Assembly: GCA_021413445.1 (NCBI GenBank)
Contig: JAIOQI010000043.1
Location: 1-64,000 of the forward strand
Length of the DNA: 64,000 bases
DNA from: Alphaproteobacteria bacterium
GTDB lineage: Bacteria; Pseudomonadota; Alphaproteobacteria; Micavibrionales; UBA2020
Direction of reading: 5' to 3'
A program made the position numbers and the translations under genes. Below are positions 1-64,000 of the stretch, piece after piece. How positions within the stretch are numbered: position 1 is the first letter of the stretch; every line of letters begins with the position of its first letter. The notes beneath the pieces were generated by a model. That model saw only the letters and a list, made by a program, of their open reading frames with translations. It was not told the origin of the DNA and did no database searches.

Positions 1-296
1 GTTGCCCCCGGCGCGAGCTCGAACGCCTTGGGCGCAACGATCAGGTTTTCCGCAGGCTGGGTTGTTTCGTTCGCCAAGCCGGTATTGATAACCTGGACGA
101 TGCTCGCAACTATCTTTGCCGGCTTGTCGCTCTGGTTAGTAACATTCAGGTTCTCAACCGGACGCTTGCCGGCAGAAAATTCGATCACCATCCTGTCCAG
201 GGCGATCCCCGCCGCCTGCGCCGTTTCGGCGCCAATAAATATTATTGCAAATAAACCCGCGAAAGCCGCAGCAAAAAGCCGACCGTTATTTTTCAT
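1..296 (-). CDS. PapD-like periplasmic chaperone, N-terminal part (cut by window edge)
   Basis: Read on the minus strand, an ATG preceded by GGGAGGAG opens a frame that runs off the left edge after 98 codons. Residues 1-28 form a signal peptide ending in ETAQA. The mature part has the look of the first immunoglobulin-like domain of chaperone-usher chaperones: a strand with RMVIEF, then ENLNVTNQSDKPAKI, and FELAPGAT near the cut. Family members cap pilus or surface-fibre subunits in the periplasm. The usher and subunit genes would lie to the left, outside the window. The family call rests on this N-terminal pattern only. Confidence 0.7.
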   Translation of the reverse strand, partial: MKNNGRLFAAAFAGLFAIIFIGAETAQAAGIALDRMVIEFSAGKRPVENLNVTNQSDKPAKIVASIVQVINTGLANETTQPAENLIVAPKAFELAPGA

Positions 297-419
297 GATC
301 TCCTCCCAAAAAAATAAAACCCTCTAGATAGATAGCACGTTTTTAGAACTTACAGAATGCCGATTAAAAAATTATTTACGACGCTTGACCTTTTCACCAG
401 CAGGGCTTACGGTGTGTCT

Positions 420-719
420 ATGAAAAAACAGATAAGCTCATTTTTCTTAGCAGCCCTTATTTTGGCGCAGGCGCCCGCCTTCGCCGCCATCGGCAGCACC
501 GCCACCACGCAAACCGGCATTTCCGTGACCATCCCCGCCCATTACAAAGCCTCCCTGAAAAACGGCACCCTGTGCATTGAGCCAAAAATGCACGAAGAAT
601 ACCGCATCATGTCCGGTGAAAATCTCATTGCTCCTGAAGAGTGCGAAAATGGCGGAACGAAAATCAGCGGCTGGGACAAGGACACGGACACAGTCAGCAT
701 CCGGATCGAGCCGGAATAA
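420..719 (+). CDS. small secreted protein, unknown function
   Basis: About 99 residues starting MKKQISSFF. The first 22 or so residues are a clean Sec signal peptide ending in APAFA. An upstream in-frame ATG at 357 would put 21 charged residues before the signal, so 420 is the better start, although no strong ribosome site is visible at either. The mature part has two cysteines about 24 residues apart, which could form a disulphide in the periplasm. It is divergent from the chaperone-like gene and may belong to the same surface-structure locus. I do not recognise a family. Confidence 0.6.
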   Translation: MKKQISSFFLAALILAQAPAFAAIGSTATTQTGISVTIPAHYKASLKNGTLCIEPKMHEEYRIMSGENLIAPEECENGGTKISGWDKDTDTVSIRIEPE

Positions 720-885
720 AGAGCGCATTTTTCTGTTTAACCGTCTGAAATTAAACAAAAAAAACAAAACCTCCTCAAAAAAATTCCATATTCCGGCGAT
801 TGTGGTTGATGAAACCGCTGTAATGTCGTACAAATTTACGATCTGAATTGACAGAATCACCCAAATAGCCCCGGAGTAAATGCCC

Positions 886-1680
886 ATGTCCAAGAAAGCC
901 CCTGTGAACGATGCCTTCATCAACCACGCCCCCGTCGCCGTGAACGACGCCAATGCCACCACGGAAGATGCTCCGGTGACCGGCAACGTCCTCAGTAATG
1001 ACTATGACCCCGACCCTCTCGACAGTTTTCATGTCTCCTTCGTCGAAGGCGCCAAGGTCAATGGCAGCGGCACAACGACGATCACCCTCGCCTCCGGCGG
1101 TTCGGTCACCATTGCCGCCGACGGCACCTACACCTATGACAGCAACGGCGTCTTCACCTACCTGATGACCGGCGAGCAATTGCAGGACAGCTTCACCTAC
1201 ACCATCACCGACAGTCATGGCGCGACCTCCACCGCCACTGTCACCATCGCGGTCGACGGCATCGGGCTGCACCCCTACGATCCGCTGCCGCCCGAGCTGC
1301 CGGGTCTCGGCCTCGGCCATGGCTACTGGAAGACGCACGACGGCTCCCCCAATCCCAATGACTGGAACATCAAGCTGGGCGCCAGCTTCGAGCAGTACTT
1401 CGGCGTCGACCTCAACTGGTCCAAAAACGGCAACAAGCCGGGCAAGATAAAAGATGTTTCCTTCCATGATGCCATCGACCTGAAGGGCGGCGGCAACAAC
1501 GCCCTGGCGCGCGAAGCCGTCACCGCCATCCTCAACGCCCTCGACGAGAAGAACGGCACGCAATACGACTTCGCCTACAGCGTGGATAAGATCATCTCGA
1601 TGGTGCACGACGCTTACGCCAGCCACGATGCCGCCCTGATCGAGCACACCAAAGACCTGCTGCTGGCCAGCCATGAGTAA
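886..1680 (+). CDS. cadherin/VCBS-like Ig-domain protein with a GYWKTH C-terminal module
   Basis: 264 residues. The GGAG at 873-876 is 9 bases from this ATG but only 3 from the in-frame ATG at 880, so 886 is chosen. Residues ~10-125 look like a bacterial cadherin/VCBS-type domain: the segment PVAVNDANATTEDAPVTGNV, a GTYTYDSNG turn and SFTYTITDSHGATSTATVTI. The remainder carries GHGYWKTHDG and later GGGNNALAREAVTAILNA, a pairing I associate with exported surface proteins in many bacteria and archaea. There is no classical signal peptide, so any export would need another route. The adhesin or surface role is inferred from domain type only. Confidence 0.65.
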   Translation: MSKKAPVNDAFINHAPVAVNDANATTEDAPVTGNVLSNDYDPDPLDSFHVSFVEGAKVNGSGTTTITLASGGSVTIAADGTYTYDSNGVFTYLMTGEQLQDSFTYTITDSHGATSTATVTIAVDGIGLHPYDPLPPELPGLGLGHGYWKTHDGSPNPNDWNIKLGASFEQYFGVDLNWSKNGNKPGKIKDVSFHDAIDLKGGGNNALAREAVTAILNALDEKNGTQYDFAYSVDKIISMVHDAYASHDAALIEHTKDLLLASHE

Positions 1681-2287
1681 GGCGGCAGGCGAGGGCAGGC
1701 ACAGCATGGCGCATGTAGAAAAATTTTCCCCGAACTACTATTATAGCCTGGAGAAACAGGACGACTATGTTCTCCGTGTCTGGCTGGATTCCAGTTATCC
1801 GTATGTCTATTGCAAATATGATTTTCTGGGCAGGGTGATGTTTGTTGGCGGCAGCTCATCGGATAAAGGGGCAACAACTGCCATTCCTTTTTCCCAACTG
1901 GATACAGAAGCGCTGGAATTTTTTCATGCCCAGCTCGTAAAGCTGGGCGGCAAGCCGCCGGCGCTGCCGGACGCGCTTTCCAAAGAAACCAGCGAGACTT
2001 GGGTCAGGATGGGCTCCAAGGCCATCGCCCACGTCGGCGTTTATCCGGAGATGCAGAGAAAGCTCACCGATATTTTCAATTTCGAAAGCCGCCAACACTT
2101 CATGGTCACCGAAAGCCTGAAGACCCATGCCGAGATCACCACCCAGCCGGTCAGCTTCGACAGCCTGTCCCCGGCGACGCTGGAAAAGGCCCTGGAGGAA
2201 TTCACCAAGGCCGGCGGCGCGGCGGACAAGGATTTTGTCCTGCGCGGCGCCGCAAATTTAAAAGGCAAGTCACCGCTCCGGGATTAA
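1673..2287 (+). CDS. hypothetical cytosolic protein, distant relative of the 45.7-kb protein
   Basis: 204 residues, no signal peptide or membrane segment. The ATG at 1673 overlaps the stop of the upstream gene by 8 bases, which suggests translational coupling; an alternative start is MAHVEKF at 1706. The segment LDTEALEFFHAQLVKLGGKP followed by PALPDAL resembles [20 protein letters not shown] followed by PPPLDEKL in the gene at 45728, so the two are probably paralogues. I do not recognise the family. The C-terminus is basic and low in structure (KGKSPLRD). It ends 5 bases before the convergent tag gene. Confidence 0.6.
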   Translation: MSKAAGEGRHSMAHVEKFSPNYYYSLEKQDDYVLRVWLDSSYPYVYCKYDFLGRVMFVGGSSSDKGATTAIPFSQLDTEALEFFHAQLVKLGGKPPALPDALSKETSETWVRMGSKAIAHVGVYPEMQRKLTDIFNFESRQHFMVTESLKTHAEITTQPVSFDSLSPATLEKALEEFTKAGGAADKDFVLRGAANLKGKSPLRD

Positions 2288-2291
2288 CGCC

Positions 2292-2870
2292 CTACAATTT
2301 CCCATGCCGGAAGCAGCCCGTCAGGTGGTCATTGACCATGCCCACCGCCTGCATATGGGCATAAATGATCGTCGAGCCGACGAAAGTGAAACCCCTTTTC
2401 TTCAGGTCTTTGCTGAAAGCATCGGAGAGTGGTGTGCTGGCGGGCAGCTGCCGGATGTCGTCCCACTGGTTCCTGACGGGAACCCCGTCCACAAAACGCC
2501 ACTGATAGTCGCTGAAGCTGCCGAACTCCTCCTGCACTTCCAAGAAAGCCTTGGCGTTGCTGACGGCGGATTCTATTTTCAGGCGGTTGCGGATAATGCC
2601 GGCATCCTGCATCAAAACCTCGGCCTTCTTTTTGCTGAAGCGGGCGACCTTTTCGGGGTCAAACGCCGCGAAGGCCCTGCGGTATCCCTCGCGGCGCTTG
2701 AGGATCGTGATCCAGCTCAAGCCCGCCTGCGCCCCTTCGAGAATAAGGAACTCGAACAGCTTGCGGTCGTCAAAAACGGGCACGCCCCATTCCTCGTCAT
2801 GGTAGGCGACATACAGGGGGTCGGTCCCGGCCCAGGGGCAGCGGCTGATCTCTTTCATGTTTTTATCCAT
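2292..2870 (-). CDS. tag: DNA-3-methyladenine glycosylase I
   Basis: 192 residues, the usual length for Tag. The enzyme removes 3-methyladenine from alkylated DNA in base excision repair. The N-terminal CPWAG and YHDEEWGVP segments, LEGAQAGLSW with its catalytic Glu, and the C-terminal NDHLTGCFRH are family hallmarks. The Cys and His residues at both ends match the zinc site of the E. coli enzyme. It starts at ATG 2870; a second ATG four codons in is possible. It is convergent with the gene to its left and divergent from the M48 protease gene, so it is probably a single-gene unit. Confidence 0.95.
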   Translation of the reverse strand: MDKNMKEISRCPWAGTDPLYVAYHDEEWGVPVFDDRKLFEFLILEGAQAGLSWITILKRREGYRRAFAAFDPEKVARFSKKKAEVLMQDAGIIRNRLKIESAVSNAKAFLEVQEEFGSFSDYQWRFVDGVPVRNQWDDIRQLPASTPLSDAFSKDLKKRGFTFVGSTIIYAHMQAVGMVNDHLTGCFRHGKL

Positions 2871-2906
2871 CTTTAAAAATACCCTTTCCCATGCTACAAA
2901 TAATCC

Positions 2907-3983
2907 ATGAAAAATTCATCTGTTTCATTTTTTATCGCCGGCCTCCTGCTCCTCGGCGCCTGCGCCGGCCCTGTCACCATGTCGCCGCAGGGCAGCGGCA
3001 TCGAAATCATGCAGGAAACCCAGCGCCAAAAGGATCTGGCGTATAAACAGCTCATCCGGGACCAGGACCGGGTTTTCAATGTCTCCTTCCCGGTCCTCGC
3101 GGCGAATACCCCTTTCTGCGACAGGGCCGCCACCGCCTTCGGACTGACGATGTGGAATGTCTATTCGATCCCGAACGAATACCGCCAGGCCGCCATCAAT
3201 GTTTACAACCTGCACGCCAAACTGGCGGCGCAATTCGTCGCCGACAAGTCCCCGGCAGGGCGCGCCGGCATCCGTTCCGGGGATCTGATCGTCGCCATCA
3301 ACGGCCAGGGCATCCCCCCGGGCCCGGGAGCCCGCAAGACCGCCTATGAATATCTGGACCAGGCCGGAGACAAAAAAACCGACATCCTGTTTGAAAGAAA
3401 CGGCCAGCTCATCAACACTGTCGTCCAGCCGGCAGCCATCTGCGCCTATCCGGTGCAGCTCAACTACAGCAGCACGGAGCTCAACGCCCAGTCCGACGGC
3501 AGCCGCATCGTCATCGACAAGGGCATCGTGCGCTTTACCGAGAATGACAACGAACTGGCGCTGGTCATCGCCCACGAGCTTGGCCACAACGCCATGCACC
3601 ACATCGACAAGCAGCAGAGCAACGCCATGCTCGGCGGTCTCGGCGGTCTCGCCATCGACGCCCTGCTCGCCTCGGCCGGCGTCAACAGCGGCAATGAATT
3701 CGGGCAGATGGGGCAGGAGATCGGCGGCCAGGCCTACTCCGTCGCCTTCGAGCAGGAAGCGGATTATGTGGGCATGTATTTCATGGAGCGGGCGGGATAC
3801 AATTCAACGGGCGTGGCTGATTTCTGGCGGCGCTATGCCGCTGAGAGCCCCAAGTCGGTCAGCAAACGGACCACGCACCCTACGACGCCGGAGCGCTTCA
3901 TCGCCATCGACCGCGCCCACAGGGAAATCGCCAAGAAAAAAGCCACCGGCCAGCCGCTGATCCCGAATATAAAGCAGGAATGA
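2907..3983 (+). CDS. M48-family metalloprotease lipoprotein with PDZ domain
   Basis: 358 residues. A lipobox (LLGAC, lipidated Cys19) predicts an outer-membrane or periplasmic lipoprotein. Residues ~100-170 form a PDZ-like domain (RAGIRSGDLIVAINGQG). The zinc protease motif is HELGH at residues 223-227, and the third ligand is probably Glu284 in EQEADYVG. This arrangement resembles the BepA/YfgC and LoiP group of envelope quality-control proteases, but the PDZ insertion before the catalytic domain is a distinct architecture. The substrate is unknown. It is followed by a palindromic intergenic repeat and no clear terminator. Confidence 0.85.
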   Translation: MKNSSVSFFIAGLLLLGACAGPVTMSPQGSGIEIMQETQRQKDLAYKQLIRDQDRVFNVSFPVLAANTPFCDRAATAFGLTMWNVYSIPNEYRQAAINVYNLHAKLAAQFVADKSPAGRAGIRSGDLIVAINGQGIPPGPGARKTAYEYLDQAGDKKTDILFERNGQLINTVVQPAAICAYPVQLNYSSTELNAQSDGSRIVIDKGIVRFTENDNELALVIAHELGHNAMHHIDKQQSNAMLGGLGGLAIDALLASAGVNSGNEFGQMGQEIGGQAYSVAFEQEADYVGMYFMERAGYNSTGVADFWRRYAAESPKSVSKRTTHPTTPERFIAIDRAHREIAKKKATGQPLIPNIKQE

Positions 3984-3993
3984 TAATCAATGT

Positions 3994-4088
3994 GTCACCC
4001 CGGCGAAGGCCGGGGTCTGGCCCCGCCGCAAGGCGGCATTTATAAAGGTGCTTCGCACGGACCAGATCCCGGCCTTCGCCGGGATGAC
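3994..4088. repeat. long palindromic intergenic repeat
   Basis: The ends are inverted copies of one another: GTCACCCCGGCGAAGGCCGG at the left and CCGGCCTTCGCCGGGATGAC at the right, with a smaller CCGCC/GGCGG hairpin between. Elements of this kind (GTCATCCCGGC...) are widespread in alphaproteobacterial genomes. It lies between two genes that converge here and may also serve as a bidirectional terminator. Confidence 0.75.
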
Positions 4089-4120
4089 GGGTGCTTATTT
4101 AAATTAAAATGAGAAAGACC

Positions 4121-4705
4121 CTACCAGCTCCTGACACTGCCGGTATCGACATGCACGAAATCGCTGGAGGGGTAGAACCCGACCCCGCCGGCCTTCAGGC
4201 CCATTGCCGATGCCCGCAGCGAAGCAAGCCGGGTGCCCGGCTGGTTAATGTCGGCCGCCTGGCCCTGCATATGCAGGCTGCCGCGCGCCACGCCGTCGCT
4301 ATGCCGCCGCAGCCACGCATTGGTGGCCGGCGAACGGTAGCCGGAAAAGACCTCGAAGGGCGTAAAATTCTTGGTGCGCTGCTGCAGGACGAACAGTACG
4401 TCGATCAGGCGCGGGTCGATCGGGTATTTCTCGTTGTTGCGGTAGTCGCGCAGCACCGATTTTATTTCGCCAAAGGCGTCCGGCAGGTACTTCCCGTCGT
4501 ACCAGTACTCGCCCTTGAAGCTTTCGCCGGTGTGGGCGTTGGTGAAAGACATTTCGCGCGCGGCAGCCGGCTGGCTCGCTCGCACGAGTGACGGCGTCCA
4601 GAAACCCAGCACAGCGGAAAACAGCAACCCATGTTTCAGGAACCCGCGGCGGTCGGCGCGATAGGCTTCCGCAGCCGCGTTATTCTTTTGAATGAGATCG
4701 TTCAA
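4121..4705 (-). CDS. Tat-exported M15-type murein peptidase (DUF882/YcbK-like)
   Basis: 194 residues with a TTG start; AAGG lies about 10 bases upstream and no in-frame ATG is suitable. The N-terminus has a twin-arginine signal, DRRGFLKHG, then a hydrophobic stretch ending near SLVRA. The catalytic domain shows FSGYRSPATN, then H145 and D152 in LHMQGQAADI, and H185 in DFVHVDTG, which is the zinc ligand set of the M15 D-Ala-D-Ala endopeptidase fold. E. coli MepK is the characterised relative and cuts peptidoglycan cross-links. A periplasmic cell-wall role is therefore likely. The cleavage specificity cannot be read from sequence. Confidence 0.85.
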   Translation of the reverse strand: MNDLIQKNNAAAEAYRADRRGFLKHGLLFSAVLGFWTPSLVRASQPAAAREMSFTNAHTGESFKGEYWYDGKYLPDAFGEIKSVLRDYRNNEKYPIDPRLIDVLFVLQQRTKNFTPFEVFSGYRSPATNAWLRRHSDGVARGSLHMQGQAADINQPGTRLASLRASAMGLKAGGVGFYPSSDFVHVDTGSVRSW

Positions 4706-4805
4706 ATCAACACCTTGCTTATAGTCATTGCAACGCCCTTACTTAGCAATAATAGCACAGCTTGTCAATTTTGGGAGGGAAAGTGATTTTCGTAATGCTT
4801 TATAT

Positions 4806-5642
4806 TCAAGGGGTTAGCTTGGCATTCGGCGAGGGTTTATCCAGCCTGACCACGGGGTTCTGCTGCTGTTTCACCAGTTGCGTCAGCTCCTCGACCGTCC
4901 GGCGCAGGGCGGTGATTTCCTCGGACAGGGAGTCCAGGGTGGCGGGCTTTTTCTGCGCGTCCGGCGACAGTTCGCTCAGGAATACATAGGCCTTCAGGTC
5001 ATTCGGTTCCGAGCGGGCGACATATTTCGCGCGCTCGATGTCCGCGCCGTGCTTTTCGACCAGGTAGAGGCACATCTCCTTGTTCTGCCACTCTGCCGCA
5101 AGGCGCAGATATTTTTCGTCCTCGGCATAGGGCGGGATGCCGAGGCGCACCGCCAGATCGACGGCCTCAGGAAGGTTATAATAGATGGCGCTTCTTAAAA
5201 TCCTGTCCCTTCCGTCGATCCGGTCAATCCCGCCGGCGGTCATTTTTTCCAGCCACTGCAGCTTTTTTTGCTTGTCCGCAGCGCAGGAGAAAACATGTGC
5301 AATGGGGTGCCAGGAATAATCCCCCTGATTGAAATTGATTTCCGTTTCAAGAATCGTTTCCAGACGGTCATATTGACCTGACTCCAGAAAATCTCTGGCC
5401 ATCCCCTGGCCTTCGGAGTACAAAGCCGAAACCTTGTTGAGATGCCGGATTCTTTTCTGGATATACATTTTCAGGACTTCCGGGCTGCCCTGGTTCCGCA
5501 AGGCGACACAGGCTTCCCCCCGCGGCTCAAAGCCCCCATCCAGAATCCGGCCCATCCAGGCCGCATCCTGCTTTTGCAGCGCTTCATAAAAAGCGGTTTT
5601 CAATTTCCGCGCCTCGGACTGAAAAATGAAGGGAAGTTTCAT
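4806..5642 (-). CDS. ankyrin-like protein with C-terminal coiled coil (copy B)
   Basis: 278 residues, no signal peptide. The central region has degenerate ankyrin-type helical pairs (LRSAIYYNLPEAVDLAVRLG; LRLAAEWQNKEMCLYLVEKH). It ends with a heptad-patterned segment, EEITALRRTVEELTQLV, and the tail QNPVVRLDK. The gene immediately upstream on the same strand has the same layout and a near-identical tail, so the pair arose by tandem duplication. Such proteins usually mediate protein-protein contacts; the coiled coil suggests homo- or hetero-oligomers of the two paralogues. Partners are unknown. Confidence 0.75.
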   Translation of the reverse strand: MKLPFIFQSEARKLKTAFYEALQKQDAAWMGRILDGGFEPRGEACVALRNQGSPEVLKMYIQKRIRHLNKVSALYSEGQGMARDFLESGQYDRLETILETEINFNQGDYSWHPIAHVFSCAADKQKKLQWLEKMTAGGIDRIDGRDRILRSAIYYNLPEAVDLAVRLGIPPYAEDEKYLRLAAEWQNKEMCLYLVEKHGADIERAKYVARSEPNDLKAYVFLSELSPDAQKKPATLDSLSEEITALRRTVEELTQLVKQQQNPVVRLDKPSPNAKLTP

Positions 5643-5653
5643 GGCTGTGCCTT

Positions 5654-6610
5654 TCAGGGCTGGGGAGTCGAGTTGGAATTTTTATCCAGCCTGACCACGG
5701 GGTTCTGCAACTGCACCACCTTCTGCGTCAGCTCCGCGACCATTTCGCGCAGTTTTTTCAGGTCTTCCGACAGGGTTTCGATGGTGGCGGGTTTTTCTGG
5801 AGCCACCGGCTTTTCCGGCTCAGGGAGGTTCATATTCTTTTTCACTTCGGTCAGAAAGTATATGACCTTGAACTCTTTGTTTTTTTCATTTTCATCCACG
5901 TCGTAGCACTCGGTCAGCCTGCGCGCATCGGCAATGACGTAGTCAACATGCGCATCGAATTTTTCAATCAAGTAGCGGCAGATTTCCTCCCGCCCATATT
6001 CTGCCGCCAAATGCAACGCGTATTTGCCATGGACTTGCGGATTGACTCCCAATTGTATGAGCAGGTCCACAACGTCCGCATAATCGGTCGCGATAGCATC
6101 CCGCAAGAAATCTTCCCTGCCGTGAACCTGGCCAATCCCGCAGGCGGCCATTTTCCCGAGGAAAGCTTTCTCCGTGTTGGAAGGGATGCTGTACGTCCTG
6201 CTATCAAAATACGGGATATGCATACCGTATTCAGCCCTATGTGCCATCTCCTCCTGCCGAACGTCAGCACGCCTCTTCAGGACCAGTTGAAGGGGATGAG
6301 ACTTGTAGTCTTCACGATTGAAATCGATCCCCGCCTCCAGCATCAGGTCCACGCGGTCGAAAAGGTTTTTATCCAGGCAGTAATTGATCGGGGAGAACAT
6401 CCAGCCCCAGCCGCCCTTGTCTTTCACTTTTTCAAAGTAGGTTTTCAGCACCTCGAGGTTGGCCTCGCGGGCGAGAACTTCCAGCTCCCGCTCTTCCAGC
6501 GGAACGTGCATCTGATCCAGCAGGTTGGCGACCTCGGCCGCGTCCTGCGCCTTGACCGCAGCGCGGAACTGATACTCCCAGCTCGTGAATGCTTTCTTCA
6601 ATAAATTCAT
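5654..6610 (-). CDS. ankyrin-repeat protein with C-terminal coiled coil (copy A)
   Basis: 318 residues, cytosolic by prediction. Ankyrin repeats are clearer than in copy B: LRDAIATDYADVVDLLIQLG followed by KYALHLAAEYGREEICRYLI. The C-terminal ~40 residues (EDLKKLREMVAELTQKV, then QNPVVRLDK) form a coiled coil matching copy B. It ends 11 bases before copy B starts, so both are probably on one transcript. AT-rich sequence upstream (6611-6716) probably holds the promoter, but I did not find a convincing -35/-10 pair there. The function is unknown beyond a likely scaffold role. Confidence 0.8.
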   Translation of the reverse strand: MNLLKKAFTSWEYQFRAAVKAQDAAEVANLLDQMHVPLEERELEVLAREANLEVLKTYFEKVKDKGGWGWMFSPINYCLDKNLFDRVDLMLEAGIDFNREDYKSHPLQLVLKRRADVRQEEMAHRAEYGMHIPYFDSRTYSIPSNTEKAFLGKMAACGIGQVHGREDFLRDAIATDYADVVDLLIQLGVNPQVHGKYALHLAAEYGREEICRYLIEKFDAHVDYVIADARRLTECYDVDENEKNKEFKVIYFLTEVKKNMNLPEPEKPVAPEKPATIETLSEDLKKLREMVAELTQKVVQLQNPVVRLDKNSNSTPQP

Positions 6611-6716
6611 CGTTCTGCCTTCTGGCTTTTATCGTGAAGGCAGTTTATAGAGATTCTTGATTTATGTCAATGGAAATACGTAAATATACTATCGTCTATC
6701 TTATTGATATATATAT

Positions 6717-7352
6717 CTAAAAATCATCATCCGTCGTTTTGATGGCCGGGCCGGCGCCTTTGGCTTTCATCGACCGCGCCGTCTGGATGGCCTTGAGGAA
6801 GGCGATCGGCGTCTCGATCGGCGGCAGGATGATCTCGCCGACGCCCATGCCGCGGATGCTGACGCGGCCATAGCCCAGAATGCGCCCCCAGAACTCCTGG
6901 CTGACGGAAACGCCCTCGATGCGGTCGATACTGATTTCGCCGACGTGACGGGCGACCAGCCCTTTCTTGTAAATCAGGCGGTCGTTGGTCACGGCAATCT
7001 CGGTGGTCGCCTTGATAATCATCATGTGGGTGAAGAAAAACAGCCCGAGCAGGAAAAATCCCAGGATGGAAAAGCGCAGCAGGGGATGCAGCAGCCACAG
7101 GATCTGCAGGTAACCGCCCTTGGCCTTCACCACCGTCTCCCAGACCTCGCCGTACGACTCCTGCGGCAGCCCCGGATACATGTCGCGGATATTGGCCGTT
7201 ACGATCCACCAGATGCCGCCATACCCGATGGCAATGCCGACCGCCAGGCCGAACAGGATCCAGAACACGGCATTCACCGTGTACATCCAGTGAAAGCGCG
7301 CGCCTAGCAGGATTTCTTCGCCGGCGCCTAATGACTGTTGAACGTAGAGCAT
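6717..7352 (-). CDS. bacterial PH-domain (YdbS/bPH2-type) membrane protein
   Basis: 211 residues. The N-terminus has the LGAGEEILLGARFHW pattern of this family, then two hydrophobic segments at roughly 25-50 and 87-110, then a soluble domain with ATTEIAVTNDRLIYKKGLVA, EISIDRIEGVSVSQ and RVSIRGMG, which is the signature of bacterial PH domains of the YdbS type. The molecular role of these proteins is poorly defined; membrane association is expected. It is transcribed divergently from the lipid-transport operon starting at 7504, with 151 bases between start codons. Confidence 0.85.
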   Translation of the reverse strand: MLYVQQSLGAGEEILLGARFHWMYTVNAVFWILFGLAVGIAIGYGGIWWIVTANIRDMYPGLPQESYGEVWETVVKAKGGYLQILWLLHPLLRFSILGFFLLGLFFFTHMMIIKATTEIAVTNDRLIYKKGLVARHVGEISIDRIEGVSVSQEFWGRILGYGRVSIRGMGVGEIILPPIETPIAFLKAIQTARSMKAKGAGPAIKTTDDDF

Positions 7353-7479
7353 TCAAAAAACCCCGAATTATTCTTGCCGGACAAGATTGTGCGCCGATGA
7401 TACCGGTTCGGTAGATCATCAGGGATGACACTATCTTCTTGATGAGTATATAAAAAACCAATAGAAATACATAGAGGCT

Positions 7480-7503
7480 CTTTCTCACACGAGAAGGTTT
7501 TTT
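7480..7503 (+). promoter_or_regulatory. hairpin sequestering the mlaE ribosome site
   Basis: CTTTCTC at 7480-7486 pairs with GAGAAGG at 7491-7497 around an ACAC loop, and six T residues follow directly before the ATG at 7504. GAGAAGG is also the only Shine-Dalgarno-like sequence for the gene. The element could block translation when folded, or act as an intrinsic-terminator-like attenuator. Both readings are inferences from the sequence. Confidence 0.5.
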
Positions 7504-8634
7504 ATGTCATTATATTACACCTCGCAAACCGGCACGGCGGCGGCGGCGCTCGACCTCAGCCTCAAGGGCCATTGGTCGGTCCTGTCCCTGCCCGCCATCC
7601 GGCGGGAAATAGAGGAAATCCCCCTCGCCGGCATCAAAAAAATGACCCTGAAGGGGGACGCGCTGGAGGATTTCGACACCTCGGCGGCCTGGTACCTGAA
7701 CGACCTGCTGGCCGGGCTGGCGGCGAGCGGCATCAAGGCCGCGATGACGGGATTCAAGGACAACCACCGCCGCGTCTTCGACCGCATCTCCGGCTTCCGG
7801 CCCGAAGAAGAAAAGCTGCCGCAAAAAATCCACCCGGTGCGCGCCTTCATGATCGCCACCGGGCGGAACCTGGTCGAAATCTGGAAGGACTGCATCAGGG
7901 GCATCGGCTTTCTGGGCGAATTCCTGGCCGGCATCCCGCTGCGGGTCTTTCAGCCGAAACGCTTCCGCTTCCGCAGCATCGTCTTCCACATCAACGAGGC
8001 CGGCATCAAGGCCATCCCCATCATCGCGCTGATGGCGTTCTCGATCGCCTTCGTGACGGGATACCAGGGCGCGTTCCAGCTGCAGAAATTCGACGCGACC
8101 ATCTATACGGTCGATCTGATCGTGCTCTCCACCCTGCGCGAAATGGGCGTGCTCATCACCGCCATCATGCTGGCGGGCAGGTCCGGCAGCGCCTTCGCCG
8201 CGCAGATCGGCACCATGAAGCTGAACGAGGAGGTGGACGCCCTGCAGACCATGGGCGTGTCGCCCTTCGAGGCGCTGGTGCTGCCGCGCATCATCGCCAT
8301 CGTGATCTCCCTGCCGCTGCTGACTGTCATCGCCAACATCATGGGGCTGCTGGGCGGCTACATTTTCTCCTATTCCTACCTCGACTATTCCTATGTGCAG
8401 TTCCTCTCCCGCATGCAGGAGGCGGCGGACATGCGGCAATTCTACGTCGGCCTGTCCAAGGCCCCGGTTTTCGCGCTGCTGATCGGCATCGTCGGCTGCA
8501 TGCAGGGCCTGCAGGCGCGGGGCTCCGCCGAGGACGTCGGGCGCAAGACCATCACCGCCGTGGTGCAGTCGATTTTCCTGGTGATCGTGGCGGACGCCAT
8601 TTTCTCCGTCATCTTCACCAAGCTGGGGATATGA
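7504..8634 (+). CDS. mlaE: MlaE-family lipid ABC transporter permease with fused N-terminal STAS-like domain
   Basis: 376 residues. Residues ~1-110 are a soluble domain resembling STAS/MlaB (beta strands, then LAASGIKAAMTGF). The rest is a MlaE permease: an amphipathic helix FRSIVFHINEAG, then several membrane segments, and the signature AGRSGSAFAAQIGTM with NEEVDALQTMGVSP. The complex moves phospholipids or other hydrophobic molecules between inner and outer membranes. MlaB, separate in E. coli, appears fused here. The stop overlaps the ATPase start (ATGA), so the two are translationally coupled. Confidence 0.93.
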   Translation: MSLYYTSQTGTAAAALDLSLKGHWSVLSLPAIRREIEEIPLAGIKKMTLKGDALEDFDTSAAWYLNDLLAGLAASGIKAAMTGFKDNHRRVFDRISGFRPEEEKLPQKIHPVRAFMIATGRNLVEIWKDCIRGIGFLGEFLAGIPLRVFQPKRFRFRSIVFHINEAGIKAIPIIALMAFSIAFVTGYQGAFQLQKFDATIYTVDLIVLSTLREMGVLITAIMLAGRSGSAFAAQIGTMKLNEEVDALQTMGVSPFEALVLPRIIAIVISLPLLTVIANIMGLLGGYIFSYSYLDYSYVQFLSRMQEAADMRQFYVGLSKAPVFALLIGIVGCMQGLQARGSAEDVGRKTITAVVQSIFLVIVADAIFSVIFTKLGI

Positions 8635-9389
8635 TGAAACCGCTGATCGAAGTCAGGAACCTCGTTAACAAGTTCGGCGCCCACGTCGTGCATGACGGGC
8701 TTGATTTCGACATCTTCCCCAGGGAGATCGTCGGCCTGGTCGGCGGCAACGGCACGGGCAAGACGGTGCTGCTGCGCTCGATCGTCGGGCTGCAGCGCCC
8801 GACCTCGGGCACCGTCATGATCGAGGGGAAGGACATCAACAGGCTGGACACGAAAGAGTTCCTGAACGTGCAGAGACTCTGGGGCGTGCTGTTCCAGAAG
8901 GGCGCCCTGTTCTCCAACCTGACGGTGATCGAGAACATCGCCTTCCAGCTCAAGGAGAAAACCACCCTGGCTGAGGACGTCATCAACAAGCTGGCGCGGA
9001 TGCGGGTCGATATGGTGGGGCTGCCCGCCAACGCCGGGGCGAAATACCCGGCGGAGCTGTCCGGCGGCATGATTAAGCGCGCCGCGCTGGCCCGCGCGCT
9101 GGTGCTGGACCCGAAGATCCTGTTCCTCGACGAGCCGACGTCGGGCCTCGATAACGTCGCCGCCGAAAGCTTCGACCAGCTGATCCGCGATACGGTGGAT
9201 TATCTCGGCATCTCGGTGTTCATGATTACGCACGACCTGGACAGCCTCTATTCCATCTGCGACCGCATCGCCGTGCTGGTCGATCGGAAAATCCGGACCG
9301 GCAAGCTGCAGGACCACCTCAAGGACAAGCATCCCTGGCTGCAGGAATATTTTCACAATAAACGCGCAAGATTCATGACAAGGGGATAA
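8631..9389 (+). CDS. mlaF: MlaF-type lipid ABC transporter ATPase
   Basis: 252 residues starting at one of two adjacent ATG codons (8631 or 8634); the second is better spaced from GGGG at 8625-8628. Walker A is GGNGTGKT, the ABC signature LSGGMIKRAALARAL, Walker B ILFLDEPTSGLD, and the H-loop THDLDS. The C-terminal LQEYFHNKRARF tail is typical of MlaF/Ttg2A proteins. It energises the permease encoded just upstream and lies 2 bases from the MCE gene. Confidence 0.95.
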   Translation: MMKPLIEVRNLVNKFGAHVVHDGLDFDIFPREIVGLVGGNGTGKTVLLRSIVGLQRPTSGTVMIEGKDINRLDTKEFLNVQRLWGVLFQKGALFSNLTVIENIAFQLKEKTTLAEDVINKLARMRVDMVGLPANAGAKYPAELSGGMIKRAALARALVLDPKILFLDEPTSGLDNVAAESFDQLIRDTVDYLGISVFMITHDLDSLYSICDRIAVLVDRKIRTGKLQDHLKDKHPWLQEYFHNKRARFMTRG

Positions 9390-9391
9390 AA

Positions 9392-10066
9392 ATGGAAACA
9401 GAAAAATATTATTTCAGGGTGGGGCTTTTCTGCATTCTGGTGACCGCCGCTTTTGTCTATTACCTGATTACCTTCGGCGGCGGGCAGGAAAGCAAGAATC
9501 TGGTCCGCTACGCGATCTATTTCGACAATTCCGTGGCCGGCCTCGCGCGGGGCGCGCCGGTCAAGCTGAAAGGCATCGCAGTGGGGCTGGTGGACGACAT
9601 CCGTTTCGTGTCCAAGGAAAACGACCGCATCTTCGCCGTCGTCGATATCGTCGATACGGCGCCGATCCGCAAGGATACGGTCGCCTCGATCGCCTTCCAG
9701 GGCATCACCGGCACCACCTACCTGGCGCTGGAGAACACCAAGCCGGACGCGCCGCCGGTCTATCTGACAAAAGAAAAAGGCGAAAAATATCCCGTCATCG
9801 CCTCGGAAAAGTCGGACTTCCAGACCGTGCTCGCCAACGCGCCGGAAGTGATGGGCGGGCTGGCGAAAATGGCGACGCAGGGGCAAAAGCTGCTCAGCGA
9901 CAAGAACATCACCGCCCTTCAGGGGCTGATCCTGCAATCGCATGACGTCCTCTCCGAGACCACCGGCGCGCTGCGCGAATTCAAGATGCTGGCGCGCACG
10001 CTGCGCGACGACCCCTCGGTCATCCTCCACGGCACGAGCTATGACGGCTACAAGGTGCAGAAATGA
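9392..10066 (+). CDS. mlaD: MlaD-type MCE-domain protein
   Basis: 224 residues. One N-terminal membrane anchor (about residues 10-28) is followed by an MCE domain: YAIYFDNSVAGLARGAPVKL, then KGIAVGLVDDI, and the later FQGITGTTYLALE. MCE proteins form periplasmic hexameric rings that carry lipids. The part after the MCE domain (~residues 145-224) is a short helical region, in the range for MlaD-like rather than PqiB/YebT proteins. The stop overlaps the next start by 4 bases. Confidence 0.93.
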   Translation: METEKYYFRVGLFCILVTAAFVYYLITFGGGQESKNLVRYAIYFDNSVAGLARGAPVKLKGIAVGLVDDIRFVSKENDRIFAVVDIVDTAPIRKDTVASIAFQGITGTTYLALENTKPDAPPVYLTKEKGEKYPVIASEKSDFQTVLANAPEVMGGLAKMATQGQKLLSDKNITALQGLILQSHDVLSETTGALREFKMLARTLRDDPSVILHGTSYDGYKVQK

Positions 10067-10662
10067 AAAAGATCCTCGCCCTCTGCGCCTGCTTTGTCCT
10101 GCTGGCCTCCTGCGCCCTGACGACGCCGAAAGACACCGGGCGGGCTTTTATGTTCGCCCTGCCGCCGGTTGAAACCGCGGTTCACGCCAAAGCCGGCGGC
10201 GGCAGCCTGACCGTGGCACTGCCGACCGCCGCGCCGGAGCTGGACACTTACCGCATCGCCCTGAACCGGGAGGGCCAGCGCTGGGATTATTACGCCGGCG
10301 CGCGCTGGGCGGACTTCCTGCCGCTGATGGTGCAGGACAGCCTGACGAAAACGCTCTCGGACGCGAAGCTGTTCAGGACCGCCGCCACCGACCAGTCGGG
10401 CAGCCGCGGCGAAAAAATCCTGAACGTCGATATCCGCGCCTTCCAGGCGGAGTATGAGAGCAAGACACTAGCGCCGGTCATCAAAATCAGCCTGATGGTC
10501 GCCCTGAGAAAGCAAGGCGAGGGAACGCCCGCCGCCTCTTTCGATATCCATACCGAAGCCAAAGCCGCCCAGGACAGCCTGTCCGCAATACAAGCCGCCT
10601 TCGCCGCGGCCTTCGCAGAAGCGCAGAAGCAACTGGTGAGCAAATTGAGACGGCGCTCCTAA
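10063..10662 (+). CDS. ABC transport auxiliary lipoprotein (PqiC/ABC_trans_aux-like)
   Basis: 199 residues with lipobox LLASC near residue 17. The mature domain has the pattern of PqiC-like auxiliary proteins: ELDTYRIALNREGQRWDYYA and ARWADFLPLMVQDSLTKTL, followed by a DIRAFQAEYE strand. Such lipoproteins sit at the outer membrane and dock with MCE transporters. It is last in the mla operon. No separate mlaA or mlaC is visible nearby, so this lipoprotein may be the outer-membrane partner here; that is an inference from context. Confidence 0.82.
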   Translation: MKKILALCACFVLLASCALTTPKDTGRAFMFALPPVETAVHAKAGGGSLTVALPTAAPELDTYRIALNREGQRWDYYAGARWADFLPLMVQDSLTKTLSDAKLFRTAATDQSGSRGEKILNVDIRAFQAEYESKTLAPVIKISLMVALRKQGEGTPAASFDIHTEAKAAQDSLSAIQAAFAAAFAEAQKQLVSKLRRRS

Positions 10663-10674
10663 ATTTCCTGACCT

Positions 10675-10739
10675 GTCATCCTGAGCCGAAGGCGAAGGAT
10701 CTCATTGATGTAGCAGGAGATTCTTTGCTTCGGTCAGAA
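10675..10739. repeat. dispersed GTCATCCTGAG-type intergenic repeat
   Basis: The sequence begins GTCATCCTGAGCCGAAGGCG and continues with inverted complementarity to CTTTGCTTCGGTCAGAAC. It belongs to the broad class of small intergenic palindromic repeats in alphaproteobacteria and lies at the end of the mla operon. Confidence 0.55.
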
Positions 10740-10763
10740 CGGCAAAATTAAGGAAAGTATCTA

Positions 10764-10793
10764 TTGACATAACAACAAAGAATCGCTTACACT
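10764..10793 (+). promoter_or_regulatory. sigma70-type promoter for the ankyrin gene
   Basis: TTGACA at 10764-10769 and TACACT at 10788-10793 are separated by 18 bases. Transcription would start about 12 bases before the ATG at 10812. The same TTGACA/TACACT combination occurs upstream of the gene at 21046. Confidence 0.65.
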
Positions 10794-10811
10794 CACCGGA
10801 TTACAGCCATT

Positions 10812-11762
10812 ATGAACGGAATTTATCCGATGAAGTTTTTTGACAGCCTTAAGGCAAAATTCAACCGCGTTTCCGACAAAATCTACTACGCCTGCTCGAA
10901 TACGGCTAACCTGTCGGACGCGGAGAAGCTGGATGCTGAAATGCGCCGGAGAAATCCCAACATCCGGCGCGTGCTGCAATTGCACGATAAAGGCGTGGTA
11001 ACAACCAACCACGAAAATACACCGCTGGAGCTGGCCGCGATCTATGGGCATTCGGCAGTTGTCACCGCCCTGTTGGATCACGGCGTTGATGTCAATCAAA
11101 GGTCTCAGCACAAGGATGGACATGGCGCCCTGATACCAAAGTTTTCTACGGCGTTCAGCATTGCCATCCTTAATAGACATCCCAAGACGGCGAAAATCTT
11201 CGCGCAACGCGGCGCCACGTTTGACCTCACTGACGGCGCCGGCAACAAAAACGCCTATGCAAAGGAATGTCAGGAAATTCTCGCCTGGGAGTCGTTCGCG
11301 GAAGTGGCGGAAATACTCAATCCCAGCGGGAATAATCTGGTTGCTGCGAAACGGCTGACGCAGGAAATGACGAAGAAAAATCCCGACATCCGGCGCATCC
11401 TGCAATGGTCCGATCAGGTCGTAAAAACCTACGACGGCTATACGCCCCTTACCTACGCTGTGAATTACGGACGGCCAGAAATTGTCACTGCCTTGCTGGA
11501 TCACGGCGTTGACGTCAATCAGCGGGATACAAAGGGGCGCACCGCCCTCTTTTACGCCGTTCATTCCGAACCCAGGCACCCCGGAATGGCAAAAGTTCTC
11601 GCCCAGCGCGGCGCTTTGGCGGATTTCACCTGTAACGGCGAGGAAGATATCCTGACAAGATATGCCCAACAATATTTGGCCAAGGATAAATTCAAGGAAG
11701 TGGCGGCAATCCTCAAGGCTCGCGGGAACAATCAAGCCACGCCAAAACCACCCGCCATGTAA
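10812..11762 (+). CDS. ankyrin-repeat protein made of two duplicated halves
   Basis: 316 residues; the start may be ATG 10812 or ATG 10830 (MKFFDSLK), which has a better-spaced GGA. Residues ~38-165 and ~166-310 are copies of one another: NPNIRRVLQLHDKG / NPDIRRILQWSDQV, TPLELAAIYGHSAVVTALLD / TPLTYAVNYGRPEIVTALLD, and LDHGVDVNQR in both. Each half ends with an AKIFAQRGA or AKVLAQRGA helix. There is no signal peptide. It has its own promoter and is convergent with the hydrolase gene. A protein-binding role is the family expectation; the partner is unknown. Confidence 0.85.
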   Translation: MNGIYPMKFFDSLKAKFNRVSDKIYYACSNTANLSDAEKLDAEMRRRNPNIRRVLQLHDKGVVTTNHENTPLELAAIYGHSAVVTALLDHGVDVNQRSQHKDGHGALIPKFSTAFSIAILNRHPKTAKIFAQRGATFDLTDGAGNKNAYAKECQEILAWESFAEVAEILNPSGNNLVAAKRLTQEMTKKNPDIRRILQWSDQVVKTYDGYTPLTYAVNYGRPEIVTALLDHGVDVNQRDTKGRTALFYAVHSEPRHPGMAKVLAQRGALADFTCNGEEDILTRYAQQYLAKDKFKEVAAILKARGNNQATPKPPAM

Positions 11763-11780
11763 ATTGCAGCCTGCAGGCCG

Positions 11781-12881
11781 TTAAAGCTTGAAAATCTTCG
11801 TCACCGGCTTGATGCCTGCCGTGCCGAGAACTTCGAGGCGGCCCTTCGATGCGTTGGCAACCGTAGCCACCCGGCTGAATTCGCAGCGGATGGGAGGCTG
11901 GAACCAGGTGAAGTTGCTGTCAAGATGCTCCACCGGCAGCGCCCGGGCGTATTCCACGCGGGTCAGGCCCTCGGCGCGCGACATCCAGCCGTCGCCGGTG
12001 CCGTTGAGGCTGGTTTCGAAGTGATTGGAGGCGCAGACCCGGCCATCCTGCATTTCGCGAATCCTGACTTGGGTATCGGTGCGCTCAATGACGCAGCCTT
12101 CGCCCTTGTTGACTCCCGCCAGGATATAGATCACCGGCATGGAGACCGGCTCCGTTGACAGCATTTTTTTGGCTTCCTGATAGTTCGCCGCGGTTTCGAA
12201 AGCCTTGCGCAGCAGATGCGCGGGCGGCAGGGCATTGCCTTTGTTGACCAGGTGGCGGTCGCGGAACCAGTCTTTGACGGCCCCTCTGTGGGTACGGCGC
12301 AGGGGCGCCTTGTTAATCGCCGCCGAAAACCGGCCCTCGGCCGTCGCCTGCAGGACGCCGCTGTAGCCGGGCCAGGTCACGTTGTGAAAATCGCCGGCCG
12401 GGCCGCGCTGATGCGCGACGACGATGTTCTCGCCCAGCGCCGGGAAAGGCCAGTCCAGCACGCGCGTCAGCACCGGGCCGTTGTCGGTATTGTAAACGCC
12501 GCTGGTGCAGCCCCATTCATAGGTGAGGTTGAGCATATGGACGCCTTTTTTGCCGATGATTTTCGCGTTCTGCTCTATTTCGTCGCGGTAGGGATTGTCC
12601 GATTTTTCCAGCCAGCGCTTCGAGAAAAAATCCGACACCGGCATAAAAGCCGGACTGACCGCCTTGGAGATCCAGCCGAAAGTGGAACGGCTCTTTTTGA
12701 CCACGTCCGTGGCCTTGTCCTTGAAATCCCGCGTCAGGCCAACGAGACCTATGGTGCGGGCATCGATATAGGGAATCTCGATGTCGCCTTCCTGCGGTTG
12801 GGACTGCTGCTTTTTGCGAAACAACCCGGCGACTTTTTGTTTACTGTTGTTGACCCATTGGCGAATTTTTTTCCGTGCCAT
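11781..12881 (-). CDS. NAAA/acid-ceramidase-like Ntn hydrolase
   Basis: 366 residues from ATG 12881, chosen because GGTGAGGA precedes it at good spacing; an upstream in-frame ATG at 12929 adds 16 residues without a ribosome site. The motif WGCTSGVYNTDNGPVLTRVL then DWPFP matches the nucleophile region of linear amide C-N hydrolases (NAAA, acid ceramidase and bile-salt hydrolase superfamily: CTS...R-x-L-D). Cys125 would be exposed by autocleavage. Later ASNHFETSLNGTGDGW and the Arg in SRAEGLTRV fit the NH...D...R set. There is no signal peptide; the N-terminal 45 residues are strongly basic. The substrate could be an N-acyl amide, N-acyl homoserine lactone or ceramide-like lipid. Confidence 0.75.
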   Translation of the reverse strand: MARKKIRQWVNNSKQKVAGLFRKKQQSQPQEGDIEIPYIDARTIGLVGLTRDFKDKATDVVKKSRSTFGWISKAVSPAFMPVSDFFSKRWLEKSDNPYRDEIEQNAKIIGKKGVHMLNLTYEWGCTSGVYNTDNGPVLTRVLDWPFPALGENIVVAHQRGPAGDFHNVTWPGYSGVLQATAEGRFSAAINKAPLRRTHRGAVKDWFRDRHLVNKGNALPPAHLLRKAFETAANYQEAKKMLSTEPVSMPVIYILAGVNKGEGCVIERTDTQVRIREMQDGRVCASNHFETSLNGTGDGWMSRAEGLTRVEYARALPVEHLDSNFTWFQPPIRCEFSRVATVANASKGRLEVLGTAGIKPVTKIFKL

Positions 12882-13221
12882 ATCGTCCTCACCCTTGAAA
12901 TAAAAACCATTGCTATAAGAAAATTCCATTTTTAAGTAACCTGTTTTCCAACAATATGCAAGGCGGGATGATAATTGAAATTATTGTATAATATTATGTA
13001 TTTAATAGCCGGAATCGCCGCAAAACGCGATTGCCTTGACTCTGCCCATAAAAATACCCTATAAATCTTGCAGTTTTACCGAGGCAAACTCTCCAGCAAT
13101 CATTGGGAAGTTGAGCGCTCTGCGTCCCCCCGTCAGCGAAATTACGCCCACGGGGGTGAAATTGTTTTGACACATAACCGCGTCATCCCCTACCGGGATG
13201 ACGGGGAAAGATGGGATAGAG
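12882..13221. other. 340-base intergenic region with a small palindrome
   Basis: No credible gene is visible. The left half is AT-rich (runs such as TTATTGTATAATATTATG) and should hold promoters for the flanking divergent genes. The right half contains a perfect hairpin, GTCATCCC/GGGATGAC, at 13182-13202 shortly before ffh; it resembles the ends of the repeat at 3994. Confidence 0.5.
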
Positions 13222-14676
13222 ATGTTTGAAAGTCTGGCGAATAAATTAGGCGGCGTTTTTGATTCGCTCAAGAAACGCGGCGCCCTCAAGGAAGAAGATG
13301 TCATCATCGCGCTGCGCGACATCCGCGTCGCGCTGCTGGAAGCCGACGTCGCGCTTTCCGTCGCCAAGGATTTCATCGACAAGGTGCGCGTCGAGGCCAT
13401 TGGCGAAAAGGTGCTGCGCTCGATATCGCCCGGCCAGCAGGTGGTCAAGATCGTCCATGACACGCTGGTCGAAACCCTCGGCCATGAGAATTCTGAACTG
13501 AACCTGAACGCCGCGCCGCCCGCCGTGATCCTGATGGCGGGGCTGCAGGGCTCCGGCAAGACCACCAGCGCCGGCAAGCTGGCTAAATTCCTCAAGGACA
13601 AGCAGCGCAAGAAAGTCCTGCTCGCCTCGCTCGACATCTACCGTCCGGCGGCGCAGGAGCAACTGGAAATTCTCGCCAAACAGGTTTCCGTCAGCGCCCT
13701 GCCGATCGTCCCCGGCGAAAAGCCGCTGCAGATCGCCAGGCGCGCCCTCGACACCGGTCGGCGCGAAGGCTACGACATTATCATCCTCGACAGCGCGGGC
13801 CGTTTGTCGATTGACGACGCATTGATGACGGAACTTGCCGAAGTCCGCGACTTCGCCAAACCGGTGGAGACCCTGCTGGTCGCCGACGCGATGACCGGCC
13901 AGGACGCCGTCACCACCGCGCAGAACTTTAACGAAAAAATCGGCATCACCGGCATCATCCTCACCCGTGTCGATGGCGACGCCCGCGGCGGCGCGGCGCT
14001 GTCCATGCGCGCCATCACCGGCAAACCGATCAAGTTCATCGGCGTCGGCGAACAGATGGACGCGCTGCAGGCTTTCGATGCCCAGCGCATCGCCGGGCGC
14101 ATCCTCGACATGGGCGATATCGTCAGCCTGGTTGAAAAAGCCGCCGAAAACATCGAGATCGAGGACGCCCGGCGCGCCGCCGAAAAAATGGCCAAGGGCA
14201 AGTTCGACCTCGGCGATTACCTCGGCCAGCTGCGCCAGATGCAGAAAATGGGCGGGCTGTCCGGCCTGATGGGCCTGATGCCGGGCATGGGCAAGATCAA
14301 GGGCGCGATGCAGAACGCCAATATCGACGACAAGATTTTAAAGCACCAGGAGGCGATCATCCTCTCCATGACATCGCAGGAGCGCGTCAAGCCGGAAGTG
14401 CTGAACGCCTCGCGCCGCAAGCGCATCGCCGCCGGCTCCGGCACCACGGTGCAGGACGTCAACCGCCTGCTGAAGCAGTTCCAGGACATGCAGACGATGA
14501 TGAAGCGCATGGCGAAGCTGGGCGGCAAAGGCATGATGCGCAGCCTGACCGGCATGCTCGGCGGCGGCGCGATGGGTGAAATGGAAGAAATGGCCAAGAA
14601 TATGCAGGCGCCAGGCGGCGCGATAGGCGGCGGCATCCTGGGCCCCAACCCGTTTCCGCTGAACGACAAGAAATAG
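13222..14676 (+). CDS. ffh: signal recognition particle protein Ffh
   Basis: 484 residues starting MFESLANKLGG. The in-frame ATG at 13198 would add eight residues not seen in the family. The N domain is followed by the GTPase domain with GLQGSGKTTSAGKLA, the DTGRREGYDIIILDSAGR segment and TRVDGDARGGAALS. A methionine-rich M domain follows (MMKRMAKLGGKGMM). It binds the SRP RNA, which is also in this window at 29.8 kb, and delivers nascent membrane proteins to FtsY. It heads a run with rpsP and rimM, an arrangement common in proteobacteria. Confidence 0.97.
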   Translation: MFESLANKLGGVFDSLKKRGALKEEDVIIALRDIRVALLEADVALSVAKDFIDKVRVEAIGEKVLRSISPGQQVVKIVHDTLVETLGHENSELNLNAAPPAVILMAGLQGSGKTTSAGKLAKFLKDKQRKKVLLASLDIYRPAAQEQLEILAKQVSVSALPIVPGEKPLQIARRALDTGRREGYDIIILDSAGRLSIDDALMTELAEVRDFAKPVETLLVADAMTGQDAVTTAQNFNEKIGITGIILTRVDGDARGGAALSMRAITGKPIKFIGVGEQMDALQAFDAQRIAGRILDMGDIVSLVEKAAENIEIEDARRAAEKMAKGKFDLGDYLGQLRQMQKMGGLSGLMGLMPGMGKIKGAMQNANIDDKILKHQEAIILSMTSQERVKPEVLNASRRKRIAAGSGTTVQDVNRLLKQFQDMQTMMKRMAKLGGKGMMRSLTGMLGGGAMGEMEEMAKNMQAPGGAIGGGILGPNPFPLNDKK

Positions 14677-14754
14677 GATTTGAGACGTAAAGGTTGCAGT
14701 CTCATAAGAAATTAACAAGCAGCCGTGTAAACTTTGAGTGAATGGAGAAATAAA

Positions 14755-15123
14755 ATGATTAAAATCCGTATGGCCCGCGCCGGCGCCAAGAAAAAGCCCT
14801 ACTACAATATCGTCGTGGCCGAATCCCGCGCCCCGCGTGACGGCAAGTTCCTGGAAAAGCTCGGCACCTACAACCCGATGCTGCCCCGCGACAACGCCAA
14901 CCGCGTGGTCCTGAAGGCTGACCGCATCAAGTTCTGGATAGCCAAGGGCGCGCAAGTGTCCGACCGCATCGCGATCTTCCTCGGCAAGGCCGGCATCGCC
15001 GCCATGCCCGCGCGCAAGAACAACCCGCAAAAGGCTGTCGCCAAGGTCAAAATGACCGACCGCAAGAAAGCCAAGGCCGAAAAAGCCGCCGCAGCCGCAG
15101 CTCCGGCTGAAGCTCAGGGTTAA
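14755..15123 (+). CDS. rpsP: 30S ribosomal protein S16
   Basis: 122 residues starting [20 protein letters not shown] with GGAG 9 bases upstream. The S16 core (~80 residues) is complete, and it carries an Ala/Lys-rich C-terminal extension ([19 protein letters not shown]) like many alphaproteobacterial S16 proteins. S16 is an early-assembly small-subunit protein. rimM follows 8 bases later. Confidence 0.97.
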
Positions 15124-15131
15124 TTCCGATC

Positions 15132-15659
15132 GTGCAAAGCAAAGAGGCTGTATCATCCCCCGCCCTGATTCTCATGGCGGAGATTGTCGGCGTACACGGC
15201 GTCAAGGGCATGCTGAAAGTGAAAGTTTTCGGCGATGACCCCGGCAAGCTGGTGGATTACCAGCCTCTTTGCGATGCCAGCGGAAAGAAGTTCAGCTTCC
15301 TGACCTTCCAGCCGCACCAGAATATCTATCTGGCGGCGCTGGAAGGTGTTTCCGACCGCACCGCCGCCGAAAAACTGCGCGGCACCAAACTGTATGTCCC
15401 CCGGGAAGCTCTGCCCCAGATCAAGGACAAGAACACCTACTACCACGTGGACCTGATCGGGCTCACCGCCAAAGATGCTGATGGCGCCATCATCGGAAAA
15501 ATCATCCAGGTGGCGAACTTCGGCGCCGGCGACCTGCTGGAAATAAAACCGCTTCAGGGCGCCAGCTATTACGTGCCCTTCACCAAAGCCGTCGTGCCCA
15601 ACGTGGATATGGCGGCGCGGGAAGCCACCGTCATCGTGCCGCACGGTTTGCTGGACTAG
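15132..15659 (+). CDS. rimM: ribosome maturation factor RimM
   Basis: 175 residues with a GTG start 8 bases after rpsP. MAEIVGVHGVKGMLKVKVFG is the RimM N-terminal signature; the PRC-barrel half contains YYHVDLIGLTAKDADG and the terminal PHGLLD. RimM assists 16S rRNA processing and binds S19. In most proteobacteria trmD and rplS follow, but here an RNase D gene comes next. Confidence 0.95.
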   Translation: MQSKEAVSSPALILMAEIVGVHGVKGMLKVKVFGDDPGKLVDYQPLCDASGKKFSFLTFQPHQNIYLAALEGVSDRTAAEKLRGTKLYVPREALPQIKDKNTYYHVDLIGLTAKDADGAIIGKIIQVANFGAGDLLEIKPLQGASYYVPFTKAVVPNVDMAAREATVIVPHGLLD

Positions 15660-15686
15660 ACCCCTGTTTTCGTGTATCAAAGTCGA

Positions 15687-16844
15687 ATGCCCCTGATTAC
15701 TACCACAAAAGACCTCAAAGCCTTCTGCACCCGCCTGAAAAAGGCGGAGTTCATCACCGTGGACACGGAGTTCATCCGCGAGCGCACCTATTGGGCGCGG
15801 CTGTGCCTGATTCAGGTGGCGGGACCGGACGAGGCCTTCGCCATCGACCCGCTGGCGGAGGGTATCGACCTTTCCCCCCTCTATGAACTCTTCCTGAACA
15901 AAAAAATCCTCAAAGTTTTCCATGCCTGCCGCCAGGACCTGGAAATCTTCTTCAAGGAGATGGACGGCAAGCTGCCGACCCCGGTTTTTGACACCCAGAT
16001 CGCGTCGATGGTCTGCGGCTTCGGCGAGCAGGTCAGCTACGAGATGCTCGTCAACGCGCTACTCAAAAAACAGCTCGACAAGTCCAGCCGCTTCACCGAC
16101 TGGGCGCAGCGCCCCCTCTCCGCCAAGCAAATGAAATACGCCATCTCCGACGTCACCTTCCTGCGCCCCATATACGAGAAGCTGGTGGCGAAAATCGAAA
16201 AACAGAAGCGCGGTTCGTGGATCAAGGATGAATTCAAGAACCTCATCGACAAGGAAAACTTCATTTTCCGCCCCGCAGAGGCCTGGGAGCGCATCAAGGT
16301 GCCCTCCAACAAGCCGCGCGTGCTGGGCGTGCTGAAGGAAATCGCCGCCTGGCGCGAACAGACCGCGCAGAATGCCGATGTGCCGCGCGGACGGATTTTA
16401 AAGGACGAGGCCCTGGTCGAAATCGCCCTGCACATGCCGCCCTCGAAGGAGGCGCTCGGCAAGATGCGCAGCATGCAGCACGGCTTTGCCGAAAGCGAAA
16501 AGGGCCAGCAGCTGCTGGAAGCCGTCAGGCGCGGCATGGAGATGCCTGAAAAGGACCTGCCCCAGCGGGAAGCGCGCCCGCACTTCCCGCCCGGGCTCGC
16601 CCCCACTATCGACCTGCTGCGGGTGCTGCTGAAACTGAAATGCGAGGAAAGCCAGGTCGCCAGCAAGCTGCTGGCCAATGCCGCCGACCTCGAGCTGATT
16701 GCCGCTTACGGGGAAAAGGCCGAGGTCGCCGCCCTGTCGGGCTGGCGTTTCAAGGTCTTCGGCAAGGAAGCGCTGGAGCTGCGCGACGGCAAGCTGGCGC
16801 TGGCCATTCAGGACAACAAACTCAAACTGGTTGAAGCGTCCTAG
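15687..16844 (+). CDS. rnd: ribonuclease D
   Basis: 385 residues from the ATG at 15687; a GTG five codons upstream is less likely. The 3'-5' exonuclease domain has the DEDDy residues: D and E in ITVDTEFIRERTYWA, D in VFHACRQDLEIF, and Y/D in KYAISDVTFL. Two HRDC-like helical domains follow. RNase D trims tRNA and other small RNA 3' ends. It is convergent with the Ppx/GppA gene with only 6 bases between. Confidence 0.93.
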   Translation: MPLITTTKDLKAFCTRLKKAEFITVDTEFIRERTYWARLCLIQVAGPDEAFAIDPLAEGIDLSPLYELFLNKKILKVFHACRQDLEIFFKEMDGKLPTPVFDTQIASMVCGFGEQVSYEMLVNALLKKQLDKSSRFTDWAQRPLSAKQMKYAISDVTFLRPIYEKLVAKIEKQKRGSWIKDEFKNLIDKENFIFRPAEAWERIKVPSNKPRVLGVLKEIAAWREQTAQNADVPRGRILKDEALVEIALHMPPSKEALGKMRSMQHGFAESEKGQQLLEAVRRGMEMPEKDLPQREARPHFPPGLAPTIDLLRVLLKLKCEESQVASKLLANAADLELIAAYGEKAEVAALSGWRFKVFGKEALELRDGKLALAIQDNKLKLVEAS

Positions 16845-16850
16845 ATTCCA

Positions 16851-18314
16851 CTATAAAATTTCCGCCGCTTTGCCCAGGCTGGCCGCCAAATCCTTCAGGG
16901 CATCACCGATCACATCGGCATGAAGCGCCGCGGTTTTTCCGCCCAGCTTCAAAACCAGCTTTTTCGGCGTCACTTTGAACCCCGCCTGCCGCAGCAAACC
17001 CAGCGCGCCGCCGGTCAGCAAGTAACCCAATCGCTGTGCCAAACCCACCGTCACCGCCAGATCAATCATCTTATTATCGAGAAGTTTTTGCGCCACCGCG
17101 GCAACATCATCATCCAACTGCCCCTCATAGCGCACATACTGCGACAACGCCAGGAAGGCGCGCCCGGCATGGTCGATCCCGTAGAGCGGCATCACCAGGA
17201 TGCGCCGGAAAGCATACTCGGCCCGATAGTCTTCATGTTCAAGAGTGCTGACATCGCTTAAGAGGCAGCTCGCCTCCAGCAGTTTCAAAAATTCCGCGTC
17301 CTGCCCGGCGAACAGGGGCGCCAGCCAACGGTGCAAAATCTTTGAATCGCCCGCATGCGCGGCGATTTTTGCGCAGGAAGCCAGCAGCGCATTCTGCTTC
17401 AGCACCGCGGGTTTCAATTGATCGAACATCACCCCCTCGCGCAGGCCAGTGCCGGAAAAGATCAGCCGGCGCGGGCGAATTTTCCTGAAAAGAATTTCCA
17501 TCGCCAGCGCCGCGACGCCCATATCCCCGATGCGCTTGCCGGACATGCCGCTGGTTTTTTCCAGCCGGGCCGCGCTTTGCCGCGCGATCAGCCTCGCAAA
17601 GGCCGCCGCCTTTTCCCCCTCGAGCTGATAATGATCGAGCAGTTGCAGCGGATACTGCGACAGGTGCATATGCGCCTTGGCCATCGACCGCCACGCCCCG
17701 CCCATGGCGTAAAAATCCAGGCCGCTGTATTCTTTTAAAAATCCAGCGCGGTCCAGATGAGTTTCAATCATCTTCACCCGCGCGGTGCGGCTTTTTTCCG
17801 CCAGCAGGCGGTGCGAACCCAGAGGCAAACTGACCTTATGCCGCACGCGGTAGTTTTTAACCACGATCAGCTCCAGCGAGCCTCCGCCATAGTCCCCGAT
17901 CACGCCCGAACCGCCGAAGCCATTGGCCAGCACGCCCAGCGCCGCCAGCCGCGCCTCCTCCTCCCCGCCGATGACGGCGATGGTCAGGCCGAAGTCCTTT
18001 TTTACCTTGGCGATGAAAACCTTGCCGTTTTTGGCGTCGCGCAGCGCCGCCGTCGCCACGGCCCGCACGTTTTTAATCTTCATTTCCGCCAGCAGCCCGG
18101 AAAAACGGCGGAGAGAAGTCATAGCCTTTTTCACCGCCGCCGGGTTCAGGTCGCCAGTCGTGGCCAGGTCGGCGCCGAGATTGCAGATGGCCCGTTCGGT
18201 ATAAACCTTGAACGGCGCGCGGTTCAGCCCGTCATAAACCACCAGGCGCACCGCATTGGAGCCAATATCGATAACAGCGACATAATCTTTTGTGGCAGCC
18301 TGATGATCGGACAT
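16851..18314 (-). CDS. ppx: exopolyphosphatase / guanosine pentaphosphatase (Ppx/GppA family)
   Basis: 487 residues. The actin-like ATPase fold is marked by VAVIDIGSNAVRLVVYDG at the N-terminus and GDYGGGSLELIVV near residue 140, both family signatures. A C-terminal helical, HD-like domain is present, in keeping with the long form. The enzyme degrades polyphosphate and/or converts pppGpp to ppGpp; sequence alone does not separate the two. It is divergent from sixA. Confidence 0.92.
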   Translation of the reverse strand: MSDHQAATKDYVAVIDIGSNAVRLVVYDGLNRAPFKVYTERAICNLGADLATTGDLNPAAVKKAMTSLRRFSGLLAEMKIKNVRAVATAALRDAKNGKVFIAKVKKDFGLTIAVIGGEEEARLAALGVLANGFGGSGVIGDYGGGSLELIVVKNYRVRHKVSLPLGSHRLLAEKSRTARVKMIETHLDRAGFLKEYSGLDFYAMGGAWRSMAKAHMHLSQYPLQLLDHYQLEGEKAAAFARLIARQSAARLEKTSGMSGKRIGDMGVAALAMEILFRKIRPRRLIFSGTGLREGVMFDQLKPAVLKQNALLASCAKIAAHAGDSKILHRWLAPLFAGQDAEFLKLLEASCLLSDVSTLEHEDYRAEYAFRRILVMPLYGIDHAGRAFLALSQYVRYEGQLDDDVAAVAQKLLDNKMIDLAVTVGLAQRLGYLLTGGALGLLRQAGFKVTPKKLVLKLGGKTAALHADVIGDALKDLAASLGKAAEIL

Positions 18315-18370
18315 GACAACTCCGTTCGGTTCTTTTATAGTCTAAAGAGTTTTTAAAAAGCAGCAAGATC

Positions 18371-18865
18371 ATGAAAACACTTTATTTACTGCGCCATGCT
18401 CATACCTTCGCCGCCGCGCCGCCTCTGATGAGCGACCATGAGCGGATTTTGTCGCCGCGGGGCACCGAAGAAGCCCTGCAGGTCGGCAAGTTCATGCAGG
18501 CGCATGAGTTTTATCCGGATTTTGTCCTCAGCTCATCGTCGGTGCGCACCATCCAGACGGCGCGGCTGATTTTCGGCGTCCTGTTCAGCCAGGTCGGCGT
18601 CAAAGTGGCCAGCCATTTCGACCGCCGCCTGTACCACGCCCCGGTCGAGACGATGCTGTCGGAAATCCGGCAGATCGACAAGTCCATCCAGCGCCTGCTG
18701 ATGGTGGGCCACAACCCCGGCATCGCCGAACTGGCGATGCAATTGGGCGACATCGACCATTACGCCCCCGCCACGCTGGCGATCTTCAGGGCCGATTGCC
18801 GGGAGTGGTCCGACTTTTCCCCGGAGACCGCCAAACTGGAGCAGGTTTTTATTCCCGAGGTTTAG
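18371..18865 (+). CDS. sixA: SixA-type phosphohistidine phosphatase
   Basis: 164 residues. LYLLRHAHTF carries the catalytic RH pair and LMVGHNPGIAEL the second histidine of the histidine phosphatase superfamily. The compact length matches SixA, which acts on phosphohistidine in phosphotransfer proteins (in E. coli, PtsN/NPr). It lies between ppx and priA, with a convergent 3' end 3 bases from priA. Confidence 0.9.
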   Translation: MKTLYLLRHAHTFAAAPPLMSDHERILSPRGTEEALQVGKFMQAHEFYPDFVLSSSSVRTIQTARLIFGVLFSQVGVKVASHFDRRLYHAPVETMLSEIRQIDKSIQRLLMVGHNPGIAELAMQLGDIDHYAPATLAIFRADCREWSDFSPETAKLEQVFIPEV

Positions 18866-18868
18866 GCC

Positions 18869-20905
18869 TTAAAAAAAACTCTGCGGATCAATATCGATTT
18901 TTAATTGAATGGAGCTGGGCACCTTGACCGTGGCCAGCCAGTCCGTCAGGAATTTCTGAATCGCCACCGACTTACCCGCCTTCACCAGAAACCGGCGGCG
19001 ATGCTTGTCGCGAAGAAAAGCGATCGGTGCGGGCGCGGGCCCGAGGATGCGGATGTCGTCGAAACGCGGTGCTTTCTGCGCCAGGGCGCGGCAGAACTGG
19101 TCAAGCTTCATTTCATCGGCACCGGATAAAATCAACGCGGCCAGCCGGCCATAGGGCGGCATGGAGGATTTTTCGCGCTCCTTCGCCTCGACATCGAGGA
19201 AGCTGTCGCGGTCGTTATCCGCGAGGGCCTGAATGACCGTCTGCTCGGGCATAAAAGTCTGGATATACACCCGCCCCGGCTTCTCGCCGCGGCCGGCGCG
19301 GCCGGAGACTTGGTGCAACAGCTGAAAAGTGCGCTCGCCGGCGCGCAGGTCGCCGCCCGCCAATCCCAGATCCGCATCGACCACGCCGACGCAGGTCAGG
19401 GACGGGAAATGATGCCCCTTGGCGATCATCTGCGTGCCGACAATCACATCGACCTCATGATCCTCGATCTGGCGCACCGCCTCGTTAATCATCTTCGGAC
19501 TGGCCGTCACATCGCTGGCGAGAATCAATGTCCGCGCATCGGGCAGCAGGTTTTGCACCTCTTCCTGAATGCGCTCGACGCCGGGGCCGCAGGCGGCCAG
19601 GCTGCCCTCCGCCTGGCATTCCGGACAGTGCTTCGGCATCGGCTGGCTATGGCCGCAGTGGTGGCATTGCAGGCGCGTATGTTTCCGGTGCTCCACCAGC
19701 CACGCCGCGCAGGACGGGCACTGAAAGCGGTAACCGCAAATGCGGCACAGCGTCAACGGCGCGTAGCCGCGGCGGTTGAGGAACAGCAGCGACTGTTCCT
19801 TGGCGGCAAAAGTCTCCCGCAGCGCTTTTTGCAACAGCGGCGAAAGAAACTGACCGCGCGCCGGCGCCTTCGCGCGCAGGTCGATCACGCTCACCTCGGG
19901 CATTTTCGCCCCGGCATGACGCGCCGACAAATGCAGGTAATGATATTTGCCCTGCTTGACATTGTGCAGGGTTTCCAGCGACGGCGTCGCCGAGGCGAGA
20001 ACGATGGGGATGCCCCCGAGATGCGCCCGCACAATCGCCATGTCCCGCGCATGATAGAGCACGCCATCTTCCTGCTTGTAGGAAGCCTCATGCTCCTCGT
20101 CCACCACCACCAGACCCAGGTCGGCGTAAGGCAGGAACAACGCCGAGTGCGCGCCGACGACAACCCGTGTCTTGCCGGAAGCCACGCCCGCCCATACATT
20201 GCGCCGCTGCGCCGGCGTCACTTCAGAATGCCACAGCGCGGGCAGGACGCCGAAGCGCCGCTCGAACCGCTCCAGAAACTGCGCCGACAATGAAATCTCC
20301 GGCAGCAAAACCAGCGCCTGCCGCCCCTGCCGCAAGGCTTCGGCGACGGCTTCGAAATAAACTTCGGTCTTGCCCGAGCCGGTCACGCCGTCCAATAAAA
20401 CAGCACTATACTTTTTATCATCCACAATCTGCTTCAGCGCATCGGCGGCCTGCTGCTGGGACTTCGAAAAAGTCAGGGTATTGTCCAGCACTGCCGCGAT
20501 CTGGCAAGGCGGCTCTGAAACCCGCGCCCGTTTCGGCGGCTGCAGGGCATCCGGCGCGCTGAGGGCCATTTTCAAGACCGCGCCCATGTCCGACATCGTG
20601 TAACGCGCCACCCATTCGACGAAATGCCGCTGCACTTCCCCCATCGGCGCGACATCATATTTTTTCTGCACTGTCTTCAGCCTGGCCGGATCGAGTTCTT
20701 CATCCCCTGCCAGCGCCCAGACCACGCCGACAACCTCTTTTTTACCCCACGGCACGCTGACATAATCCCCGAGGCCAAGCGACATCCCCTCCGGAATCCG
20801 GTAATCATAGGCCCGCGCCAAAGGATAAGGCACCAGCACCTGCGCCCGCGGCGCAAAGTCAGGCAAAAGAATCCCCTGTTTTGGACTGGATTGAGACATG
20901 CTCAT
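18869..20905 (-). CDS. priA: primosomal replication helicase PriA
   Basis: 678 residues. The N-terminal DNA-binding domain has VLVPYPLARAYDYRIPEG. Walker A is VTGSGKTEVYFE, the DEEH box is VVVDEEHEASYK, and there is a zinc-binding insert with four CxxC pairs (CRICGYRFQCPSC, then CHHC and CPEC). PriA restarts stalled replication forks. The ATG at 20905 is followed three codons later by another. The upstream ribosome site is weak at both. Confidence 0.96.
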   Translation of the reverse strand: MSMSQSSPKQGILLPDFAPRAQVLVPYPLARAYDYRIPEGMSLGLGDYVSVPWGKKEVVGVVWALAGDEELDPARLKTVQKKYDVAPMGEVQRHFVEWVARYTMSDMGAVLKMALSAPDALQPPKRARVSEPPCQIAAVLDNTLTFSKSQQQAADALKQIVDDKKYSAVLLDGVTGSGKTEVYFEAVAEALRQGRQALVLLPEISLSAQFLERFERRFGVLPALWHSEVTPAQRRNVWAGVASGKTRVVVGAHSALFLPYADLGLVVVDEEHEASYKQEDGVLYHARDMAIVRAHLGGIPIVLASATPSLETLHNVKQGKYHYLHLSARHAGAKMPEVSVIDLRAKAPARGQFLSPLLQKALRETFAAKEQSLLFLNRRGYAPLTLCRICGYRFQCPSCAAWLVEHRKHTRLQCHHCGHSQPMPKHCPECQAEGSLAACGPGVERIQEEVQNLLPDARTLILASDVTASPKMINEAVRQIEDHEVDVIVGTQMIAKGHHFPSLTCVGVVDADLGLAGGDLRAGERTFQLLHQVSGRAGRGEKPGRVYIQTFMPEQTVIQALADNDRDSFLDVEAKEREKSSMPPYGRLAALILSGADEMKLDQFCRALAQKAPRFDDIRILGPAPAPIAFLRDKHRRRFLVKAGKSVAIQKFLTDWLATVKVPSSIQLKIDIDPQSFF

Positions 20906-20985
20906 CTGACTACACCAAGGCGTTTTGAAAGGACAGGGGTTAAGGCTTTGAACTGACTTTGTTTTTCATATTTACAGGAAATTTA

Positions 20986-21014
20986 TTGACATAAAATATT
21001 TTTCTGTTTACACT
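20986..21014 (+). promoter_or_regulatory. sigma70-type promoter
   Basis: TTGACA at 20986-20991 and TACACT at 21009-21014 have a 17-base spacer. It is well placed for the small gene at 21046 and possibly the fsa-DUF484-xerC run. Confidence 0.7.
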
Positions 21015-21045
21015 CTGCTCACGTTATACATAAAAGGAGAAAACG

Positions 21046-21321
21046 ATGATAAGCAAAATTTTTAACGAAGCCGGCGTAAAAGAGTTCAAGGCCATAGCGG
21101 AAGCTTTGGGGCTGCCTTCTGCAGACGCGGCGCTCTTCCATGCTTTTTGCCTGCTTGACCTGGCGAAAAAGGCAAAAGAGCAAGGCAAAGTACTGGGCGT
21201 CCTTACGGTAAAAGACGATAAGGTTACGTCGGTGGACGCGGTTGTCACGCCGTTGGAAAGCGGCACCGGCAACATAAAAGTTACCTACACTGCGGGCAGC
21301 ACCTTTAAGCTGAACCCCTGA
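21046..21321 (+). CDS. small hypothetical protein
   Basis: 91 residues with AAAGGAG 8 bases before the ATG and a strong promoter upstream. It is predicted to be cytosolic with an N-terminal helical half (FKAIAEALGLPSADAALFHA) and a C-terminal beta half (VLTVKDDKVTSVDAVVTPLE). I do not recognise a family. It precedes the core fsa-DUF484-xerC cluster by 81 bases. Confidence 0.7.
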   Translation: MISKIFNEAGVKEFKAIAEALGLPSADAALFHAFCLLDLAKKAKEQGKVLGVLTVKDDKVTSVDAVVTPLESGTGNIKVTYTAGSTFKLNP

Positions 21322-21402
21322 TTTTCGCCGTCAACGCAGTAGATTATTAGCCCCTCTTTCGCTAGACTGAAAACAGTCTTAATGCGAAGAGGGCTTAACA
21401 TC

Positions 21403-22071
21403 ATGAAATTCTTTGTCGATACCGCGGATTTAGCTGAAATCAAGGACTTAGCCTCGACCGGCTTGCTGGATGGCGTGACCACCAACCCCTCGCTGGTGGC
21501 GCAATCGGGCGCCAAGAGCTTCATCGCCCTGATCGAGGAAATCTGCAAGGTGGTCAAGGGCCCGGTCAGCGCCGAAGTCGCCGCCACCGATTATGCCACC
21601 ATGCTCAAGGAAGGCCAGCGCCTCGCCAAGATCGCCAAGAACGTCGCGGTCAAGGTGCCGCTGACGCCGGACGGGCTGAAAGTGTGCAAGGCGCTCAGCG
21701 ACGGCGGCACGATGGTGAACGTCACGCTCTGCTTCTCCGCTTCGCAGGCCATTCTCGCCGCCAAGGCGGGGGCGAGTTTCATCTCGCCGTTTATCGGCCG
21801 CCTCGACGATATTTCCACCGACGGCATGCAGCTGGTCCGCGACATCGTGCAGATCTACAAAAACTATCCGGCCTTCAAGACCGAGGTGCTGGTCGCCTCC
21901 ATCCGCCACCCGCTGCATCTGGTCGATGCTGCAAGGATCGGCGCCCATGTCGCGACCATCCCGCCCAAGGTCATCCGCCAGCTCTATTCCCACCCGCTGA
22001 CCGACAAGGGCCTCGCCGCCTTCGTCGCCGACTGGCAGAAAACCGGGCAAAGCATACTGGACGCGGCGTAA
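21403..22071 (+). CDS. fsa: fructose-6-phosphate aldolase / small transaldolase
   Basis: 222 residues starting [13 protein letters not shown]; an ATG seven codons upstream is less consistent with the family. [10 protein letters not shown], the Schiff-base lysine segment [32 protein letters not shown] and [10 protein letters not shown] identify the small transaldolase family (TalC/FSA). Members transfer or form dihydroxyacetone units in pentose-phosphate metabolism; which activity applies here cannot be decided from sequence. Confidence 0.93.
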
Positions 22072-22072
22072 C

Positions 22073-22765
22073 ATGAAAGAATCCGTCATGGCAAAAGCCC
22101 CGAAACAACTCGATGACGTCGGCGTGCTGGCCTACCTGAAAGCAAATCCGGATTTTTTCAACGCGCATCCGGATGCGCTCCCCGGCGCGCCGCAGGGCAA
22201 GGGTGTGGTCGATTTCCAGCAGCGCATGCTGGAAAAGCTGAAAAGCGACAAATCCAACGCCCAGCGCCTGCAAAAGGAACTGGTCGAGAACGTCCGTGCC
22301 AACATGGACAACCTGAACCGCATCCAGATGGCGGTGCTGGTGATCCTGGAAGCGGAAAGCTTCGAGGAATTCGTCGAGACCGTCACCCAGGACCTGCCGA
22401 TGCTGCTGGATGTCGATACCGTCAACCTGGTCATCGAATCCACTTCCAAGGAAATCCCCTTCATCAACCAGGCCGGCATCCGCTTAGCCAAGCCGGGCAC
22501 GGTGAAGAAATGGCTCAGCACCGGCGACGCCCTGCTGCAGAACAACATCAACGGCGCGGAAGAAATTTTCGGCCCCGGCGCCGGGCTGGTCAAAAGCCAC
22601 GCGCTGGTGCGGCTGGAGATCAGCCAGAGCACACCCGCCGGCATCATCGCCTTCGGCTCGCGCGACCCGGAGGCCTTCCAGCCGCATCAGGCCGTGGACC
22701 AGATCGGCTTCCTGGCGCCAGTGGTAGAACGCTGTTTCCGCATATGGCTGGGCCTTCAGGTATAG
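22073..22765 (+). CDS. DUF484 family protein (GAF-like)
   Basis: 230 residues beginning 1 base after fsa; the start could also be MAKAPKQ at 22088. VLAYLKANPDFFNAHPDAL is the DUF484 N-terminal signature, followed by QQRMLEKLKSDK and a GAF-like domain with LPMLLDVDTVNLVIE and ALVRLEISQSTPAGIIAFGS. The biochemical role is unknown. In proteobacteria it usually sits next to xerC, as here, with a 22-base overlap. Confidence 0.9.
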   Translation: MKESVMAKAPKQLDDVGVLAYLKANPDFFNAHPDALPGAPQGKGVVDFQQRMLEKLKSDKSNAQRLQKELVENVRANMDNLNRIQMAVLVILEAESFEEFVETVTQDLPMLLDVDTVNLVIESTSKEIPFINQAGIRLAKPGTVKKWLSTGDALLQNNINGAEEIFGPGAGLVKSHALVRLEISQSTPAGIIAFGSRDPEAFQPHQAVDQIGFLAPVVERCFRIWLGLQV

Positions 22766-23706
22766 CCGCCGCCCCTCCCTCCGCCGCCGCCGATCTGGCG
22801 GCGCGTTTCGACGCCTGGTTGCGTTTCCTGCAACATGAAAAGCATTTCTCGCGCCATACGCTGCGCGCCTACAGCAAGGACATTCTGTATTTTTTCGACT
22901 TCCTGACGCAGCACCTCGGCAAGCCGCCTTCCCTCAACGACCTCGGCGCCGCCTCCCTGCGCGATTTCAGGAGCTGGCTGACCCAGCGCGTGGTCGATGG
23001 CGTCAGCAACGCGACCCGCGCGCGCCAGTTGTCCAGCATCCGCAGCTTTCTCAAGTGGCTCGACAAACAGGGCATCCTGCACAATGCCGCCATCGGCTGC
23101 GTGCGGACGCCGAAACTGCCGAAAAAACTGCCGCGCAGCCTGCCGGTCAAACAGGCAAAAATTTTAACGGACAACATGGATGGCATTCACAATCAGGAGC
23201 CGTGGATCGCCCACCGCGACCGGGCGCTGTTCACCCTGCTTTACGGCTGCGGCCTGCGCATCGACGAAGCGCTGCAGCTCAACTACGGCACCCGCCCGCA
23301 GAACGGCGAATTGCGCGTGATGGGCAAGGGCCGCAGGGAACGGCTGGTTCCCGTCCTCGACGTCGTCCAGAAGATGCTCGACGACTATATCGCCCACTGC
23401 CCCATCCCTTTTGAAAAAGATACGCCGCTGTTCCTCGGCAGCCGCGGCGGGCGGCTGAATCAGGGCGTCGCGCAACGGCAGCTGCGCATTCTCAGGAAGA
23501 CCCTCGGCCTGCCGGAAAGCCTGACGCCGCATGCGCTGCGCCACAGCTTCGCCACGCATATCCTGGCGAACGGCGCCAACCTGCGCGTGATTCAGGAATT
23601 GCTCGGCCACGCCTCGCTGCGCAGCACCCAGCGCTACACCGACTTTGACGACGCGCAGCTCATGGCGATTTACATGAAGTCACATCCGCGCGCCCGCAGC
23701 GACTGA
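22744..23706 (+). CDS. xerC: tyrosine recombinase XerC
   Basis: 320 residues from ATG 22744, which overlaps the DUF484 gene; sequence upstream of this codon in the same frame is unrelated to recombinases. The N-terminal SAM-like domain has RHTLRAYSKDILYF. The catalytic set is R in CGLRIDEALQL, K in GKGRRERLVP, HxxR in HALRHSFATHIL, H in LLGHASLRSTQ and the tyrosine in RYTDFD. With XerD it resolves chromosome dimers at dif. Its context marks it as the housekeeping recombinase rather than an integrase. Confidence 0.95.
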   Translation: MAGPSGIAAAPPSAAADLAARFDAWLRFLQHEKHFSRHTLRAYSKDILYFFDFLTQHLGKPPSLNDLGAASLRDFRSWLTQRVVDGVSNATRARQLSSIRSFLKWLDKQGILHNAAIGCVRTPKLPKKLPRSLPVKQAKILTDNMDGIHNQEPWIAHRDRALFTLLYGCGLRIDEALQLNYGTRPQNGELRVMGKGRRERLVPVLDVVQKMLDDYIAHCPIPFEKDTPLFLGSRGGRLNQGVAQRQLRILRKTLGLPESLTPHALRHSFATHILANGANLRVIQELLGHASLRSTQRYTDFDDAQLMAIYMKSHPRARSD

Positions 23707-24288
23707 CGGTTTCCGGCTTAAGTCATTAAACCTTTTTTCAAGCCGCTTGCGGCTTTGCCAGTAATCCCATTGAGTAATGTCCTGATAGCTCCTGATCCCC
23801 AGCGGCTGCTTCACCTCGGCCCAGAGGGCGGCGTGGGTGGCATACGGATCCAGCTCCACGATACGCTGCACCATCGCCTTCAGTTCCGCCTGCTGCTCCT
23901 TGTTGATTTTCTGATGACTGACCCCCCAGGCCATCAGCGGCAAGACCATCACCATGACCGCGATGGCGAGTGTTGCCAGCCTGCGTTTTCCGCCGCCGCC
24001 GGCATGGTCATACAACTGTGATTTGTCCAGCACCGCCTTGATTTCCATGCGCACGGAGGTCGGGTCCTCCATATCCACTTCCTGCTGCCCTGAATAATGG
24101 TTGAGGAAAGAGAGCATCAACTGGTCCGTCACCTCGTCTTCATGGTGAAAGTAACGCGCCATCAGCGCGGCGGCGCGCTGCTTTTGCCTGGCCGTCAGGA
24201 AACGCTTCTCCGACTTCAGCCACGTCTCCAGGCAGCGCGACGCCTGTTCAATCGGCGCCAGAATAGCCAGTTTCTTTTCCCATCGCAT
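23680..24288 (-). CDS. hypothetical single-pass membrane protein
   Basis: 202 residues from ATG 24288, chosen for the GGGAGGG before it; twelve upstream in-frame codons lack such a site. A basic patch GGGKRRLATLAIAV leads into one membrane helix (about residues 105-125, ATLAIAVMVMVLPLMAWGV). The N-terminal half is helical and cytosolic; the C-terminal half would be periplasmic and rich in Trp/Tyr (ITQWDYWQSRKRLEKR). Its 3' end overlaps that of xerC by 27 bases. I do not recognise a family. Confidence 0.7.
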   Translation of the reverse strand: MRWEKKLAILAPIEQASRCLETWLKSEKRFLTARQKQRAAALMARYFHHEDEVTDQLMLSFLNHYSGQQEVDMEDPTSVRMEIKAVLDKSQLYDHAGGGGKRRLATLAIAVMVMVLPLMAWGVSHQKINKEQQAELKAMVQRIVELDPYATHAALWAEVKQPLGIRSYQDITQWDYWQSRKRLEKRFNDLSRKPSVAAGARM

Positions 24289-24347
24289 GAGCACCCTCCC
24301 GAGTACGACTGAATGTAGATACAACCTATAGATGAAAAATTAATTAC

Positions 24348-24376
24348 TTGCAACTAAAAATTGCATATGCTATCCT
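24348..24376 (+). promoter_or_regulatory. probable promoter of the nuclease gene
   Basis: TTGCAA at 24348-24353 and TATCCT at 24371-24376 are 17 bases apart, ending 23 bases before the ATG at 24400. Confidence 0.5.
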
Positions 24377-24399
24377 TGGGGAAGAATGAAGGGGTCAGC

Positions 24400-24849
24400 A
24401 TGAATAAGCTTTATCGCCTTGCATACCTTATAATATTGTTATCATTGACTTTTTCCGCCGCCGAAGCCTCTCCCCGCCAGGAGGTGCTGCAGGGGCCGAT
24501 GACGGGGGAGGTCCTTAACGTCCTCGACGGGGACACCGTCAACGTCAAAATCCGCGTCTGGATCGGGCAGGAAATCGAGACCAGCCTGCGCATCGAAGGC
24601 ATCGACGCGCCGGAAATCAAGGGCAAGTGCGAAAAAGAACGCACGCTGGCCGAAGCGGCGCGGCAGGAAGTCGAGCGCCTGCTGAGCGACAACCTGATCC
24701 GGGTTTACAACGTCCGCCTGGAAAAATACGCCGGCCGCGTGATGGCGGAAGCGCAGACCACGCAAGGCATCGACATCGGCAAACACATGATCGAAAAAGG
24801 CCTGGCCCGCCCCTACCACGGGGAAAAGCGCCAGCCGTGGTGTTCTTAA
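24400..24849 (+). CDS. secreted thermonuclease-family (SNase) nuclease
   Basis: 149 residues from ATG 24400 (AAGGGG upstream). Residues 1-24 are a signal peptide ending SAAEA. The SNase fold is shown by VLNVLDGDTVNVKI, LRIEGIDAPEIKGKC (Arg and acidic catalytic positions) and YAGRVMAEAQT (second Arg). Such proteins cleave extracellular or periplasmic DNA and RNA. The tail PYHGEKRQPWCS is typical of the short bacterial form. The stop overlaps the convergent ankyrin gene by 4 bases. Confidence 0.9.
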   Translation: MNKLYRLAYLIILLSLTFSAAEASPRQEVLQGPMTGEVLNVLDGDTVNVKIRVWIGQEIETSLRIEGIDAPEIKGKCEKERTLAEAARQEVERLLSDNLIRVYNVRLEKYAGRVMAEAQTTQGIDIGKHMIEKGLARPYHGEKRQPWCS

Positions 24850-25490
24850 GGCTTGAAGCCTTTAAAACCGGTCCCTTTATGTTTTTCTTTCAGCGTCATC
24901 TGATGATAGGCCGCCTGCACGACGGCGAAATCAACGCCTAAAAATTCCTTGCCGTCCTCCGGCACTTTTTGCCACACCGCCTGCATCTCCTCCAGCCGCC
25001 CGCGCCAGAGGGCCGGTTTCAGGATGTGCTGCAGCTGCAGGCTCCCGACCGCCAGATCCAGAAGGTCGCGCCTGCCCTCGTGTTCCCTGAACTGCGACAA
25101 ATCCCGCAAAGTCAGGCGATCTCCCGCCGCGATCATCTTCTCCGTAACTTTACCCAGACATCCCATCTTGCAGGCGCGCACCAGCGCCACCTCGTCGGTG
25201 TCCCCATATTCCTGCCGCAGCCAGTTTTTAATATCAGCCTGCGCCGCCATATCTGCAAAAAACGCCGCTTTCTCCGCACCGATGGCTTCCTGCAAAAGAG
25301 CCGCCACTTCGTGATGGCCGTCGAACAGCGCCAGGTTCAAAGCGGCGCCGTTCCTGCCAAAAGGGTCGGCGCCTTGCTCCAACAGCGTTTTCACCGCCTC
25401 CAGATGCCCTGCGAAGGCAGCCGTGCTCAGGGCATCATCCATGTCCCTGTGAAACATGGCATTCTTTCTTGAGTTTTCGTCACCGGTCAT
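24846..25490 (-). CDS. ankyrin protein ending in a W-x-x-R-x-x-x-M module
   Basis: 214 residues, no signal peptide. Residues ~15-70 hold about two ankyrin repeats (LSTAAFAGHLEAVKTLLEQG; LNLALFDGHHEVAALLQEA). The C-terminal half is different: GDRLTLRDL, then LLDLAV and LWRGRLEEMQAVWQKVP with Trp162. That module occurs three times in the 503-residue protein at 59112. The final LKEKHKGTGFKGFKP tail also resembles that protein's C-terminus. The gene starts 11 bases inside the end of xth and may be co-transcribed with it. The function is unknown; a link to the AAA/VWA operon is inferred. Confidence 0.8.
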   Translation of the reverse strand: MTGDENSRKNAMFHRDMDDALSTAAFAGHLEAVKTLLEQGADPFGRNGAALNLALFDGHHEVAALLQEAIGAEKAAFFADMAAQADIKNWLRQEYGDTDEVALVRACKMGCLGKVTEKMIAAGDRLTLRDLSQFREHEGRRDLLDLAVGSLQLQHILKPALWRGRLEEMQAVWQKVPEDGKEFLGVDFAVVQAAYHQMTLKEKHKGTGFKGFKP

Positions 25491-26301
25491 TTTTCACTCC
25501 TGCGTCAAGCTTCAAGTCCAGCACCACCGGCGCGTGGTCGCTGGGCCTTTCCCAGCCGCGCACGTCGCGCAATATCTGGTGTTTTTTCAAGGCCGGCTTC
25601 AGGTCCTTGGTCACCCAGATATGGTCGAGGCGGCGGCCCTTGTCCGCCCTATCCCAGTCTTCGGCGCGGTAGCTCCACCATGAATAGAGCTTTTCCTCCC
25701 CGGGGACGAAATGGCGGATGGCATCGACCCAGCCGGCGGAGCGGTAGAATTTTTCGAACTTCTCGATTTCCATCGGCGTGTGCGACACCACATTCCGCAT
25801 CTTCTCATGGTCCCAGACATCATTCTCCAGCGGCGCGATATTCAGGTCGCCGACCACGATCATCGAATTTTTAGCTGATCTTTCCTCGGCGAACCACTGC
25901 GTCAGCTCATCGACAAAAGCGAGCTTGTGCCGGAATTTATCGGACTCCATATCCGGCTCATAGCCGCCGGCGGGAATATAAATATTGTGCAGCTCGAAGG
26001 TTTTTCCCGGCGCCTTGACCTTGACCGAGATGTGGCGGCAGTCGTTTTTTCCGCAGCGCTGGTACACCTCCGGCTCGGCCAGCGGCAGTTTTGAGAACAC
26101 CGCCACGCCGTTATAGCCCTTCATGCCGGCAAAGTGATAATGCGCAAAGCCTTTGGCCACCAGCGCCTCCACCGGAAAAAATTCGTCCGGGGTCTTGGTC
26201 TCCTGCAGGCAAAAAACGTCCGGCTTCTGCGCATCGATCAGCTGTGTCAGCAGGTCGAGCCGCAGGCGGACAGAATTGATGTTCCAGGTGATAAGGCGCA
26301 T
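25480..26301 (-). CDS. xth: exodeoxyribonuclease III (AP endonuclease)
   Basis: 273 residues from ATG 26301 (AGAGG just upstream; two further in-frame ATGs lie upstream). WNINSVRLRLDLL, CLQETKTP with the metal-binding Glu, VVGDLNIAP with catalytic Asp/Asn, GRRLDHIW and PSDHAPVVLDL are the Xth motifs in order. The enzyme cuts at abasic sites and trims 3' ends in base excision repair. Confidence 0.95.
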   Translation of the reverse strand: MRLITWNINSVRLRLDLLTQLIDAQKPDVFCLQETKTPDEFFPVEALVAKGFAHYHFAGMKGYNGVAVFSKLPLAEPEVYQRCGKNDCRHISVKVKAPGKTFELHNIYIPAGGYEPDMESDKFRHKLAFVDELTQWFAEERSAKNSMIVVGDLNIAPLENDVWDHEKMRNVVSHTPMEIEKFEKFYRSAGWVDAIRHFVPGEEKLYSWWSYRAEDWDRADKGRRLDHIWVTKDLKPALKKHQILRDVRGWERPSDHAPVVLDLKLDAGVKNDR

Positions 26302-26361
26302 GCCTCTTTCCATACCCCTTATCTCCATGATTATAAAGATAAAATTATTGGTATTCCGTCG

Positions 26362-26390
26362 TTGACATATTCTCCTTGTTTACGTACCAT
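26362..26390 (+). promoter_or_regulatory. sigma70-type promoter of the lipoprotein gene
   Basis: TTGACA at 26362-26367 and TACCAT at 26385-26390 with a 17-base spacer. CTGGAGAA precedes the ATG at 26424. Confidence 0.6.
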
Positions 26391-26423
26391 AACCTCGGAA
26401 TCACATAATACCTGGAGAAACAC

Positions 26424-27041
26424 ATGAGAAAACTTCCCTCCCTTATCCTGCAATTCGCTGCCGCCGCCACGCTGGCTTTCTCCGGTTGCACGGTTTTCCC
26501 CAAGACCTCAAAGCTGCATAACGTCAAGATCGGCTCCGTGCAGGAAAACAGCGATGTTTTTGTCGGCGTCGATGACCTAGCCGCGCGCCTCACCAAGATA
26601 AAAAAGGGCATGAGCGACACGGCGGTCTATGACACGCTCGGCGTTTCCCCAAAACGGTTTTATACCATCCCCGACGACCAGAAGATGAAATACGTCGATG
26701 GCCCGCAGGTCGCGCAGCCGCACACCGCCGAAGAGCAGGACAAGATCAAGGCCCGCGCCGACAGCTACACGGTCCGTGAGCTGGTTTACAGGAGCGTCAC
26801 CACAAAAGCCGGCGTCAACCTGGTCCTGACCAAGGAAACCCAGACCACCGGCTACGACCTCAGGCTGCAGGTCACCTTCAAGGACGGCATTCTCGACAAG
26901 GTCACCCTTGCCGGCATCCAGGAAATCAACCGCTACAACAAGGAGACGATTATCTCCCTGATCAGCACCGCCGCCCGAGGCGGCGGCGCGGACGCCCTGC
27001 AGCTCATCATCAAGAACTCGGTCAAGGTTCCCGGGCTCTGA
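26424..27041 (+). CDS. lipoprotein with SmpA/BamE-like motif
   Basis: 205 residues. The lipobox LAFSGC sets the lipidated cysteine at residue 22. The segment LTKIKKGMSDTAVYDTLGVS resembles the KGMTxxxVxxxLG motif of BamE/SmpA/OmlA domains, but the rest is longer than BamE and I do not recognise it. A beta-rich C-terminal half (YDLRLQVTFKDGILDKVTL) is visible. It is a stand-alone gene with its own promoter and terminator. The envelope location is well supported; the role is not. Confidence 0.7.
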   Translation: MRKLPSLILQFAAAATLAFSGCTVFPKTSKLHNVKIGSVQENSDVFVGVDDLAARLTKIKKGMSDTAVYDTLGVSPKRFYTIPDDQKMKYVDGPQVAQPHTAEEQDKIKARADSYTVRELVYRSVTTKAGVNLVLTKETQTTGYDLRLQVTFKDGILDKVTLAGIQEINRYNKETIISLISTAARGGGADALQLIIKNSVKVPGL

Positions 27042-27066
27042 CGTCTTGGCCGTTTACACCCTGAAA

Positions 27067-27100
27067 TAAAAAGGCCCGTGAAATTCACTGGCCTTTTTTT
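27067..27100. terminator. intrinsic terminator
   Basis: AAAAAGGCC pairs with GGCCTTTTT around a 13-base loop and runs into seven T residues. A-tracts on the left side mean it could also serve the convergent gene ending at 27115. Confidence 0.85.
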
Positions 27101-27114
27101 ATCTCTTATCGCCG

Positions 27115-27717
27115 TTACGGCTGCGGCGGCTTAGGGCCCTTTTTTGCAGGGTTGTCCAGCGCCTCCAGCGCCGCGCGGGATTTCACCAGCGCCTCGCCGA
27201 AAATCTTGTCGAGGCCGGGATTCTGCCCCTTCACGGTGGCAAAACTCTGTTCGAGGCCTTTCAGGATATTCCAGCGCACCTGATGATGCTTGTCTATTTT
27301 GGCGCGGCCGATCAGCTGGTCGTTCATGGTGGAAAGCCCCTCGACCAGGAACAGGCGGGTCGCATCAGCCGGCATGCCGTTGTCGAATTTCACGGCGCTC
27401 ATGCCGGACAGGTACTTCATCAGTTCCACGGTCCGCTCGCCAAACAGGTTGCGGGATACGTCCATGGCATTTTGGTCGGCGAGCACATTGCCTTTGGAAG
27501 GGCCCATCAGGGTCAGCGTGATTAATTCTTCCGAGCAATCCGAACAGTTGGCGATCAGCAGTTTTGCGGCGGCGATCGGCTGGTGCAGCATGAAGCTCTC
27601 GATGCGCTCCGGTCCAAACATGCTCATGTTGCGGGTGAGCCAGCCGTAGCACATGTTGAGGGACTTTTCCCACTTGGGGTTCGCGGGCAGTCCTGATTTT
27701 GAATAATCGAAAGGCAT
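27115..27717 (-). CDS. hypothetical helical protein
   Basis: 200 residues with AAGGAG before ATG 27717. It is predicted soluble and mostly helical. The run FGERTVELMKYLSG followed by ATRLFLVEGLSTMNDQ is reminiscent of the HD-type hydrolase half of RelA/SpoT proteins (FGxxVxxLVxxL), but the metal-binding HD residues are absent, so a relation is speculative. The proline-rich end KKGPKPPQP is probably disordered. It is 36 bases downstream of ybaB, possibly on the dnaX-ybaB transcript. Confidence 0.65.
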   Translation of the reverse strand: MPFDYSKSGLPANPKWEKSLNMCYGWLTRNMSMFGPERIESFMLHQPIAAAKLLIANCSDCSEELITLTLMGPSKGNVLADQNAMDVSRNLFGERTVELMKYLSGMSAVKFDNGMPADATRLFLVEGLSTMNDQLIGRAKIDKHHQVRWNILKGLEQSFATVKGQNPGLDKIFGEALVKSRAALEALDNPAKKGPKPPQP

Positions 27718-27753
27718 TTTTTTCTCCTTAGGGGTTATACTTGGGGTTAAAGG

Positions 27754-28077
27754 TTAAAAGGGCAGTTCCAGACCGGCGGGAAGACCCATTTCGGTCATGA
27801 TTTTCTGGGTTTCATCTCCCATTAGTTTTTCCACCTTGCGGCGGGCGTCATTGACGGCGGCAATCACCATGTCTTCCAGCACTTCCGCTTCCTGCGGATT
27901 GATGAGGGACGGGGCGATCTTCAGGGTCTTGAGCTCGAAGCGGCCGTTAAGGCAGCAGCGGACCAGGCCGCCGCCCGCCTCGCCGGTCACTTCCGTCTGC
28001 TTGACCCGCGCCTGCAGCTCCTGCATCTTCTGCTTCATCTGCGAGGCTTTTTGCATCATCTGCACGATATTGGCCAT
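27754..28077 (-). CDS. ybaB: YbaB/EbfC nucleoid-associated protein
   Basis: 107 residues, the usual size. MMQKASQMKQKMQELQARV, EVTGEAGGGLVRC and VEDMVIAAVNDARRKVEKLM (here EDMVIAAVNDARRKVEKLM) are family-typical. The protein binds DNA as a dimer. It starts 3 bases after dnaX (AGAGGAAATAAGCCATG), the classic dnaX-ybaB pair. Confidence 0.95.
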   Translation of the reverse strand: MANIVQMMQKASQMKQKMQELQARVKQTEVTGEAGGGLVRCCLNGRFELKTLKIAPSLINPQEAEVLEDMVIAAVNDARRKVEKLMGDETQKIMTEMGLPAGLELPF

Positions 28078-28080
28078 GGC

Positions 28081-29736
28081 TTATTTCCTCTCGCGAATGT
28101 CGATGATTTTGGCGCCGGGAAAAGATTTCAGCGCCTCGGCCACCACGGGATGCGCCTTGATGTCGTTCATCACTGTCTGCTGCTGTCCCTGCTTCACCTC
28201 GGCCAAGGTCGGCTCGCCGGCTTCGCGCGACAGGCTGACCACCCAGCGCTGACCCGTCCATTCGCCAAGCTTGTTGGAGATTTGCCCGGCGAGGTTGTGC
28301 GGCGCGCCCTCTTTGAGGCGGAGGGACAGATGCCCCTGCTCGAACTTCACCAGATGGACGAAATTCATCAGCTGCGATTGCAGGATCGCTTCGCGGCGCT
28401 GGCCGAACAGGGCCACCACATCGTTAAAACCGTTCACACAGGCCTGGACGCCGGCATCGAGATCGCCCAGCGCGGCAGGCGCCGCCGCCGTGCGCGACAT
28501 GATCGTCGGCCGGGAAGACCCGCCCCCGGGCGACCCCAGCGGCCCCCCGCCCATGCTCACCGTGCCGCCGTCTTTCAATTGTTTCAGGACATCCCCCGGC
28601 GTCGGCTGGTCCGACACATACATCAGGCGGATCATCAGCATTTCCAGCGCCAACTGCGGGTGCGGCGCCTGCTGGACTTCCTGCGCGCCCTTGAGCAGCA
28701 TCTGCCAGGCGCGGGTCAGCACCGGAATCGGCAAGCCCTGCGCCAGCTCCAGGCCGCGCACGCGCTCGGCCTCCGGCAGGGCCATATCCTTCGCCAGTTC
28801 CGGCGCCACCTTGACCTTGGTCAGGTAATGGGTGAGATCGAGCAGGTCCTGCAGCACCATCGCGGCATCGGCGCCGCCTTTATAAAGGCTGTCGAGCAAC
28901 GCCAGCGCGGGCTGGCTGCTCCCCTTCATCACCGCCTCGAACAAATCGAGCGTGACGGAGCGGTCCACCAGCCCCAGCATGTCGCTGACCTGCTGCGCAG
29001 TGATTTTTTTCGGCTCGCGGGAAATCGCCTGGTCGAGCAGGCTGAGGCCGTCCCGCGCCGAACCGTCGGCGGCGCGCGCGATCATGGCGACGGCGGAGGC
29101 ATCCGCCGCCACTTTTTCCAGCGCCAGCAATTCGGTGAAATATTTCTCCAGCACACCGGAATCGATGCGGCGCAGGTCAAAGCGCTGGCAGCGCGAGAGG
29201 ATGGTCACCGGCACCTTGCGGATCTCGGTGGTGGCGAAAACGAACTTCACATGCTCCGGCGGCTCTTCCAGCGTCTTGAGCAGCGCGGCGAAGGCCGACT
29301 TGGACAGCATGTGCACTTCGTCAAGGACGAAGATCTTGTAGCGGCCGGCCACCGGCGCATATTGCACGGAATCGATCAGGGTGCTGATTCCCTCGACGCT
29401 GGTGTTCGAGGCGGCATCCATCTCCAGCACGTCGATGTTGCGGTCCTCGGCGATGGCGCGGCATTGTTCGCATTGGCCGCAAGGCGTGATGGTCGGGCCT
29501 TTTTCGCAATTGAGCGCCCGGGCGATGATCCGCGCCGTGGTGGTCTTGCCCACCCCGCGCACGCCGGTCAGCATGAAGGCATGGGCGATGCGCCCGGACT
29601 GGATGGCATTGGTCAGGGTGCGCACCAGCGCTTCCTGACCCTTGAGCTCGGAGAAATTCTGCGGACGGTACTTCCGCGCCAGAACGCGGTATTCGGCGGA
29701 AACGGCTTCAGGTGCGGATGACGCTTTTTTGGCCAC
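28081..29736 (-). CDS. dnaX: DNA polymerase III subunits tau/gamma
   Basis: 551 residues from a GTG at 29736 with AGGA 8 bases upstream. The open frame extends 59 codons further, but that part overlaps the SRP RNA and is not protein-like. YRVLARKYRPQNFSELKGQ, Walker A GVRGVGKTTTARI, the zinc module CGQCEQC, FVLDEVHMLSKSAF and ATTEIRKVPVTILSRCQRFD are the clamp-loader motifs. The C-terminal part (from ~residue 370) holds the tau-specific region. No obvious slippery heptamer was identified by eye. Confidence 0.95.
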   Translation of the reverse strand: MAKKASSAPEAVSAEYRVLARKYRPQNFSELKGQEALVRTLTNAIQSGRIAHAFMLTGVRGVGKTTTARIIARALNCEKGPTITPCGQCEQCRAIAEDRNIDVLEMDAASNTSVEGISTLIDSVQYAPVAGRYKIFVLDEVHMLSKSAFAALLKTLEEPPEHVKFVFATTEIRKVPVTILSRCQRFDLRRIDSGVLEKYFTELLALEKVAADASAVAMIARAADGSARDGLSLLDQAISREPKKITAQQVSDMLGLVDRSVTLDLFEAVMKGSSQPALALLDSLYKGGADAAMVLQDLLDLTHYLTKVKVAPELAKDMALPEAERVRGLELAQGLPIPVLTRAWQMLLKGAQEVQQAPHPQLALEMLMIRLMYVSDQPTPGDVLKQLKDGGTVSMGGGPLGSPGGGSSRPTIMSRTAAAPAALGDLDAGVQACVNGFNDVVALFGQRREAILQSQLMNFVHLVKFEQGHLSLRLKEGAPHNLAGQISNKLGEWTGQRWVVSLSREAGEPTLAEVKQGQQQTVMNDIKAHPVVAEALKSFPGAKIIDIRERK

Positions 29737-29756
29737 GAAATGATCCTGTCCCGGTG

Positions 29757-29862
29757 AAAAAGGTGGAAGGCTGGAAACGACCCGGATGTAAAACTCGTTA
29801 CGGTTGCTGCCTCTCGGCCCTGGCCGGATTGGCGAGACATTCGCCCGCCCCAGCCTTCCGCC
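29757..29862 (-). ncRNA. ffs: SRP RNA, small bacterial type (4.5S)
   Basis: On the minus strand GGAAGGCTGG near the 5' end pairs perfectly with CCAGCCTTCC near the 3' end. The apical part reads CGG-CCAGG-GCC-GAGA-GGC-AGCAA-CCG: a GNRA tetraloop closed by GCC/GGC, with the conserved CAGG/AGCA symmetric loop that binds the Ffh M domain. An intermediate CTCG/CGAG and ATGT/ACAT pairing is also present. A T5 run follows the 3' end. The position directly upstream of dnaX is common in alphaproteobacteria. The ends are approximate to a few bases. Confidence 0.9.
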
Positions 29863-30001
29863 CAGGATATTGTCAGATTCGCACTCCGCTGTCCACTTCA
29901 GAGTTAACAGCATGAAATCATGGGCAATTATAAAGGGCTAACCTTCGAATCAAGACGCTTGAAAACCCGGACAATTTACCCTATTCTGCGCCCTAGCTTT
30001 T

Positions 30002-30077
30002 GCTGTTGTAGCTCAGTTGGTAGAGCACCGCATTCGTAATGCGGGGGTCGTAGGTTCGAATCCTATCAACAGCACCA
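30002..30077 (+). tRNA. tRNA-Thr(CGT)
   Basis: Acceptor GCTGTTG pairs with CAACAGC; CCA is encoded. Anticodon stem CCGCA/TGCGG holds the loop TTCGTAA with anticodon CGT (reads ACG). The D arm AGCTCAGTTGGTAGAGC and T arm GTAGGTTCGAATCCTAT are canonical. Confidence 0.97.
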
Positions 30078-30163
30078 TTTCCCTTAGTTTGTGAGTGTTT
30101 CCAGATGGATGGATGCGCTTCGCTAGCAAAGCTTTGTGTTTTGTTACAGCGTGGAGCACCTCT

Positions 30164-30196
30164 AAAAAAAAAGCACCCGGTTTTATCCGGGTGCTT
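30164..30196 (-). terminator. intrinsic terminator for the outer-membrane protein gene
   Basis: AAGCACCCGG at 30171-30180 pairs with CCGGGTGCTT at 30187-30196, and on the minus strand it is followed by a run of T (A8-9 at 30164-30172 on the plus strand). Confidence 0.9.
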
Positions 30197-30218
30197 CAAG
30201 AGATTTTCCGCGATATTT

Positions 30219-31040
30219 TTAATCGCCAGAGTCAGTAGAGCCGAACTTATAGCTCAACTGAATGCCATAGGCGCTGTTCGGCGCTGCATCCGTAAAGCCC
30301 GTCGCGCCGTAAACCTGCGTAGCCCAGCTGTCTGACAGATCATAAGTGATGAAAGCCGTCGCCTGGCTGAAGTTTTTGCTGGTTGCCGTGGCGCCCTGAC
30401 GGAAGTCATACATCGCGCCCGCCGTCAAATCCGGCGTAAACTTGTAGCCGCCGCCGGCGGAATATTTCCACACGTCGTCAAGCCGGAAGCGCGCTGAAGA
30501 CCCGTTGAATTTACGCCCGACGTTAGCGGTGACAAAGGCGTCGCCGATCGGATGCGTCAAACCGAACTGCAGGGTGTAATCGGTATTCCCGGTGCCGAGG
30601 TTTTTGTCTTCATCCGCCGTCGGAAGCTTTACCTTCCCGGTCAGATCGGCGGCGGTGCCTTGTGTGTTCAGTTTGTACTTATAAGCCAGGCTGGCAATGA
30701 TATCGCCGAGACCGCTCTCCGTGCCGACAGCGCCGGCCGCGCCCAAGGGGTCTCCGCCGTCACCACCGACAACGACGCCGGGGCCGGTGATTTTCAGGTA
30801 AGGGATGGTCAGCTTTGCCGTCCAGTCGTCGTATTTGGCCTTTGCCGTCACCGGAACATAGGTGATCTTCGTATCATTAACCTGGCCGTAATCGCCTATA
30901 CTGTAGTTATAGCTGGTCGAAAGGGTCACTTTCATCTTGTCCTGGCTATCGGGTGTCTCAGCCTGCGCAGCCGGCGCGGCCAAGAGAGAAAAACCGCAAA
31001 CAGTCGCCAGCAATGTGAGAGTTAGTTTTGTGTTATTCAT
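30219..31040 (-). CDS. outer-membrane beta-barrel protein (MetA/phenol-degradation-type transporter family)
   Basis: 273 residues from ATG 31040 (CAGGAG upstream); the 12 extra upstream codons are discarded. The signal peptide ends at AAQAE. The mature protein has alternating amphipathic strands and the pattern ESGLGDIIASLAYKY, then GKVKLPTADEDKNLGTGNTD and a final strand NSAYGIQLSYKFG, as in the COG4313/phenol MetA-pathway outer-membrane family. Substrates of this family are often hydrophobic compounds, but its role here is not known. It lies downstream of the PEVET protein gene on the same strand and has its own terminator. Confidence 0.75.
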   Translation of the reverse strand: MNNTKLTLTLLATVCGFSLLAAPAAQAETPDSQDKMKVTLSTSYNYSIGDYGQVNDTKITYVPVTAKAKYDDWTAKLTIPYLKITGPGVVVGGDGGDPLGAAGAVGTESGLGDIIASLAYKYKLNTQGTAADLTGKVKLPTADEDKNLGTGNTDYTLQFGLTHPIGDAFVTANVGRKFNGSSARFRLDDVWKYSAGGGYKFTPDLTAGAMYDFRQGATATSKNFSQATAFITYDLSDSWATQVYGATGFTDAAPNSAYGIQLSYKFGSTDSGD

Positions 31041-31102
31041 TATTCTGTGTCTCCTGTTGTTTTTTTTATTGCACATGTTTTATCACTACCATATTCAAGA
31101 AA

Positions 31103-31133
31103 GAGAGGGTAGGAGAAAAATCCCTACCCTCTC
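31103..31133 (-). terminator. hairpin between PEVET gene and outer-membrane protein gene
   Basis: GAGAGGGTAGG at 31103-31113 pairs with CCTACCCTCTC at 31123-31133, an 11-bp perfect stem. The minus-strand T tract after it is interrupted (TTCTTTC), so it may be a partial terminator or an mRNA-stabilising structure. Confidence 0.6.
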
Positions 31134-31162
31134 AGAGGTTATTAGTCCTGTTTTTATTTTTT

Positions 31163-31705
31163 TTAGTCATCGATCTCCGGCAACTCGACCTCAGGAGTTT
31201 CCACTTCCGGCGTCTCTATTTCCGGAGTTTCGATCTCTGGCGTCTCAATCTCAGGAGTTTCTATTTCCGGAGTTTCAACCTCTGGCGTCTCGATCTCGGG
31301 GGTCTCTACTTCTGGAAGTTCATTCTCAATTTCCGGAGTCTCTATTTCCGGCGCTTCATTTTCAATTTCCAGAGCCTCTATTTCCGGCGCCTCGTTCTCG
31401 ACCTCGAGGGCTTCTACTTCCGGCGATTCATTTTCTGTTTCGATTGCTTCCGTTTCGGGCGCCTCATTCTCAACCTCCGTAGCATCCTGCCCGCTATCGC
31501 CTAAATCAGCGGCATCCTTCGCGCTATCCTGTATTTCTACTGTGCTCCCATCTTTAGTGGTTGTACCGCCGGAAGACAGAACAGCTCCCGATTCAGCTAC
31601 CGTCCCTCCCTGGAATAAATCCAGTATCCCCGCTTTGGCGGGTGGGATCCCTATCATCAAGGCAACGGCGCTGACTGCCGCCAATAATATGATTTTATTT
31701 TTCAT
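31163..31705 (-). CDS. secreted acidic protein with PE[VI]ET pentapeptide repeats (PEVET-1)
   Basis: 180 residues with AAAGGAG before the ATG. The signal peptide ends at PPAKA (residue 25). After ~45 residues of Gly/Ser/Ala-rich sequence, the rest is a repeat array: first ENEAPE[IV]EALE-type units, then some fifteen consecutive PE[IV]ET units to the C-terminus (VELPEIDD). The array is strongly acidic and should be extended, with proline every five residues. The same PEVET array ends the DUF5666 protein encoded 2.2 kb away on the other strand. Wall-spanning spacer, metal binding or surface coat are possible roles; none is shown. Confidence 0.8.
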   Translation of the reverse strand: MKNKIILLAAVSAVALMIGIPPAKAGILDLFQGGTVAESGAVLSSGGTTTKDGSTVEIQDSAKDAADLGDSGQDATEVENEAPETEAIETENESPEVEALEVENEAPEIEALEIENEAPEIETPEIENELPEVETPEIETPEVETPEIETPEIETPEIETPEIETPEVETPEVELPEIDD

Positions 31706-31784
31706 GACGTTTCTCCTTTGGTTGTTTTACCCTGCCGCCGCTGCGTAATAACCCGAATCGCGAGATATTACACCCTATACCTCC

Positions 31785-31813
31785 ATAGTACGTGGGAAAT
31801 TTTACCACGTCAA
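31785..31813 (-). promoter_or_regulatory. promoter of the PEVET-1 gene
   Basis: On the minus strand TTGACG (31813-31808) and TACTAT (31790-31785) are separated by 17 bases, about 80 bases before the ATG at 31705. Confidence 0.6.
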
Positions 31814-31877
31814 TAACTATTTTTTCTGCTAGTAAAATTGCTAACATATTGTTTTAATTGTATAGTTAAAATTAAAC

Positions 31878-31931
31878 TCACATTTATTAACGATAAATAA
31901 CAGTAATAAATGTGATATTTTCACATTTATT
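31878..31931. promoter_or_regulatory. operator-like cluster: TCACATTTATT three times
   Basis: TCACATTTATT occurs at 31878-31888 and 31921-31931, and its exact reverse complement AATAAATGTGA at 31905-31915. The last two form a perfect 11-bp palindrome around a 5-base centre. A TAGAAT hexamer at 31936-31941 could be the -10 for the DUF6502 gene, which would place the palindrome over the -35 region. The core is TGTGA-N5-TCACA, one base short of the CRP spacing. Confidence 0.6.
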
Positions 31932-31997
31932 GTGATAGAATGAAAGTATATGGCCTGAAGAAATTTCGCCATAAAGAATTTAAAGAGCTGGAAACAA

Positions 31998-32825
31998 ATG
32001 ACGACACCGAACAAAACCCTGCTTCAGTCCCTCAGGCGCATCCTGCGGCCTTTGGTGCGGCTGTTTATCAGGAATGGCGTCACCCTTCAAATGACGTCCG
32101 ACCTGTTCAAGGAATTGTACGTCAACGCAGCCGAAGAAAGCCTGCAAAAAGAAACGGGCAAAGCGACGGACAGCCACATCAGCCTGATGACCGGCGTGCA
32201 CAGAAAAGACGTCAAGAAATACCGCAACCTCCGCCTTGATATGGGCGAAGCCCCTCCCCACGTCTCCGTCGGGGCGGAATTGCTGGGCAAATGGCTGGGC
32301 CTTCCGGAATTCCTCGACCCGCAGGGAAACCCCGTCCCCCTTCCCTATCAGAACAAGGAAGATCCCGAACGGAGTTTCTGCGCGCTGGCGGAAAGCGTTT
32401 CGAAGGATATCCGCCCGCGCGCCATGCTGGATGAATTCATCCGCCAGGGCATCGCCGTTCACGATCCCCTCAACAACACGGTCGCCCTGCAACAGGACGC
32501 CTTTGTGCCCAGGGACGGAATCGAGGAGAAGCTGTATTACTTCGGCCGCAACAGCGGCGACCATATGGAAGCCTCCGTGCATAACCTCTTGGGACAGCAA
32601 CATCCCTTCTTTGACCGCTCCGTTTATTATGATGAGCTCACTGAGGAATCCGCGCAGGAATTGCAAAAACTGGCGAATGACAGCGGCATGAAGACGCTAC
32701 GTACCATCAATCGCAAGGCGCTCGAGCTGTCGGAACGGGATAAAAACAAACCGGGCGCGCTGTGGCGGATCAATTTCGGCGCCTTTTTCTTTTCTTCAGG
32801 GGAAAATGACAAAAATGAAAAATAG
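31998..32825 (+). CDS. DUF6502 family protein
   Basis: 275 residues, cytosolic. The N-terminal helical region LRRILRPLVRLFIRNGVTLQ and the segment LMTGVHRKDVKKYRNLRLD match my recollection of DUF6502 proteins; the latter could be a helix-turn-helix-like element, since it follows the pattern 'SxxTGLHRKDV'. Members commonly sit just upstream of a DUF5666 gene, as here, with a 20-base overlap. Function is not established. A DNA-binding regulator of the neighbouring envelope genes is a reasonable inference. AAAGAGCTGG precedes the ATG. Confidence 0.75.
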   Translation: MTTPNKTLLQSLRRILRPLVRLFIRNGVTLQMTSDLFKELYVNAAEESLQKETGKATDSHISLMTGVHRKDVKKYRNLRLDMGEAPPHVSVGAELLGKWLGLPEFLDPQGNPVPLPYQNKEDPERSFCALAESVSKDIRPRAMLDEFIRQGIAVHDPLNNTVALQQDAFVPRDGIEEKLYYFGRNSGDHMEASVHNLLGQQHPFFDRSVYYDELTEESAQELQKLANDSGMKTLRTINRKALELSERDKNKPGALWRINFGAFFFSSGENDKNEK

Positions 32826-34128
32826 GCGGGAACAGGATATTCCGGGCATTTTTACAACACCTGCGGCAGCAATGCTGTTTGCCCTGCTTCTTGCCTGCAC
32901 CCTGATTCCATCACCGGCAGTAGCGGCAAGAATGTGCCAAACCCCGGACGGTTATGTTTTTCAAAATAAAAAAGACCCCTCGCCGTCAAATGAAAAGACA
33001 AAAGGCGGCAAGGGAATGGGGGGCACCGGCATCCAAAGCGCCGACAAAGGCATCGGCGGCACCGGCATCAAGTTCGCTGACAGGGGTATCGGCGGCACCG
33101 GCATTTCCGCGCACGGCAGCATCGGCGTTTACGGCCGCATCACCGGCTTCGGCAGCGTCTGCGTGAACGGCATGGAGATATTCTACGGCAAGAACACCCA
33201 CGTCCTGGATAACAGCAAGCAGACCTCCTCCAGCGAACTGAAGATCGGCCAGATGGTCTCCGTCATCGCGGACAGCGTCAACAACCGGTCCGTCGCGCGG
33301 CAAATCGAGGTGCAGAGCATCCTGAAGGGCCCAGTTGACAGCGTCGATGCGCAAAAGGGCGCCCTGCATGTCATGGGCCAGCTCGTCCAGATGAATAATC
33401 CGGAGGGCGTCAAGTCCATTCACGCCGGCGACTTTGTCGCGGTGGGTGGCTTCAGGGACGCTGCCGGCCACGTCATTGCAAGCTCGGTTGAAAAAATCCC
33501 GCCGCAGGAAGAACAGAGGCATTCCTCCCCTGACGTCCGCTTCTCCAGCGACGTCAGGCACATCTCCATCCAGGGGTATGCGGAAATGACCGGCGATAAA
33601 GGAGAACTGCGGCTGAACGATCGCACGACCGTCGAAATTTCGGATAATGCCGAAATCAAGGGCGGAAAACTGGAAGATATTTCCAACGGCGACAGAGTGA
33701 TCGTTTTTGGCGATGTCGGAGAGAACGGCAAGCTCAGCGCCGACACGATCTTCATCGAAAAGTCGGACATTCCCACGCAGGTTATCGAAGGCGACCTTGA
33801 GTCAAGAGGCCACCCTGGCGGCAGCCTTGAGCAGGAAAAAGGGCATCATGCAAATGAAGATCTCAAAGAAAATGAAAAAGATGGCGGCCATGAACATTCG
33901 GGCTCTGGAGAAGGCCACGACAGGCCCGAGACGGAATCTCCTGGGATAGACTCCCCTGAAACGGAAAGCCCCGAAGTCGAATCTCCTGAGGTAGAAACTC
34001 CTGAAGTAGAAACTCCTGAAGTAGAAACCCCTGAAGTCGAAACTCCTGAGGTAGAAACTCCTGAGGTAGAAACTCCGGAAGTAGAAACTCCTGAAGTTGA
34101 GCCGCCTGAACTTCCGGAAGGCGGCTAG
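32806..34128 (+). CDS. exported DUF5666 protein with C-terminal PEVET repeats (PEVET-2)
   Basis: 440 residues. An N-terminal signal (hydrophobic AAAMLFALLLACTLIP, cleavage near AVAA) is preceded by a charged leader; an alternative start is ATG 32815. Three MGGTGI/IGGTGI units follow (residues ~68-100). Then come three or four DUF5666 beta domains (YGRITGFGSVCVNGMEI; GPVDSVDAQKGALHVMGQ; GYAEMTGDKGELRLNDRTTV). After a His/Glu-rich linker (GHHANEDLKENEKDGGHEHS) the C-terminal ~45 residues are consecutive SPEVE/TPEVE units. DUF5666 proteins are typically exported and of unknown function. The repeat tail shared with PEVET-1 suggests that the two proteins act together or share a partner. Confidence 0.85.
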   Translation: MTKMKNRREQDIPGIFTTPAAAMLFALLLACTLIPSPAVAARMCQTPDGYVFQNKKDPSPSNEKTKGGKGMGGTGIQSADKGIGGTGIKFADRGIGGTGISAHGSIGVYGRITGFGSVCVNGMEIFYGKNTHVLDNSKQTSSSELKIGQMVSVIADSVNNRSVARQIEVQSILKGPVDSVDAQKGALHVMGQLVQMNNPEGVKSIHAGDFVAVGGFRDAAGHVIASSVEKIPPQEEQRHSSPDVRFSSDVRHISIQGYAEMTGDKGELRLNDRTTVEISDNAEIKGGKLEDISNGDRVIVFGDVGENGKLSADTIFIEKSDIPTQVIEGDLESRGHPGGSLEQEKGHHANEDLKENEKDGGHEHSGSGEGHDRPETESPGIDSPETESPEVESPEVETPEVETPEVETPEVETPEVETPEVETPEVETPEVEPPELPEGG

Positions 34129-34145
34129 AAAAAGCCTCTCATATT
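34105..34145 (+). repeat. 41-bp imperfect direct repeat, left copy
   Basis: This segment covers the end of the DUF5666 gene and its stop codon. The last 33 bases match 35868-35900 with one mismatch, and the full 41 bases match 35860-35900 with three mismatches. The pair brackets mnmH and a small gene. Confidence 0.85.
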
Positions 34146-34184
34146 ACGAACACCCAGACCACAAGCAAAAATTTATACGGCTAT

Positions 34185-35288
34185 CTAAATCCGCTGGCAC
34201 CACGCCAATACCTCGGCTCTGTTTCCCCTGAAAACGATGCGGTTTTCGTTCAGGGATAAGTGGTAGTCGTACATGGGGTCGTAATAACGGGTCAGCAGGT
34301 CGCCAATCCACTGCCGGTGCAGGGATTCATCGGCGGTGGCCTGCTGAACGCCCAGCGCATTCTCCATCGCCGCCAAAATATCCTTATACCGCTCGGAGCC
34401 AAGCCGTTTGCGGATGCGGAACAGGCTGTCGCGCAGGAAATCCGAGAACCTGGCAAAGCCCTGGTCGCCATAGGCCGCCTGGTGCTCCGCGAGCATATCC
34501 GTCACATAATCTTTCAGCACGGCGGAGATCCGGTTTTCCAGGCTCTCTTCCAGCACGACGGTCGGCCACTCCTTCATTTTGGCGAGCAGGTTCAGCGGCA
34601 GGGCGCAACGGCCCACCACACGGCTTTCATCCTCGATGAACAGCGTTTTTTCAGTGCTATGGGCCAGCTTCAGCAGCCTGACCGCAAGGGCGTTCTCAAA
34701 GTCGATCTGGCTGGGCTGCGGAGTTATTCTCCTGCCGAAGCTCGAGCCGCGATGCCGGGCGATCCCTTCCAGATCGACCGCATGGGGCAGTTGATGAATA
34801 AGGAGGGTTTTGCCGATGCCGGTGCGCCCGCTGATGATGACAAAATTCCGCCGCGAGACGATGTCGTCAAGCGCATCAATCAGGAAACGCCGCAGGGCCT
34901 TGTAGCCGCCTTTGACAAGCGGATAATGGATGTTTGCATCCCTGAGCCATTCCTGCACGATATGGGAGCGCATGCCGCCCCGGAAGCAAAAGAGATAGCC
35001 TGCGGGATTTTGCCGCGCAAAAGCCTGCCATTGCCGGAGGCGTTCGGCCTTGACCTCGCCGCTGACCAGTTGATGCCCGAGGCTGATCGCGGCCTCCGCT
35101 CCCTCTTTTTTATAAATTGTGCCAATGGCCTGACGTTCTTCATCATTCAGCAGGGGGAGATTGACGGCCGAGGGAAATGACCCCCGGCTGAATTCCACCG
35201 GCGCCCGCACATCCAGCAGCGGCACATCATTCAGGAATAAACGGAGGAAATCATCCGCGTCATTTCCGGTTTTGCGCTCAGAGAGCAT
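34185..35288 (-). CDS. mnmH: tRNA 2-selenouridine synthase
   Basis: 367 residues from ATG 35288 (GGAGG nearby upstream). The N-terminal rhodanese domain includes LDVRAPVEFSRGSFPSAVNL and the catalytic cysteine in LFCFRGGMRSHI. A P-loop domain follows with ISGRTGIGKTLLIHQL and SSFGRRITPQPSQIDFENAL. The enzyme replaces sulphur with selenium at U34 of certain tRNAs and needs selenophosphate from SelD, which is not in this window. It is flanked by a direct repeat, which may mean it was inserted here. Confidence 0.93.
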   Translation of the reverse strand: MLSERKTGNDADDFLRLFLNDVPLLDVRAPVEFSRGSFPSAVNLPLLNDEERQAIGTIYKKEGAEAAISLGHQLVSGEVKAERLRQWQAFARQNPAGYLFCFRGGMRSHIVQEWLRDANIHYPLVKGGYKALRRFLIDALDDIVSRRNFVIISGRTGIGKTLLIHQLPHAVDLEGIARHRGSSFGRRITPQPSQIDFENALAVRLLKLAHSTEKTLFIEDESRVVGRCALPLNLLAKMKEWPTVVLEESLENRISAVLKDYVTDMLAEHQAAYGDQGFARFSDFLRDSLFRIRKRLGSERYKDILAAMENALGVQQATADESLHRQWIGDLLTRYYDPMYDYHLSLNENRIVFRGNRAEVLAWCQRI

Positions 35289-35437
35289 GATCCCACGACC
35301 TCCCATGAAATACCCTACAGCACTGTCCTTCCCCGCAACAGCCTTAATTTTTCCTATCCAAAATCGGGCATTCCCGGCATCTGCATCATAAAATAACGCA
35401 CAAAATAACGTCTATTTCGTCCAGTCCAAGAGTTTTA

Positions 35438-35466
35438 TTGACGGCCCTGGCGCCAGCGTCTATAAA
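35438..35466 (+). promoter_or_regulatory. sigma70-type promoter
   Basis: TTGACG at 35438-35443 and TATAAA at 35461-35466 are separated by 17 bases. The likely target is the small gene at 35535, giving a leader of about 60 bases. Confidence 0.65.
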
Positions 35467-35534
35467 ACACGGCAAGACTCTGCTCCCGGCTAAAATTAAG
35501 TTGGGTCATAGAAGCGCCTTTAATATTTTCCACT

Positions 35535-35864
35535 ATGGACATTATCACCATGACCTGGATCCACTGCCCTTCACCGATCGTCGCCGATGTCATCCGTTGG
35601 CATGAGCCGATATGGGCCGCGCCGACCAAGAAGCGCGGCAAGCCCGATCAGATCGGCGAACAGGTTGTTACAGCTGAAGTAAAGGCTCTTGGCGACTTTT
35701 TGCAGCTGCAGGTCCGGACGGTCGAGGTTCTCTCCCTTGATGACGGGGCAAAGCCCCCGCCCGGCGTAAAGGTTGGCGACAGTCTCCGCCGCAAGAAATC
35801 CACGATCGACCGCGGCGACTGCCATCGCCTGCTTTGGAGCGACGAGAGCGCCCGCGCGCCCTGA
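35535..35864 (+). CDS. small hypothetical protein
   Basis: 109 residues, soluble. The frame looks coding: a compact, mixed-composition protein with WIHCPSPIVADVIRWHEPIW and a beta segment FLQLQVRTVEVLSLD, plus a good promoter upstream. There is no strong ribosome site before the ATG; MTWIHC at 35550 is an alternative start. The stop codon falls within the right copy of the 41-bp direct repeat. I do not recognise the family. Confidence 0.6.
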   Translation: MDIITMTWIHCPSPIVADVIRWHEPIWAAPTKKRGKPDQIGEQVVTAEVKALGDFLQLQVRTVEVLSLDDGAKPPPGVKVGDSLRRKKSTIDRGDCHRLLWSDESARAP

Positions 35865-35900
35865 GCATCCGGAAGGCGGCTGGAAAAAGCCTCTCATATT
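35860..35900 (+). repeat. 41-bp imperfect direct repeat, right copy
   Basis: See the left copy at 34105-34145. In this copy the reading frame of the DUF5666 tail is preserved (PEHPEGGWKK in place of PELPEGG-stop), as expected of a duplicated remnant. It runs up to the stop codon of the response-regulator gene that starts at 36387. Confidence 0.85.
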
Positions 35901-35901
35901 T

Positions 35902-36387
35902 TTATGGGTGGATGGCCTTGTGGATAGTATCCAGGCACACCGGCTTCAGAATATATCCGCTGACCTGCAACTGACGGGCTTCCTCAACGCGTTTACTTGA
36001 GGTGTCGCCGGTAATCACGATCATCGGTATGTTTTGCGTCATGGGATGCGCTTTCAAATCCCGCAAAATTTCCAGGCCATCGACGCCCGGCAGATGGATA
36101 TCCATCAGGATCAACAGCCGCATCTTGCGCGCCGCGCCGCTGCTATAGTACCCTTCGTTGACAAAATACGTCACGAGGTCAGCGCCTTTTTCAAAGCAGT
36201 GCACGTTATAGACATAGGGGGACTTTTCGAGGGTATTCAGAATCTGTTCCCGGTCGTCAATATTATCTTCGATCAAAAAAACGGTATATTGGTCCCGCTT
36301 CCGTCTTTTCTTTTCCGACACCTGCCTGTGCAGATAAGCCTTCTGCTGCGCGCCCTGGCTCGTATTTTTTCGAGTAGTGGAAAACAT
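35902..36387 (-). CDS. single-domain response regulator
   Basis: 161 residues. After a basic N-terminus (EKKRRKRDQ) a receiver domain follows: acidic pair in FLIEDNIDDRE, phospho-acceptor Asp in LILMDIHLPGVDG, the Thr of VITGDTSS and the Lys of YILKPV. There is no output domain. The basic 35-residue leader is unusual for a stand-alone receiver and could target a partner. It is not adjacent to the histidine kinase, but is close enough to belong to the same signalling group. Its partner is unknown. Confidence 0.85.
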   Translation of the reverse strand: MFSTTRKNTSQGAQQKAYLHRQVSEKKRRKRDQYTVFLIEDNIDDREQILNTLEKSPYVYNVHCFEKGADLVTYFVNEGYYSSGAARKMRLLILMDIHLPGVDGLEILRDLKAHPMTQNIPMIVITGDTSSKRVEEARQLQVSGYILKPVCLDTIHKAIHP

Positions 36388-36570
36388 CTTCCCCTCCTCT
36401 TTTTTAAAACAGTCCCGCCGGATCCAAAATATCCGGCAACAACTTTGCCTTGTTAAAAATATCCTAAAATTTTTGGTCCCATCTTCTATTATACCCCGCA
36501 GCCTGTGAGTAAATGTTTAAAAATACATTAAATTATCTGTAACCCCTTACAAAAACTGGCTAAAAATAAA

Positions 36571-37032
36571 TTATTCGGGGGTATAGCCGTTTTTAGGCAG
36601 CAGGGCCGTTTCAAACCAGTAATTCTTGATGCTTTCAGCGACGCGTATCATGTCCTGAAAACTGCTCGGTTTTTGTATGTAGGCATTGGCGCCCATCTGG
36701 TAACAGCCCTGGACATCCCGTTCATTGGATGAGGTCGTGAAGATGACGACGGGTATGCGCTTCAGCGTGGCGTCCTCCTTGATCGCCTGAAGGGTCTGGC
36801 GGCCGTCCAGCCCCGGCATATTGAGATCCAGCAAAATAAGCCCCAGCAACGGTTTTTTATTGTCGGAAGGTCCTGCGCGCCTGAGAAAATCCAGCACTTC
36901 CTGACCCGACTTGCACCAGAAGATCGGGTTGGGGAGATGGACCTTTTTAAAAGCGCGTGTTATCGCTTCATAATCTTCTTCGTTATCCTCCACGATCAGG
37001 AGGATTTGCGATTCTGATGGACGATCACTCAT
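36571..37032 (-). CDS. Rcp1-like response regulator
   Basis: 153 residues from ATG 37032, which overlaps the end of the kinase gene by 8 bases; the frame continues upstream but only as a shadow of the kinase. The receiver motifs are LIVEDNEEDYEAI, LILLDLNMPGLDG, VIFTTSS and YIQKPSSF. The form with a long alpha1-beta2 insertion (KVHLPNPIFWCKSGQEVLDF) is typical of regulators paired with phytochrome-type kinases. It is translationally coupled to the kinase, so it is probably its phosphorylation target. Confidence 0.9.
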   Translation of the reverse strand: MSDRPSESQILLIVEDNEEDYEAITRAFKKVHLPNPIFWCKSGQEVLDFLRRAGPSDNKKPLLGLILLDLNMPGLDGRQTLQAIKEDATLKRIPVVIFTTSSNERDVQGCYQMGANAYIQKPSSFQDMIRVAESIKNYWFETALLPKNGYTPE

Positions 37033-39085
37033 GTACGCCGCCTTTGGGGTGAAGGATAAAATAAAAGGTCGTGCCTTTTCCCGGCGCCGATTCAACCCAG
37101 ATGCGCCCGCCATGCCTTTCGACGATTTTCTTGACGAAGCTCAGCCCCATGCCGGTGCCCGTCTCCCTTTCGCCGTCCGGCGTGGCGATCCTCCTGAAAA
37201 TGCGGAAGATCTCCTGATGATGCCTGTTTTCAATGCCGATACCGTTATCCCTGACATAGAACACGCCGTGCTCTTGCCCCTGGGGCGTCTCCACGGCGTC
37301 AAGGAACCCCACCTCCACCAGCGGCTTCGGCTTGTCATTATATTTCACCGCATTGGTGATAAGGTTGCGAAACACTTCCGTGATCTTGGTTTTGTCGCAA
37401 ACAATCTTCGGCAGCGGCTGCGGCATGACGATGCGCGCTTTGTGCTCACTGAGGAAAGTTTCCATCATTTGCTGGACGTCCCTGACGAGGATATTGGGGT
37501 CGACTTCCTGCACGGCCATCTCCGTGCGTCCCAGCCCCGAGAAATGGAGAAGATCGTTGACAAGGCGCTCCATGCGCTGGCTCAGCTGCGTCAGGCGGGT
37601 CAGCCGGCGCAGCCCCTCAGGGCCCAGCTTGTCCTTGAAATCCTCCATCAGGAACCCGGATTGGATATTCAGCCCGCGGAGCGGCTCTTTCAGGTCGTGG
37701 GACGCGATATGGGCGAAGTCTTCGAGCTCCTGGTTGCTGCGCTCAAGCTCTTTGGTGTATTTCAGGAGCTGCGCCTCGGTTTTCTTGAGGTCCGTGATAT
37801 CCCGGATAACCCCCACCAGGAATGGCTCCCCCTCCTCGTTCCGGAAGGCCACTTTTTTGGTGGACAAGATATGCCGCTCGCCCCTGAAGTCGGTGAAGGA
37901 TTCCTCGTTGACATCCACCTCGCCGGAATCAAAGACCTTGTTGTCCTTCTCCCAGAAAACATCGGCTTCTTCCTTGGGGAAAAACTCATAGTCGCTTTTG
38001 CCGAGAAACTTCTCCGGCGGCCCGTGCATGAGGTCCCAGAAAGATTTGTTGCCGTCGATCCAGCGGTGCTGCTTGTCTTTCATGAAGATCGGGTCGGGGA
38101 TATTGTCCAGCATGTTTTTCAGGTACTGGTGCGTCGCCTGCAGTTTCTTTTCGGTTTCCCCGCGTTCAGCGATGATGGCGCCCAGGAACAGGCCCGTCGC
38201 CGCCACGATCATCATGAAGATTTGCAGCACCAGCAGGTTCTCCCCCAACAGGGCGCTGCCGAAAGAGCCGGCGCCGCCCGTCAGGGCCCAGATGGCCAGG
38301 GCCGAAGCGATGAACGTCACCAGCGTCGTGCCGCACTGCCCGAAACGCAGCGCCGCCCAGATGGTGAAAGGAAAGATGATGAATTTCCATTCGCTGTGCG
38401 CTTCACGCAGCCCCATAAAAATGCCGGCATAGGCGGCCGCCAGCGCCCCCAGCAGAAGCGGCCCCTCCAGCAGCATGCCCGGTCTCAGGCGGGGGCAGGG
38501 CCTGTTCAGCCACACCAGCAGCAGCGGCGCCACAATCAGGGCGCCCGCCGCATCGCCCAGCCACCAGTCCCGCCAGAGCGGAAGAAAAAGCGCCCATTTC
38601 TGGACGCCGCCGAGACACAGGCTTGTCACGCCGAGAGTGGCGCCGATCATCGTGCTCAGGACCGCGGAAAACAGGATCAGGCCCAGCACGTCCCGCTGGC
38701 GGTTCAGGTCGTTCCTGAACCCGACGAATCGCTGCAGGGCCCAGGCGCCGAAGAGGGCTTCGAGAGTATTGCCGACGCCGATCCCCAGCGCCGTCAGGAC
38801 GGGTTCGGCTGCGGTGACGTTGGCGAGAAAAGCGCCTAAAAAAATAGCGGGCAGGACACGGTATCCGGACAACAGCAAGGCCGCCAGCGCGATGCCCGTC
38901 GGCGGCCAGGCCAGCGTGACCTGTTTGGCCGTCAGGGCCAGCGACAATCCCAGCTTGGCTGAGATGATATAAAGACCCGCCACGATGAAGAGAATAACGG
39001 CAAGCCTGAGCTTGCCCGTTGATGCCGTCAGGCGAAGATCCAGCGGCTTCTCAAAAGGATCATGCGGGGGAAGAAGGGGGAGCAC
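37025..39085 (-). CDS. MASE1-PAS sensor histidine kinase
   Basis: 686 residues from GTG 39085, with AAGGA 6 bases upstream. Residues ~25-320 are a MASE1-type membrane sensor with about eight helices (AKQVTLAWPPTGIALAALLL is characteristic). A PAS domain follows (NIPDPIFMKDKQHRWIDGNK to GVIRDITDLKKTE). The H box is DFAHIASHDLKEPLR and the ATP-binding domain has RNLITNAVKYND, VRDNGIGIE and GTGMGLSFVKKIV. The ligand is unknown. The Rcp1-like regulator is encoded directly after it. Confidence 0.93.
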   Translation of the reverse strand: MLPLLPPHDPFEKPLDLRLTASTGKLRLAVILFIVAGLYIISAKLGLSLALTAKQVTLAWPPTGIALAALLLSGYRVLPAIFLGAFLANVTAAEPVLTALGIGVGNTLEALFGAWALQRFVGFRNDLNRQRDVLGLILFSAVLSTMIGATLGVTSLCLGGVQKWALFLPLWRDWWLGDAAGALIVAPLLLVWLNRPCPRLRPGMLLEGPLLLGALAAAYAGIFMGLREAHSEWKFIIFPFTIWAALRFGQCGTTLVTFIASALAIWALTGGAGSFGSALLGENLLVLQIFMMIVAATGLFLGAIIAERGETEKKLQATHQYLKNMLDNIPDPIFMKDKQHRWIDGNKSFWDLMHGPPEKFLGKSDYEFFPKEEADVFWEKDNKVFDSGEVDVNEESFTDFRGERHILSTKKVAFRNEEGEPFLVGVIRDITDLKKTEAQLLKYTKELERSNQELEDFAHIASHDLKEPLRGLNIQSGFLMEDFKDKLGPEGLRRLTRLTQLSQRMERLVNDLLHFSGLGRTEMAVQEVDPNILVRDVQQMMETFLSEHKARIVMPQPLPKIVCDKTKITEVFRNLITNAVKYNDKPKPLVEVGFLDAVETPQGQEHGVFYVRDNGIGIENRHHQEIFRIFRRIATPDGERETGTGMGLSFVKKIVERHGGRIWVESAPGKGTTFYFILHPKGGVHE

Positions 39086-39263
39086 TTTAGTTCCTTAAAT
39101 TGGAATTTATAAAAAACAGTCCGGTTGTATATTAGCTAAAAAAATCATTTTTTATTAACAAATATAGGAAGGCCCGTCAAAATAATGTATGGATGCGGCG
39201 GCACTATGGCAAAAATCGCCTCCATGGCAGGTTTACTCAAGTGTATTTATAGATATTCTTCTG

Positions 39264-42200
39264 CTATTGCCCCGCGCAGGGCTTGCCGTCGAGGAACGCG
39301 TTCGCACAAGAAGCGTCGTCGCCGGGCTCACCGCCTGCTGCGGGCTCGATATTCGGCAGGTCGCCAAGGTTCAGACCCGGCGGCAGGAACCTGATGCTGA
39401 TATTGCCATTCATCGTCAGTGTCTCAATCCGTTCGAACGGTGAATCCAGGACGATTTTCTGGTTGGCAAGAGAAATAATCGGACGCCCCAGGACATCAAT
39501 ACCGAAAGACGGTCCTAAATTGGTTATCCCCGACCCCGGAACAGGGAAGATCACAAAACCGCCCTCGGCGCCATAAATCAGGTTCAGGATATAGTTGCCG
39601 CCCGCCGTCAGCGTGCCGAGGCCGATCTCGTAAGTACCAATGTTCTCACCCTCCAGCCGGCTTAAGCTGCCGTTGAATACACCATCACTGTCGCCGTTGC
39701 GCAATCCGCCGTGGCTGAAGGTCAGCTCGGGATCGGGATCACCGTAAATCTTGCCCGCCGCATTCGTCGTCAGCGTCAGCTCATAGGGCGTGATGGTGAA
39801 GCCGCCCGCGCCGTCACGGTTGAGGTTGAGCAGGTAGTTGCCCCCCGCCGTCAGCGTGCCGAGGCCGATCTCATAAGCGCCGACGTTCTCGCCGTCCAAG
39901 CGGTCGAGCGCGCCACTGAACACCTTGTCGCTGTCGCCGTTGCGCAAGCCGCCGTGGCTGAAGGTCAGCTCGGGATCGGGATCGCCGTAAATCTTGCCTG
40001 CCGCGTTCGTCGTCAGCGTCAGCTCATACGGCGTGATGCTGAGGGTGCTGCCGGTGTAACTGATACTGTAGTTGCCGCCTGCGTCCAGCGTGCCCTGCGT
40101 GATCGCGTAGTCGCCGACGTTATTGCCGGCGTCGCGGGCCAGCGCGCCGCTCAGCTTGTCGTCATACTGCAGCGCGGTCTTGCCCAGGCCGTACGTCAGC
40201 GCCGGGTCGGTGTCGCCATAGACCTTGCTCAGCGCATTGGCGGCCACGGTCAGCTCATAAGGCGTGATCGACAAGGTGCTGCCGGTGTAAGTAATAGTAT
40301 AGACGTAATAATCACCATTGACCGTGAGCGTGCCCAAAGTGATCGCGTAATCGCCAACGTCAGTGCCGGCGTCACGCGCCAGCACGCCGGTAAACGCATC
40401 AGTACCCTCGAGGGCGCCGTTATAGGTGTAAGTCAGGAGCGGATCATCAGAACCGTAAACCTTGTTTTGCGCGTCCGCCACGACGGTCAGGCTGATCGCG
40501 GGCAGCGGATCATCGACCGCTCCGCAAGCCAAAGTGCCGCCGGCATTAAAACAGTCACTGTTGCCGCCGACCTTCTTGCCTTTGACGGTGATCTTGCCTC
40601 CGAACTGGGAGCTGTCAAAATGGTTTTGCGAGTTGCCAAAAAAATTGGCTTTATCGGCATCCGTTCCCGTGACATGCGGGGTGCCGTCAAGCTTGAGCAA
40701 ATCGATCCCCCCTGCCGTAAGGCCGCCGCTCGCATCAATACTGGATTTATTAATGGAAACGGCGTCTCCGCCGAAGGTGCTGGTCGCAGAAATATCAACA
40801 TTTCCGCCGCCGGTCCCGATGGCGGAGGCATTCATGGAAACCGTGTCTCCCGTCAGGCTGATAAAGCCTCCGCGGGTGTATAATGTTGAATTATTGATGC
40901 TGACAGCCCCAGTGGTGTTAAAAGTGAGGCCACCGCCATTGGTGCGGATATAATTGTTATCAATATTAATCCCGCCGCCGCCGGCCGTCGCGGAAAGGTT
41001 AATGCCCCCCGCCTTCCTGACACTGATATCCGCCGCGAAAGTCAGCGCATCGGAAGTAACAAGGCTGACATCCGCACCGGACGCGCTGATCGTCTCCGCC
41101 AGGGCGGCATCAACCGTCAGGGTCGTCGGGTCCAGCAGCCATAGGCCGAGAGCGCCGAAGGGGGCGGTCGCATCAACTGTCGTGCCCGCCACGTCCAGCA
41201 CACCTTTGGAAGATGTTTCTACCAACCCTCCATTGCCGCCGCTGGCGCCGCCCCTGGCATAAAAACTGCCCCTGCTGGTCGTGTTCTTTTCAGACCACAC
41301 GACGATGGAGCCGCCATTGCCGTTGTCGGCCGCATTCGCGCTGATAACAGCGTCATCGGCGATTTTAACCGTATCCGCCTTTTCAAGGGCGCCCGCGCCC
41401 TGCGCGTCGCCGCCAATTTTAATGGTACCGCCGTTGACACCGGAAACATCGACCGTGCCGCTGACTTTTACAGCAGCGCCACCGCCGGTCAGGATGATTT
41501 CGCCGTTACGGCTGACCAGCCCGCGCGCCTGAATGATGCCGGAGTTGTTGATTGCCGAATTCACCATGTCGCTGGCGGCCGCCGCCGTCATCAGGACTTT
41601 GCCGCCATCCGTCACGATGGAGCCGCTGTTTTCCGCTGAAATATTGCGGGCAGAGGAGCCTTTCGGCTCCGCCACGGCCAGATGGATCAGCCCGTCGCCA
41701 TACAAATCGACGCCAAAGGTATCGCCGGCGCCAAGCTGGATTTTGGCGAGATTGCCCTCGATCACCCCGCTGTTACGCACGACCGGCGCGACAAAAGCCG
41801 CCAGGCCTTCGTTCTGAACGGTGACATACCCCCTGTTCTCGACAACAGCATTCGGATTGCCCGGGATATTGAACTCATAAACCCCGCTTGATCCCATGAA
41901 GGCGGCATCGGCAATGCCTGCCGAAGAGGCGATGAAACCCGCCGTATCGACATGGGCACCGCCGCCGATCAGGATCCCGTTGGGGTTGATGATGAAGACA
42001 TGGCCGTTGGCCAGCAGGTTACCGTTGATCGCGCTGAGCTGGGTGCTGTTGACAACCCGGTTAAGCGCCACCGCGCTGGAACTGGGCTGGTAAAAATGCG
42101 TCGTTTCGCCGGTGGCGATGTCAAAGGATTTCCAGTCGATAATGGCGCGGCTGCTGCTCTGGTTAATCTGCAGCTCCGCCGCCGTGCTGGTGATGGTCGC

Positions 42201-42368
42201 CGCCCCCCCTGTCACAACCCCGTCAAGCGGATTTGCCAGGGCGACGCCGGACAGGCCGGAAGAAACACCGCACAACAAAACCATGCGCGTGCAGATGTTC
42301 AGGACCTGCTTGCCCTTTTTCTGGAAGCTCCAGCGAAATTCATCCTTGACGAGGCGATGATCGACCAT
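39264..42368 (-). CDS. TpsA-type two-partner secretion exoprotein with MBG repeats
   Basis: 1034 residues from ATG 42368 (GGAG 9 bases upstream; the frame also has a TTG five codons earlier). An extended signal peptide with a basic leader ends near GVALA. Residues ~45-300 are a filamentous-haemagglutinin TPS domain (INGNLLANGHVFIINPNGIL; GGAHVDTAGFIAS). Beta-helix repeats follow, then four MBG-type domains of ~80 residues, each with KVYGDxDPxLTY and NYxxSYTGSTLSITPYELT-like strands. The protein ends CANAFLDGKPCAGQ, a C-terminal cysteine pair. It is secreted through the TpsB encoded just upstream and probably acts as an adhesin. Confidence 0.9.
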   Translation of the reverse strand: MVDHRLVKDEFRWSFQKKGKQVLNICTRMVLLCGVSSGLSGVALANPLDGVVTGGAATITSTAAELQINQSSSRAIIDWKSFDIATGETTHFYQPSSSAVALNRVVNSTQLSAINGNLLANGHVFIINPNGILIGGGAHVDTAGFIASSAGIADAAFMGSSGVYEFNIPGNPNAVVENRGYVTVQNEGLAAFVAPVVRNSGVIEGNLAKIQLGAGDTFGVDLYGDGLIHLAVAEPKGSSARNISAENSGSIVTDGGKVLMTAAAASDMVNSAINNSGIIQARGLVSRNGEIILTGGGAAVKVSGTVDVSGVNGGTIKIGGDAQGAGALEKADTVKIADDAVISANAADNGNGGSIVVWSEKNTTSRGSFYARGGASGGNGGLVETSSKGVLDVAGTTVDATAPFGALGLWLLDPTTLTVDAALAETISASGADVSLVTSDALTFAADISVRKAGGINLSATAGGGGINIDNNYIRTNGGGLTFNTTGAVSINNSTLYTRGGFISLTGDTVSMNASAIGTGGGNVDISATSTFGGDAVSINKSSIDASGGLTAGGIDLLKLDGTPHVTGTDADKANFFGNSQNHFDSSQFGGKITVKGKKVGGNSDCFNAGGTLACGAVDDPLPAISLTVVADAQNKVYGSDDPLLTYTYNGALEGTDAFTGVLARDAGTDVGDYAITLGTLTVNGDYYVYTITYTGSTLSITPYELTVAANALSKVYGDTDPALTYGLGKTALQYDDKLSGALARDAGNNVGDYAITQGTLDAGGNYSISYTGSTLSITPYELTLTTNAAGKIYGDPDPELTFSHGGLRNGDSDKVFSGALDRLDGENVGAYEIGLGTLTAGGNYLLNLNRDGAGGFTITPYELTLTTNAAGKIYGDPDPELTFSHGGLRNGDSDGVFNGSLSRLEGENIGTYEIGLGTLTAGGNYILNLIYGAEGGFVIFPVPGSGITNLGPSFGIDVLGRPIISLANQKIVLDSPFERIETLTMNGNISIRFLPPGLNLGDLPNIEPAAGGEPGDDASCANAFLDGKPCAGQ
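39592..40033 (-). repeat. 243-bp tandem repeat encoding MBG domains 3 and 4
   Basis: The segment starting at 39592 recurs at 39835, a period of exactly 243 bases (81 codons), with high identity through about 200 bases. Both encode KIYGDPDPELTFSHGGLRNG. The repeat units are close enough in sequence to recombine and change domain number. Confidence 0.8.
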
Positions 42369-42497
42369 GACTGCATACTCCAAGAGACTTCCTGAAGAAA
42401 GATGAAGCTTTAACTCACATAACCCGAATCTTTTAATTCTAACATTAGCTTAAGGAAAATAAAAAGCGCTTACTATGTAAATTATCTCTTAACTTTA

Positions 42498-44192
42498 TTA
42501 AAATCTGCTTAACATGCTTAAAAATAACCGATAGCCGTCATTCCCCTCAGAAGTAACGTCTTTATTCAAGGGCTTATCCAATTCTACGTAGCCTGAGAAG
42601 TTCTGCACCCCGTTGAAACGGATACCGAGTCCCGCCGAGGTCAGCGAATCCCTGGATTTTTCGCCCACGGCGGGGTCTTTGTTGTTCACCCGGCCGTAAT
42701 CGATGTTGCCGTAGGCCTGATAGGACTCGATGAAACGATTGCTGACGGCGGCGCCATAGCGCAGTTCCACCACGCCCGCCCAGCCGCCGTCGCCTGTAAT
42801 CTCGCCGGAATCATAGGCGCGGCCATAGGACTGCCCGCCGACCGTAAATTCCTCAGAGGACAGCAAAGGATCGCGGGAGACCTGGCCGGTCCCGGACAAC
42901 ATCAGGGCGTAGTGATCCGACAAGGTCTGAACCCGCGTGGCCGTCACGGCGCCTTTCAGGAACCGGTGCGCGCCGTTTGCGCGGGAACGGCCCGGGCCGT
43001 CCTCGGTCGCGCCCAGGATGTCCAGACCCTGAGTCGCCGTCAGGTCAACCTTGCTGACGCCATTGAAGGAATCGGCATAGTCGAATTGGGCGGTGGCGTG
43101 CAGGGTGCGCACGCGGTCATTGGCCGTCTTGATGCCCTGAATATCCGTCACCGAATTGAGCGCCTCCAGCCCGCCGAGAAGATTCAGGTTGTAACGGCGG
43201 TTGCGCATCATGGGATAGTTGCCTTCCAGGGCATACGTCTGGCTGTCTCCCTGGATGCCCAGCGCCGCGATGTTGCCGCCCGGCTCGGAGCCGGTGAGCG
43301 TCACCTGACCTTTGATTTTAAATCCCTCGGAGCCGATTTGCTCTTCATGCGTGATTTCGCCGAACTTCAGTTCCTTCGTCTCTCTTGTCACAATGCCGCG
43401 GAGGGTCGTGCGGTCATGGATGCCGAGCGTTGAACTGAAGGCGCCCACCAGCGTTCCCTTATAAGGGCCGATATATTTTGAACTGCGGTTGTCGATACTG
43501 GCGGCCCCCTCGAAAAGATCTTCCTCGATGTTGATAATCAGGTCGCCGCCGCCCACAGTGCCGGACGGCTTGATAAAGCTTTTGGCGGTGATGCCCGGCA
43601 GGTCGTCGATGAGGAGCAGATAACGCTCCATCTCCCTGGTATTGGCGACGCCCGCCGCCTTGATCTTATCGGCGAATGCCGCGATGAGTCCGTCTTTATC
43701 GCGGAATTTCCCCACCAGCCTGACGTCGGAAATGCGGCCCTCAACGGCGCGCAAGTGGACGACGCCGCCGGAGATTTTTTGCGGCGACAGGACCGCCCGC
43801 GAGAAAATATACCCGTCTTCGCGGTATTTTTTGGTGACGCGTTGCGCAATGATGTTCAGGTCGGCAAAGGAAACTTTGCTGTCCAGCATGCCTTTGTACA
43901 AAGGGGCCAGGGCGGCATCCTTATAAACGGATGTTCCGTCCAGAACGATTTTCTTGAGAACAAAAACTTTTTCCGTGCTGAGGCCCTTGCCGGCAGCCTC
44001 TTCCCGGGGGACCACGACCCCCTCTTCGAGGCGGGACGGCGCGCGCTTTTCCTCTTCCAGGCTCCGCAGGATGATGCCGGGCTGGGCGGGAGAGGGTATC
44101 GACTGCGCCGGGGACGCTTCCGGCAAAGCCAGCACGAAAAACGCCACGGCCGCCAAAGCCTTAAAACTCCGCGTATCAGGGCGATGTCGCAT
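42498..44192 (-). CDS. TpsB-type outer-membrane transporter (ShlB/FhaC family)
   Basis: 564 residues from ATG 44192 (AAGG just upstream); an in-frame TTG nine codons earlier is less likely. The signal peptide ends near ASPAQ. Two POTRA domains follow (VFVLKKIVLDGTSVYKDAAL; VVHLRAVEGRISDVRLVGKF), then a beta barrel with LRGIVTRETKELKFG and the closing strand GYRLFLSMLSRF. It carries the TpsA protein across the outer membrane. It precedes tpsA by 129 bases on the same strand, as in many TPS operons. Confidence 0.93.
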   Translation of the reverse strand: MRHRPDTRSFKALAAVAFFVLALPEASPAQSIPSPAQPGIILRSLEEEKRAPSRLEEGVVVPREEAAGKGLSTEKVFVLKKIVLDGTSVYKDAALAPLYKGMLDSKVSFADLNIIAQRVTKKYREDGYIFSRAVLSPQKISGGVVHLRAVEGRISDVRLVGKFRDKDGLIAAFADKIKAAGVANTREMERYLLLIDDLPGITAKSFIKPSGTVGGGDLIINIEEDLFEGAASIDNRSSKYIGPYKGTLVGAFSSTLGIHDRTTLRGIVTRETKELKFGEITHEEQIGSEGFKIKGQVTLTGSEPGGNIAALGIQGDSQTYALEGNYPMMRNRRYNLNLLGGLEALNSVTDIQGIKTANDRVRTLHATAQFDYADSFNGVSKVDLTATQGLDILGATEDGPGRSRANGAHRFLKGAVTATRVQTLSDHYALMLSGTGQVSRDPLLSSEEFTVGGQSYGRAYDSGEITGDGGWAGVVELRYGAAVSNRFIESYQAYGNIDYGRVNNKDPAVGEKSRDSLTSAGLGIRFNGVQNFSGYVELDKPLNKDVTSEGNDGYRLFLSMLSRF

Positions 44193-44285
44193 GACCTTGT
44201 ATTTCCTGTTAGGCTTCAATGGTATGTGTCGATTTCAATGGAAGGGTTCTGAAAGAATAAGGAACGAATTCTTACTACGTGGCGT

Positions 44286-44333
44286 AGGGGAAGTAAATAT
44301 ATGCATTGCATTGTATGCAAATATTTATCCCCT
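44286..44333. promoter_or_regulatory. 48-base inverted repeat upstream of the tps operon
   Basis: AGGGGAAGTAAATATATGCAT at 44286-44306 and ATGCAAATATTTATCCCCT at 44315-44333 are reverse complements apart from one mismatch and a 2-base bulge, around an 8-base centre. It lies about 95 bases before tpsB and 190 before the gene at 44522. It could be an operator for both, or a terminator-like structure. Immediately beside it CCCCTTC/GAAGGGG forms a second small hairpin. Confidence 0.6.
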
Positions 44334-44521
44334 TCATCCTGAAGGGGGAATCCGCCCCTGTCCTGGAGAGGCTGTTTTGCAGAATTATCACAGCCCGGAG
44401 CTTGCGGATACTTTATTTCCATAGGTAATAACTATTGGTTAATTTTTATATGTTACAAATTAAAGGATAGGGGTATCTGCGACTCTGTCGCTTTAACGTG
44501 TTTCATTCAGAGGGATTATTC

Positions 44522-45211
44522 ATGAAAAAATATATCGTGGCGGCGGCTTTGGCGGTGGTTTTGAGTGCGGCTGTTTTTACATCGGCATGGGCTTTGACTC
44601 TGTGCACCAACAAGGCTGGCGTCGTGGTAAAGTGTAGCCTAGGTTCAATTCCGATGGATGCAGCGCGTGTGGACAATCCGGCAGATGCGCCATTTCAAGC
44701 CAGTATTAATCCCGGGATACTTCATGCCCGCGCAAAGGCCATAAGCGACTATTTCACAACGCGGCAAATTCGTGTTGATTTAGATTGGCAACAGCTTGGC
44801 CTCAAAGATCAGAATGATTTTCTTGCCTTGGCACGGGATGCAGAACAATTCTTCAGCATGCGCCAACGCGTCCTGACAGGTTACAAGTTAGGGGCTACAA
44901 TGCCCAATTTTGACACTATCTACGGGCAACTTGGTTTCGCTACCCCGGATGCAGCGTGGAGGTGGTATGGTGGGTATACCAATTATATCCTTGGCCTGGA
45001 ATCCTCTTTCCCCGGAAACGAGCGGGGTGATTTGATATTCTATCCGCGTACTGTGCGTGATGAGATAATCAAGAGATCCCTGCAACAGAGTGGTGATGTC
45101 CCTTTCTCCGCAACTGTAACATGCAACTACGGATACGCTTATAGTAATGAAAAAAAGAAATGCGTGCCGAATCCGCGGTTGCCGGATGCAGCGAACATCT
45201 CTCCGAGATAA
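44522..45211 (+). CDS. secreted protein of unknown function
   Basis: 229 residues from ATG 44522 (GAGGGA upstream); the frame opens eight codons earlier without a ribosome site. The signal peptide ends near SAWA. The mature protein has four cysteines in two pairs, LCTNKAGVVVKC at the start and CNYGYAYSNEKKKC at the end, both of which could form disulphide loops. The middle is helical. Base composition looks more AT-rich than the neighbouring core genes. I do not recognise the family. Confidence 0.75.
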   Translation: MKKYIVAAALAVVLSAAVFTSAWALTLCTNKAGVVVKCSLGSIPMDAARVDNPADAPFQASINPGILHARAKAISDYFTTRQIRVDLDWQQLGLKDQNDFLALARDAEQFFSMRQRVLTGYKLGATMPNFDTIYGQLGFATPDAAWRWYGGYTNYILGLESSFPGNERGDLIFYPRTVRDEIIKRSLQQSGDVPFSATVTCNYGYAYSNEKKKCVPNPRLPDAANISPR

Positions 45212-45231
45212 TAATCTCGCACTATCAAGAT

Positions 45232-45274
45232 AAAAAAAACGGCGACCGCCTTTTAAGGGCTGGTCGCCGTTTTA
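45232..45274. terminator. bidirectional intrinsic terminator
   Basis: AACGGCGACC pairs with GGTCGCCGTT around a 14-base loop; A8 precedes and T4 follows, so it can end transcription from both converging genes. Confidence 0.9.
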
Positions 45275-45293
45275 ATTCATCAGCCCGACAAGC

Positions 45294-45473
45294 TTAGTGC
45301 TTGGGGGTGTTGTCTTGCTGTTGCTTGGCTTTCGGATGGTTGGCCGGATAGTTAATCGGCAGGCCTTCAACGTAGTTGATAAATCCGGTAAAGGGGCCGT
45401 CAAAACGAGCCCTGTCAACGGCACCGGCAACGGCATTATAAACGGTGGTCAGTATGTTTTTCGTGTTCTTCAT
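45294..45473 (-). CDS. 59-residue hypothetical protein
   Basis: Translates as a 59-residue protein from ATG 45473 with AAGGAGA at ideal distance and a near-consensus promoter (TTGACA/TATAAC) upstream. The N-terminal half is mildly amphipathic (NILTTVYNAVAGAVDRARF), then FDGPFTGFINYVEGLPINYP, then a polar tail KQQQDNTPKH. It shares a bidirectional terminator with the preceding gene. Signals on both sides make it a convincing small gene of unknown function. Confidence 0.75.
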   Translation of the reverse strand: MKNTKNILTTVYNAVAGAVDRARFDGPFTGFINYVEGLPINYPANHPKAKQQQDNTPKH

Positions 45474-45512
45474 GGTGATCTCCTTCAGGGGTTAATCGTT
45501 GTAACTTTATGT

Positions 45513-45542
45513 GTTATACATATCGTTGTAACAATCTGTCAA
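45513..45542 (-). promoter_or_regulatory. promoter of the 59-residue gene
   Basis: On the minus strand TTGACA (45542-45537) and TATAAC (45518-45513) have an 18-base spacer, about 40 bases before the start codon. Confidence 0.75.
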
Positions 45543-45646
45543 CACCTATTTTGACTATTCTGGTATTAAATGCAGGGGTTCAAGCTGATGGCCTATAAAT
45601 ATAATATATTATTATCAATACCTTATAAGTGTTTTTACATATTTAT

Positions 45647-45675
45647 TTGACATATAACAAGAACTCGATTAGTAT
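45647..45675 (+). promoter_or_regulatory. promoter of the gene at 45728
   Basis: TTGACA at 45647-45652 and TAGTAT at 45670-45675 with 17 bases between, in an AT-rich region. It may also drive dusB. Confidence 0.6.
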
Positions 45676-45727
45676 TTATTCTGTTATTTTATAGAATCGC
45701 CCAAAGAATCTGAAAAAAGGAGAGACC

Positions 45728-46096
45728 ATGACCGAATACACACAATTAGACGATTACACCCTGCTGGCCACCCAAAACCTGCCGACCGGCGGCACGCTCA
45801 GCCGCTATTTCAACTTCGCCGCCGGGCAGATCGTGACCCTTTTCACCCAGCGGTCGGAGATGAAGGATAGCGCTGAAAAAAGCACCTACTCTTCCGAAGG
45901 CGGCGTTGCCGTTTCCGTTGCCGTTTCCACCGCTCTCACCTCGCAGATGCAGATCCAGAATTTCAGCAGCCTGGATTCTACGGTGGAGCTCGAGCAGATG
46001 CACGCCATCCTGAAACAAAAAGGCGGCAACCCTCCCCCGCTCGATGAAAAACTGACCGGCAAAATCGACAAGCCTTCTAAAAACCACCTGGGATAA
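45728..46096 (+). CDS. hypothetical cytosolic protein, relative of the 1.7-kb gene
   Basis: 122 residues with AAAGGAGAG before the ATG. There is no signal or membrane segment. The middle is Ser/Val/Ala-rich ([20 protein letters not shown]). The segment [20 protein letters not shown] then PPPLDEKL corresponds to a similar segment in the 204-residue protein at 1673, suggesting a small paralogous family in this genome. It is 5 bases from dusB and may be co-transcribed. Function unknown. Confidence 0.7.
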
Positions 46097-46101
46097 AATC
46101 C

Positions 46102-47091
46102 GTGGGATTCTCCATCGGCCCCATCAGGATTGAAGACCCGGTTTTCCTCGCGCCGATGTCCGGCGTGACGGATTTGCCGTTCCGCCGCCTCGTCAAGCGC
46201 TACGGCGCGGGGCTGGTGTTTTCGGAGATGATCGCCAGCCGCTCGATGATCGAGGAATGGCGCAGCCCTTCAAAAATAAAACCCGACTACGCCGAAGAAT
46301 TCCCGATGGCGGTGCAGCTCGCCGGCTGCGAGCCCGAGATCATGGCCGAGGCGGCGCGCATCAACGTCGGGCGCGGCGCGGCGATCATCGACATCAATTT
46401 CGGCTGCCCGGTCAAGAAAATCGTCAACACCTACGGCGGCTCCGCCCTGATGAAGGACGAACGGCTCGCCGCAAAAATCATGGCAGAGACTGTCAAAGCT
46501 GTCGGCGTTCCGGTCACTGTCAAGATGCGCCTCGGTTGGGATGAGGCCAGCCTCAACGCGGCGCGGCTGGCCAAAATCGCCGAGGAAGTCGGCATCCAAA
46601 TGATTACCGTCCACGGCCGCACCCGCAACCAGCTGTTCAGCGGCAGCGCCGATTGGGAGGCGGTCCGCGCCGTCAGGCAAGCCGTGCAGATTCCTGTCGT
46701 CGTGAATGGCGACATCCTAACGCCCGAGGATGCCGCACGGGCGCTGAGCATCTCCGGCGCCGACGGCGTGATGATCGGCCGCGGCTGCTACGGCAAGCCC
46801 TGGCTTTTACGCCAGACCATCGACTTTCTCCGCAGCGGCATCATCAGCGCAACGCCGCCATTGGCGGAAATATCATCTCTCATCCGGGAACACTATGACG
46901 CGATGCTGGCGCACTACGGCAGCGGCGAGCGGCAGGGCGTCGCCATCGCGCGCAAGCATATTTCCTGGTATTGCCAAGACCTGCCGGGGTCGGCGGAATT
47001 CCGCGCCGAGGTCAACAGAATCGGCGACCCCGAAATCGTCAAAGAAAAGCTGCGCGGCTATTTCTCTAATATCACCTCCCGCGCTGCTTAA
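46102..47091 (+). CDS. dusB: tRNA-dihydrouridine synthase DusB
   Basis: 329 residues with a GTG start just after the preceding gene. The TIM-barrel flavoenzyme motifs are [20 protein letters not shown], the catalytic cysteine in [40 protein letters not shown] and [18 protein letters not shown]. It reduces uridines in the tRNA D loop. The ntrBC genes that follow dusB in many alphaproteobacteria are absent here. Confidence 0.94.
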
Positions 47092-47289
47092 GTTATGTAT
47101 TCGGCGGCGCACGCATTGAATCAATTCTATTTTTTCACCGCCGTTTTCAGAAACGACGGATGATTCTGAATAGCAAAAATTTATTTTAAAAACGGGATAG
47201 ACACACCCCGTTTTGCCTATATTCTTACACACGGGCCTCAACAGCCTTTTTTACTTCACCGTCGTTTCAACATTCAGGGAGAAAAAAAT

Positions 47290-47679
47290 ATGAAGACCAT
47301 TACCAGCCAGGAAATCAAAAAATACATCGACAACGGCGTTAAAGTCGCCTTCGTCGAAGCCATGCAGGAAAAATATTTCACCGAAGGCCACCTGCCGGGC
47401 GCCTTCTCGATCGCTCCGGAAAAAATCAAGGAACTCGCTCCCAAGTTCCTGCAGGACAAGAACCAGACCATCGTCACCTACTGCGCAAACACCAACTGCC
47501 AGAACTCCAAGACGGCGGCGGAAGCCCTCTTCGGCCTCGGCTACAAGAACGTGGTTGTGTATGCCGGCGGCAAGGAAGACTGGAAAAAATCCGGCTTCAA
47601 GTTTGAAGGCAACGTCAGCAACGGCGATGTCAAGACCGGCGCCTGCGGCACGAAAAAATCCGGCGGCAGCTGCAGCTAA
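47290..47679 (+). CDS. rhodanese-like protein with cysteine-bearing tail
   Basis: 129 residues with GGGAGAAAAAAAT before the ATG. A single rhodanese domain: FTEGHLPGAFSIAPEKI, active-site loop VTYCANTNCQNS, then AAEALFGLGYKNVVVYAGGK. The C-terminal tail NGDVKTGACGTKKSGGSCS adds two cysteines beyond the domain, which could relay persulphide or bind metal. It is cytosolic and a single-gene unit with its own terminator. The sulphur acceptor is unknown. Confidence 0.88.
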   Translation: MKTITSQEIKKYIDNGVKVAFVEAMQEKYFTEGHLPGAFSIAPEKIKELAPKFLQDKNQTIVTYCANTNCQNSKTAAEALFGLGYKNVVVYAGGKEDWKKSGFKFEGNVSNGDVKTGACGTKKSGGSCS

Positions 47680-47701
47680 TCGACAATAACTTCCCGAAAA
47701 A

Positions 47702-47731
47702 GGGGCCGGGCGCAAGTCCGGCTCTTTTTTT
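47702..47731 (+). terminator. intrinsic terminator of the rhodanese gene
   Basis: GGGCCGG pairs with CCGGCTC around GCGCAAGT, followed by T7. Confidence 0.85.
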
Positions 47732-47742
47732 ATGCGCTCACA

Positions 47743-48696
47743 TCACATCTTCATTTTCGACGGCGTCGTCTTGTTCGCCTGGGGCGTCACCGGCGCCACA
47801 GACGACCCTTTCTGGAGCGTCGTCAGCCCCTTCTGGGCAGCGGCCAGCTTGACAGCCTCTTGGGCGGCGGTGCTGCCGACTTCCCCGGCGCCCAGGCCTA
47901 AGCTTTCGGCATTCATCACCATATTATCGTGCCGCTTCACGCTCTTCTTGTCGCCTTCGTCGGGCACGATGTCGCCGAGGTCATAGGTGCCGACCTTCCC
48001 CCCCGGAAAGACGCAGAGGTTGGCGGGGTTGTGGTCGAGGCTGATGTATCCCTGCGGCAGGTCCTTGTAGAATTGCTTATAGGCCTCATTCGTGAAATTG
48101 GAAACGTCCGCCTCGGCAAGCTGGCCGGTGCTGACCAGGTATTTCGCGACCTGCCCCAGCGACACCACTTCCGGCAGCACGTCGATGCGCGCGCCGCTGG
48201 CCAGCCGCTCTCCCGTCACGTCATCCTTCTTGGGCGTCGGCGTGAGCGGGTCGGCCACGATCTCTCCCGCCGCATTGACGAATGTGCTGTCATAGGGCTG
48301 CAGGACGATCGGCGTATTGACGGCTTTCCCCTCCCTTTGGGAATCGGTGATGCGCACGACGCAGCCATTGGGATAGTCCGGGCCATAGCCCCGCAGCACG
48401 GTCGCGCCCGCCCCCTCGGTGGACAGCATCTCCAGCGAGGTGATGCCCATCTGCTGCAGCGAGGCATTGATACCCTCGGCCAGCGGCGAGAGCTTTTTGG
48501 CTTTTTCAGGGGTGCTGCTGTCCTGGCTCTCTTCCATCATGGCCAGCACCTGGCTGAAGTCGGCGAATTTCTCCGGCATCACACCGGCGAACTTCGACTC
48601 CTCCACTCCCTTTTTCTGCGGAAAACCGTTCTGCTGATAACAGCCGGCGGCAGCTTCGGCGAGCAGTTCCTGCACTTTATTGATGTCAAAGCTCAC
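47743..48696 (-). CDS. putative protein-kinase-like protein
   Basis: 317 residues with a GTG start. There is no signal or membrane segment. EGAGATVLRGYGPDYPNGCVVRIT (residues ~94-117) resembles a glycine loop and the following strand, with Arg115 where kinases have Lys. LQPYDS may be the hinge. YISLDHNPANLCVF carries D221 and N226, five residues apart as in the kinase catalytic loop, and YDLGDI gives D239 exactly 13 residues after N226, the spacing of the metal-binding DFG Asp in PKA. The tail (~260-317) is Ala/Thr/Lys-rich and probably disordered. The fold call is mine and unconfirmed; the substrate is unknown. Confidence 0.6.
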   Translation of the reverse strand: MSFDINKVQELLAEAAAGCYQQNGFPQKKGVEESKFAGVMPEKFADFSQVLAMMEESQDSSTPEKAKKLSPLAEGINASLQQMGITSLEMLSTEGAGATVLRGYGPDYPNGCVVRITDSQREGKAVNTPIVLQPYDSTFVNAAGEIVADPLTPTPKKDDVTGERLASGARIDVLPEVVSLGQVAKYLVSTGQLAEADVSNFTNEAYKQFYKDLPQGYISLDHNPANLCVFPGGKVGTYDLGDIVPDEGDKKSVKRHDNMVMNAESLGLGAGEVGSTAAQEAVKLAAAQKGLTTLQKGSSVAPVTPQANKTTPSKMKM

Positions 48697-48818
48697 ACCC
48701 GCACCTGTCCCTGTTTAAAAAAACGGTTATTTACAGATTACAGGAGATTGGTTAAATTTTTGTGAATATCCGGGGCAGCGGGGGTATTTATCTGCTCCTG
48801 TCCTAACTATACGGCCAC

Positions 48819-50012
48819 TCAATCCCCATCCATAAACTTCTTTAAGGGGCCTTCAACAAAGTGATTAGGTTTCCATCCCTTAAGAACCTTATCTAATAAA
48901 AGAGCATCCGCAGCGCCCGCCGTAAAGCCAATAAGTGGATGTGCCAGTGACCCAATTAACGAGAAAATAGAAAATCGGATAATTTTTTCTGGCAGCCTAT
49001 CCACCCAAGTTTCGGCCGTGGCGGCCTTATAATACTCAGTGACTAACTTTTCATCAGGACCGATCTTCTCAAGATGACCCTTAAACTTCTTAGCCTGATC
49101 TAATAATTGGCGAAAATCTGAGAAGGTTTTTTCGCCCTTATTGAGTGTGTTACGGATCGAATTGCCCTTTAGAATTAGGTCCTGAAACGATTTTATTTCG
49201 TTTGCATTTCGGTCACGCTTTATTAACAAATAGTCGAATTGACTCTCCAGTAACGAATCAACCTCTGGCGAGGTCACAAGCTCTGATAGATAATGTGCCG
49301 ATAAGAACATCTCTCCTCGAGCAGAAAGAAGTCTCGAGAGAATAAAAGCATTATTAATACTAGCAACGCTTGGGGGGATACTTCGGTGGAATTCTTTATT
49401 TGCAAGCGCATAATCAATGTTATGCATTGCAACAATGCCGTTATCAGTTTTTACAACACGGAATTGGAGATCAATTGATTGTGAGTAGTTAGGAACATAT
49501 AGATCTAATAAAGCTTTTGCTGCTGACTTGGCATAGCGCTCATTATCCAGGTCATCATAAGCGACACCAGTTACTCCCTTTTTGTGGCGGCACATCTGGT
49601 TAATTTTAAGAACAGGAGCTTTCTCTACAATCTTTTTTAAAACTCTCTTCGCTTGTACCTTGTCGGGAACGGCCTTCTCAATTAGCTCTTGAAGTATTTC
49701 TTCACGCGACATGTTCCCTTTGGAGATATGCCCAGAAACCTCAAATGCAATAAAGTTATGCGTCTCTATGCCACTTCTTCCTGTATTGGTACTGACCCCC
49801 AATGAATCTTCTAAAACGCTGACTGAAATGTGTCCATCATCCATAAGCCCAATAAAATCATCAGGGCCTATACCCTTCAGTAAGGAAACGAGCTGTCCCC
49901 TATCTGCCGCAATGATCACCTGCTGATAAAAAAGTAAAGTTTCAGCCAGAAGCCCAACATCAGCAGCCCGTGACAAGCTATCAACAGGGCGAAATAAAAT
50001 AGACTCAAACAT
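48819..50012 (-). CDS. AT-rich orphan gene, unknown function
   Basis: 397 residues. Base and codon use are visibly more AT-rich than in the neighbours, which suggests recent transfer. The N-terminal part (~1-190) is a mixed soluble region; residues ~190-330 are helical (SIRNTLNKGEKTFSDFRQLL); a hydrophobic segment FSIFSLIGSLAHPLIGFTAG lies near residue 350, so membrane association is possible. No known domain was recognised. The gene lies between a core gene and tRNA-Lys, with repeated TAGTACA boxes and a 9-bp inverted repeat upstream. A defence or prophage-remnant origin is conceivable but not shown. Confidence 0.75.
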   Translation of the reverse strand: MFESILFRPVDSLSRAADVGLLAETLLFYQQVIIAADRGQLVSLLKGIGPDDFIGLMDDGHISVSVLEDSLGVSTNTGRSGIETHNFIAFEVSGHISKGNMSREEILQELIEKAVPDKVQAKRVLKKIVEKAPVLKINQMCRHKKGVTGVAYDDLDNERYAKSAAKALLDLYVPNYSQSIDLQFRVVKTDNGIVAMHNIDYALANKEFHRSIPPSVASINNAFILSRLLSARGEMFLSAHYLSELVTSPEVDSLLESQFDYLLIKRDRNANEIKSFQDLILKGNSIRNTLNKGEKTFSDFRQLLDQAKKFKGHLEKIGPDEKLVTEYYKAATAETWVDRLPEKIIRFSIFSLIGSLAHPLIGFTAGAADALLLDKVLKGWKPNHFVEGPLKKFMDGD

Positions 50013-50100
50013 TCAGAAACTCCTATATTGGGCAAACACAAGTCGAGAATCACAACTTGGCTATCCGAATAATTTGGCTCAGCACGGGTTGTTCTTAAGT

Positions 50101-50127
50101 GACCCACTGATGGGTTGTCAGTGGGTC
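50101..50127. promoter_or_regulatory. inverted repeat upstream of the AT-rich gene
   Basis: GACCCACTG at 50101-50109 and CAGTGGGTC at 50119-50127 are perfect reverse complements 9 bases apart. It lies about 90 bases before the start at 50012 and could be an operator or a small RNA hairpin. Confidence 0.5.
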
Positions 50128-50171
50128 GAATTGCTTTAAATTGTTGGAATACAATGACTAACCACTAAAGC

Positions 50172-50245
50172 GTACTACAAAAATCGAGTGTTTTAATAGT
50201 ACACTTGAGATTCTATAGTACAGTTGCACATTTCAAAATGTACTA
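50172..50245. repeat. cluster of TAGTAC/GTACTA boxes
   Basis: GTACTA at 50172, TAGTACA at 50197 and 50216 (19 bases apart), and the inverted TGTACTA at 50239 lie within 75 bases between the AT-rich gene and tRNA-Lys. The spacing suggests repeated protein-binding sites. Confidence 0.5.
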
Positions 50246-50259
50246 AGCCCTCGAAAAAA

Positions 50260-50335
50260 TGGTGGTCCCTGTTGGATTTGAACCAACGACCTACTGATTA
50301 AGAGTCAGCTGCTCTACCAACTGAGCTAAGGAACC
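50260..50335 (-). tRNA. tRNA-Lys(CTT)
   Basis: On the minus strand GGTTCCT...AGGGACC closes the acceptor, and CCA is encoded. The anticodon arm CTGACTCTTAATCAG gives loop CTCTTAA-type with anticodon CTT; the D arm AGCTCAGTTGGTAGAGC and T arm TTGGTTCAAATCCAA are canonical. Confidence 0.95.
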
Positions 50336-50413
50336 ACAGCGAAGTGAGGGGGAGATTACGGTATTTGCCGGGTCGCTGTCAAGGGGGACATATCCCCTTG
50401 TTTCCCTTCACAA

Positions 50414-50446
50414 ATAAAAAAGCCTGGCGCAGATAGCGCCAGGCTT
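50414..50446 (-). terminator. intrinsic terminator of cspA
   Basis: AAGCCTGGCGC and GCGCCAGGCTT form an 11-bp stem around AGATA; on the minus strand it runs into a T-rich tract. Confidence 0.9.
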
Positions 50447-50468
50447 GATTACGTCGGCAACCTAAGAG

Positions 50469-50672
50469 TTAGGCCGCCTTCAGATTCGTGGCAGAGTTCT
50501 TGCCGCGTTCGGAAGTGATGTCAAAAGTAACCTTTTGACCTTCGTTCAGGCCGCGCATGCCAGCACCTTCAACGGCGCTGATGTGAACAAACACATCTGC
50601 ATCGCCGCTATCGGGCTGGATGAAACCGAAACCTTTTTGAGCGTTGAACCATTTAACTGTACCTTGAGCCAT
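50469..50672 (-). CDS. cold-shock protein, CspA family
   Basis: 67 residues from ATG 50672, with AAAGGAGG ideally placed. [17 protein letters not shown] (RNP1) and [12 protein letters not shown] (RNP2) are the nucleic-acid binding motifs of the cold-shock domain. It is an RNA chaperone of the cytosol. A long upstream region without genes (50673-51188) leaves room for a regulatory 5' leader as in other csp genes. Confidence 0.95.
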
Positions 50673-51188
50673 CTTGGCCTCCTTTAAGAAACGCACTCTC
50701 GTGCATGAAGCCCGCACACCATTGCGCGAACTTTATCCGAAAATAGCGATGTCTTGGGGGAAAGCCGCGTAACGGCGAACAAACAAGTCAGAACTTAAAA
50801 ATCTCGAATATGACCAACGTAGGCCTTTGGCGCGGAATAGCAAGAACTATCTCATTTATATTTTTTTGACCCTGACATTGTTCATCTTTTTGTCCGTCGT
50901 GTGATCGCTTTGCGCGGAATCGTTTATAGCCTGAGCGTGATTCCATATAAATTGACATAGCCCAGGTTATATGTAATACTCCCTCTTCGTAAGGATATAA
51001 AGTCCTGCATCTTTCTTTGTCGCAAGTACCGTTTGAAGCCGTGGCAATGTGACCTGCAAAAATTTTGTTTCTTTGAAAGACCGCCGCTGACAACCCAGCC
51101 GGCGCACATGCTTTTTATCAGCTTTGATCAATAGTGGTCATCGCACCGCAGCATTATCTGCACCGCCGCCACTTGAAAGAACGTAACA
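50673..51188. other. 516-base gene-free region upstream of cspA
   Basis: Open frames here are short, atypical in composition and lack ribosome sites. The left part should contain the cspA leader and promoter; an AT-rich stretch around 50850-50990 is the likeliest promoter area. No tRNA or recognisable RNA gene was seen. Confidence 0.4.
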
Positions 51189-51455
51189 ATGAACAGTGAA
51201 ACAAAACGCGGAAAAGCGCAGTTGCGCGACATGAGCGCGGCGCAGGGGATATACGACGTCGATTACATGGTGCATGTCAACACCCGGACAATTAAAAATA
51301 TCGGCGTGCCGGTCGTCACGCAAAAAATGGTCACCGCCTACGTTCAATCCATCAACGGCTATGTCCTCAAAAACGGGAAATATGTCCTGGAGGAGAACGG
51401 CGAGTCCCTTTATCAGCTGGAAAAAGCCGGGACGACCTGGCGCGTTATTTCCTGA
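51189..51455 (+). CDS. small hypothetical protein
   Basis: 88 residues. The sequence looks coding: a charged start (MNSETKRGKAQLRD), then beta-rich VDYMVHVNTRTIKNIGVPVV and a final YQLEKAGTTWRVIS. The ribosome site is weak (AAAGAACG). It is predicted soluble and its family was not recognised. It converges with the membrane protein gene ending at 51471. Confidence 0.55.
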   Translation: MNSETKRGKAQLRDMSAAQGIYDVDYMVHVNTRTIKNIGVPVVTQKMVTAYVQSINGYVLKNGKYVLEENGESLYQLEKAGTTWRVIS

Positions 51456-51470
51456 AACTCCCGTCAAAAT

Positions 51471-52526
51471 TTACGGAGAGGGTGCGCCGGGAGAGGGCGG
51501 CGTGTTTTTTGCAGGAGGAGCGACCGGGGCATCCCCGGCCTTGTCGTTAAAGGTTTTACCCAGCTCCAGGCTGCCGGCCTTCGCGGCGGAACCTGAGTCT
51601 GGCGGCGGCGGAGAATTCCCCGCCGGTTTTTTCTTCCGCTGCGCCTGAAAATATTTGAGCCGGGCCATATAAAATTCCGGCGACGTCTTTTCAGCGATTT
51701 CGCCAAAAAACTTTTCGACGTAGGTGGAGGGCCTCCACCCGGTCGGCGGCTTTTGCTCCCGGGGCCGGGCGCGCATCTTGCTGTTAAACTGATAAGCGAT
51801 GCCCTGCGCGATTTTTGTCGATTTCAGCGCCTGCCGCGCCGCGGCGAGAGCCGGGACGGCCATAAACTGCGTCGCCGCCAGCACGCCCGACAAAACGGGA
51901 TGGAGCACGGTTTGCTTGATGATCCTGATAAAACGGGGCGCTTTATCGGTGAGCGCGGACTGCGCGATCTGGGCGTGCCATACTTTCGCCATGACTTCCA
52001 CCCAGGTCAGCGCCGCCGACAGGCCGATGAAGGCGCAGACGCCGATGCCGGTGCCGATGATTTTATTGACCGTTTCATGGCCGAAGAGCGGCTTTCCGGA
52101 GCGGCGGCGGGGGTTTAAAAGCCACGCCGTGGCGCGATAGACGCTCAAGGCGCAGTAGTATTCGAAGAACTCACCCGCCTTCTTCGCGCCAGCGGTGAAT
52201 TTTCCTTTTATGGTCCGCCAGCGCTGGCTGAATTTTGAGTCCGGGTTTTTATAAGCGCCGAACTTGAAACGCTGGGCGAGCGGGTTCCATGCCTTCATCG
52301 CCAAAGGCTTTACGGCGTTGGCGGGAATCGCGACCAGGATATTGAACAGCCAATCGGCGCCGCCCATGACCGCCTTGCCCGCGGCGGCAAGGCCATCAAA
52401 ACAGTCATATCCGAACTTTGCAAAGAAAACCGCCGTGCGCTGCTGCCCGGGACTCAGGACATTGAAAGCGACCGCGTCTTTTTCAAACTGCGCTTGCTTC
52501 TCTTCAACTACGCCCGGAGCGTGCAT
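51471..52526 (-). CDS. hypothetical membrane-associated protein with disordered tail
   Basis: 351 residues. Hydrophobic stretches near residues 50-75 (AVMGGADWLFNILVAIPANA) and 155-175 (IIGTGIGVCAFIGLSAAL) and one near 215-230 suggest membrane association. The last ~55 residues are Pro/Ala-rich and low complexity (GNSPPPPDSGSAAKAG). There is no signal peptide and no family was recognised. It heads, or precedes, a minus-strand series of small genes (52.6-53.4 kb) but is 70 bases downstream of them. Confidence 0.7.
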   Translation of the reverse strand: MHAPGVVEEKQAQFEKDAVAFNVLSPGQQRTAVFFAKFGYDCFDGLAAAGKAVMGGADWLFNILVAIPANAVKPLAMKAWNPLAQRFKFGAYKNPDSKFSQRWRTIKGKFTAGAKKAGEFFEYYCALSVYRATAWLLNPRRRSGKPLFGHETVNKIIGTGIGVCAFIGLSAALTWVEVMAKVWHAQIAQSALTDKAPRFIRIIKQTVLHPVLSGVLAATQFMAVPALAAARQALKSTKIAQGIAYQFNSKMRARPREQKPPTGWRPSTYVEKFFGEIAEKTSPEFYMARLKYFQAQRKKKPAGNSPPPPDSGSAAKAGSLELGKTFNDKAGDAPVAPPAKNTPPSPGAPSP

Positions 52527-52596
52527 GCTGAAACATCTTTCAATGAGACTTCAGAAGTCTCGATTATGTACGTATAAAGGGGACGGCACAAGCCCC

Positions 52597-52803
52597 TCAA
52601 TCGGAAAGCATGGACAATGCCGCCTGACGGTGCCCCGGTTTCAATTTAAGAAACAGCGTGTGCGCCTTCTTGATGTCCTGCGCGGAACCGCTCTCGGCGG
52701 CCTTCTTCAGCGCGACGGTCGTCGGGTCATCCGCTCCGCAGATGAACGCCAGCGCCTTGGCCAGCTTCCCCATGGTCTCGCGGTCAATCTTTGTTTCGGC
52801 CAT
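52597..52803 (-). CDS. small helical hypothetical protein
   Basis: 68 residues, mostly helical with a Lys/Ala-rich pattern (KKAAESGSAQDIKKAHTLFL). It overlaps the end of the upstream membrane protein gene by 20 bases, suggesting translational coupling. Function unknown. Confidence 0.65.
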   Translation of the reverse strand: MAETKIDRETMGKLAKALAFICGADDPTTVALKKAAESGSAQDIKKAHTLFLKLKPGHRQAALSMLSD

Positions 52804-53161
52804 TATCGTGTTTTTCCTTTTCCCTTTTTTCTTCCAAAAGCTTCATCGCCGCCCTGAAACCGGTTTTCCCCGCCTGGATCCCCGCATCCAGCAGCATATC
52901 CTGCATCATACCCATGAGGACAATCTGCGCCAGGAAGAATCCCGCCAGCCCGCCCGTCATGACGCCCGCCAATGCGCATACGGCGCCGATCCAGGCATTA
53001 TACCCGAAATGCACCGCCCCCCAGTACCCGCCGATACCCCCCAAAATAAAACCGAGCGCGGCTAAAGCGGCATATAAAATCCCCGCCTTGACGGCAAGGC
53101 GAAAGCCGATTTTGCCATAGTCAACAGCCTGCGCCGTGATCTTTTCTTTATCGAGCTTCAT
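52784..53161 (-). CDS. small two-helix membrane protein
   Basis: 125 residues from ATG 53161; the frame extends upstream but only as a shadow of the GIY-YIG gene. Two hydrophobic, glycine-rich segments are visible: LYAALAALGFILGGIGGYWG and WIGAVCALAGVMTGGLAGFF. The C-terminal helix is charged (LLEEKREKEKHDNGRNKD). It overlaps both neighbours by a few bases, so the three are one transcriptional unit. No family recognised. Confidence 0.7.
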   Translation of the reverse strand: MKLDKEKITAQAVDYGKIGFRLAVKAGILYAALAALGFILGGIGGYWGAVHFGYNAWIGAVCALAGVMTGGLAGFFLAQIVLMGMMQDMLLDAGIQAGKTGFRAAMKLLEEKREKEKHDNGRNKD

Positions 53162-53418
53162 CCGTTTTCCCCCGATGAAGAGCGGGTGAGTTGCAGTTTT
53201 TGCTCTCTCCCCAGCGACTTGATCTCGGCTTCCCGTTTTAAAGCGCGTCCCCTGGTCGGGTGCAATTCGGTATAAAATATTTTGTAAGGCCCGCGCCCCC
53301 GCGTGTATTTGGCGCCGGTGCCCTGCGCATGTTTGGAGAGGCGGCTCTCCATGTCGTTCGTGATCCCGGTATAAAGGGTCTTGTCCGCGCACTCTAAAAT
53401 GTAAACTGTCCAGGGCAA
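53158..53418 (-). CDS. GIY-YIG domain protein (UPF0213/YhbQ type)
   Basis: 86 residues. WTVYILECADKTLYTGITND gives the two GIY-YIG-like strands, followed by the Arg helix (DMESRLSKHAQGTGAKYTRG) and the Glu helix (KREAEIKSLGREQK). The length equals that of the small single-domain UPF0213 group, whose members show structure-specific nuclease activity in some species. Its stop overlaps the next start (ATGA). Confidence 0.9.
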   Translation of the reverse strand: MPWTVYILECADKTLYTGITNDMESRLSKHAQGTGAKYTRGRGPYKIFYTELHPTRGRALKREAEIKSLGREQKLQLTRSSSGENG

Positions 53419-53593
53419 CGCTTTTCTCCGCCAGCTTTCCCCACTATACCCGTTATCGCCGCTTTATTCCAGAAACTCTTCCCGGATCTGTTCCGGATTA
53501 TTTTTATATGTTTGACGCCGGAGCCGTGCTTTAATGAGCGCAGGTCGTCAGAAACGATCCTTTGCTTAACCTTGTCATCAGGAGACAACTCAC

Positions 53594-53692
53594 ATGGCCA
53601 AATCACACGACGCCAAAAAATCCACAAAAAAAGCCCCCCTTAAAACCCCCGCAGAAAAACGGCAAGCCAAGCGCGATAAAAAGAATAAGTAA
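53594..53692 (+). CDS. 32-residue lysine-rich protein
   Basis: An open frame of 33 codons including the stop, with CAGGAGA 8 bases before the ATG: MAKSHDAKKSTKKAP and onwards, ending KRDKKNK. About 40 percent of residues are Lys or Arg. Similar short basic proteins of unknown function occur in many proteobacteria. It converges with the aquaporin gene, ending 7 bases away. Confidence 0.6.
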   Translation: MAKSHDAKKSTKKAPLKTPAEKRQAKRDKKNK

Positions 53693-53698
53693 GCGCCG

Positions 53699-54382
53699 TC
53701 AGCGGCTTTTATTCGGTAATGCCCAAAGCCAGTTAAATACTGCGGTGGCAAGGATGCTGCCCCATACCTGCGCTATAACGAACCCCGGGACATCGTCCGG
53801 CCTGATGCCCGAGAACGAATCGGTCAGCGAACGGGCAATCGTCACCGCCGGATTTGCAAAAGACGTCGATGACGTGAACCAGTAACCGGCAGCGATAAAC
53901 AAACCGACGGCATAAGGCACGGCTTCCGGGCGTGTGCGCAGGCAGCCTATGATCGTCGCCAGCAGGCCGAAGGAAGCCACAACCTCGCCCGTCCATACCC
54001 CCACGCCGGTGCGCACATGCGTCGATGCCTCAATCAGCGGCAGGCTAAACATGGCGTGTGCCAACAGAGTACCGGCGACAGCTCCCGTGACCTGCAAGGC
54101 CGCATAAGCCAGGCATTCGATCCACGGCAGTTGACGCCGCAAAGCAAAGGACAAGCTGACCACCGGGTTGAAATGCGCGCCGGAGACGGGGCCGAAAATA
54201 AGGATCAGCACCACCAATGCCGCGCCCGTCGCCAGTGTATTGCCGAGCAGCGCGAGGGCGGCGTTCCCGCCCGCAAGCTGGTCCCCCATGATGCCCGAGC
54301 CGACGACGACGGCAACCAGCAGCGCGGTGCCGAGAGCTTCCGCAAAGAGCCGCCGCGTCAGGTCAAATTTATGCGTGGTCAT
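53699..54382 (-). CDS. aquaporin / MIP-family channel
   Basis: 227 residues, six membrane helices. The two half-helix motifs are GAHFNPVVSLS (NPV rather than NPA) and SFANPAVTIARS (NPA). The sequence around the second motif, followed by SFSGIRPDDVPGFVIAQVWG, resembles the AqpS-like group sometimes found with arsenic-resistance genes, but no ars genes are nearby. Water, glycerol or metalloid conduction is possible; sequence does not decide. Confidence 0.9.
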   Translation of the reverse strand: MTTHKFDLTRRLFAEALGTALLVAVVVGSGIMGDQLAGGNAALALLGNTLATGAALVVLILIFGPVSGAHFNPVVSLSFALRRQLPWIECLAYAALQVTGAVAGTLLAHAMFSLPLIEASTHVRTGVGVWTGEVVASFGLLATIIGCLRTRPEAVPYAVGLFIAAGYWFTSSTSFANPAVTIARSLTDSFSGIRPDDVPGFVIAQVWGSILATAVFNWLWALPNKSR

Positions 54383-54441
54383 TGATTAAATCCTCCGTCA
54401 AATAGTATCCGGGATTTGCAAACGGTCGCGTGTCGTGGAAA

Positions 54442-54518
54442 TGGCGTGCCCGGAGAGATTTGAACTCCCGACCTGATGCTTAGAAGGCACCTGCTCTATC
54501 CAGCTGAGCTACGGGCAC
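54442..54518 (-). tRNA. tRNA-Arg(TCT)
   Basis: On the minus strand GTGCCCG pairs with CGGGCAC, discriminator G, CCA encoded. The anticodon loop CTTCTAA gives anticodon TCT. D and T arms are canonical (AGCTCAGCTGGATAGAGC; GGGAGTTCAAATCTCTC). Confidence 0.96.
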
Positions 54519-54539
54519 GTATCCAGGGGGAATTATAGC

Positions 54540-54842
54540 TTATTTTTCTTCTGCGTCAGGGCGGTATTTGAAGTTGTCGATATAATTGCGCGGCGTGATC
54601 CGGCGGGCGCGCGGTTCGTCCACTTCATATTCCCAGCCCTCGCCCTCGGCGAAGGCGACCGCCGCGTCCTTGCTGGCGAAATTCATCCGCACCTGGTTCA
54701 GGGTGTCATTGGCGGAAGTCCAGCCCATCACCGGCTCGGGACGGCGCGGCGCTTCCAGTTCATATTCCAGAACCCATCTGGCCGAACTGGCGCGCCCGGA
54801 TTGCGTGGCGCTTTTAGCGGGTTTGTAAATTTTGACTTTCAT
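54540..54842 (-). CDS. complex I accessory subunit, NDUFS4-like (ETC complex I family)
   Basis: 100 residues. VKIYKPAKSATQSGRASSAR, WVLEYE, MGWTSANDTLNQVRMNF and EGWEYEVDEP match the ETC complex I 18-kDa/NDUFS4 family, an accessory subunit of NADH:quinone oxidoreductase found in mitochondria and alphaproteobacteria. This supports the class assignment. It is separate from any nuo operon and lies between two tRNA genes on the same strand. Confidence 0.93.
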   Translation of the reverse strand: MKVKIYKPAKSATQSGRASSARWVLEYELEAPRRPEPVMGWTSANDTLNQVRMNFASKDAAVAFAEGEGWEYEVDEPRARRITPRNYIDNFKYRPDAEEK

Positions 54843-54873
54843 AGCTCGCGAACACCATTCTCTTTAATTTAAG

Positions 54874-54950
54874 TGGTCGGAGCGGAGGGATTTGAACCCC
54901 CGACATCCTGCTCCCAAAACAGGCGCGCTACCGGACTGCGCTACGCTCCG
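54874..54950 (-). tRNA. tRNA-Pro(TGG)
   Basis: On the minus strand CGGAGCG pairs with CGCTCCG, discriminator A, CCA encoded. The anticodon arm CCTGT-TTTGGGA-GCAGG gives anticodon TGG. The T arm GGGGGTTCAAATCCCTC is canonical. Confidence 0.96.
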
Positions 54951-55051
54951 ACTGTACTAAGTGTCTTAATTTATAGAGGATTTCAGGACTTAAAGCAAGG
55001 CTGCTTTTATACATAATTATCCCGGTTGTTTCCCTGTGGGTATTCAATGAG

Positions 55052-55537
55052 TTAGGGTTGGGAACCCTTGAAATAGGGGTGGATAACCCGATCCCCCGCC
55101 CGGATTCCCAATTCCCGGGCCCGGCCGCCATTGATTTCCAGCACGGCGGCCACCGGCACTCCTGAGCTGAGCGGCTCCAGGGATTTCGGCACGGCATTTT
55201 CATGGATCGTCTTGATCTCGCCGTCGGCGGCGATAAACAGCATATCCAGCGGGATGAGGGTGTTCTTCATCCAGAAGCTGGTCTTTGCCGTCCGGCCCAT
55301 CTCGAAGAGCATGCCGTGATCCGGCGCCATCTGCTCGCGGAACATCAGCCCGATTTCCTCTTCTGCCGGCGTACTGGCGATTTCGACCTCGAAGCTATGC
55401 CGGCCGCCGAGCTTGCCCTCAATGACCAGCGTTTCAAGGCGGGCCCCTTTTTGCGCAACGCTCGAAAAATAAAAACCCGCCACCAGCACGATGGCCGCCG
55501 CGATCAGAAACAACATGAAGGATTTGTGCAGATTCAT
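55052..55537 (-). CDS. DUF192 family exported protein
   Basis: 161 residues from ATG 55537, with CGGAGG 6 bases upstream. The N-terminus has one hydrophobic segment (FMLFLIAAAIVLVAGFYF), a signal anchor or signal peptide. The DUF192 domain is shown by EEEIGLMFREQMAPDHGMLF, SFWMKNTLIPLDMLFI and VLEINGGRARELGIRAGDRV. Its role is not established. It overlaps the upstream ymdB-type gene by 4 bases. Confidence 0.9.
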   Translation of the reverse strand: MNLHKSFMLFLIAAAIVLVAGFYFSSVAQKGARLETLVIEGKLGGRHSFEVEIASTPAEEEIGLMFREQMAPDHGMLFEMGRTAKTSFWMKNTLIPLDMLFIAADGEIKTIHENAVPKSLEPLSSGVPVAAVLEINGGRARELGIRAGDRVIHPYFKGSQP

Positions 55538-56352
55538 GGGACCTCCGGTAAAGCTTGCGACAATTTCCCGCCGATGCGCAACGGCTCGATCCGCGTGCAC
55601 AGCCCCGTCCTGGGGTCGATGTCCGCCATCGTGCCGCAGAGGGTGACCGGCCCTTCCGCCGGGCGCAGCTTTTCGCCCGGAACCTTGCGCACAAAGCGGT
55701 TCACCGCCATCATCGTGTCCATGCCGATCACGCTGTCATAGCTGCCGCACATGCCGGCATCAGTCTGAAAGCCGGTGCCCTGCGGCAGGATCTGCGCGTC
55801 CGCCGTCGGCACATGGGTGTGCGTGCCGACCACCAGCGAAGAACGCCCGTCGCAATAATAACCAATCGCCTGCTTTTCGCTGGAAGCCTCGCCGTGCACG
55901 TCGATGATAATGGCATTGACATCCTTGCCGAGCTTGTATGCCTTGCACAGCTTGTCCATCGCCGCAAAGGGGTCGTCCAGCGCGTCCATGAACAGCCGGC
56001 ACATCACGTTGGTCACCAGGATTTTATGCCCCTGCGCGGTCTGGATGATGTAGGCGCCCTTGCCGGGCGCCGTTTCAGGGTAATTGATGGGCCGCAGCAG
56101 CTTCGGGTCGCTGCCGATGTAGGGGATGATCTCGCGCTGATCCCAGATGTGGTTGCCGGTGGTGATGCAATCGACCCCCGCTTTATAAAGATCGTTGCAG
56201 ATCTGCGCGGTGATGCCGAAGCCGCTCGCCGCGTTCTCGGCATTCACGATCACCGCGTCCAGCTTGTAATTTTTGCGCAGGTCGGGGAGCCGCGCGATGA
56301 TCTCATCCCGCGGATTGCGCCCCACCACATCGCCCAGAAAAAGAACTTTCAT
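55534..56352 (-). CDS. YmdB-family metallophosphoesterase (TIGR00282)
   Basis: 272 residues. MKVLFLGDVVGRNPRDEI, NAENAASGFGIT, TGNHIWDQREI, DVHGEASSEKQAIGYY and VVGTHTHVPTADAQIL are the metal-binding motifs in order. Characterised relatives hydrolyse 2',3'-cyclic nucleotides and affect RNA turnover. The gene is coupled by 4-base overlaps to the cyclo-ligase gene upstream and the DUF192 gene downstream. Confidence 0.93.
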   Translation of the reverse strand: MKVLFLGDVVGRNPRDEIIARLPDLRKNYKLDAVIVNAENAASGFGITAQICNDLYKAGVDCITTGNHIWDQREIIPYIGSDPKLLRPINYPETAPGKGAYIIQTAQGHKILVTNVMCRLFMDALDDPFAAMDKLCKAYKLGKDVNAIIIDVHGEASSEKQAIGYYCDGRSSLVVGTHTHVPTADAQILPQGTGFQTDAGMCGSYDSVIGMDTMMAVNRFVRKVPGEKLRPAEGPVTLCGTMADIDPRTGLCTRIEPLRIGGKLSQALPEVP

Positions 56353-56918
56353 TTATAAATATTCCCGTCGGTCACGATCATGTCCATCCTGATGTCGCCT
56401 TCCTCCACCGGCAGCCCGGCGCACAGTTGCATTTCATAGCCCAAGCCAATGGCCAGCAGGGGCCTGTTTTCCTTCAGCCGCGCAATCGTCGCGTCATAAA
56501 AACCGCCGCCATAGCCCAGCCGGTGACAATTTGCATCAAAAGCGGCCAGCGGCACAAGGACAATATCAGGAACCACCGCCGGTGCGGCCGCCGGCTCCAT
56601 GATGCTGTACTTGCCGGCCGTCATGGGCGTGGCCTCGTCCCAGAGGTGAAACTCCAGCGGCAGCGTCGCCCCCGCCACATGCGGCAGGGCGCAGGAACAG
56701 CCGCGCCGCAATAACTCGCGCAGGATCGGCATATCGTCCAGCTCGTTGCGGATCGGCCAATAGCCGGCGACCACCGCGCCGGCCGGCACCGGCACGTTCT
56801 TAAAAAAAAGCTCGCAGACTTTGGCGGCAGACTCTTTGCGCGCCGCGGGGGGAATCAGCGCCCGCCGCTCCAAGAACATCTGGCGCAAAACTGATTTTGA
56901 GGGGGGCTGGCCGGTCAC
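56349..56918 (-). CDS. 5-formyltetrahydrofolate cyclo-ligase
   Basis: 189 residues. The N-terminal Arg/Lys helix (LRQMFLERRALI), VAGYWPIRNELD, and the signature PLAAFDANCHRLGYGGGFYD identify the family (ygfA/fau). It converts 5-formyl-THF to 5,10-methenyl-THF. As in many proteobacteria it lies directly downstream of the 6S RNA gene, which may be processed from the same transcript. Confidence 0.94.
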   Translation of the reverse strand: MTGQPPSKSVLRQMFLERRALIPPAARKESAAKVCELFFKNVPVPAGAVVAGYWPIRNELDDMPILRELLRRGCSCALPHVAGATLPLEFHLWDEATPMTAGKYSIMEPAAAPAVVPDIVLVPLAAFDANCHRLGYGGGFYDATIARLKENRPLLAIGLGYEMQLCAGLPVEEGDIRMDMIVTDGNIYK

Positions 56919-56941
56919 GCAGTTCTCCGGAAAAAAAAAGT

Positions 56942-57102
56942 GGAAGGCGCCACCTGAGCCGTGGACGGGGATTATCCGCTAGGCCCTGTAAAACAGGTGG
57001 GCACCATGTAATCAGACCACGGCCTGATCAGCGACAGCACCCAATCTAACGATCATCGGCCTCTGGGACAGTGCTGTCTCACGCACTCCGCAGCAACCTT
57101 CC
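56942..57102 (-). ncRNA. ssrS: 6S RNA
   Basis: About 161 bases on the minus strand between zapA and the cyclo-ligase gene, the standard location. GGAAGG at the 5' end pairs with CCTTCC at the 3' end; inner arms (GAGTGCGTGAGACAGCAC, CGTGGTCTGATTACATGGTG) fit a long hairpin with a central bubble that mimics open promoter DNA for RNA polymerase. A T-tract (A9 on the plus strand at ~56930-56938) follows. A promoter with correct spacing lies just upstream. The identification is by position and fold, not by a model search. Confidence 0.85.
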
Positions 57103-57109
57103 GGAAATC

Positions 57110-57138
57110 AATCTAGGCTATTATTGAAATTTAAGCAA
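57110..57138 (-). promoter_or_regulatory. promoter of 6S RNA
   Basis: On the minus strand TTGCTT (57138-57133) and TAGATT (57115-57110) are 17 bases apart; the RNA 5' end at about 57102 is 7 bases downstream of the -10. Confidence 0.75.
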
Positions 57139-57147
57139 CCTAAACTA

Positions 57148-57504
57148 TCAGGAGGCCTGCTGGATGCGGGTGGCGATGCCGTCGATGCGCTCAGCCAGGT
57201 GGTCGAGGATCCGTGCCACGGCCAGTTCGTCCTCCTTGCCGAAGGAGGCCTTCTGCGGCGCCGAAGCGGCCCCGCGCGCGGGTTTCGGGGTGGTTGCGGC
57301 CTCGCGGGTGTCAAACAACTCGTCCGCCAGCACGATGGCCGTCAGCACCATCAGGTGCGCGTCGTTATAGGCGGCGCCGGAGCGGGAAATCTGCTGCAGC
57401 TTCTGGTCGATGAAGGCGGCAAGGTCAACGACTCGGCCTTCCTGGCCGCTGTCGCAGGAAATATCATAGGTGCGACCATTGATGTAAATTTTCACTTCAG
57501 CCAC
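57148..57504 (-). CDS. zapA: cell division protein ZapA
   Basis: 118 residues. VKIYINGRTYDISCDSGQEG and DLAAFIDQKLQQISRSGAAY, then MVLTAIVLADELFD, are ZapA-typical. A C-terminal helix EDELAVARILDHLAERIDGI follows a low-complexity Ala/Lys linker. ZapA cross-links FtsZ filaments. It is 4 bases downstream of a small coiled-coil gene on the same strand. Confidence 0.93.
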   Translation of the reverse strand: MAEVKIYINGRTYDISCDSGQEGRVVDLAAFIDQKLQQISRSGAAYNDAHLMVLTAIVLADELFDTREAATTPKPARGAASAPQKASFGKEDELAVARILDHLAERIDGIATRIQQAS

Positions 57505-57508
57505 AGCA

Positions 57509-57727
57509 TTACTCCTCGGTTAAAAGCATTTCGAGACGGTTGATGGTCTGGTCGAGTTTCGCCGCGATTTTGCGGTTGACCTCGCGTTCGTTATTCGCGC
57601 CCAGGTCGAGCTTCGGCTCTTCTTTAAGTTGTTTCTTGGGGGGAGTGAAGCGTTTTTCGACGGCTGTTTCGAGCCGCTGCAGCGCTTTATCCAGGTTTTC
57701 AAAGGCGGGCTTTAATGAAGAATTCAT
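57509..57727 (-). CDS. small coiled-coil protein upstream of zapA (DUF4164-like)
   Basis: 72 residues from ATG 57727 with AAGGA upstream; the frame extends further but without a ribosome site. It is almost entirely helical with heptads (FENLDKALQRLETAVEKRF; KIAAKLDQTINRLEMLLTEE). A short coiled-coil gene in this position before zapA is common in alphaproteobacteria (DUF4164-type). A role with ZapA in division is inferred from context. Confidence 0.8.
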   Translation of the reverse strand: MNSSLKPAFENLDKALQRLETAVEKRFTPPKKQLKEEPKLDLGANNEREVNRKIAAKLDQTINRLEMLLTEE

Positions 57728-57881
57728 GAAAAATCCTTGTTTATTTTGGTGGGCTATTTTGACGATAGAATGAGCATAAAATCCCTGAAGGCTTTCGTCA
57801 ATATAAACCCCTACTCCCATGAATCTTTTCAGCAAATCCGCCGTTAACGGCTTTTTAATGATATGTCAATACAATGGCGTT

Positions 57882-58715
57882 ATGAAAGAAGTGGATTTAA
57901 AAACGCTGCTTCCTGCTGTGGAAGATATTGCGCGCCAGGCAGGCGCCGAGATCATGAAGCATTACGCCGGCACCGGCATCTATACCAAGGCCGATGGCAG
58001 CATGGTCACGGATGCCGACCATGCGGCCGAAAACCTCATCCTGCCTGCGCTGAAAGCGCTGACGCCGCAGATCCCGATTGTTTCCGAGGAGCGCGTCGCC
58101 GCCGGCGAAGTGCCGGATATCAGCGGCGGCACCTTCTGGACGGTCGATCCGCTGGACGGCACGAGTGAATTCATCAACAAAACCGGGGGCTTTGTGGTGG
58201 CGATTGCGCTGATCGTCGATAACCAGGCCGTCATGGGCATCATTTACCACCCGACGCAGGGCCTGATGTACTCCGGCATGGGTCCCGGCACGGCCACCAA
58301 AACCGGCAGCGACGGCATCCGCACGCCCCTCACGGCGAATGAAACGGCCACCGAGCAGATGCGCGTCCTGGTCAAGTCCAACGCCAATATCGACGGCATC
58401 AGGGGCTACCTGACCAAACAGTTCGACAGGGCCGCCCACATCGACACCAAAGGCGGCGCCGTACTGACCAATTATGTGGCTGAAAATATGGCCGATATGG
58501 CCGTCGTCTATCCCTTGCGGCGCCAGGGGCGGACCTATTGGTGGGATGTCGCCCCTGGCCACGCCATCGTCGAATCAGCCGGCGGGAAAGTGGAAACGCT
58601 GGAAGGCCAGCCGCTGCGCTATGATGCCGCCGACCTGCAGGTGCCGCCGCACGTGATTATCTCGCCGCGTCAGGCGCAGCCCGGCGCACAGAACAAGCCT
58701 CCGAAGATTTCTTGA
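57882..58715 (+). CDS. cysQ: 3'(2'),5'-bisphosphate nucleotidase / inositol monophosphatase family
   Basis: 277 residues if the start is ATG 57882 (MKEVDLKTLL); upstream in-frame ATGs at 57819 and 57858 are alternatives. The metal and substrate motifs are TDADHAAENLILPAL, IVSEE, WTVDPLDGTSEFI and WWDVAPGHAIVESAGG. The length and the SEERVAAGE region fit CysQ, which recycles PAP from sulphate assimilation. Other IMPase-family activities cannot be excluded. Confidence 0.9.
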   Translation: MKEVDLKTLLPAVEDIARQAGAEIMKHYAGTGIYTKADGSMVTDADHAAENLILPALKALTPQIPIVSEERVAAGEVPDISGGTFWTVDPLDGTSEFINKTGGFVVAIALIVDNQAVMGIIYHPTQGLMYSGMGPGTATKTGSDGIRTPLTANETATEQMRVLVKSNANIDGIRGYLTKQFDRAAHIDTKGGAVLTNYVAENMADMAVVYPLRRQGRTYWWDVAPGHAIVESAGGKVETLEGQPLRYDAADLQVPPHVIISPRQAQPGAQNKPPKIS

Positions 58716-58717
58716 AA

Positions 58718-59110
58718 TTAAACCGGCTTGAACAGCTTGGCCAGGTTTTGCGCCTTGTTGACGGCGAAAAGGTCGCTCATGGCCTGGGTGCGCCCGTCTT
58801 GCGGGACAAGGGCGGACACGTCGCCTTCCTTCATCACCCGCAGGGAAATAGCGGCGTAAAAATCGACTAATTGGACAAGCAAGGCCGCGCGCGGCGCCTG
58901 AACCGCGTCATCATTTCCGCCCTTATCATGGGGAATATTTTCGAACAGGATCTCCGCGATTTTTTTCATCTCGCCGAGTTCCTGCTGTGTGGCGGCCTTG
59001 CGGAAGGCATCGACCAGGCCGGGATTGGCTTTTACTTTTCTTTCCACGGCTGCCTGGAATTCGCTGGCCAGATAGGCGATGGTGAAAATATCCGGTTTCT
59101 TCGGCGTCAT
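58718..59110 (-). CDS. hypothetical protein, last gene of the AAA/VWA operon
   Basis: 130 residues, soluble and helical. EFQAAVERKVKANPGLVDAF and ATQQELGEMKKIAEILFENI form long charged helices; the end NKAQNLAKLFKPV is basic. It starts 1 base after the 503-residue gene ends and is convergent with cysQ (2 bases apart). No family recognised. Operon position suggests it serves with the MoxR-like ATPase. Confidence 0.75.
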   Translation of the reverse strand: MTPKKPDIFTIAYLASEFQAAVERKVKANPGLVDAFRKAATQQELGEMKKIAEILFENIPHDKGGNDDAVQAPRAALLVQLVDFYAAISLRVMKEGDVSALVPQDGRTQAMSDLFAVNKAQNLAKLFKPV

Positions 59111-59111
59111 C

Positions 59112-60623
59112 TCATTGCCCCTTCGGCGGTTGCTTGGGCTGGATCTTGAAGCCGCCTTTTTTCTGCTTCAGCGTCGCCTGCTTGGCATTGACTTCCGCCT
59201 GGGCGAAATCCACCTGATGGCGCTGCGACACGCTGACCTGCGCCCACAGGGTTTTCATCTCGGAAACGCGGCCCGCCCAGAGATCCGGCGCGAAAGCCAG
59301 CGTCAGCTGGTTTTTTTCCGCCAGGATGCTCAGCAGCGTATTGCCGTGGCGGTCCTTGGAGAGGAAATCGCCCAGCGTGACAAGGTCGCCGCCCTGCTTG
59401 GAAATCGCGAGCACTTTGTCGAAATGGCCGAACTTCACGGCGCACATCAGGCAGGAATTCTCCATCTGGCCCGTGGGCGCGCGCAAATCGGCGATCGTCA
59501 GTTTCTCTCCCCGCTGGGAGAGCGCCGCCTGCACGGAATCAAATTTGTCCCATACCGCCTTGAGCCCCAGCGGCAGCACGGCCTTTTCCGCCGGAGTGGC
59601 TTCATTGAGGGGTTTCAGCAGGTCGGCCTTGCCCGTCACGGTCAGCGCCTGAAAGCGCGACGCATAGGTCAGGCTTTCCGCTTCGGCATAGGCGTTGTCG
59701 AAATCGCGCGTCGTCATGGAGGCGGTTTTCCAGCCGTCGAGGACATGCGACCACAGGGTCAGCATGTCCGGCAGGCGATCGACCCAATGGGCGGCCGTGA
59801 AAACCTTGGCGAGCGCCCCGTGCTCTGCGGCGCGCGCGAGGATATTCTTGGCATAGGAAACCTGCTTGATGAAGTCCACGATCTCAAAACGCTCGCCATG
59901 GTCCTTGAGGGTCTTGACCACCGCGTCATATTTGCCCCACGCCGAGCTGCCGTCGAAAACGGTGTCGCCGGAACCGTCCATCATCAGGACGTATTCCTTG
60001 CGCAGATAATCGCCGGCCAGCGCCAGCTTGGCCGTAAACTCGTCGAATTCGCCGCGCCACGAGAAGGCCTGGCGGACGTCGTAGGGCGTCAGGCGCGCCT
60101 TGGCCAGGCTGTCCTCGGGGGTGGTCTTGCCTTCCGCCGCGAACAGCTTGCGTTTCAGGCTGGCGGGAGTCAGGCCCTGGGACTTGAAAATATCCTTGCG
60201 GTTGGGCACCGGCACCTTGTACCACAGGCGCTCCATCTCCTCGTAACGGCCCTGCCAGACTTCAAAAGTGAACACGTTGCCGAGGCCCTTGCATTCCACG
60301 GCGCTGTCGAGAAGCGTCTTGTTCGGGTCTTTGCCCAGCGGCTTCATGAAGTCGTCATAGCTGAAGGTGTCGCCGTTGGCCTGCACGATCTTGGCGATCT
60401 TCTCAAAGTTTTTCCAGGCGCCTTCGCTGTCGATGATGAACTTGCCCTCGTCGTCCGGCGCCAGGAAATCCGCCTTGGTCAGCGTTTGCAGCTGCTGCGA
60501 CATCGCTTCCATCGTCTTCGCCAGGTTGTCGCCGGAAAAGGCGCGCTGGCGGTACTTCTCGGCTTCCGGGTGCTCGCAGAGGGAGGCGATGATCGCCTGT
60601 TTGATGTACTTGCCGCTGCTCAT
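59112..60623 (-). CDS. triplicated W-x-x-R-x-x-x-M helical-repeat protein
   Basis: 503 residues, cytosolic. Three units of ~160 residues each end in the motif WQGRYEEMERLWYKVP (Trp123), WVDRLPDMLTLWSHVL (Trp280) and WAGRVSEMKTLWAQVS (Trp449). Before each motif lies a segment of the type W(K/G)xxxxxVxxxLxxxGxxF/L(S/E/T)xxDF/L, then an ankyrin-like helix pair. The final GGFKIQPKQPPKGQ is basic and disordered. The same module ends the ankyrin protein at 24846. The gene overlaps the 105-residue gene by 4 bases. I know no named family for this repeat. A scaffold or substrate adaptor for the ATPase is my inference. Confidence 0.8.
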   Translation of the reverse strand: MSSGKYIKQAIIASLCEHPEAEKYRQRAFSGDNLAKTMEAMSQQLQTLTKADFLAPDDEGKFIIDSEGAWKNFEKIAKIVQANGDTFSYDDFMKPLGKDPNKTLLDSAVECKGLGNVFTFEVWQGRYEEMERLWYKVPVPNRKDIFKSQGLTPASLKRKLFAAEGKTTPEDSLAKARLTPYDVRQAFSWRGEFDEFTAKLALAGDYLRKEYVLMMDGSGDTVFDGSSAWGKYDAVVKTLKDHGERFEIVDFIKQVSYAKNILARAAEHGALAKVFTAAHWVDRLPDMLTLWSHVLDGWKTASMTTRDFDNAYAEAESLTYASRFQALTVTGKADLLKPLNEATPAEKAVLPLGLKAVWDKFDSVQAALSQRGEKLTIADLRAPTGQMENSCLMCAVKFGHFDKVLAISKQGGDLVTLGDFLSKDRHGNTLLSILAEKNQLTLAFAPDLWAGRVSEMKTLWAQVSVSQRHQVDFAQAEVNAKQATLKQKKGGFKIQPKQPPKGQ

Positions 60624-60937
60624 GATGATTTCTTTACCTCTTTAAAAAGCGTCTTGGTGATCGCATTTCTCTGGCACAGCTTTTCAATATCGCCCTCGGT
60701 CATCGCGGCGTCAAGCGGGATGAAAATGACCTTGTTTTCCGGATTGCGCAGGGCGGCTTCCAGCGTCAGCAGGGTATCGGCCACGGCCACCCCCTTGTCT
60801 TTGGAGATGATGGCGCTTTCCCACCCCTGCTCGACCGTGAACAGCCGGCTGCCGTGGGGCAAAAATTTGCACCCACGCTCCATCGCGTTCTGGTGCGCGA
60901 CTTCCACGGCAACCTTGTTCATGAGCTCAGATGACAT
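60620..60937 (-). CDS. small hypothetical protein of the AAA/VWA operon
   Basis: 105 residues, soluble, alpha/beta. HGSRLFTVEQGWESAIISKD, then KVIFIPLDAAMTEGDIEKLC. It begins 42 bases after the ATPase gene and its stop overlaps the start of the repeat-protein gene (ATGA). Family not recognised. Confidence 0.75.
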   Translation of the reverse strand: MSSELMNKVAVEVAHQNAMERGCKFLPHGSRLFTVEQGWESAIISKDKGVAVADTLLTLEAALRNPENKVIFIPLDAAMTEGDIEKLCQRNAITKTLFKEVKKSS

Positions 60938-60979
60938 GACGCCCCCTTTTCAACCGGGATGACCCCCGGCAAGAACTCC

Positions 60980-63625
60980 TTACATGGCCTTCTTGCTGGC
61001 CTTGATGAGATACTTGCCGTACATCATATCAATATTGCCATCGACCAGCAACTCCGCCAGTTGGGGGTTTTTGCCCTTCAGGTGCTCCGCATCGACGTCG
61101 TTCCGGTACTTGAAGGCTTCCGCCAGGCGGCCCCTCACCGATTCCGGCATGTTGCGCGTCAGGTCGTTCAGCGCCGCCTCGACCTTGCCGATCGCGTTCG
61201 GGTCGTTGCGATCGACATGGGTGATGCCCGCTTCACGGAAGGCGGCCAGCAGCTTGGACGGCACTTTCTCGCCCACGATCAGGGTTTTGCCGCGCGCTTC
61301 GTTGCGGACGATATGGATCGAAACGTCGCAGGGCGCGCCGCTGGCATCGTTGAACAGCACGCGCAGCGTGGTGGTCGCCAGCTTCTGGGCCGAACGGTTC
61401 TCAGCGATGTGCAGGGCTTCGTCAAGATCAGCAGTAGCACCCTTGGCCCCGGCATCCGGCGTGTTCTGGTTGGCCGGAGCGGTGTTCTGGTCTTCCGTCA
61501 GCGGGCGGATGTTGGCGTCCCAGATCGCGGCGATATTCTTGCCGCTGATCGTCGGCAACGCCAGCGACGCCATGAAATCATCATGATGCACCAGGTCGTC
61601 GTAGCTGAGGTCCAGCTCCTTCTTCGCCAGGGTATAGGCCGCCACGTCCTCGATCTTCGCACCCGTCAGAGGCGACGCCCCCAGGGTTTCGTGGTCGCGG
61701 TTGACGATGAAGAGTTCCTTGGTCTCGGCGGTATTTTTCTGGCCGACTTTTTCCAGGGCATCATGCACCTTTTTCATGGTGACGATCTGGTCGTCTTCCG
61801 CCGTGATCTCGGGGGAGATCTGGCGGATATAGTCGCAGAACACCTTGCGGGCGAGCTGCGCCTGCTTGCCAAGATCGCGGTCGGCGAAAGAGCTGATGTT
61901 CAGCGCCTCCTCGACCGATTTCTGGCCGCTGTGCGCGCCTTCCAGCAGGTGCACGTCGTGCAGGCCGAACTCGTCCATCGCCTTGCTCAGCTTGGCGTAG
62001 AGCTTTTCCTTGCCGATGGCGGCGGATTTCTCATAGACCATGCGCTCCAGGAACTCAACCAGGCGGGTGCCGAAGAAGAGCGCCGGATTTTCGTCATCCT
62101 GCTCGCTCAGCACCGGCTGCTTCATGAAATCCTTGAAGTTGATGAACGCCGGCGCCTCGGCCGGCTCCATGCGCGGGCGGATGGCGGCAGCCTCTTCGAG
62201 GTGCTGCTTGATCTTGCGGAAATCGACGCCTTCTTTCTTGGAATACTCTTCGTCCACTTCCTCGACCAGGTCGGCATGGCCCTGCATAATCTTTTCGGCA
62301 TCGGTCAGGGTCGCCCACTTGTCGTAGAACTGGGCGAGCTTCTCGGACGCGCTCACCACGTTCTTCCAGTTCATCAGCAACGCTTCCTGTAGCGCCGGAA
62401 TAGCGACGCCTTCGATCTGGGCTTTTTCCTTGCGGAGCGCCATCAGCCACGCGCCGAAGGCATCCGGGTCCTTGTTGGCCTGGTCCTTGAACACGGTGTA
62501 GAGCGTCGATACCGGCAAACCCACCATCATCTGGCAGATGCGGTGCTGCCAGTCGATCACATCCGGATCGGGCAGGGTTTGCGGCGAAAGGCGGGAATAA
62601 ACCGACTTGTTCAGGCTGCGGGTGGTGACGCCGTCTTCGGTCTTGTTGCCGGTCAGGGTGACGAAGAAGCCGATGCCCATGTCTTCGCGCTTGAAGGTGA
62701 AGGAGCTGGGGCCCGACGTCGTGTCCTTGTTCTTGAGCGGGTTTTCAACGGTGCACTGGTCGATTTCGCCGTTGAGGAACTGCCAGACGGTCTGCAACGC
62801 GTTGTCGGAGCCTTCGCGCGACTTGTTGTACTCGTCGAGCACGCCTTCGCGGTTCTCCTTGAACCAGCGGATCAGCGGGCCGTACTGGGAATTCATGCCC
62901 AGCGCGTTGCCGCCGGCATTGTCGAGGCCTTCGATATGGCTGACTTCCTTCATGATCTTGTAGGCCGCATCGACTTCCTCGGGCTTGGCCTTACCCTTGA
63001 AGTAATTCCAGTCGATGGACTTCACTTCATCTTTTTCAATGGAGACGCCCGGCAGGGATTTCAGTTTCGCCAGGGACAGGGCCTGCAGCGTGCCGGCTTT
63101 CAGGCGCTTGTCGATCGCGGAGGGCAGAGCGTCGCCGGAGCCGAAATCGAGGACCATTTCGAACAGCAGTTCGTTCATGTTCTTGCCGCCGCAGTCGAAT
63201 ACTTCGACCGACTTCTTGCTGCGCAGCCGGCCTTGCAGGGCGCCCATGAAGGACTTGCCGTGGCCGGGGTTGCCGATCAGCATCTGGGTGCGGTTTTTGC
63301 TTTCCGGCTTGCGTCTTTCCAGGCCGTCAAAGAACAGCTGCAGCATCGAAGGCACAGGCATGTCGCAATAAGCCAGCGCCATAACCTCCTGATAGGAGCG
63401 TTCGGTATAAATTTTCATCGGACGGGCGTCGCTGGCGATGACGGACAGGACCTGCTCCAGCTCCGAGTTGCCCTTGTACTCGACGCGCTGCGAGCCCCAC
63501 ATCGGGAAAGGGCGGTCGGCGGTGCCGAGCGGCTTTTCCAGCTGCGCCAGAATCTCAGGGGTCAAATCCTTGATTTTGGTGGCGAGGAGGTCTGTAGCGG
63601 GGAGGTTTTTTGCGTCTTTTTTCAT
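60980..63625 (-). CDS. MoxR-like AAA+ ATPase with long C-terminal extension
   Basis: 881 residues. Walker A is IGNPGHGKSF (residues 117-126). Walker B is GVLDEYNKSREGSDNALQTV (D264, E265), strongly MoxR-like (DEINRAxxxxQxxL), followed by FLNGEIDQCTV in place of the MEExxVT element. Sensor 1 is FFVTLTGNKTEDG (N327) and a likely arginine finger is in SVYSRLSPQTLPDPD. The core ends near residue 390; the remaining ~490 residues are helical and unique, with an Ala/Thr/Asn-rich linker (NTAPANQNTPDAGAKG) before a C-terminal alpha/beta domain. The VWA gene upstream overlaps it by 4 bases. MoxR/VWA pairs act as chaperone or metal-insertion machines; the client here is unknown. Confidence 0.88.
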   Translation of the reverse strand: MKKDAKNLPATDLLATKIKDLTPEILAQLEKPLGTADRPFPMWGSQRVEYKGNSELEQVLSVIASDARPMKIYTERSYQEVMALAYCDMPVPSMLQLFFDGLERRKPESKNRTQMLIGNPGHGKSFMGALQGRLRSKKSVEVFDCGGKNMNELLFEMVLDFGSGDALPSAIDKRLKAGTLQALSLAKLKSLPGVSIEKDEVKSIDWNYFKGKAKPEEVDAAYKIMKEVSHIEGLDNAGGNALGMNSQYGPLIRWFKENREGVLDEYNKSREGSDNALQTVWQFLNGEIDQCTVENPLKNKDTTSGPSSFTFKREDMGIGFFVTLTGNKTEDGVTTRSLNKSVYSRLSPQTLPDPDVIDWQHRICQMMVGLPVSTLYTVFKDQANKDPDAFGAWLMALRKEKAQIEGVAIPALQEALLMNWKNVVSASEKLAQFYDKWATLTDAEKIMQGHADLVEEVDEEYSKKEGVDFRKIKQHLEEAAAIRPRMEPAEAPAFINFKDFMKQPVLSEQDDENPALFFGTRLVEFLERMVYEKSAAIGKEKLYAKLSKAMDEFGLHDVHLLEGAHSGQKSVEEALNISSFADRDLGKQAQLARKVFCDYIRQISPEITAEDDQIVTMKKVHDALEKVGQKNTAETKELFIVNRDHETLGASPLTGAKIEDVAAYTLAKKELDLSYDDLVHHDDFMASLALPTISGKNIAAIWDANIRPLTEDQNTAPANQNTPDAGAKGATADLDEALHIAENRSAQKLATTTLRVLFNDASGAPCDVSIHIVRNEARGKTLIVGEKVPSKLLAAFREAGITHVDRNDPNAIGKVEAALNDLTRNMPESVRGRLAEAFKYRNDVDAEHLKGKNPQLAELLVDGNIDMMYGKYLIKASKKAM

Positions 63626-64000
63626 CGTTTTTTATCCATCTTGTTATGAGCTTTTTTCATGGCCCGACGTTTCTGGGTATTTGGAACGGCGATAAAACTA
63701 CCGCATTTCCTGATTTTATCGAGCAGCAGCCCGACGATCGCCATTGGCACTTTGTTCGGATCGCTCCCGAGAACGACGCCCATTTCCTGGGACGGTTTCC
63801 GCGACTTCATGCTGTTGGCCATTTTTTCCATCGGCGTGCCCCGGTTCGCGGTGATGATCGCGACATCGAACGTCACCTTGTCGGAGTACTCGAACATGGT
63901 ATGCATCTTTTCCTTGGCTTCGGAGACATCGAACATGTCGCCGTCGGAAATGATCAGTACGTGCGTGAACCCGCTGAGGGTCCCGCTCTTGCCCCGCTGT
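63622..64000 (-). CDS. VWA-domain protein, C-terminal part (cut by window edge)
   Basis: The frame is open to the window edge, so the start lies outside; the visible part is about 125 residues. FTHVLIISDGDMFDVSEAKE fits the central strand and DG element of a von Willebrand A domain, followed by KVTFDVAIITANRGTPMEKM and VPMAIVGLLLDKIRKCGSFI as the last strands and helix. A basic tail (RRAMKKAHNKMDKKR) follows. The metal-ion site DxSxS would be upstream, not visible. It overlaps the ATPase gene by 4 bases, the usual arrangement for CbbQ/O, NorQ/D and CoxD/E-type pairs. Confidence 0.8.
   Translation of the reverse strand, partial: QRGKSGTLSGFTHVLIISDGDMFDVSEAKEKMHTMFEYSDKVTFDVAIITANRGTPMEKMANSMKSRKPSQEMGVVLGSDPNKVPMAIVGLLLDKIRKCGSFIAVPNTQKRRAMKKAHNKMDKKR

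Follow-up and report, generated by a model that had tools for sequence, protein, structure and literature searches.

Gene content of the locus

The window, that is, the whole stretch of DNA analysed here, covers positions 1-64000 on a contig 84,962 bases long, from a draft genome of 2.1 Mb that is 87% complete; close relatives are MAGs named as Micavibrio sp., Rhodospirillales or Alphaproteobacteria bacterium. An initial annotation of its end, made from the sequence alone, had proposed an operon of five minus-strand genes, all of which were found at the coordinates given for them (Table 1). The spacing was also as described, with 4-base overlaps between the VWA and ATPase genes and between p105 and p503, a gap of 42 bases between the ATPase gene and p105, and a gap of 1 base between p503 and p130. 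The gene order along the operon is vWA, MoxR ATPase, p105 and repeat protein. Following the truncated VWA gene past position 64000 yielded a complete gene, and dksA lies 218 bases upstream of it, on the contig beyond the window edge, with suhB downstream of the operon on the opposite strand. Two plus-strand open reading frames of 627 and 477 amino acids that face p503 and the ATPase gene were dismissed as antisense by-products, the minus-strand frames being the conserved ones. One proposed partner fell away: the 130-residue protein p130 is an orphan with no match in 15 relatives and occurs in this genome only.

Table 1. Features of the operon and of a module-bearing gene elsewhere in the window
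Feature	Position	Strand	Remarks
VWA gene, 3' part	63622..64000	-	full gene 63622-66735 of contig, 1037 aa
ATPase, 881-aa MoxR-type AAA+, ~490-residue C-terminal extension	60980..63625	-	
Walker A of ATPase, GNPGHGKS, residues 118-125	63251..63274	-	G118/G123/K124 invariant, 27 homologues
Walker B of ATPase, VLDEYNK	62822..62842	-	D264/E265 invariant, 27 homologues
ATPase sensor 1 (TGN, N327) to conserved arginine R345	62591..62653	-	both invariant, 27 homologues
ATPase C-terminal domain, ~residues 640-870	61016..61708	-	stand-alone versions in relatives
p105, small alpha/beta protein, third core gene	60620..60937	-	
p503, ankyrin-like, three ~100-residue repeats	59112..60623	-	
p503 C-terminal module, ~96 residues	59169..59453	-	common to many ankyrin proteins
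214-aa ankyrin protein with p503-type module (24891-25184)	24846..25490	-	Ank_2 3.7e-6; outside the interval first annotated
p130, orphan ORF	58718-59110	-	outside conserved system

The AAA+ ATPase and its vWA partner

The ATPase carries every MoxR-type motif first read from the sequence (Walker A as GNPGHGKS, Walker B as LDEYN and sensor 1 as TGN), and G118, G123, K124, D264, E265, N327 and R345 are unchanged in all 27 homologues compared. In Pfam, the window ATPase matched no AAA family, and AAA_5 was touched by just 3 of the 27 relatives (best 3.3e-4); despite all its MoxR-type motifs, the window protein is too divergent for Pfam. A Barstar-like match and other weak matches of the ATPase profile were put down to chance. 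The C-terminal domain also exists alone in relatives, as proteins of 216-312 amino acids.

The VWA protein consists of an N-terminal domain, a linker of ~250 residues in which Asp, Gly, Lys and Glu abound, and, at the C terminus, a VWA domain (VWA_2, 2.3e-6) whose MIDAS is intact and conserved in homologues (DGSGS at residue 820, followed by D931). The vWA domain reaches about residue 980-1000 of 1037, and no further domain was found after it. At the N terminus, 18 of 38 homologues carry HExxH, and a glutamate ~60 residues past the motif position is kept in all 38 (E282 in the window copy). In the window protein this zinc motif is degenerate (REIGH, residues 216-220), its first His being replaced by Arg in the window's clade, and the zincin-like N-terminal domain is likely a pseudo-protease. 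On the ATPase tree, the HExxH trait requires at least four changes.

An N-terminal domain joined by an acidic linker to a VWA domain resembles the layout of CobT, and a CobD/CbiB-like gene (PF03186, 5.4e-26) lies between dksA and the VWA gene in most relatives, both of which would fit a metal-insertion machine of the cobaltochelatase, NorQD or CbbQO type. We consider such a role very improbable: the window's operon lacks the upstream CbiB-like gene, no CobN (PF02514) was found in the window's genome (87% complete) by a search whose controls were positive, and Rubisco, NO reductase and CO dehydrogenase were not noticed beside the operons inspected.

A conserved core with a changing fourth gene

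The VWA gene lies directly upstream of the ATPase gene in 46 of 51 loci; in the other five, the ATPase is at or near a contig end or fragmented. Among the 45 loci with at least 1.5 kb of sequence beyond the ATPase, p105 follows it in 41, and in 31 the fourth gene encodes an ankyrin or LRR protein that ends in the same module as p503. VWA, AAA+ ATPase and p105 are the conserved core. The 105- and 503-residue proteins are real partners, as first proposed. Across the order, p105 and the ATPase are found together in 30 genomes and each alone in 3 (Fisher p 5e-24). In the p105-only genomes (G068, G093 and G094), p105 adjoins a UbiB-like gene that flanks the full operons of relatives, and the lone copy reads as an operon remnant.

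The predicted structure of p105 is a small alpha/beta protein (pLDDT 87) with no significant match among PDB structures. Neither p105 nor p503 matched an entry in Pfam, NCBIfam or PADLOC. The best BFVD match of p105 was to Aeromonas phage phiAS5 (E 4.7e-3). This fold link to large-phage proteins was rejected as support, since a motif scan of phiAS5 found no MoxR/vWA pair.

The description of p503 as a repeat protein was borne out: in profile comparisons its three ~100-residue repeats match one another with probabilities of 99.3-99.7%. Against Pfam ankyrin the protein stays below cut-off, with a best ankyrin match of 0.0016 in a profile search. Its AF2 model is helical (pLDDT 86.7), and the top Foldseek matches are ankyrin domains, at a level that is not significant (E 0.018, low TM). 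The C-terminal module of p503 is common to proteins with clear ankyrin repeats.

The ATPase tree splits by the fourth gene into ankyrin, LRR+ankyrin, none and one diversity-generating-retroelement (DGR) target. In the LRR+ankyrin clade, the fourth protein has LRRs and the same C-terminal module as p503; these LRR-type proteins thus keep the C-terminal end and differ in the recognition part. In the type II clade the operon has no fourth gene. At locus L095, the gene directly after the ATPase is the DGR target, with a 153-nt VR/TR in which 12 of 13 differences fall at template adenines, and with bAvd (3.9e-17) and a reverse transcriptase (3.2e-16). Four genus-mates have lost p503 and keep the core, and in G028 p503 is present and p105 absent. 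Together with type II, these genomes indicate that neither p105 nor p503 is strictly required.

A shared C-terminal module on scattered ankyrin proteins

Searches with p503 revealed that its last ~96 residues recur on many other proteins. A genome can have as many as ~15 ankyrin proteins that end in this module. They are scattered and often in tandem, lie mostly in clusters of 2-6 genes, and are syntenic orthologues between species; clear Pfam ankyrin repeats were detected in 33 of 40. The window's genome has two module proteins on another contig and one inside the window (Table 1). The window alone makes the system look smaller than it is, as the p503 module is borne by many further ankyrin proteins.

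At the genome level, co-occurrence with the ATPase is strong both for p105 and for the module: module carriers comprise 29 of the 33 genomes of the order with the ATPase and 0 of the 109 without (p 3e-26), an association that is inflated by shared descent, most module genomes lying in two families. The class sample adds 4 module genomes, 2 of them with the ATPase. The module occurs without a detected ATPase in two sampled genomes (G311, 69% complete, and G330), so the link is strong, not absolute. In three genus-mates (G002, G003 and G005) the core is present and both p503 and the module are missing, a pattern suggesting that the module proteins need p503 or that p503 needs them.

The position of the module clusters brings in a further hypothesis, in which the complex would chaperone or load the ankyrin effectors of a type IVB secretion system resembling Dot/Icm, with the module as their recognition tag. 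An IcmB/DotO-like gene is present in 34 of 35 relatives, with IcmJ/DotN (NF038221, 4.9e-26) and a gene resembling IcmD beside it. The distance from the IcmB/DotO-like gene to the module clusters is 98-340 bases in six genomes (G008, G010, G011, G013, G015 and G016), with clusters 1.9 kb away in G017 and 4.7 kb away in G009, and in G028 the MoxR operon itself is 1.7 kb distant, although two unrelated genes stand between. However, the clusters that were inspected run convergently with icmB, a single ancestral event probably accounts for the arrangement, and secretion genes occur in many genomes without a MoxR system. The window shows no such link, and icmB was not found in its genome (87% complete). 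We therefore regard a role in secretion as quite unlikely.

Distribution, evolution and a possible role in conflict

Relatives of the ATPase were detected in 33 of the order's 142 genomes, and a class sample of 385 genomes added 4 more; in a phylum-wide draw of 398 genomes, the ATPase was detected in the window's own genome only. Neither viral contigs nor phage records yielded a relative, and a phage origin was rejected. The type I operon keeps to a single chromosomal location, next to dksA and suhB, and has descended vertically within the family, following taxonomy. Conservation is.71 for VWA,.70 for the ATPase,.62 for p105 and.61 for p503, compared with.59 for the housekeeping neighbour suhB. 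The operon thus evolves no faster than suhB, and this counts against a defence system of the classic arms-race type.

These observations bear on another hypothesis, that of a MoxR-vWA-centred conflict (immune) system similar to the VMAP/iSTAND ternary systems, in which the repeat proteins sense invaders and an effector is set free once a threshold imposed by the MoxR-vWA pair is passed. Kaur et al. (2020) described ternary MoxR-vWA systems whose third component varies and whose effectors are diversified by DGRs (PMC7159879). The DGR target right after the ATPase in L095, the alternation of the fourth component between ankyrin, LRR+ankyrin and DGR target, and the presence of up to several paralogous systems in one genome would all fit such a role. 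In contrast, the core proteins carry no effector domain and the VWA domain is C-terminal, PADLOC gave no match, and the module ankyrin proteins are syntenic between species; with vertical descent at one fixed site and conservation equal to or above that of suhB, an immune role is, in our judgement, unlikely.

Proposed mechanism

The function of the AAA+/VWA machine is inferred, with the repeat protein as a putative client or adaptor. The evidence supports a so far undescribed MoxR-vWA family, carried by a set of uncultured bacteria resembling Micavibrio: its neighbours are dksA and suhB, it is no routine NorQ/CbbQ or RavA beside a known client, and no description of the combination of MoxR/vWA, p105 and a module-bearing ankyrin protein was found in the open-licence literature. 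That the machine remodels repeat proteins, as clients or adaptors, through a shared C-terminal module has, in our view, about an even chance of being correct. The occurrence of the module on many ankyrin proteins suggests that a single machine works with a whole family of recognition proteins that can replace one another. A wider proposal is more tentative, and we rate it as possible rather than probable: a single AAA+/vWA machine would act with interchangeable ankyrin, LRR or DGR-diversified proteins by way of the common module, its protease domain having repeatedly become a pseudo-enzyme.

MoxR-vWA pairs capture a peptide or protein and remodel it with ATP, as summarised in PMC7159879. By analogy with MoxR proteins, the ATPase would form a hexameric ring on which the VWA protein docks through its MIDAS, and ATP hydrolysis could be coupled via the acidic linker to the N-terminal (pseudo-)zincin domain and p105. 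The assembly may then grip the C-terminal module of the repeat protein and remodel, load or release that protein, with the target chosen by the variable ankyrin/LRR surface. The operon-encoded p503 would be the resident client, and the scattered module proteins would compete with it for one dock. Lineages that retain HExxH may use the N-terminal domain to cleave the client, whereas the domain encoded in the window's genome would only bind. Read most simply, the pattern suggests a machine that docks the module and whose action falls on, or passes through, anything held by the repeats.

For most MoxR-vWA pairs a single client is known, or none at all, and client choice is an open question. A constant module on a family of ankyrin proteins would provide a direct, testable handle on that choice. 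Members of the family also differ in whether the recognition part is ankyrin, LRR or a hypervariable DGR protein, and the protease motif has been lost repeatedly; in this way the family links housekeeping-like chaperone pairs to conflict-type ternary systems. If the wider proposal is correct, the machine would represent a bacterial counterpart of adaptor-exchange machines.

Comparison with known systems

RavA-ViaA, NorQD, CbbQO, CoxDE and magnesium/cobalt chelatase share with this system the MoxR-type Walker A, LDExN, sensor 1 and arginine, as well as adjacent genes, a vWA domain with MIDAS and a long charged linker before it. The ATPase here differs in being roughly three times as large as is usual, ~490 of its residues forming the C-terminal extension, and the operon adds a constant third gene, p105, and an ankyrin/LRR fourth gene whose module is found on many other proteins. 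Unlike RavA-ViaA, NorQD and CbbQO, the operon has dksA and suhB beside it instead of a known client gene.

Like the VMAP, iSTAND, FtsH, beta-propeller, iSTAND2 and TERNS3 ternary systems (PMC7159879, PMC8195603), the operon combines MoxR-vWA with a constant third component and a variable recognition part, and occasionally a DGR target. The order is VMAP-MoxR-vWA there and vWA-MoxR-p105-repeat here; effector domains do not follow the vWA domain, and no VMAP-C or STAND match was found, p105 and p503 having been compared with Pfam, NCBIfam and PADLOC. Ternary systems evolve fast, whereas this operon does not, and ankyrin is not mentioned by Kaur et al. (PMC7159879). In jumbo phages, a MoxR ATPase has been reported next to a vWA protein that carries a metallopeptidase at its N terminus (PMC7824862), and the N-terminal HExxH domain is shared with homologues of the VWA protein described here. 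Against phage records, however, there was no credible sequence match, the HExxH is degenerate in the window copy, and the operon has p105 and repeat genes in addition. A parallel to the module itself is offered by the effector-associated domain (EAD) adaptors of bacterial conflict systems, in which a small constant module on many differing proteins is likewise tied to a core machine; here, the module is ankyrin-like and sits at the C terminus, with ankyrin/LRR recognition proteins as its partners in place of enzymatic effectors.

Flanking genes and dispersed parts of the MoxR-vWA operon

In most relatives the VWA gene is preceded by dksA and a CobD/CbiB-like gene, in that arrangement; in the window's genome, the CobD/CbiB-like gene is absent from the equivalent dksA-VWA interval. 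In L046 and L100 the ankyrin-like repeat gene p503 is followed by genes for putative metallopeptidases, one with DUF6782 in the former and one with an HExxH motif in the latter. Directly 3' of a MoxR-vWA pair of the window's family lies, in one relative, a diversity-generating retroelement.

Some parts of the core also occur separately. ATPase and VWA genes are absent where p105, the third core gene, is retained singly, and the ATPase C-terminal domain forms stand-alone proteins (at most three per genome), which are possibly decoys or regulators.

Loci observed besides the operon (L, loci in relatives or the window's own genome).
Feature	Location	Strand	Remarks
CobD/CbiB-like membrane protein gene	L033:1694-2665, L050:4641-5666 and equivalents
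Putative metallopeptidase genes	L046:9067-11479, L100:12880-14031		3' of p503
Stand-alone ATPase C-terminal-domain proteins	L066:3495-4364, L068:7203-8024, L102-L109		216-312 aa
Diversity-generating retroelement	L095:10813-13549 (G092 C55)		target gene, bAvd, template repeat, reverse transcriptase
p105 alone	L112:8129-8578, L113:9469-9870, L114:8808-9158		adjoins UbiB/ABC1-like gene
Divergent Dot/Icm-like type IVB secretion locus	L128:3-4369, L120:9272-13863, L052:16495-19500
Additional ankyrin-like genes, window's own genome	L116:1947-5679, contig C23
6S RNA	window 56943-57099	-
5-Formyltetrahydrofolate cyclo-ligase-like gene	window 56349-56918	-	after 6S RNA

Ankyrin genes and the Dot/Icm-like type IVB secretion locus

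A divergent Dot/Icm-like locus (IcmB/DotO-like, IcmJ/DotN-like and IcmD-like genes), present in nearly all tested genomes of the order, often has clusters of ankyrin genes beside it. The additional ankyrin-like genes in the window's own genome comprise two with the C-terminal module of p503 and at least three without it.

Within the window, 6S RNA followed by the cyclo-ligase-like gene reproduces the usual ssrS-ygfA order.
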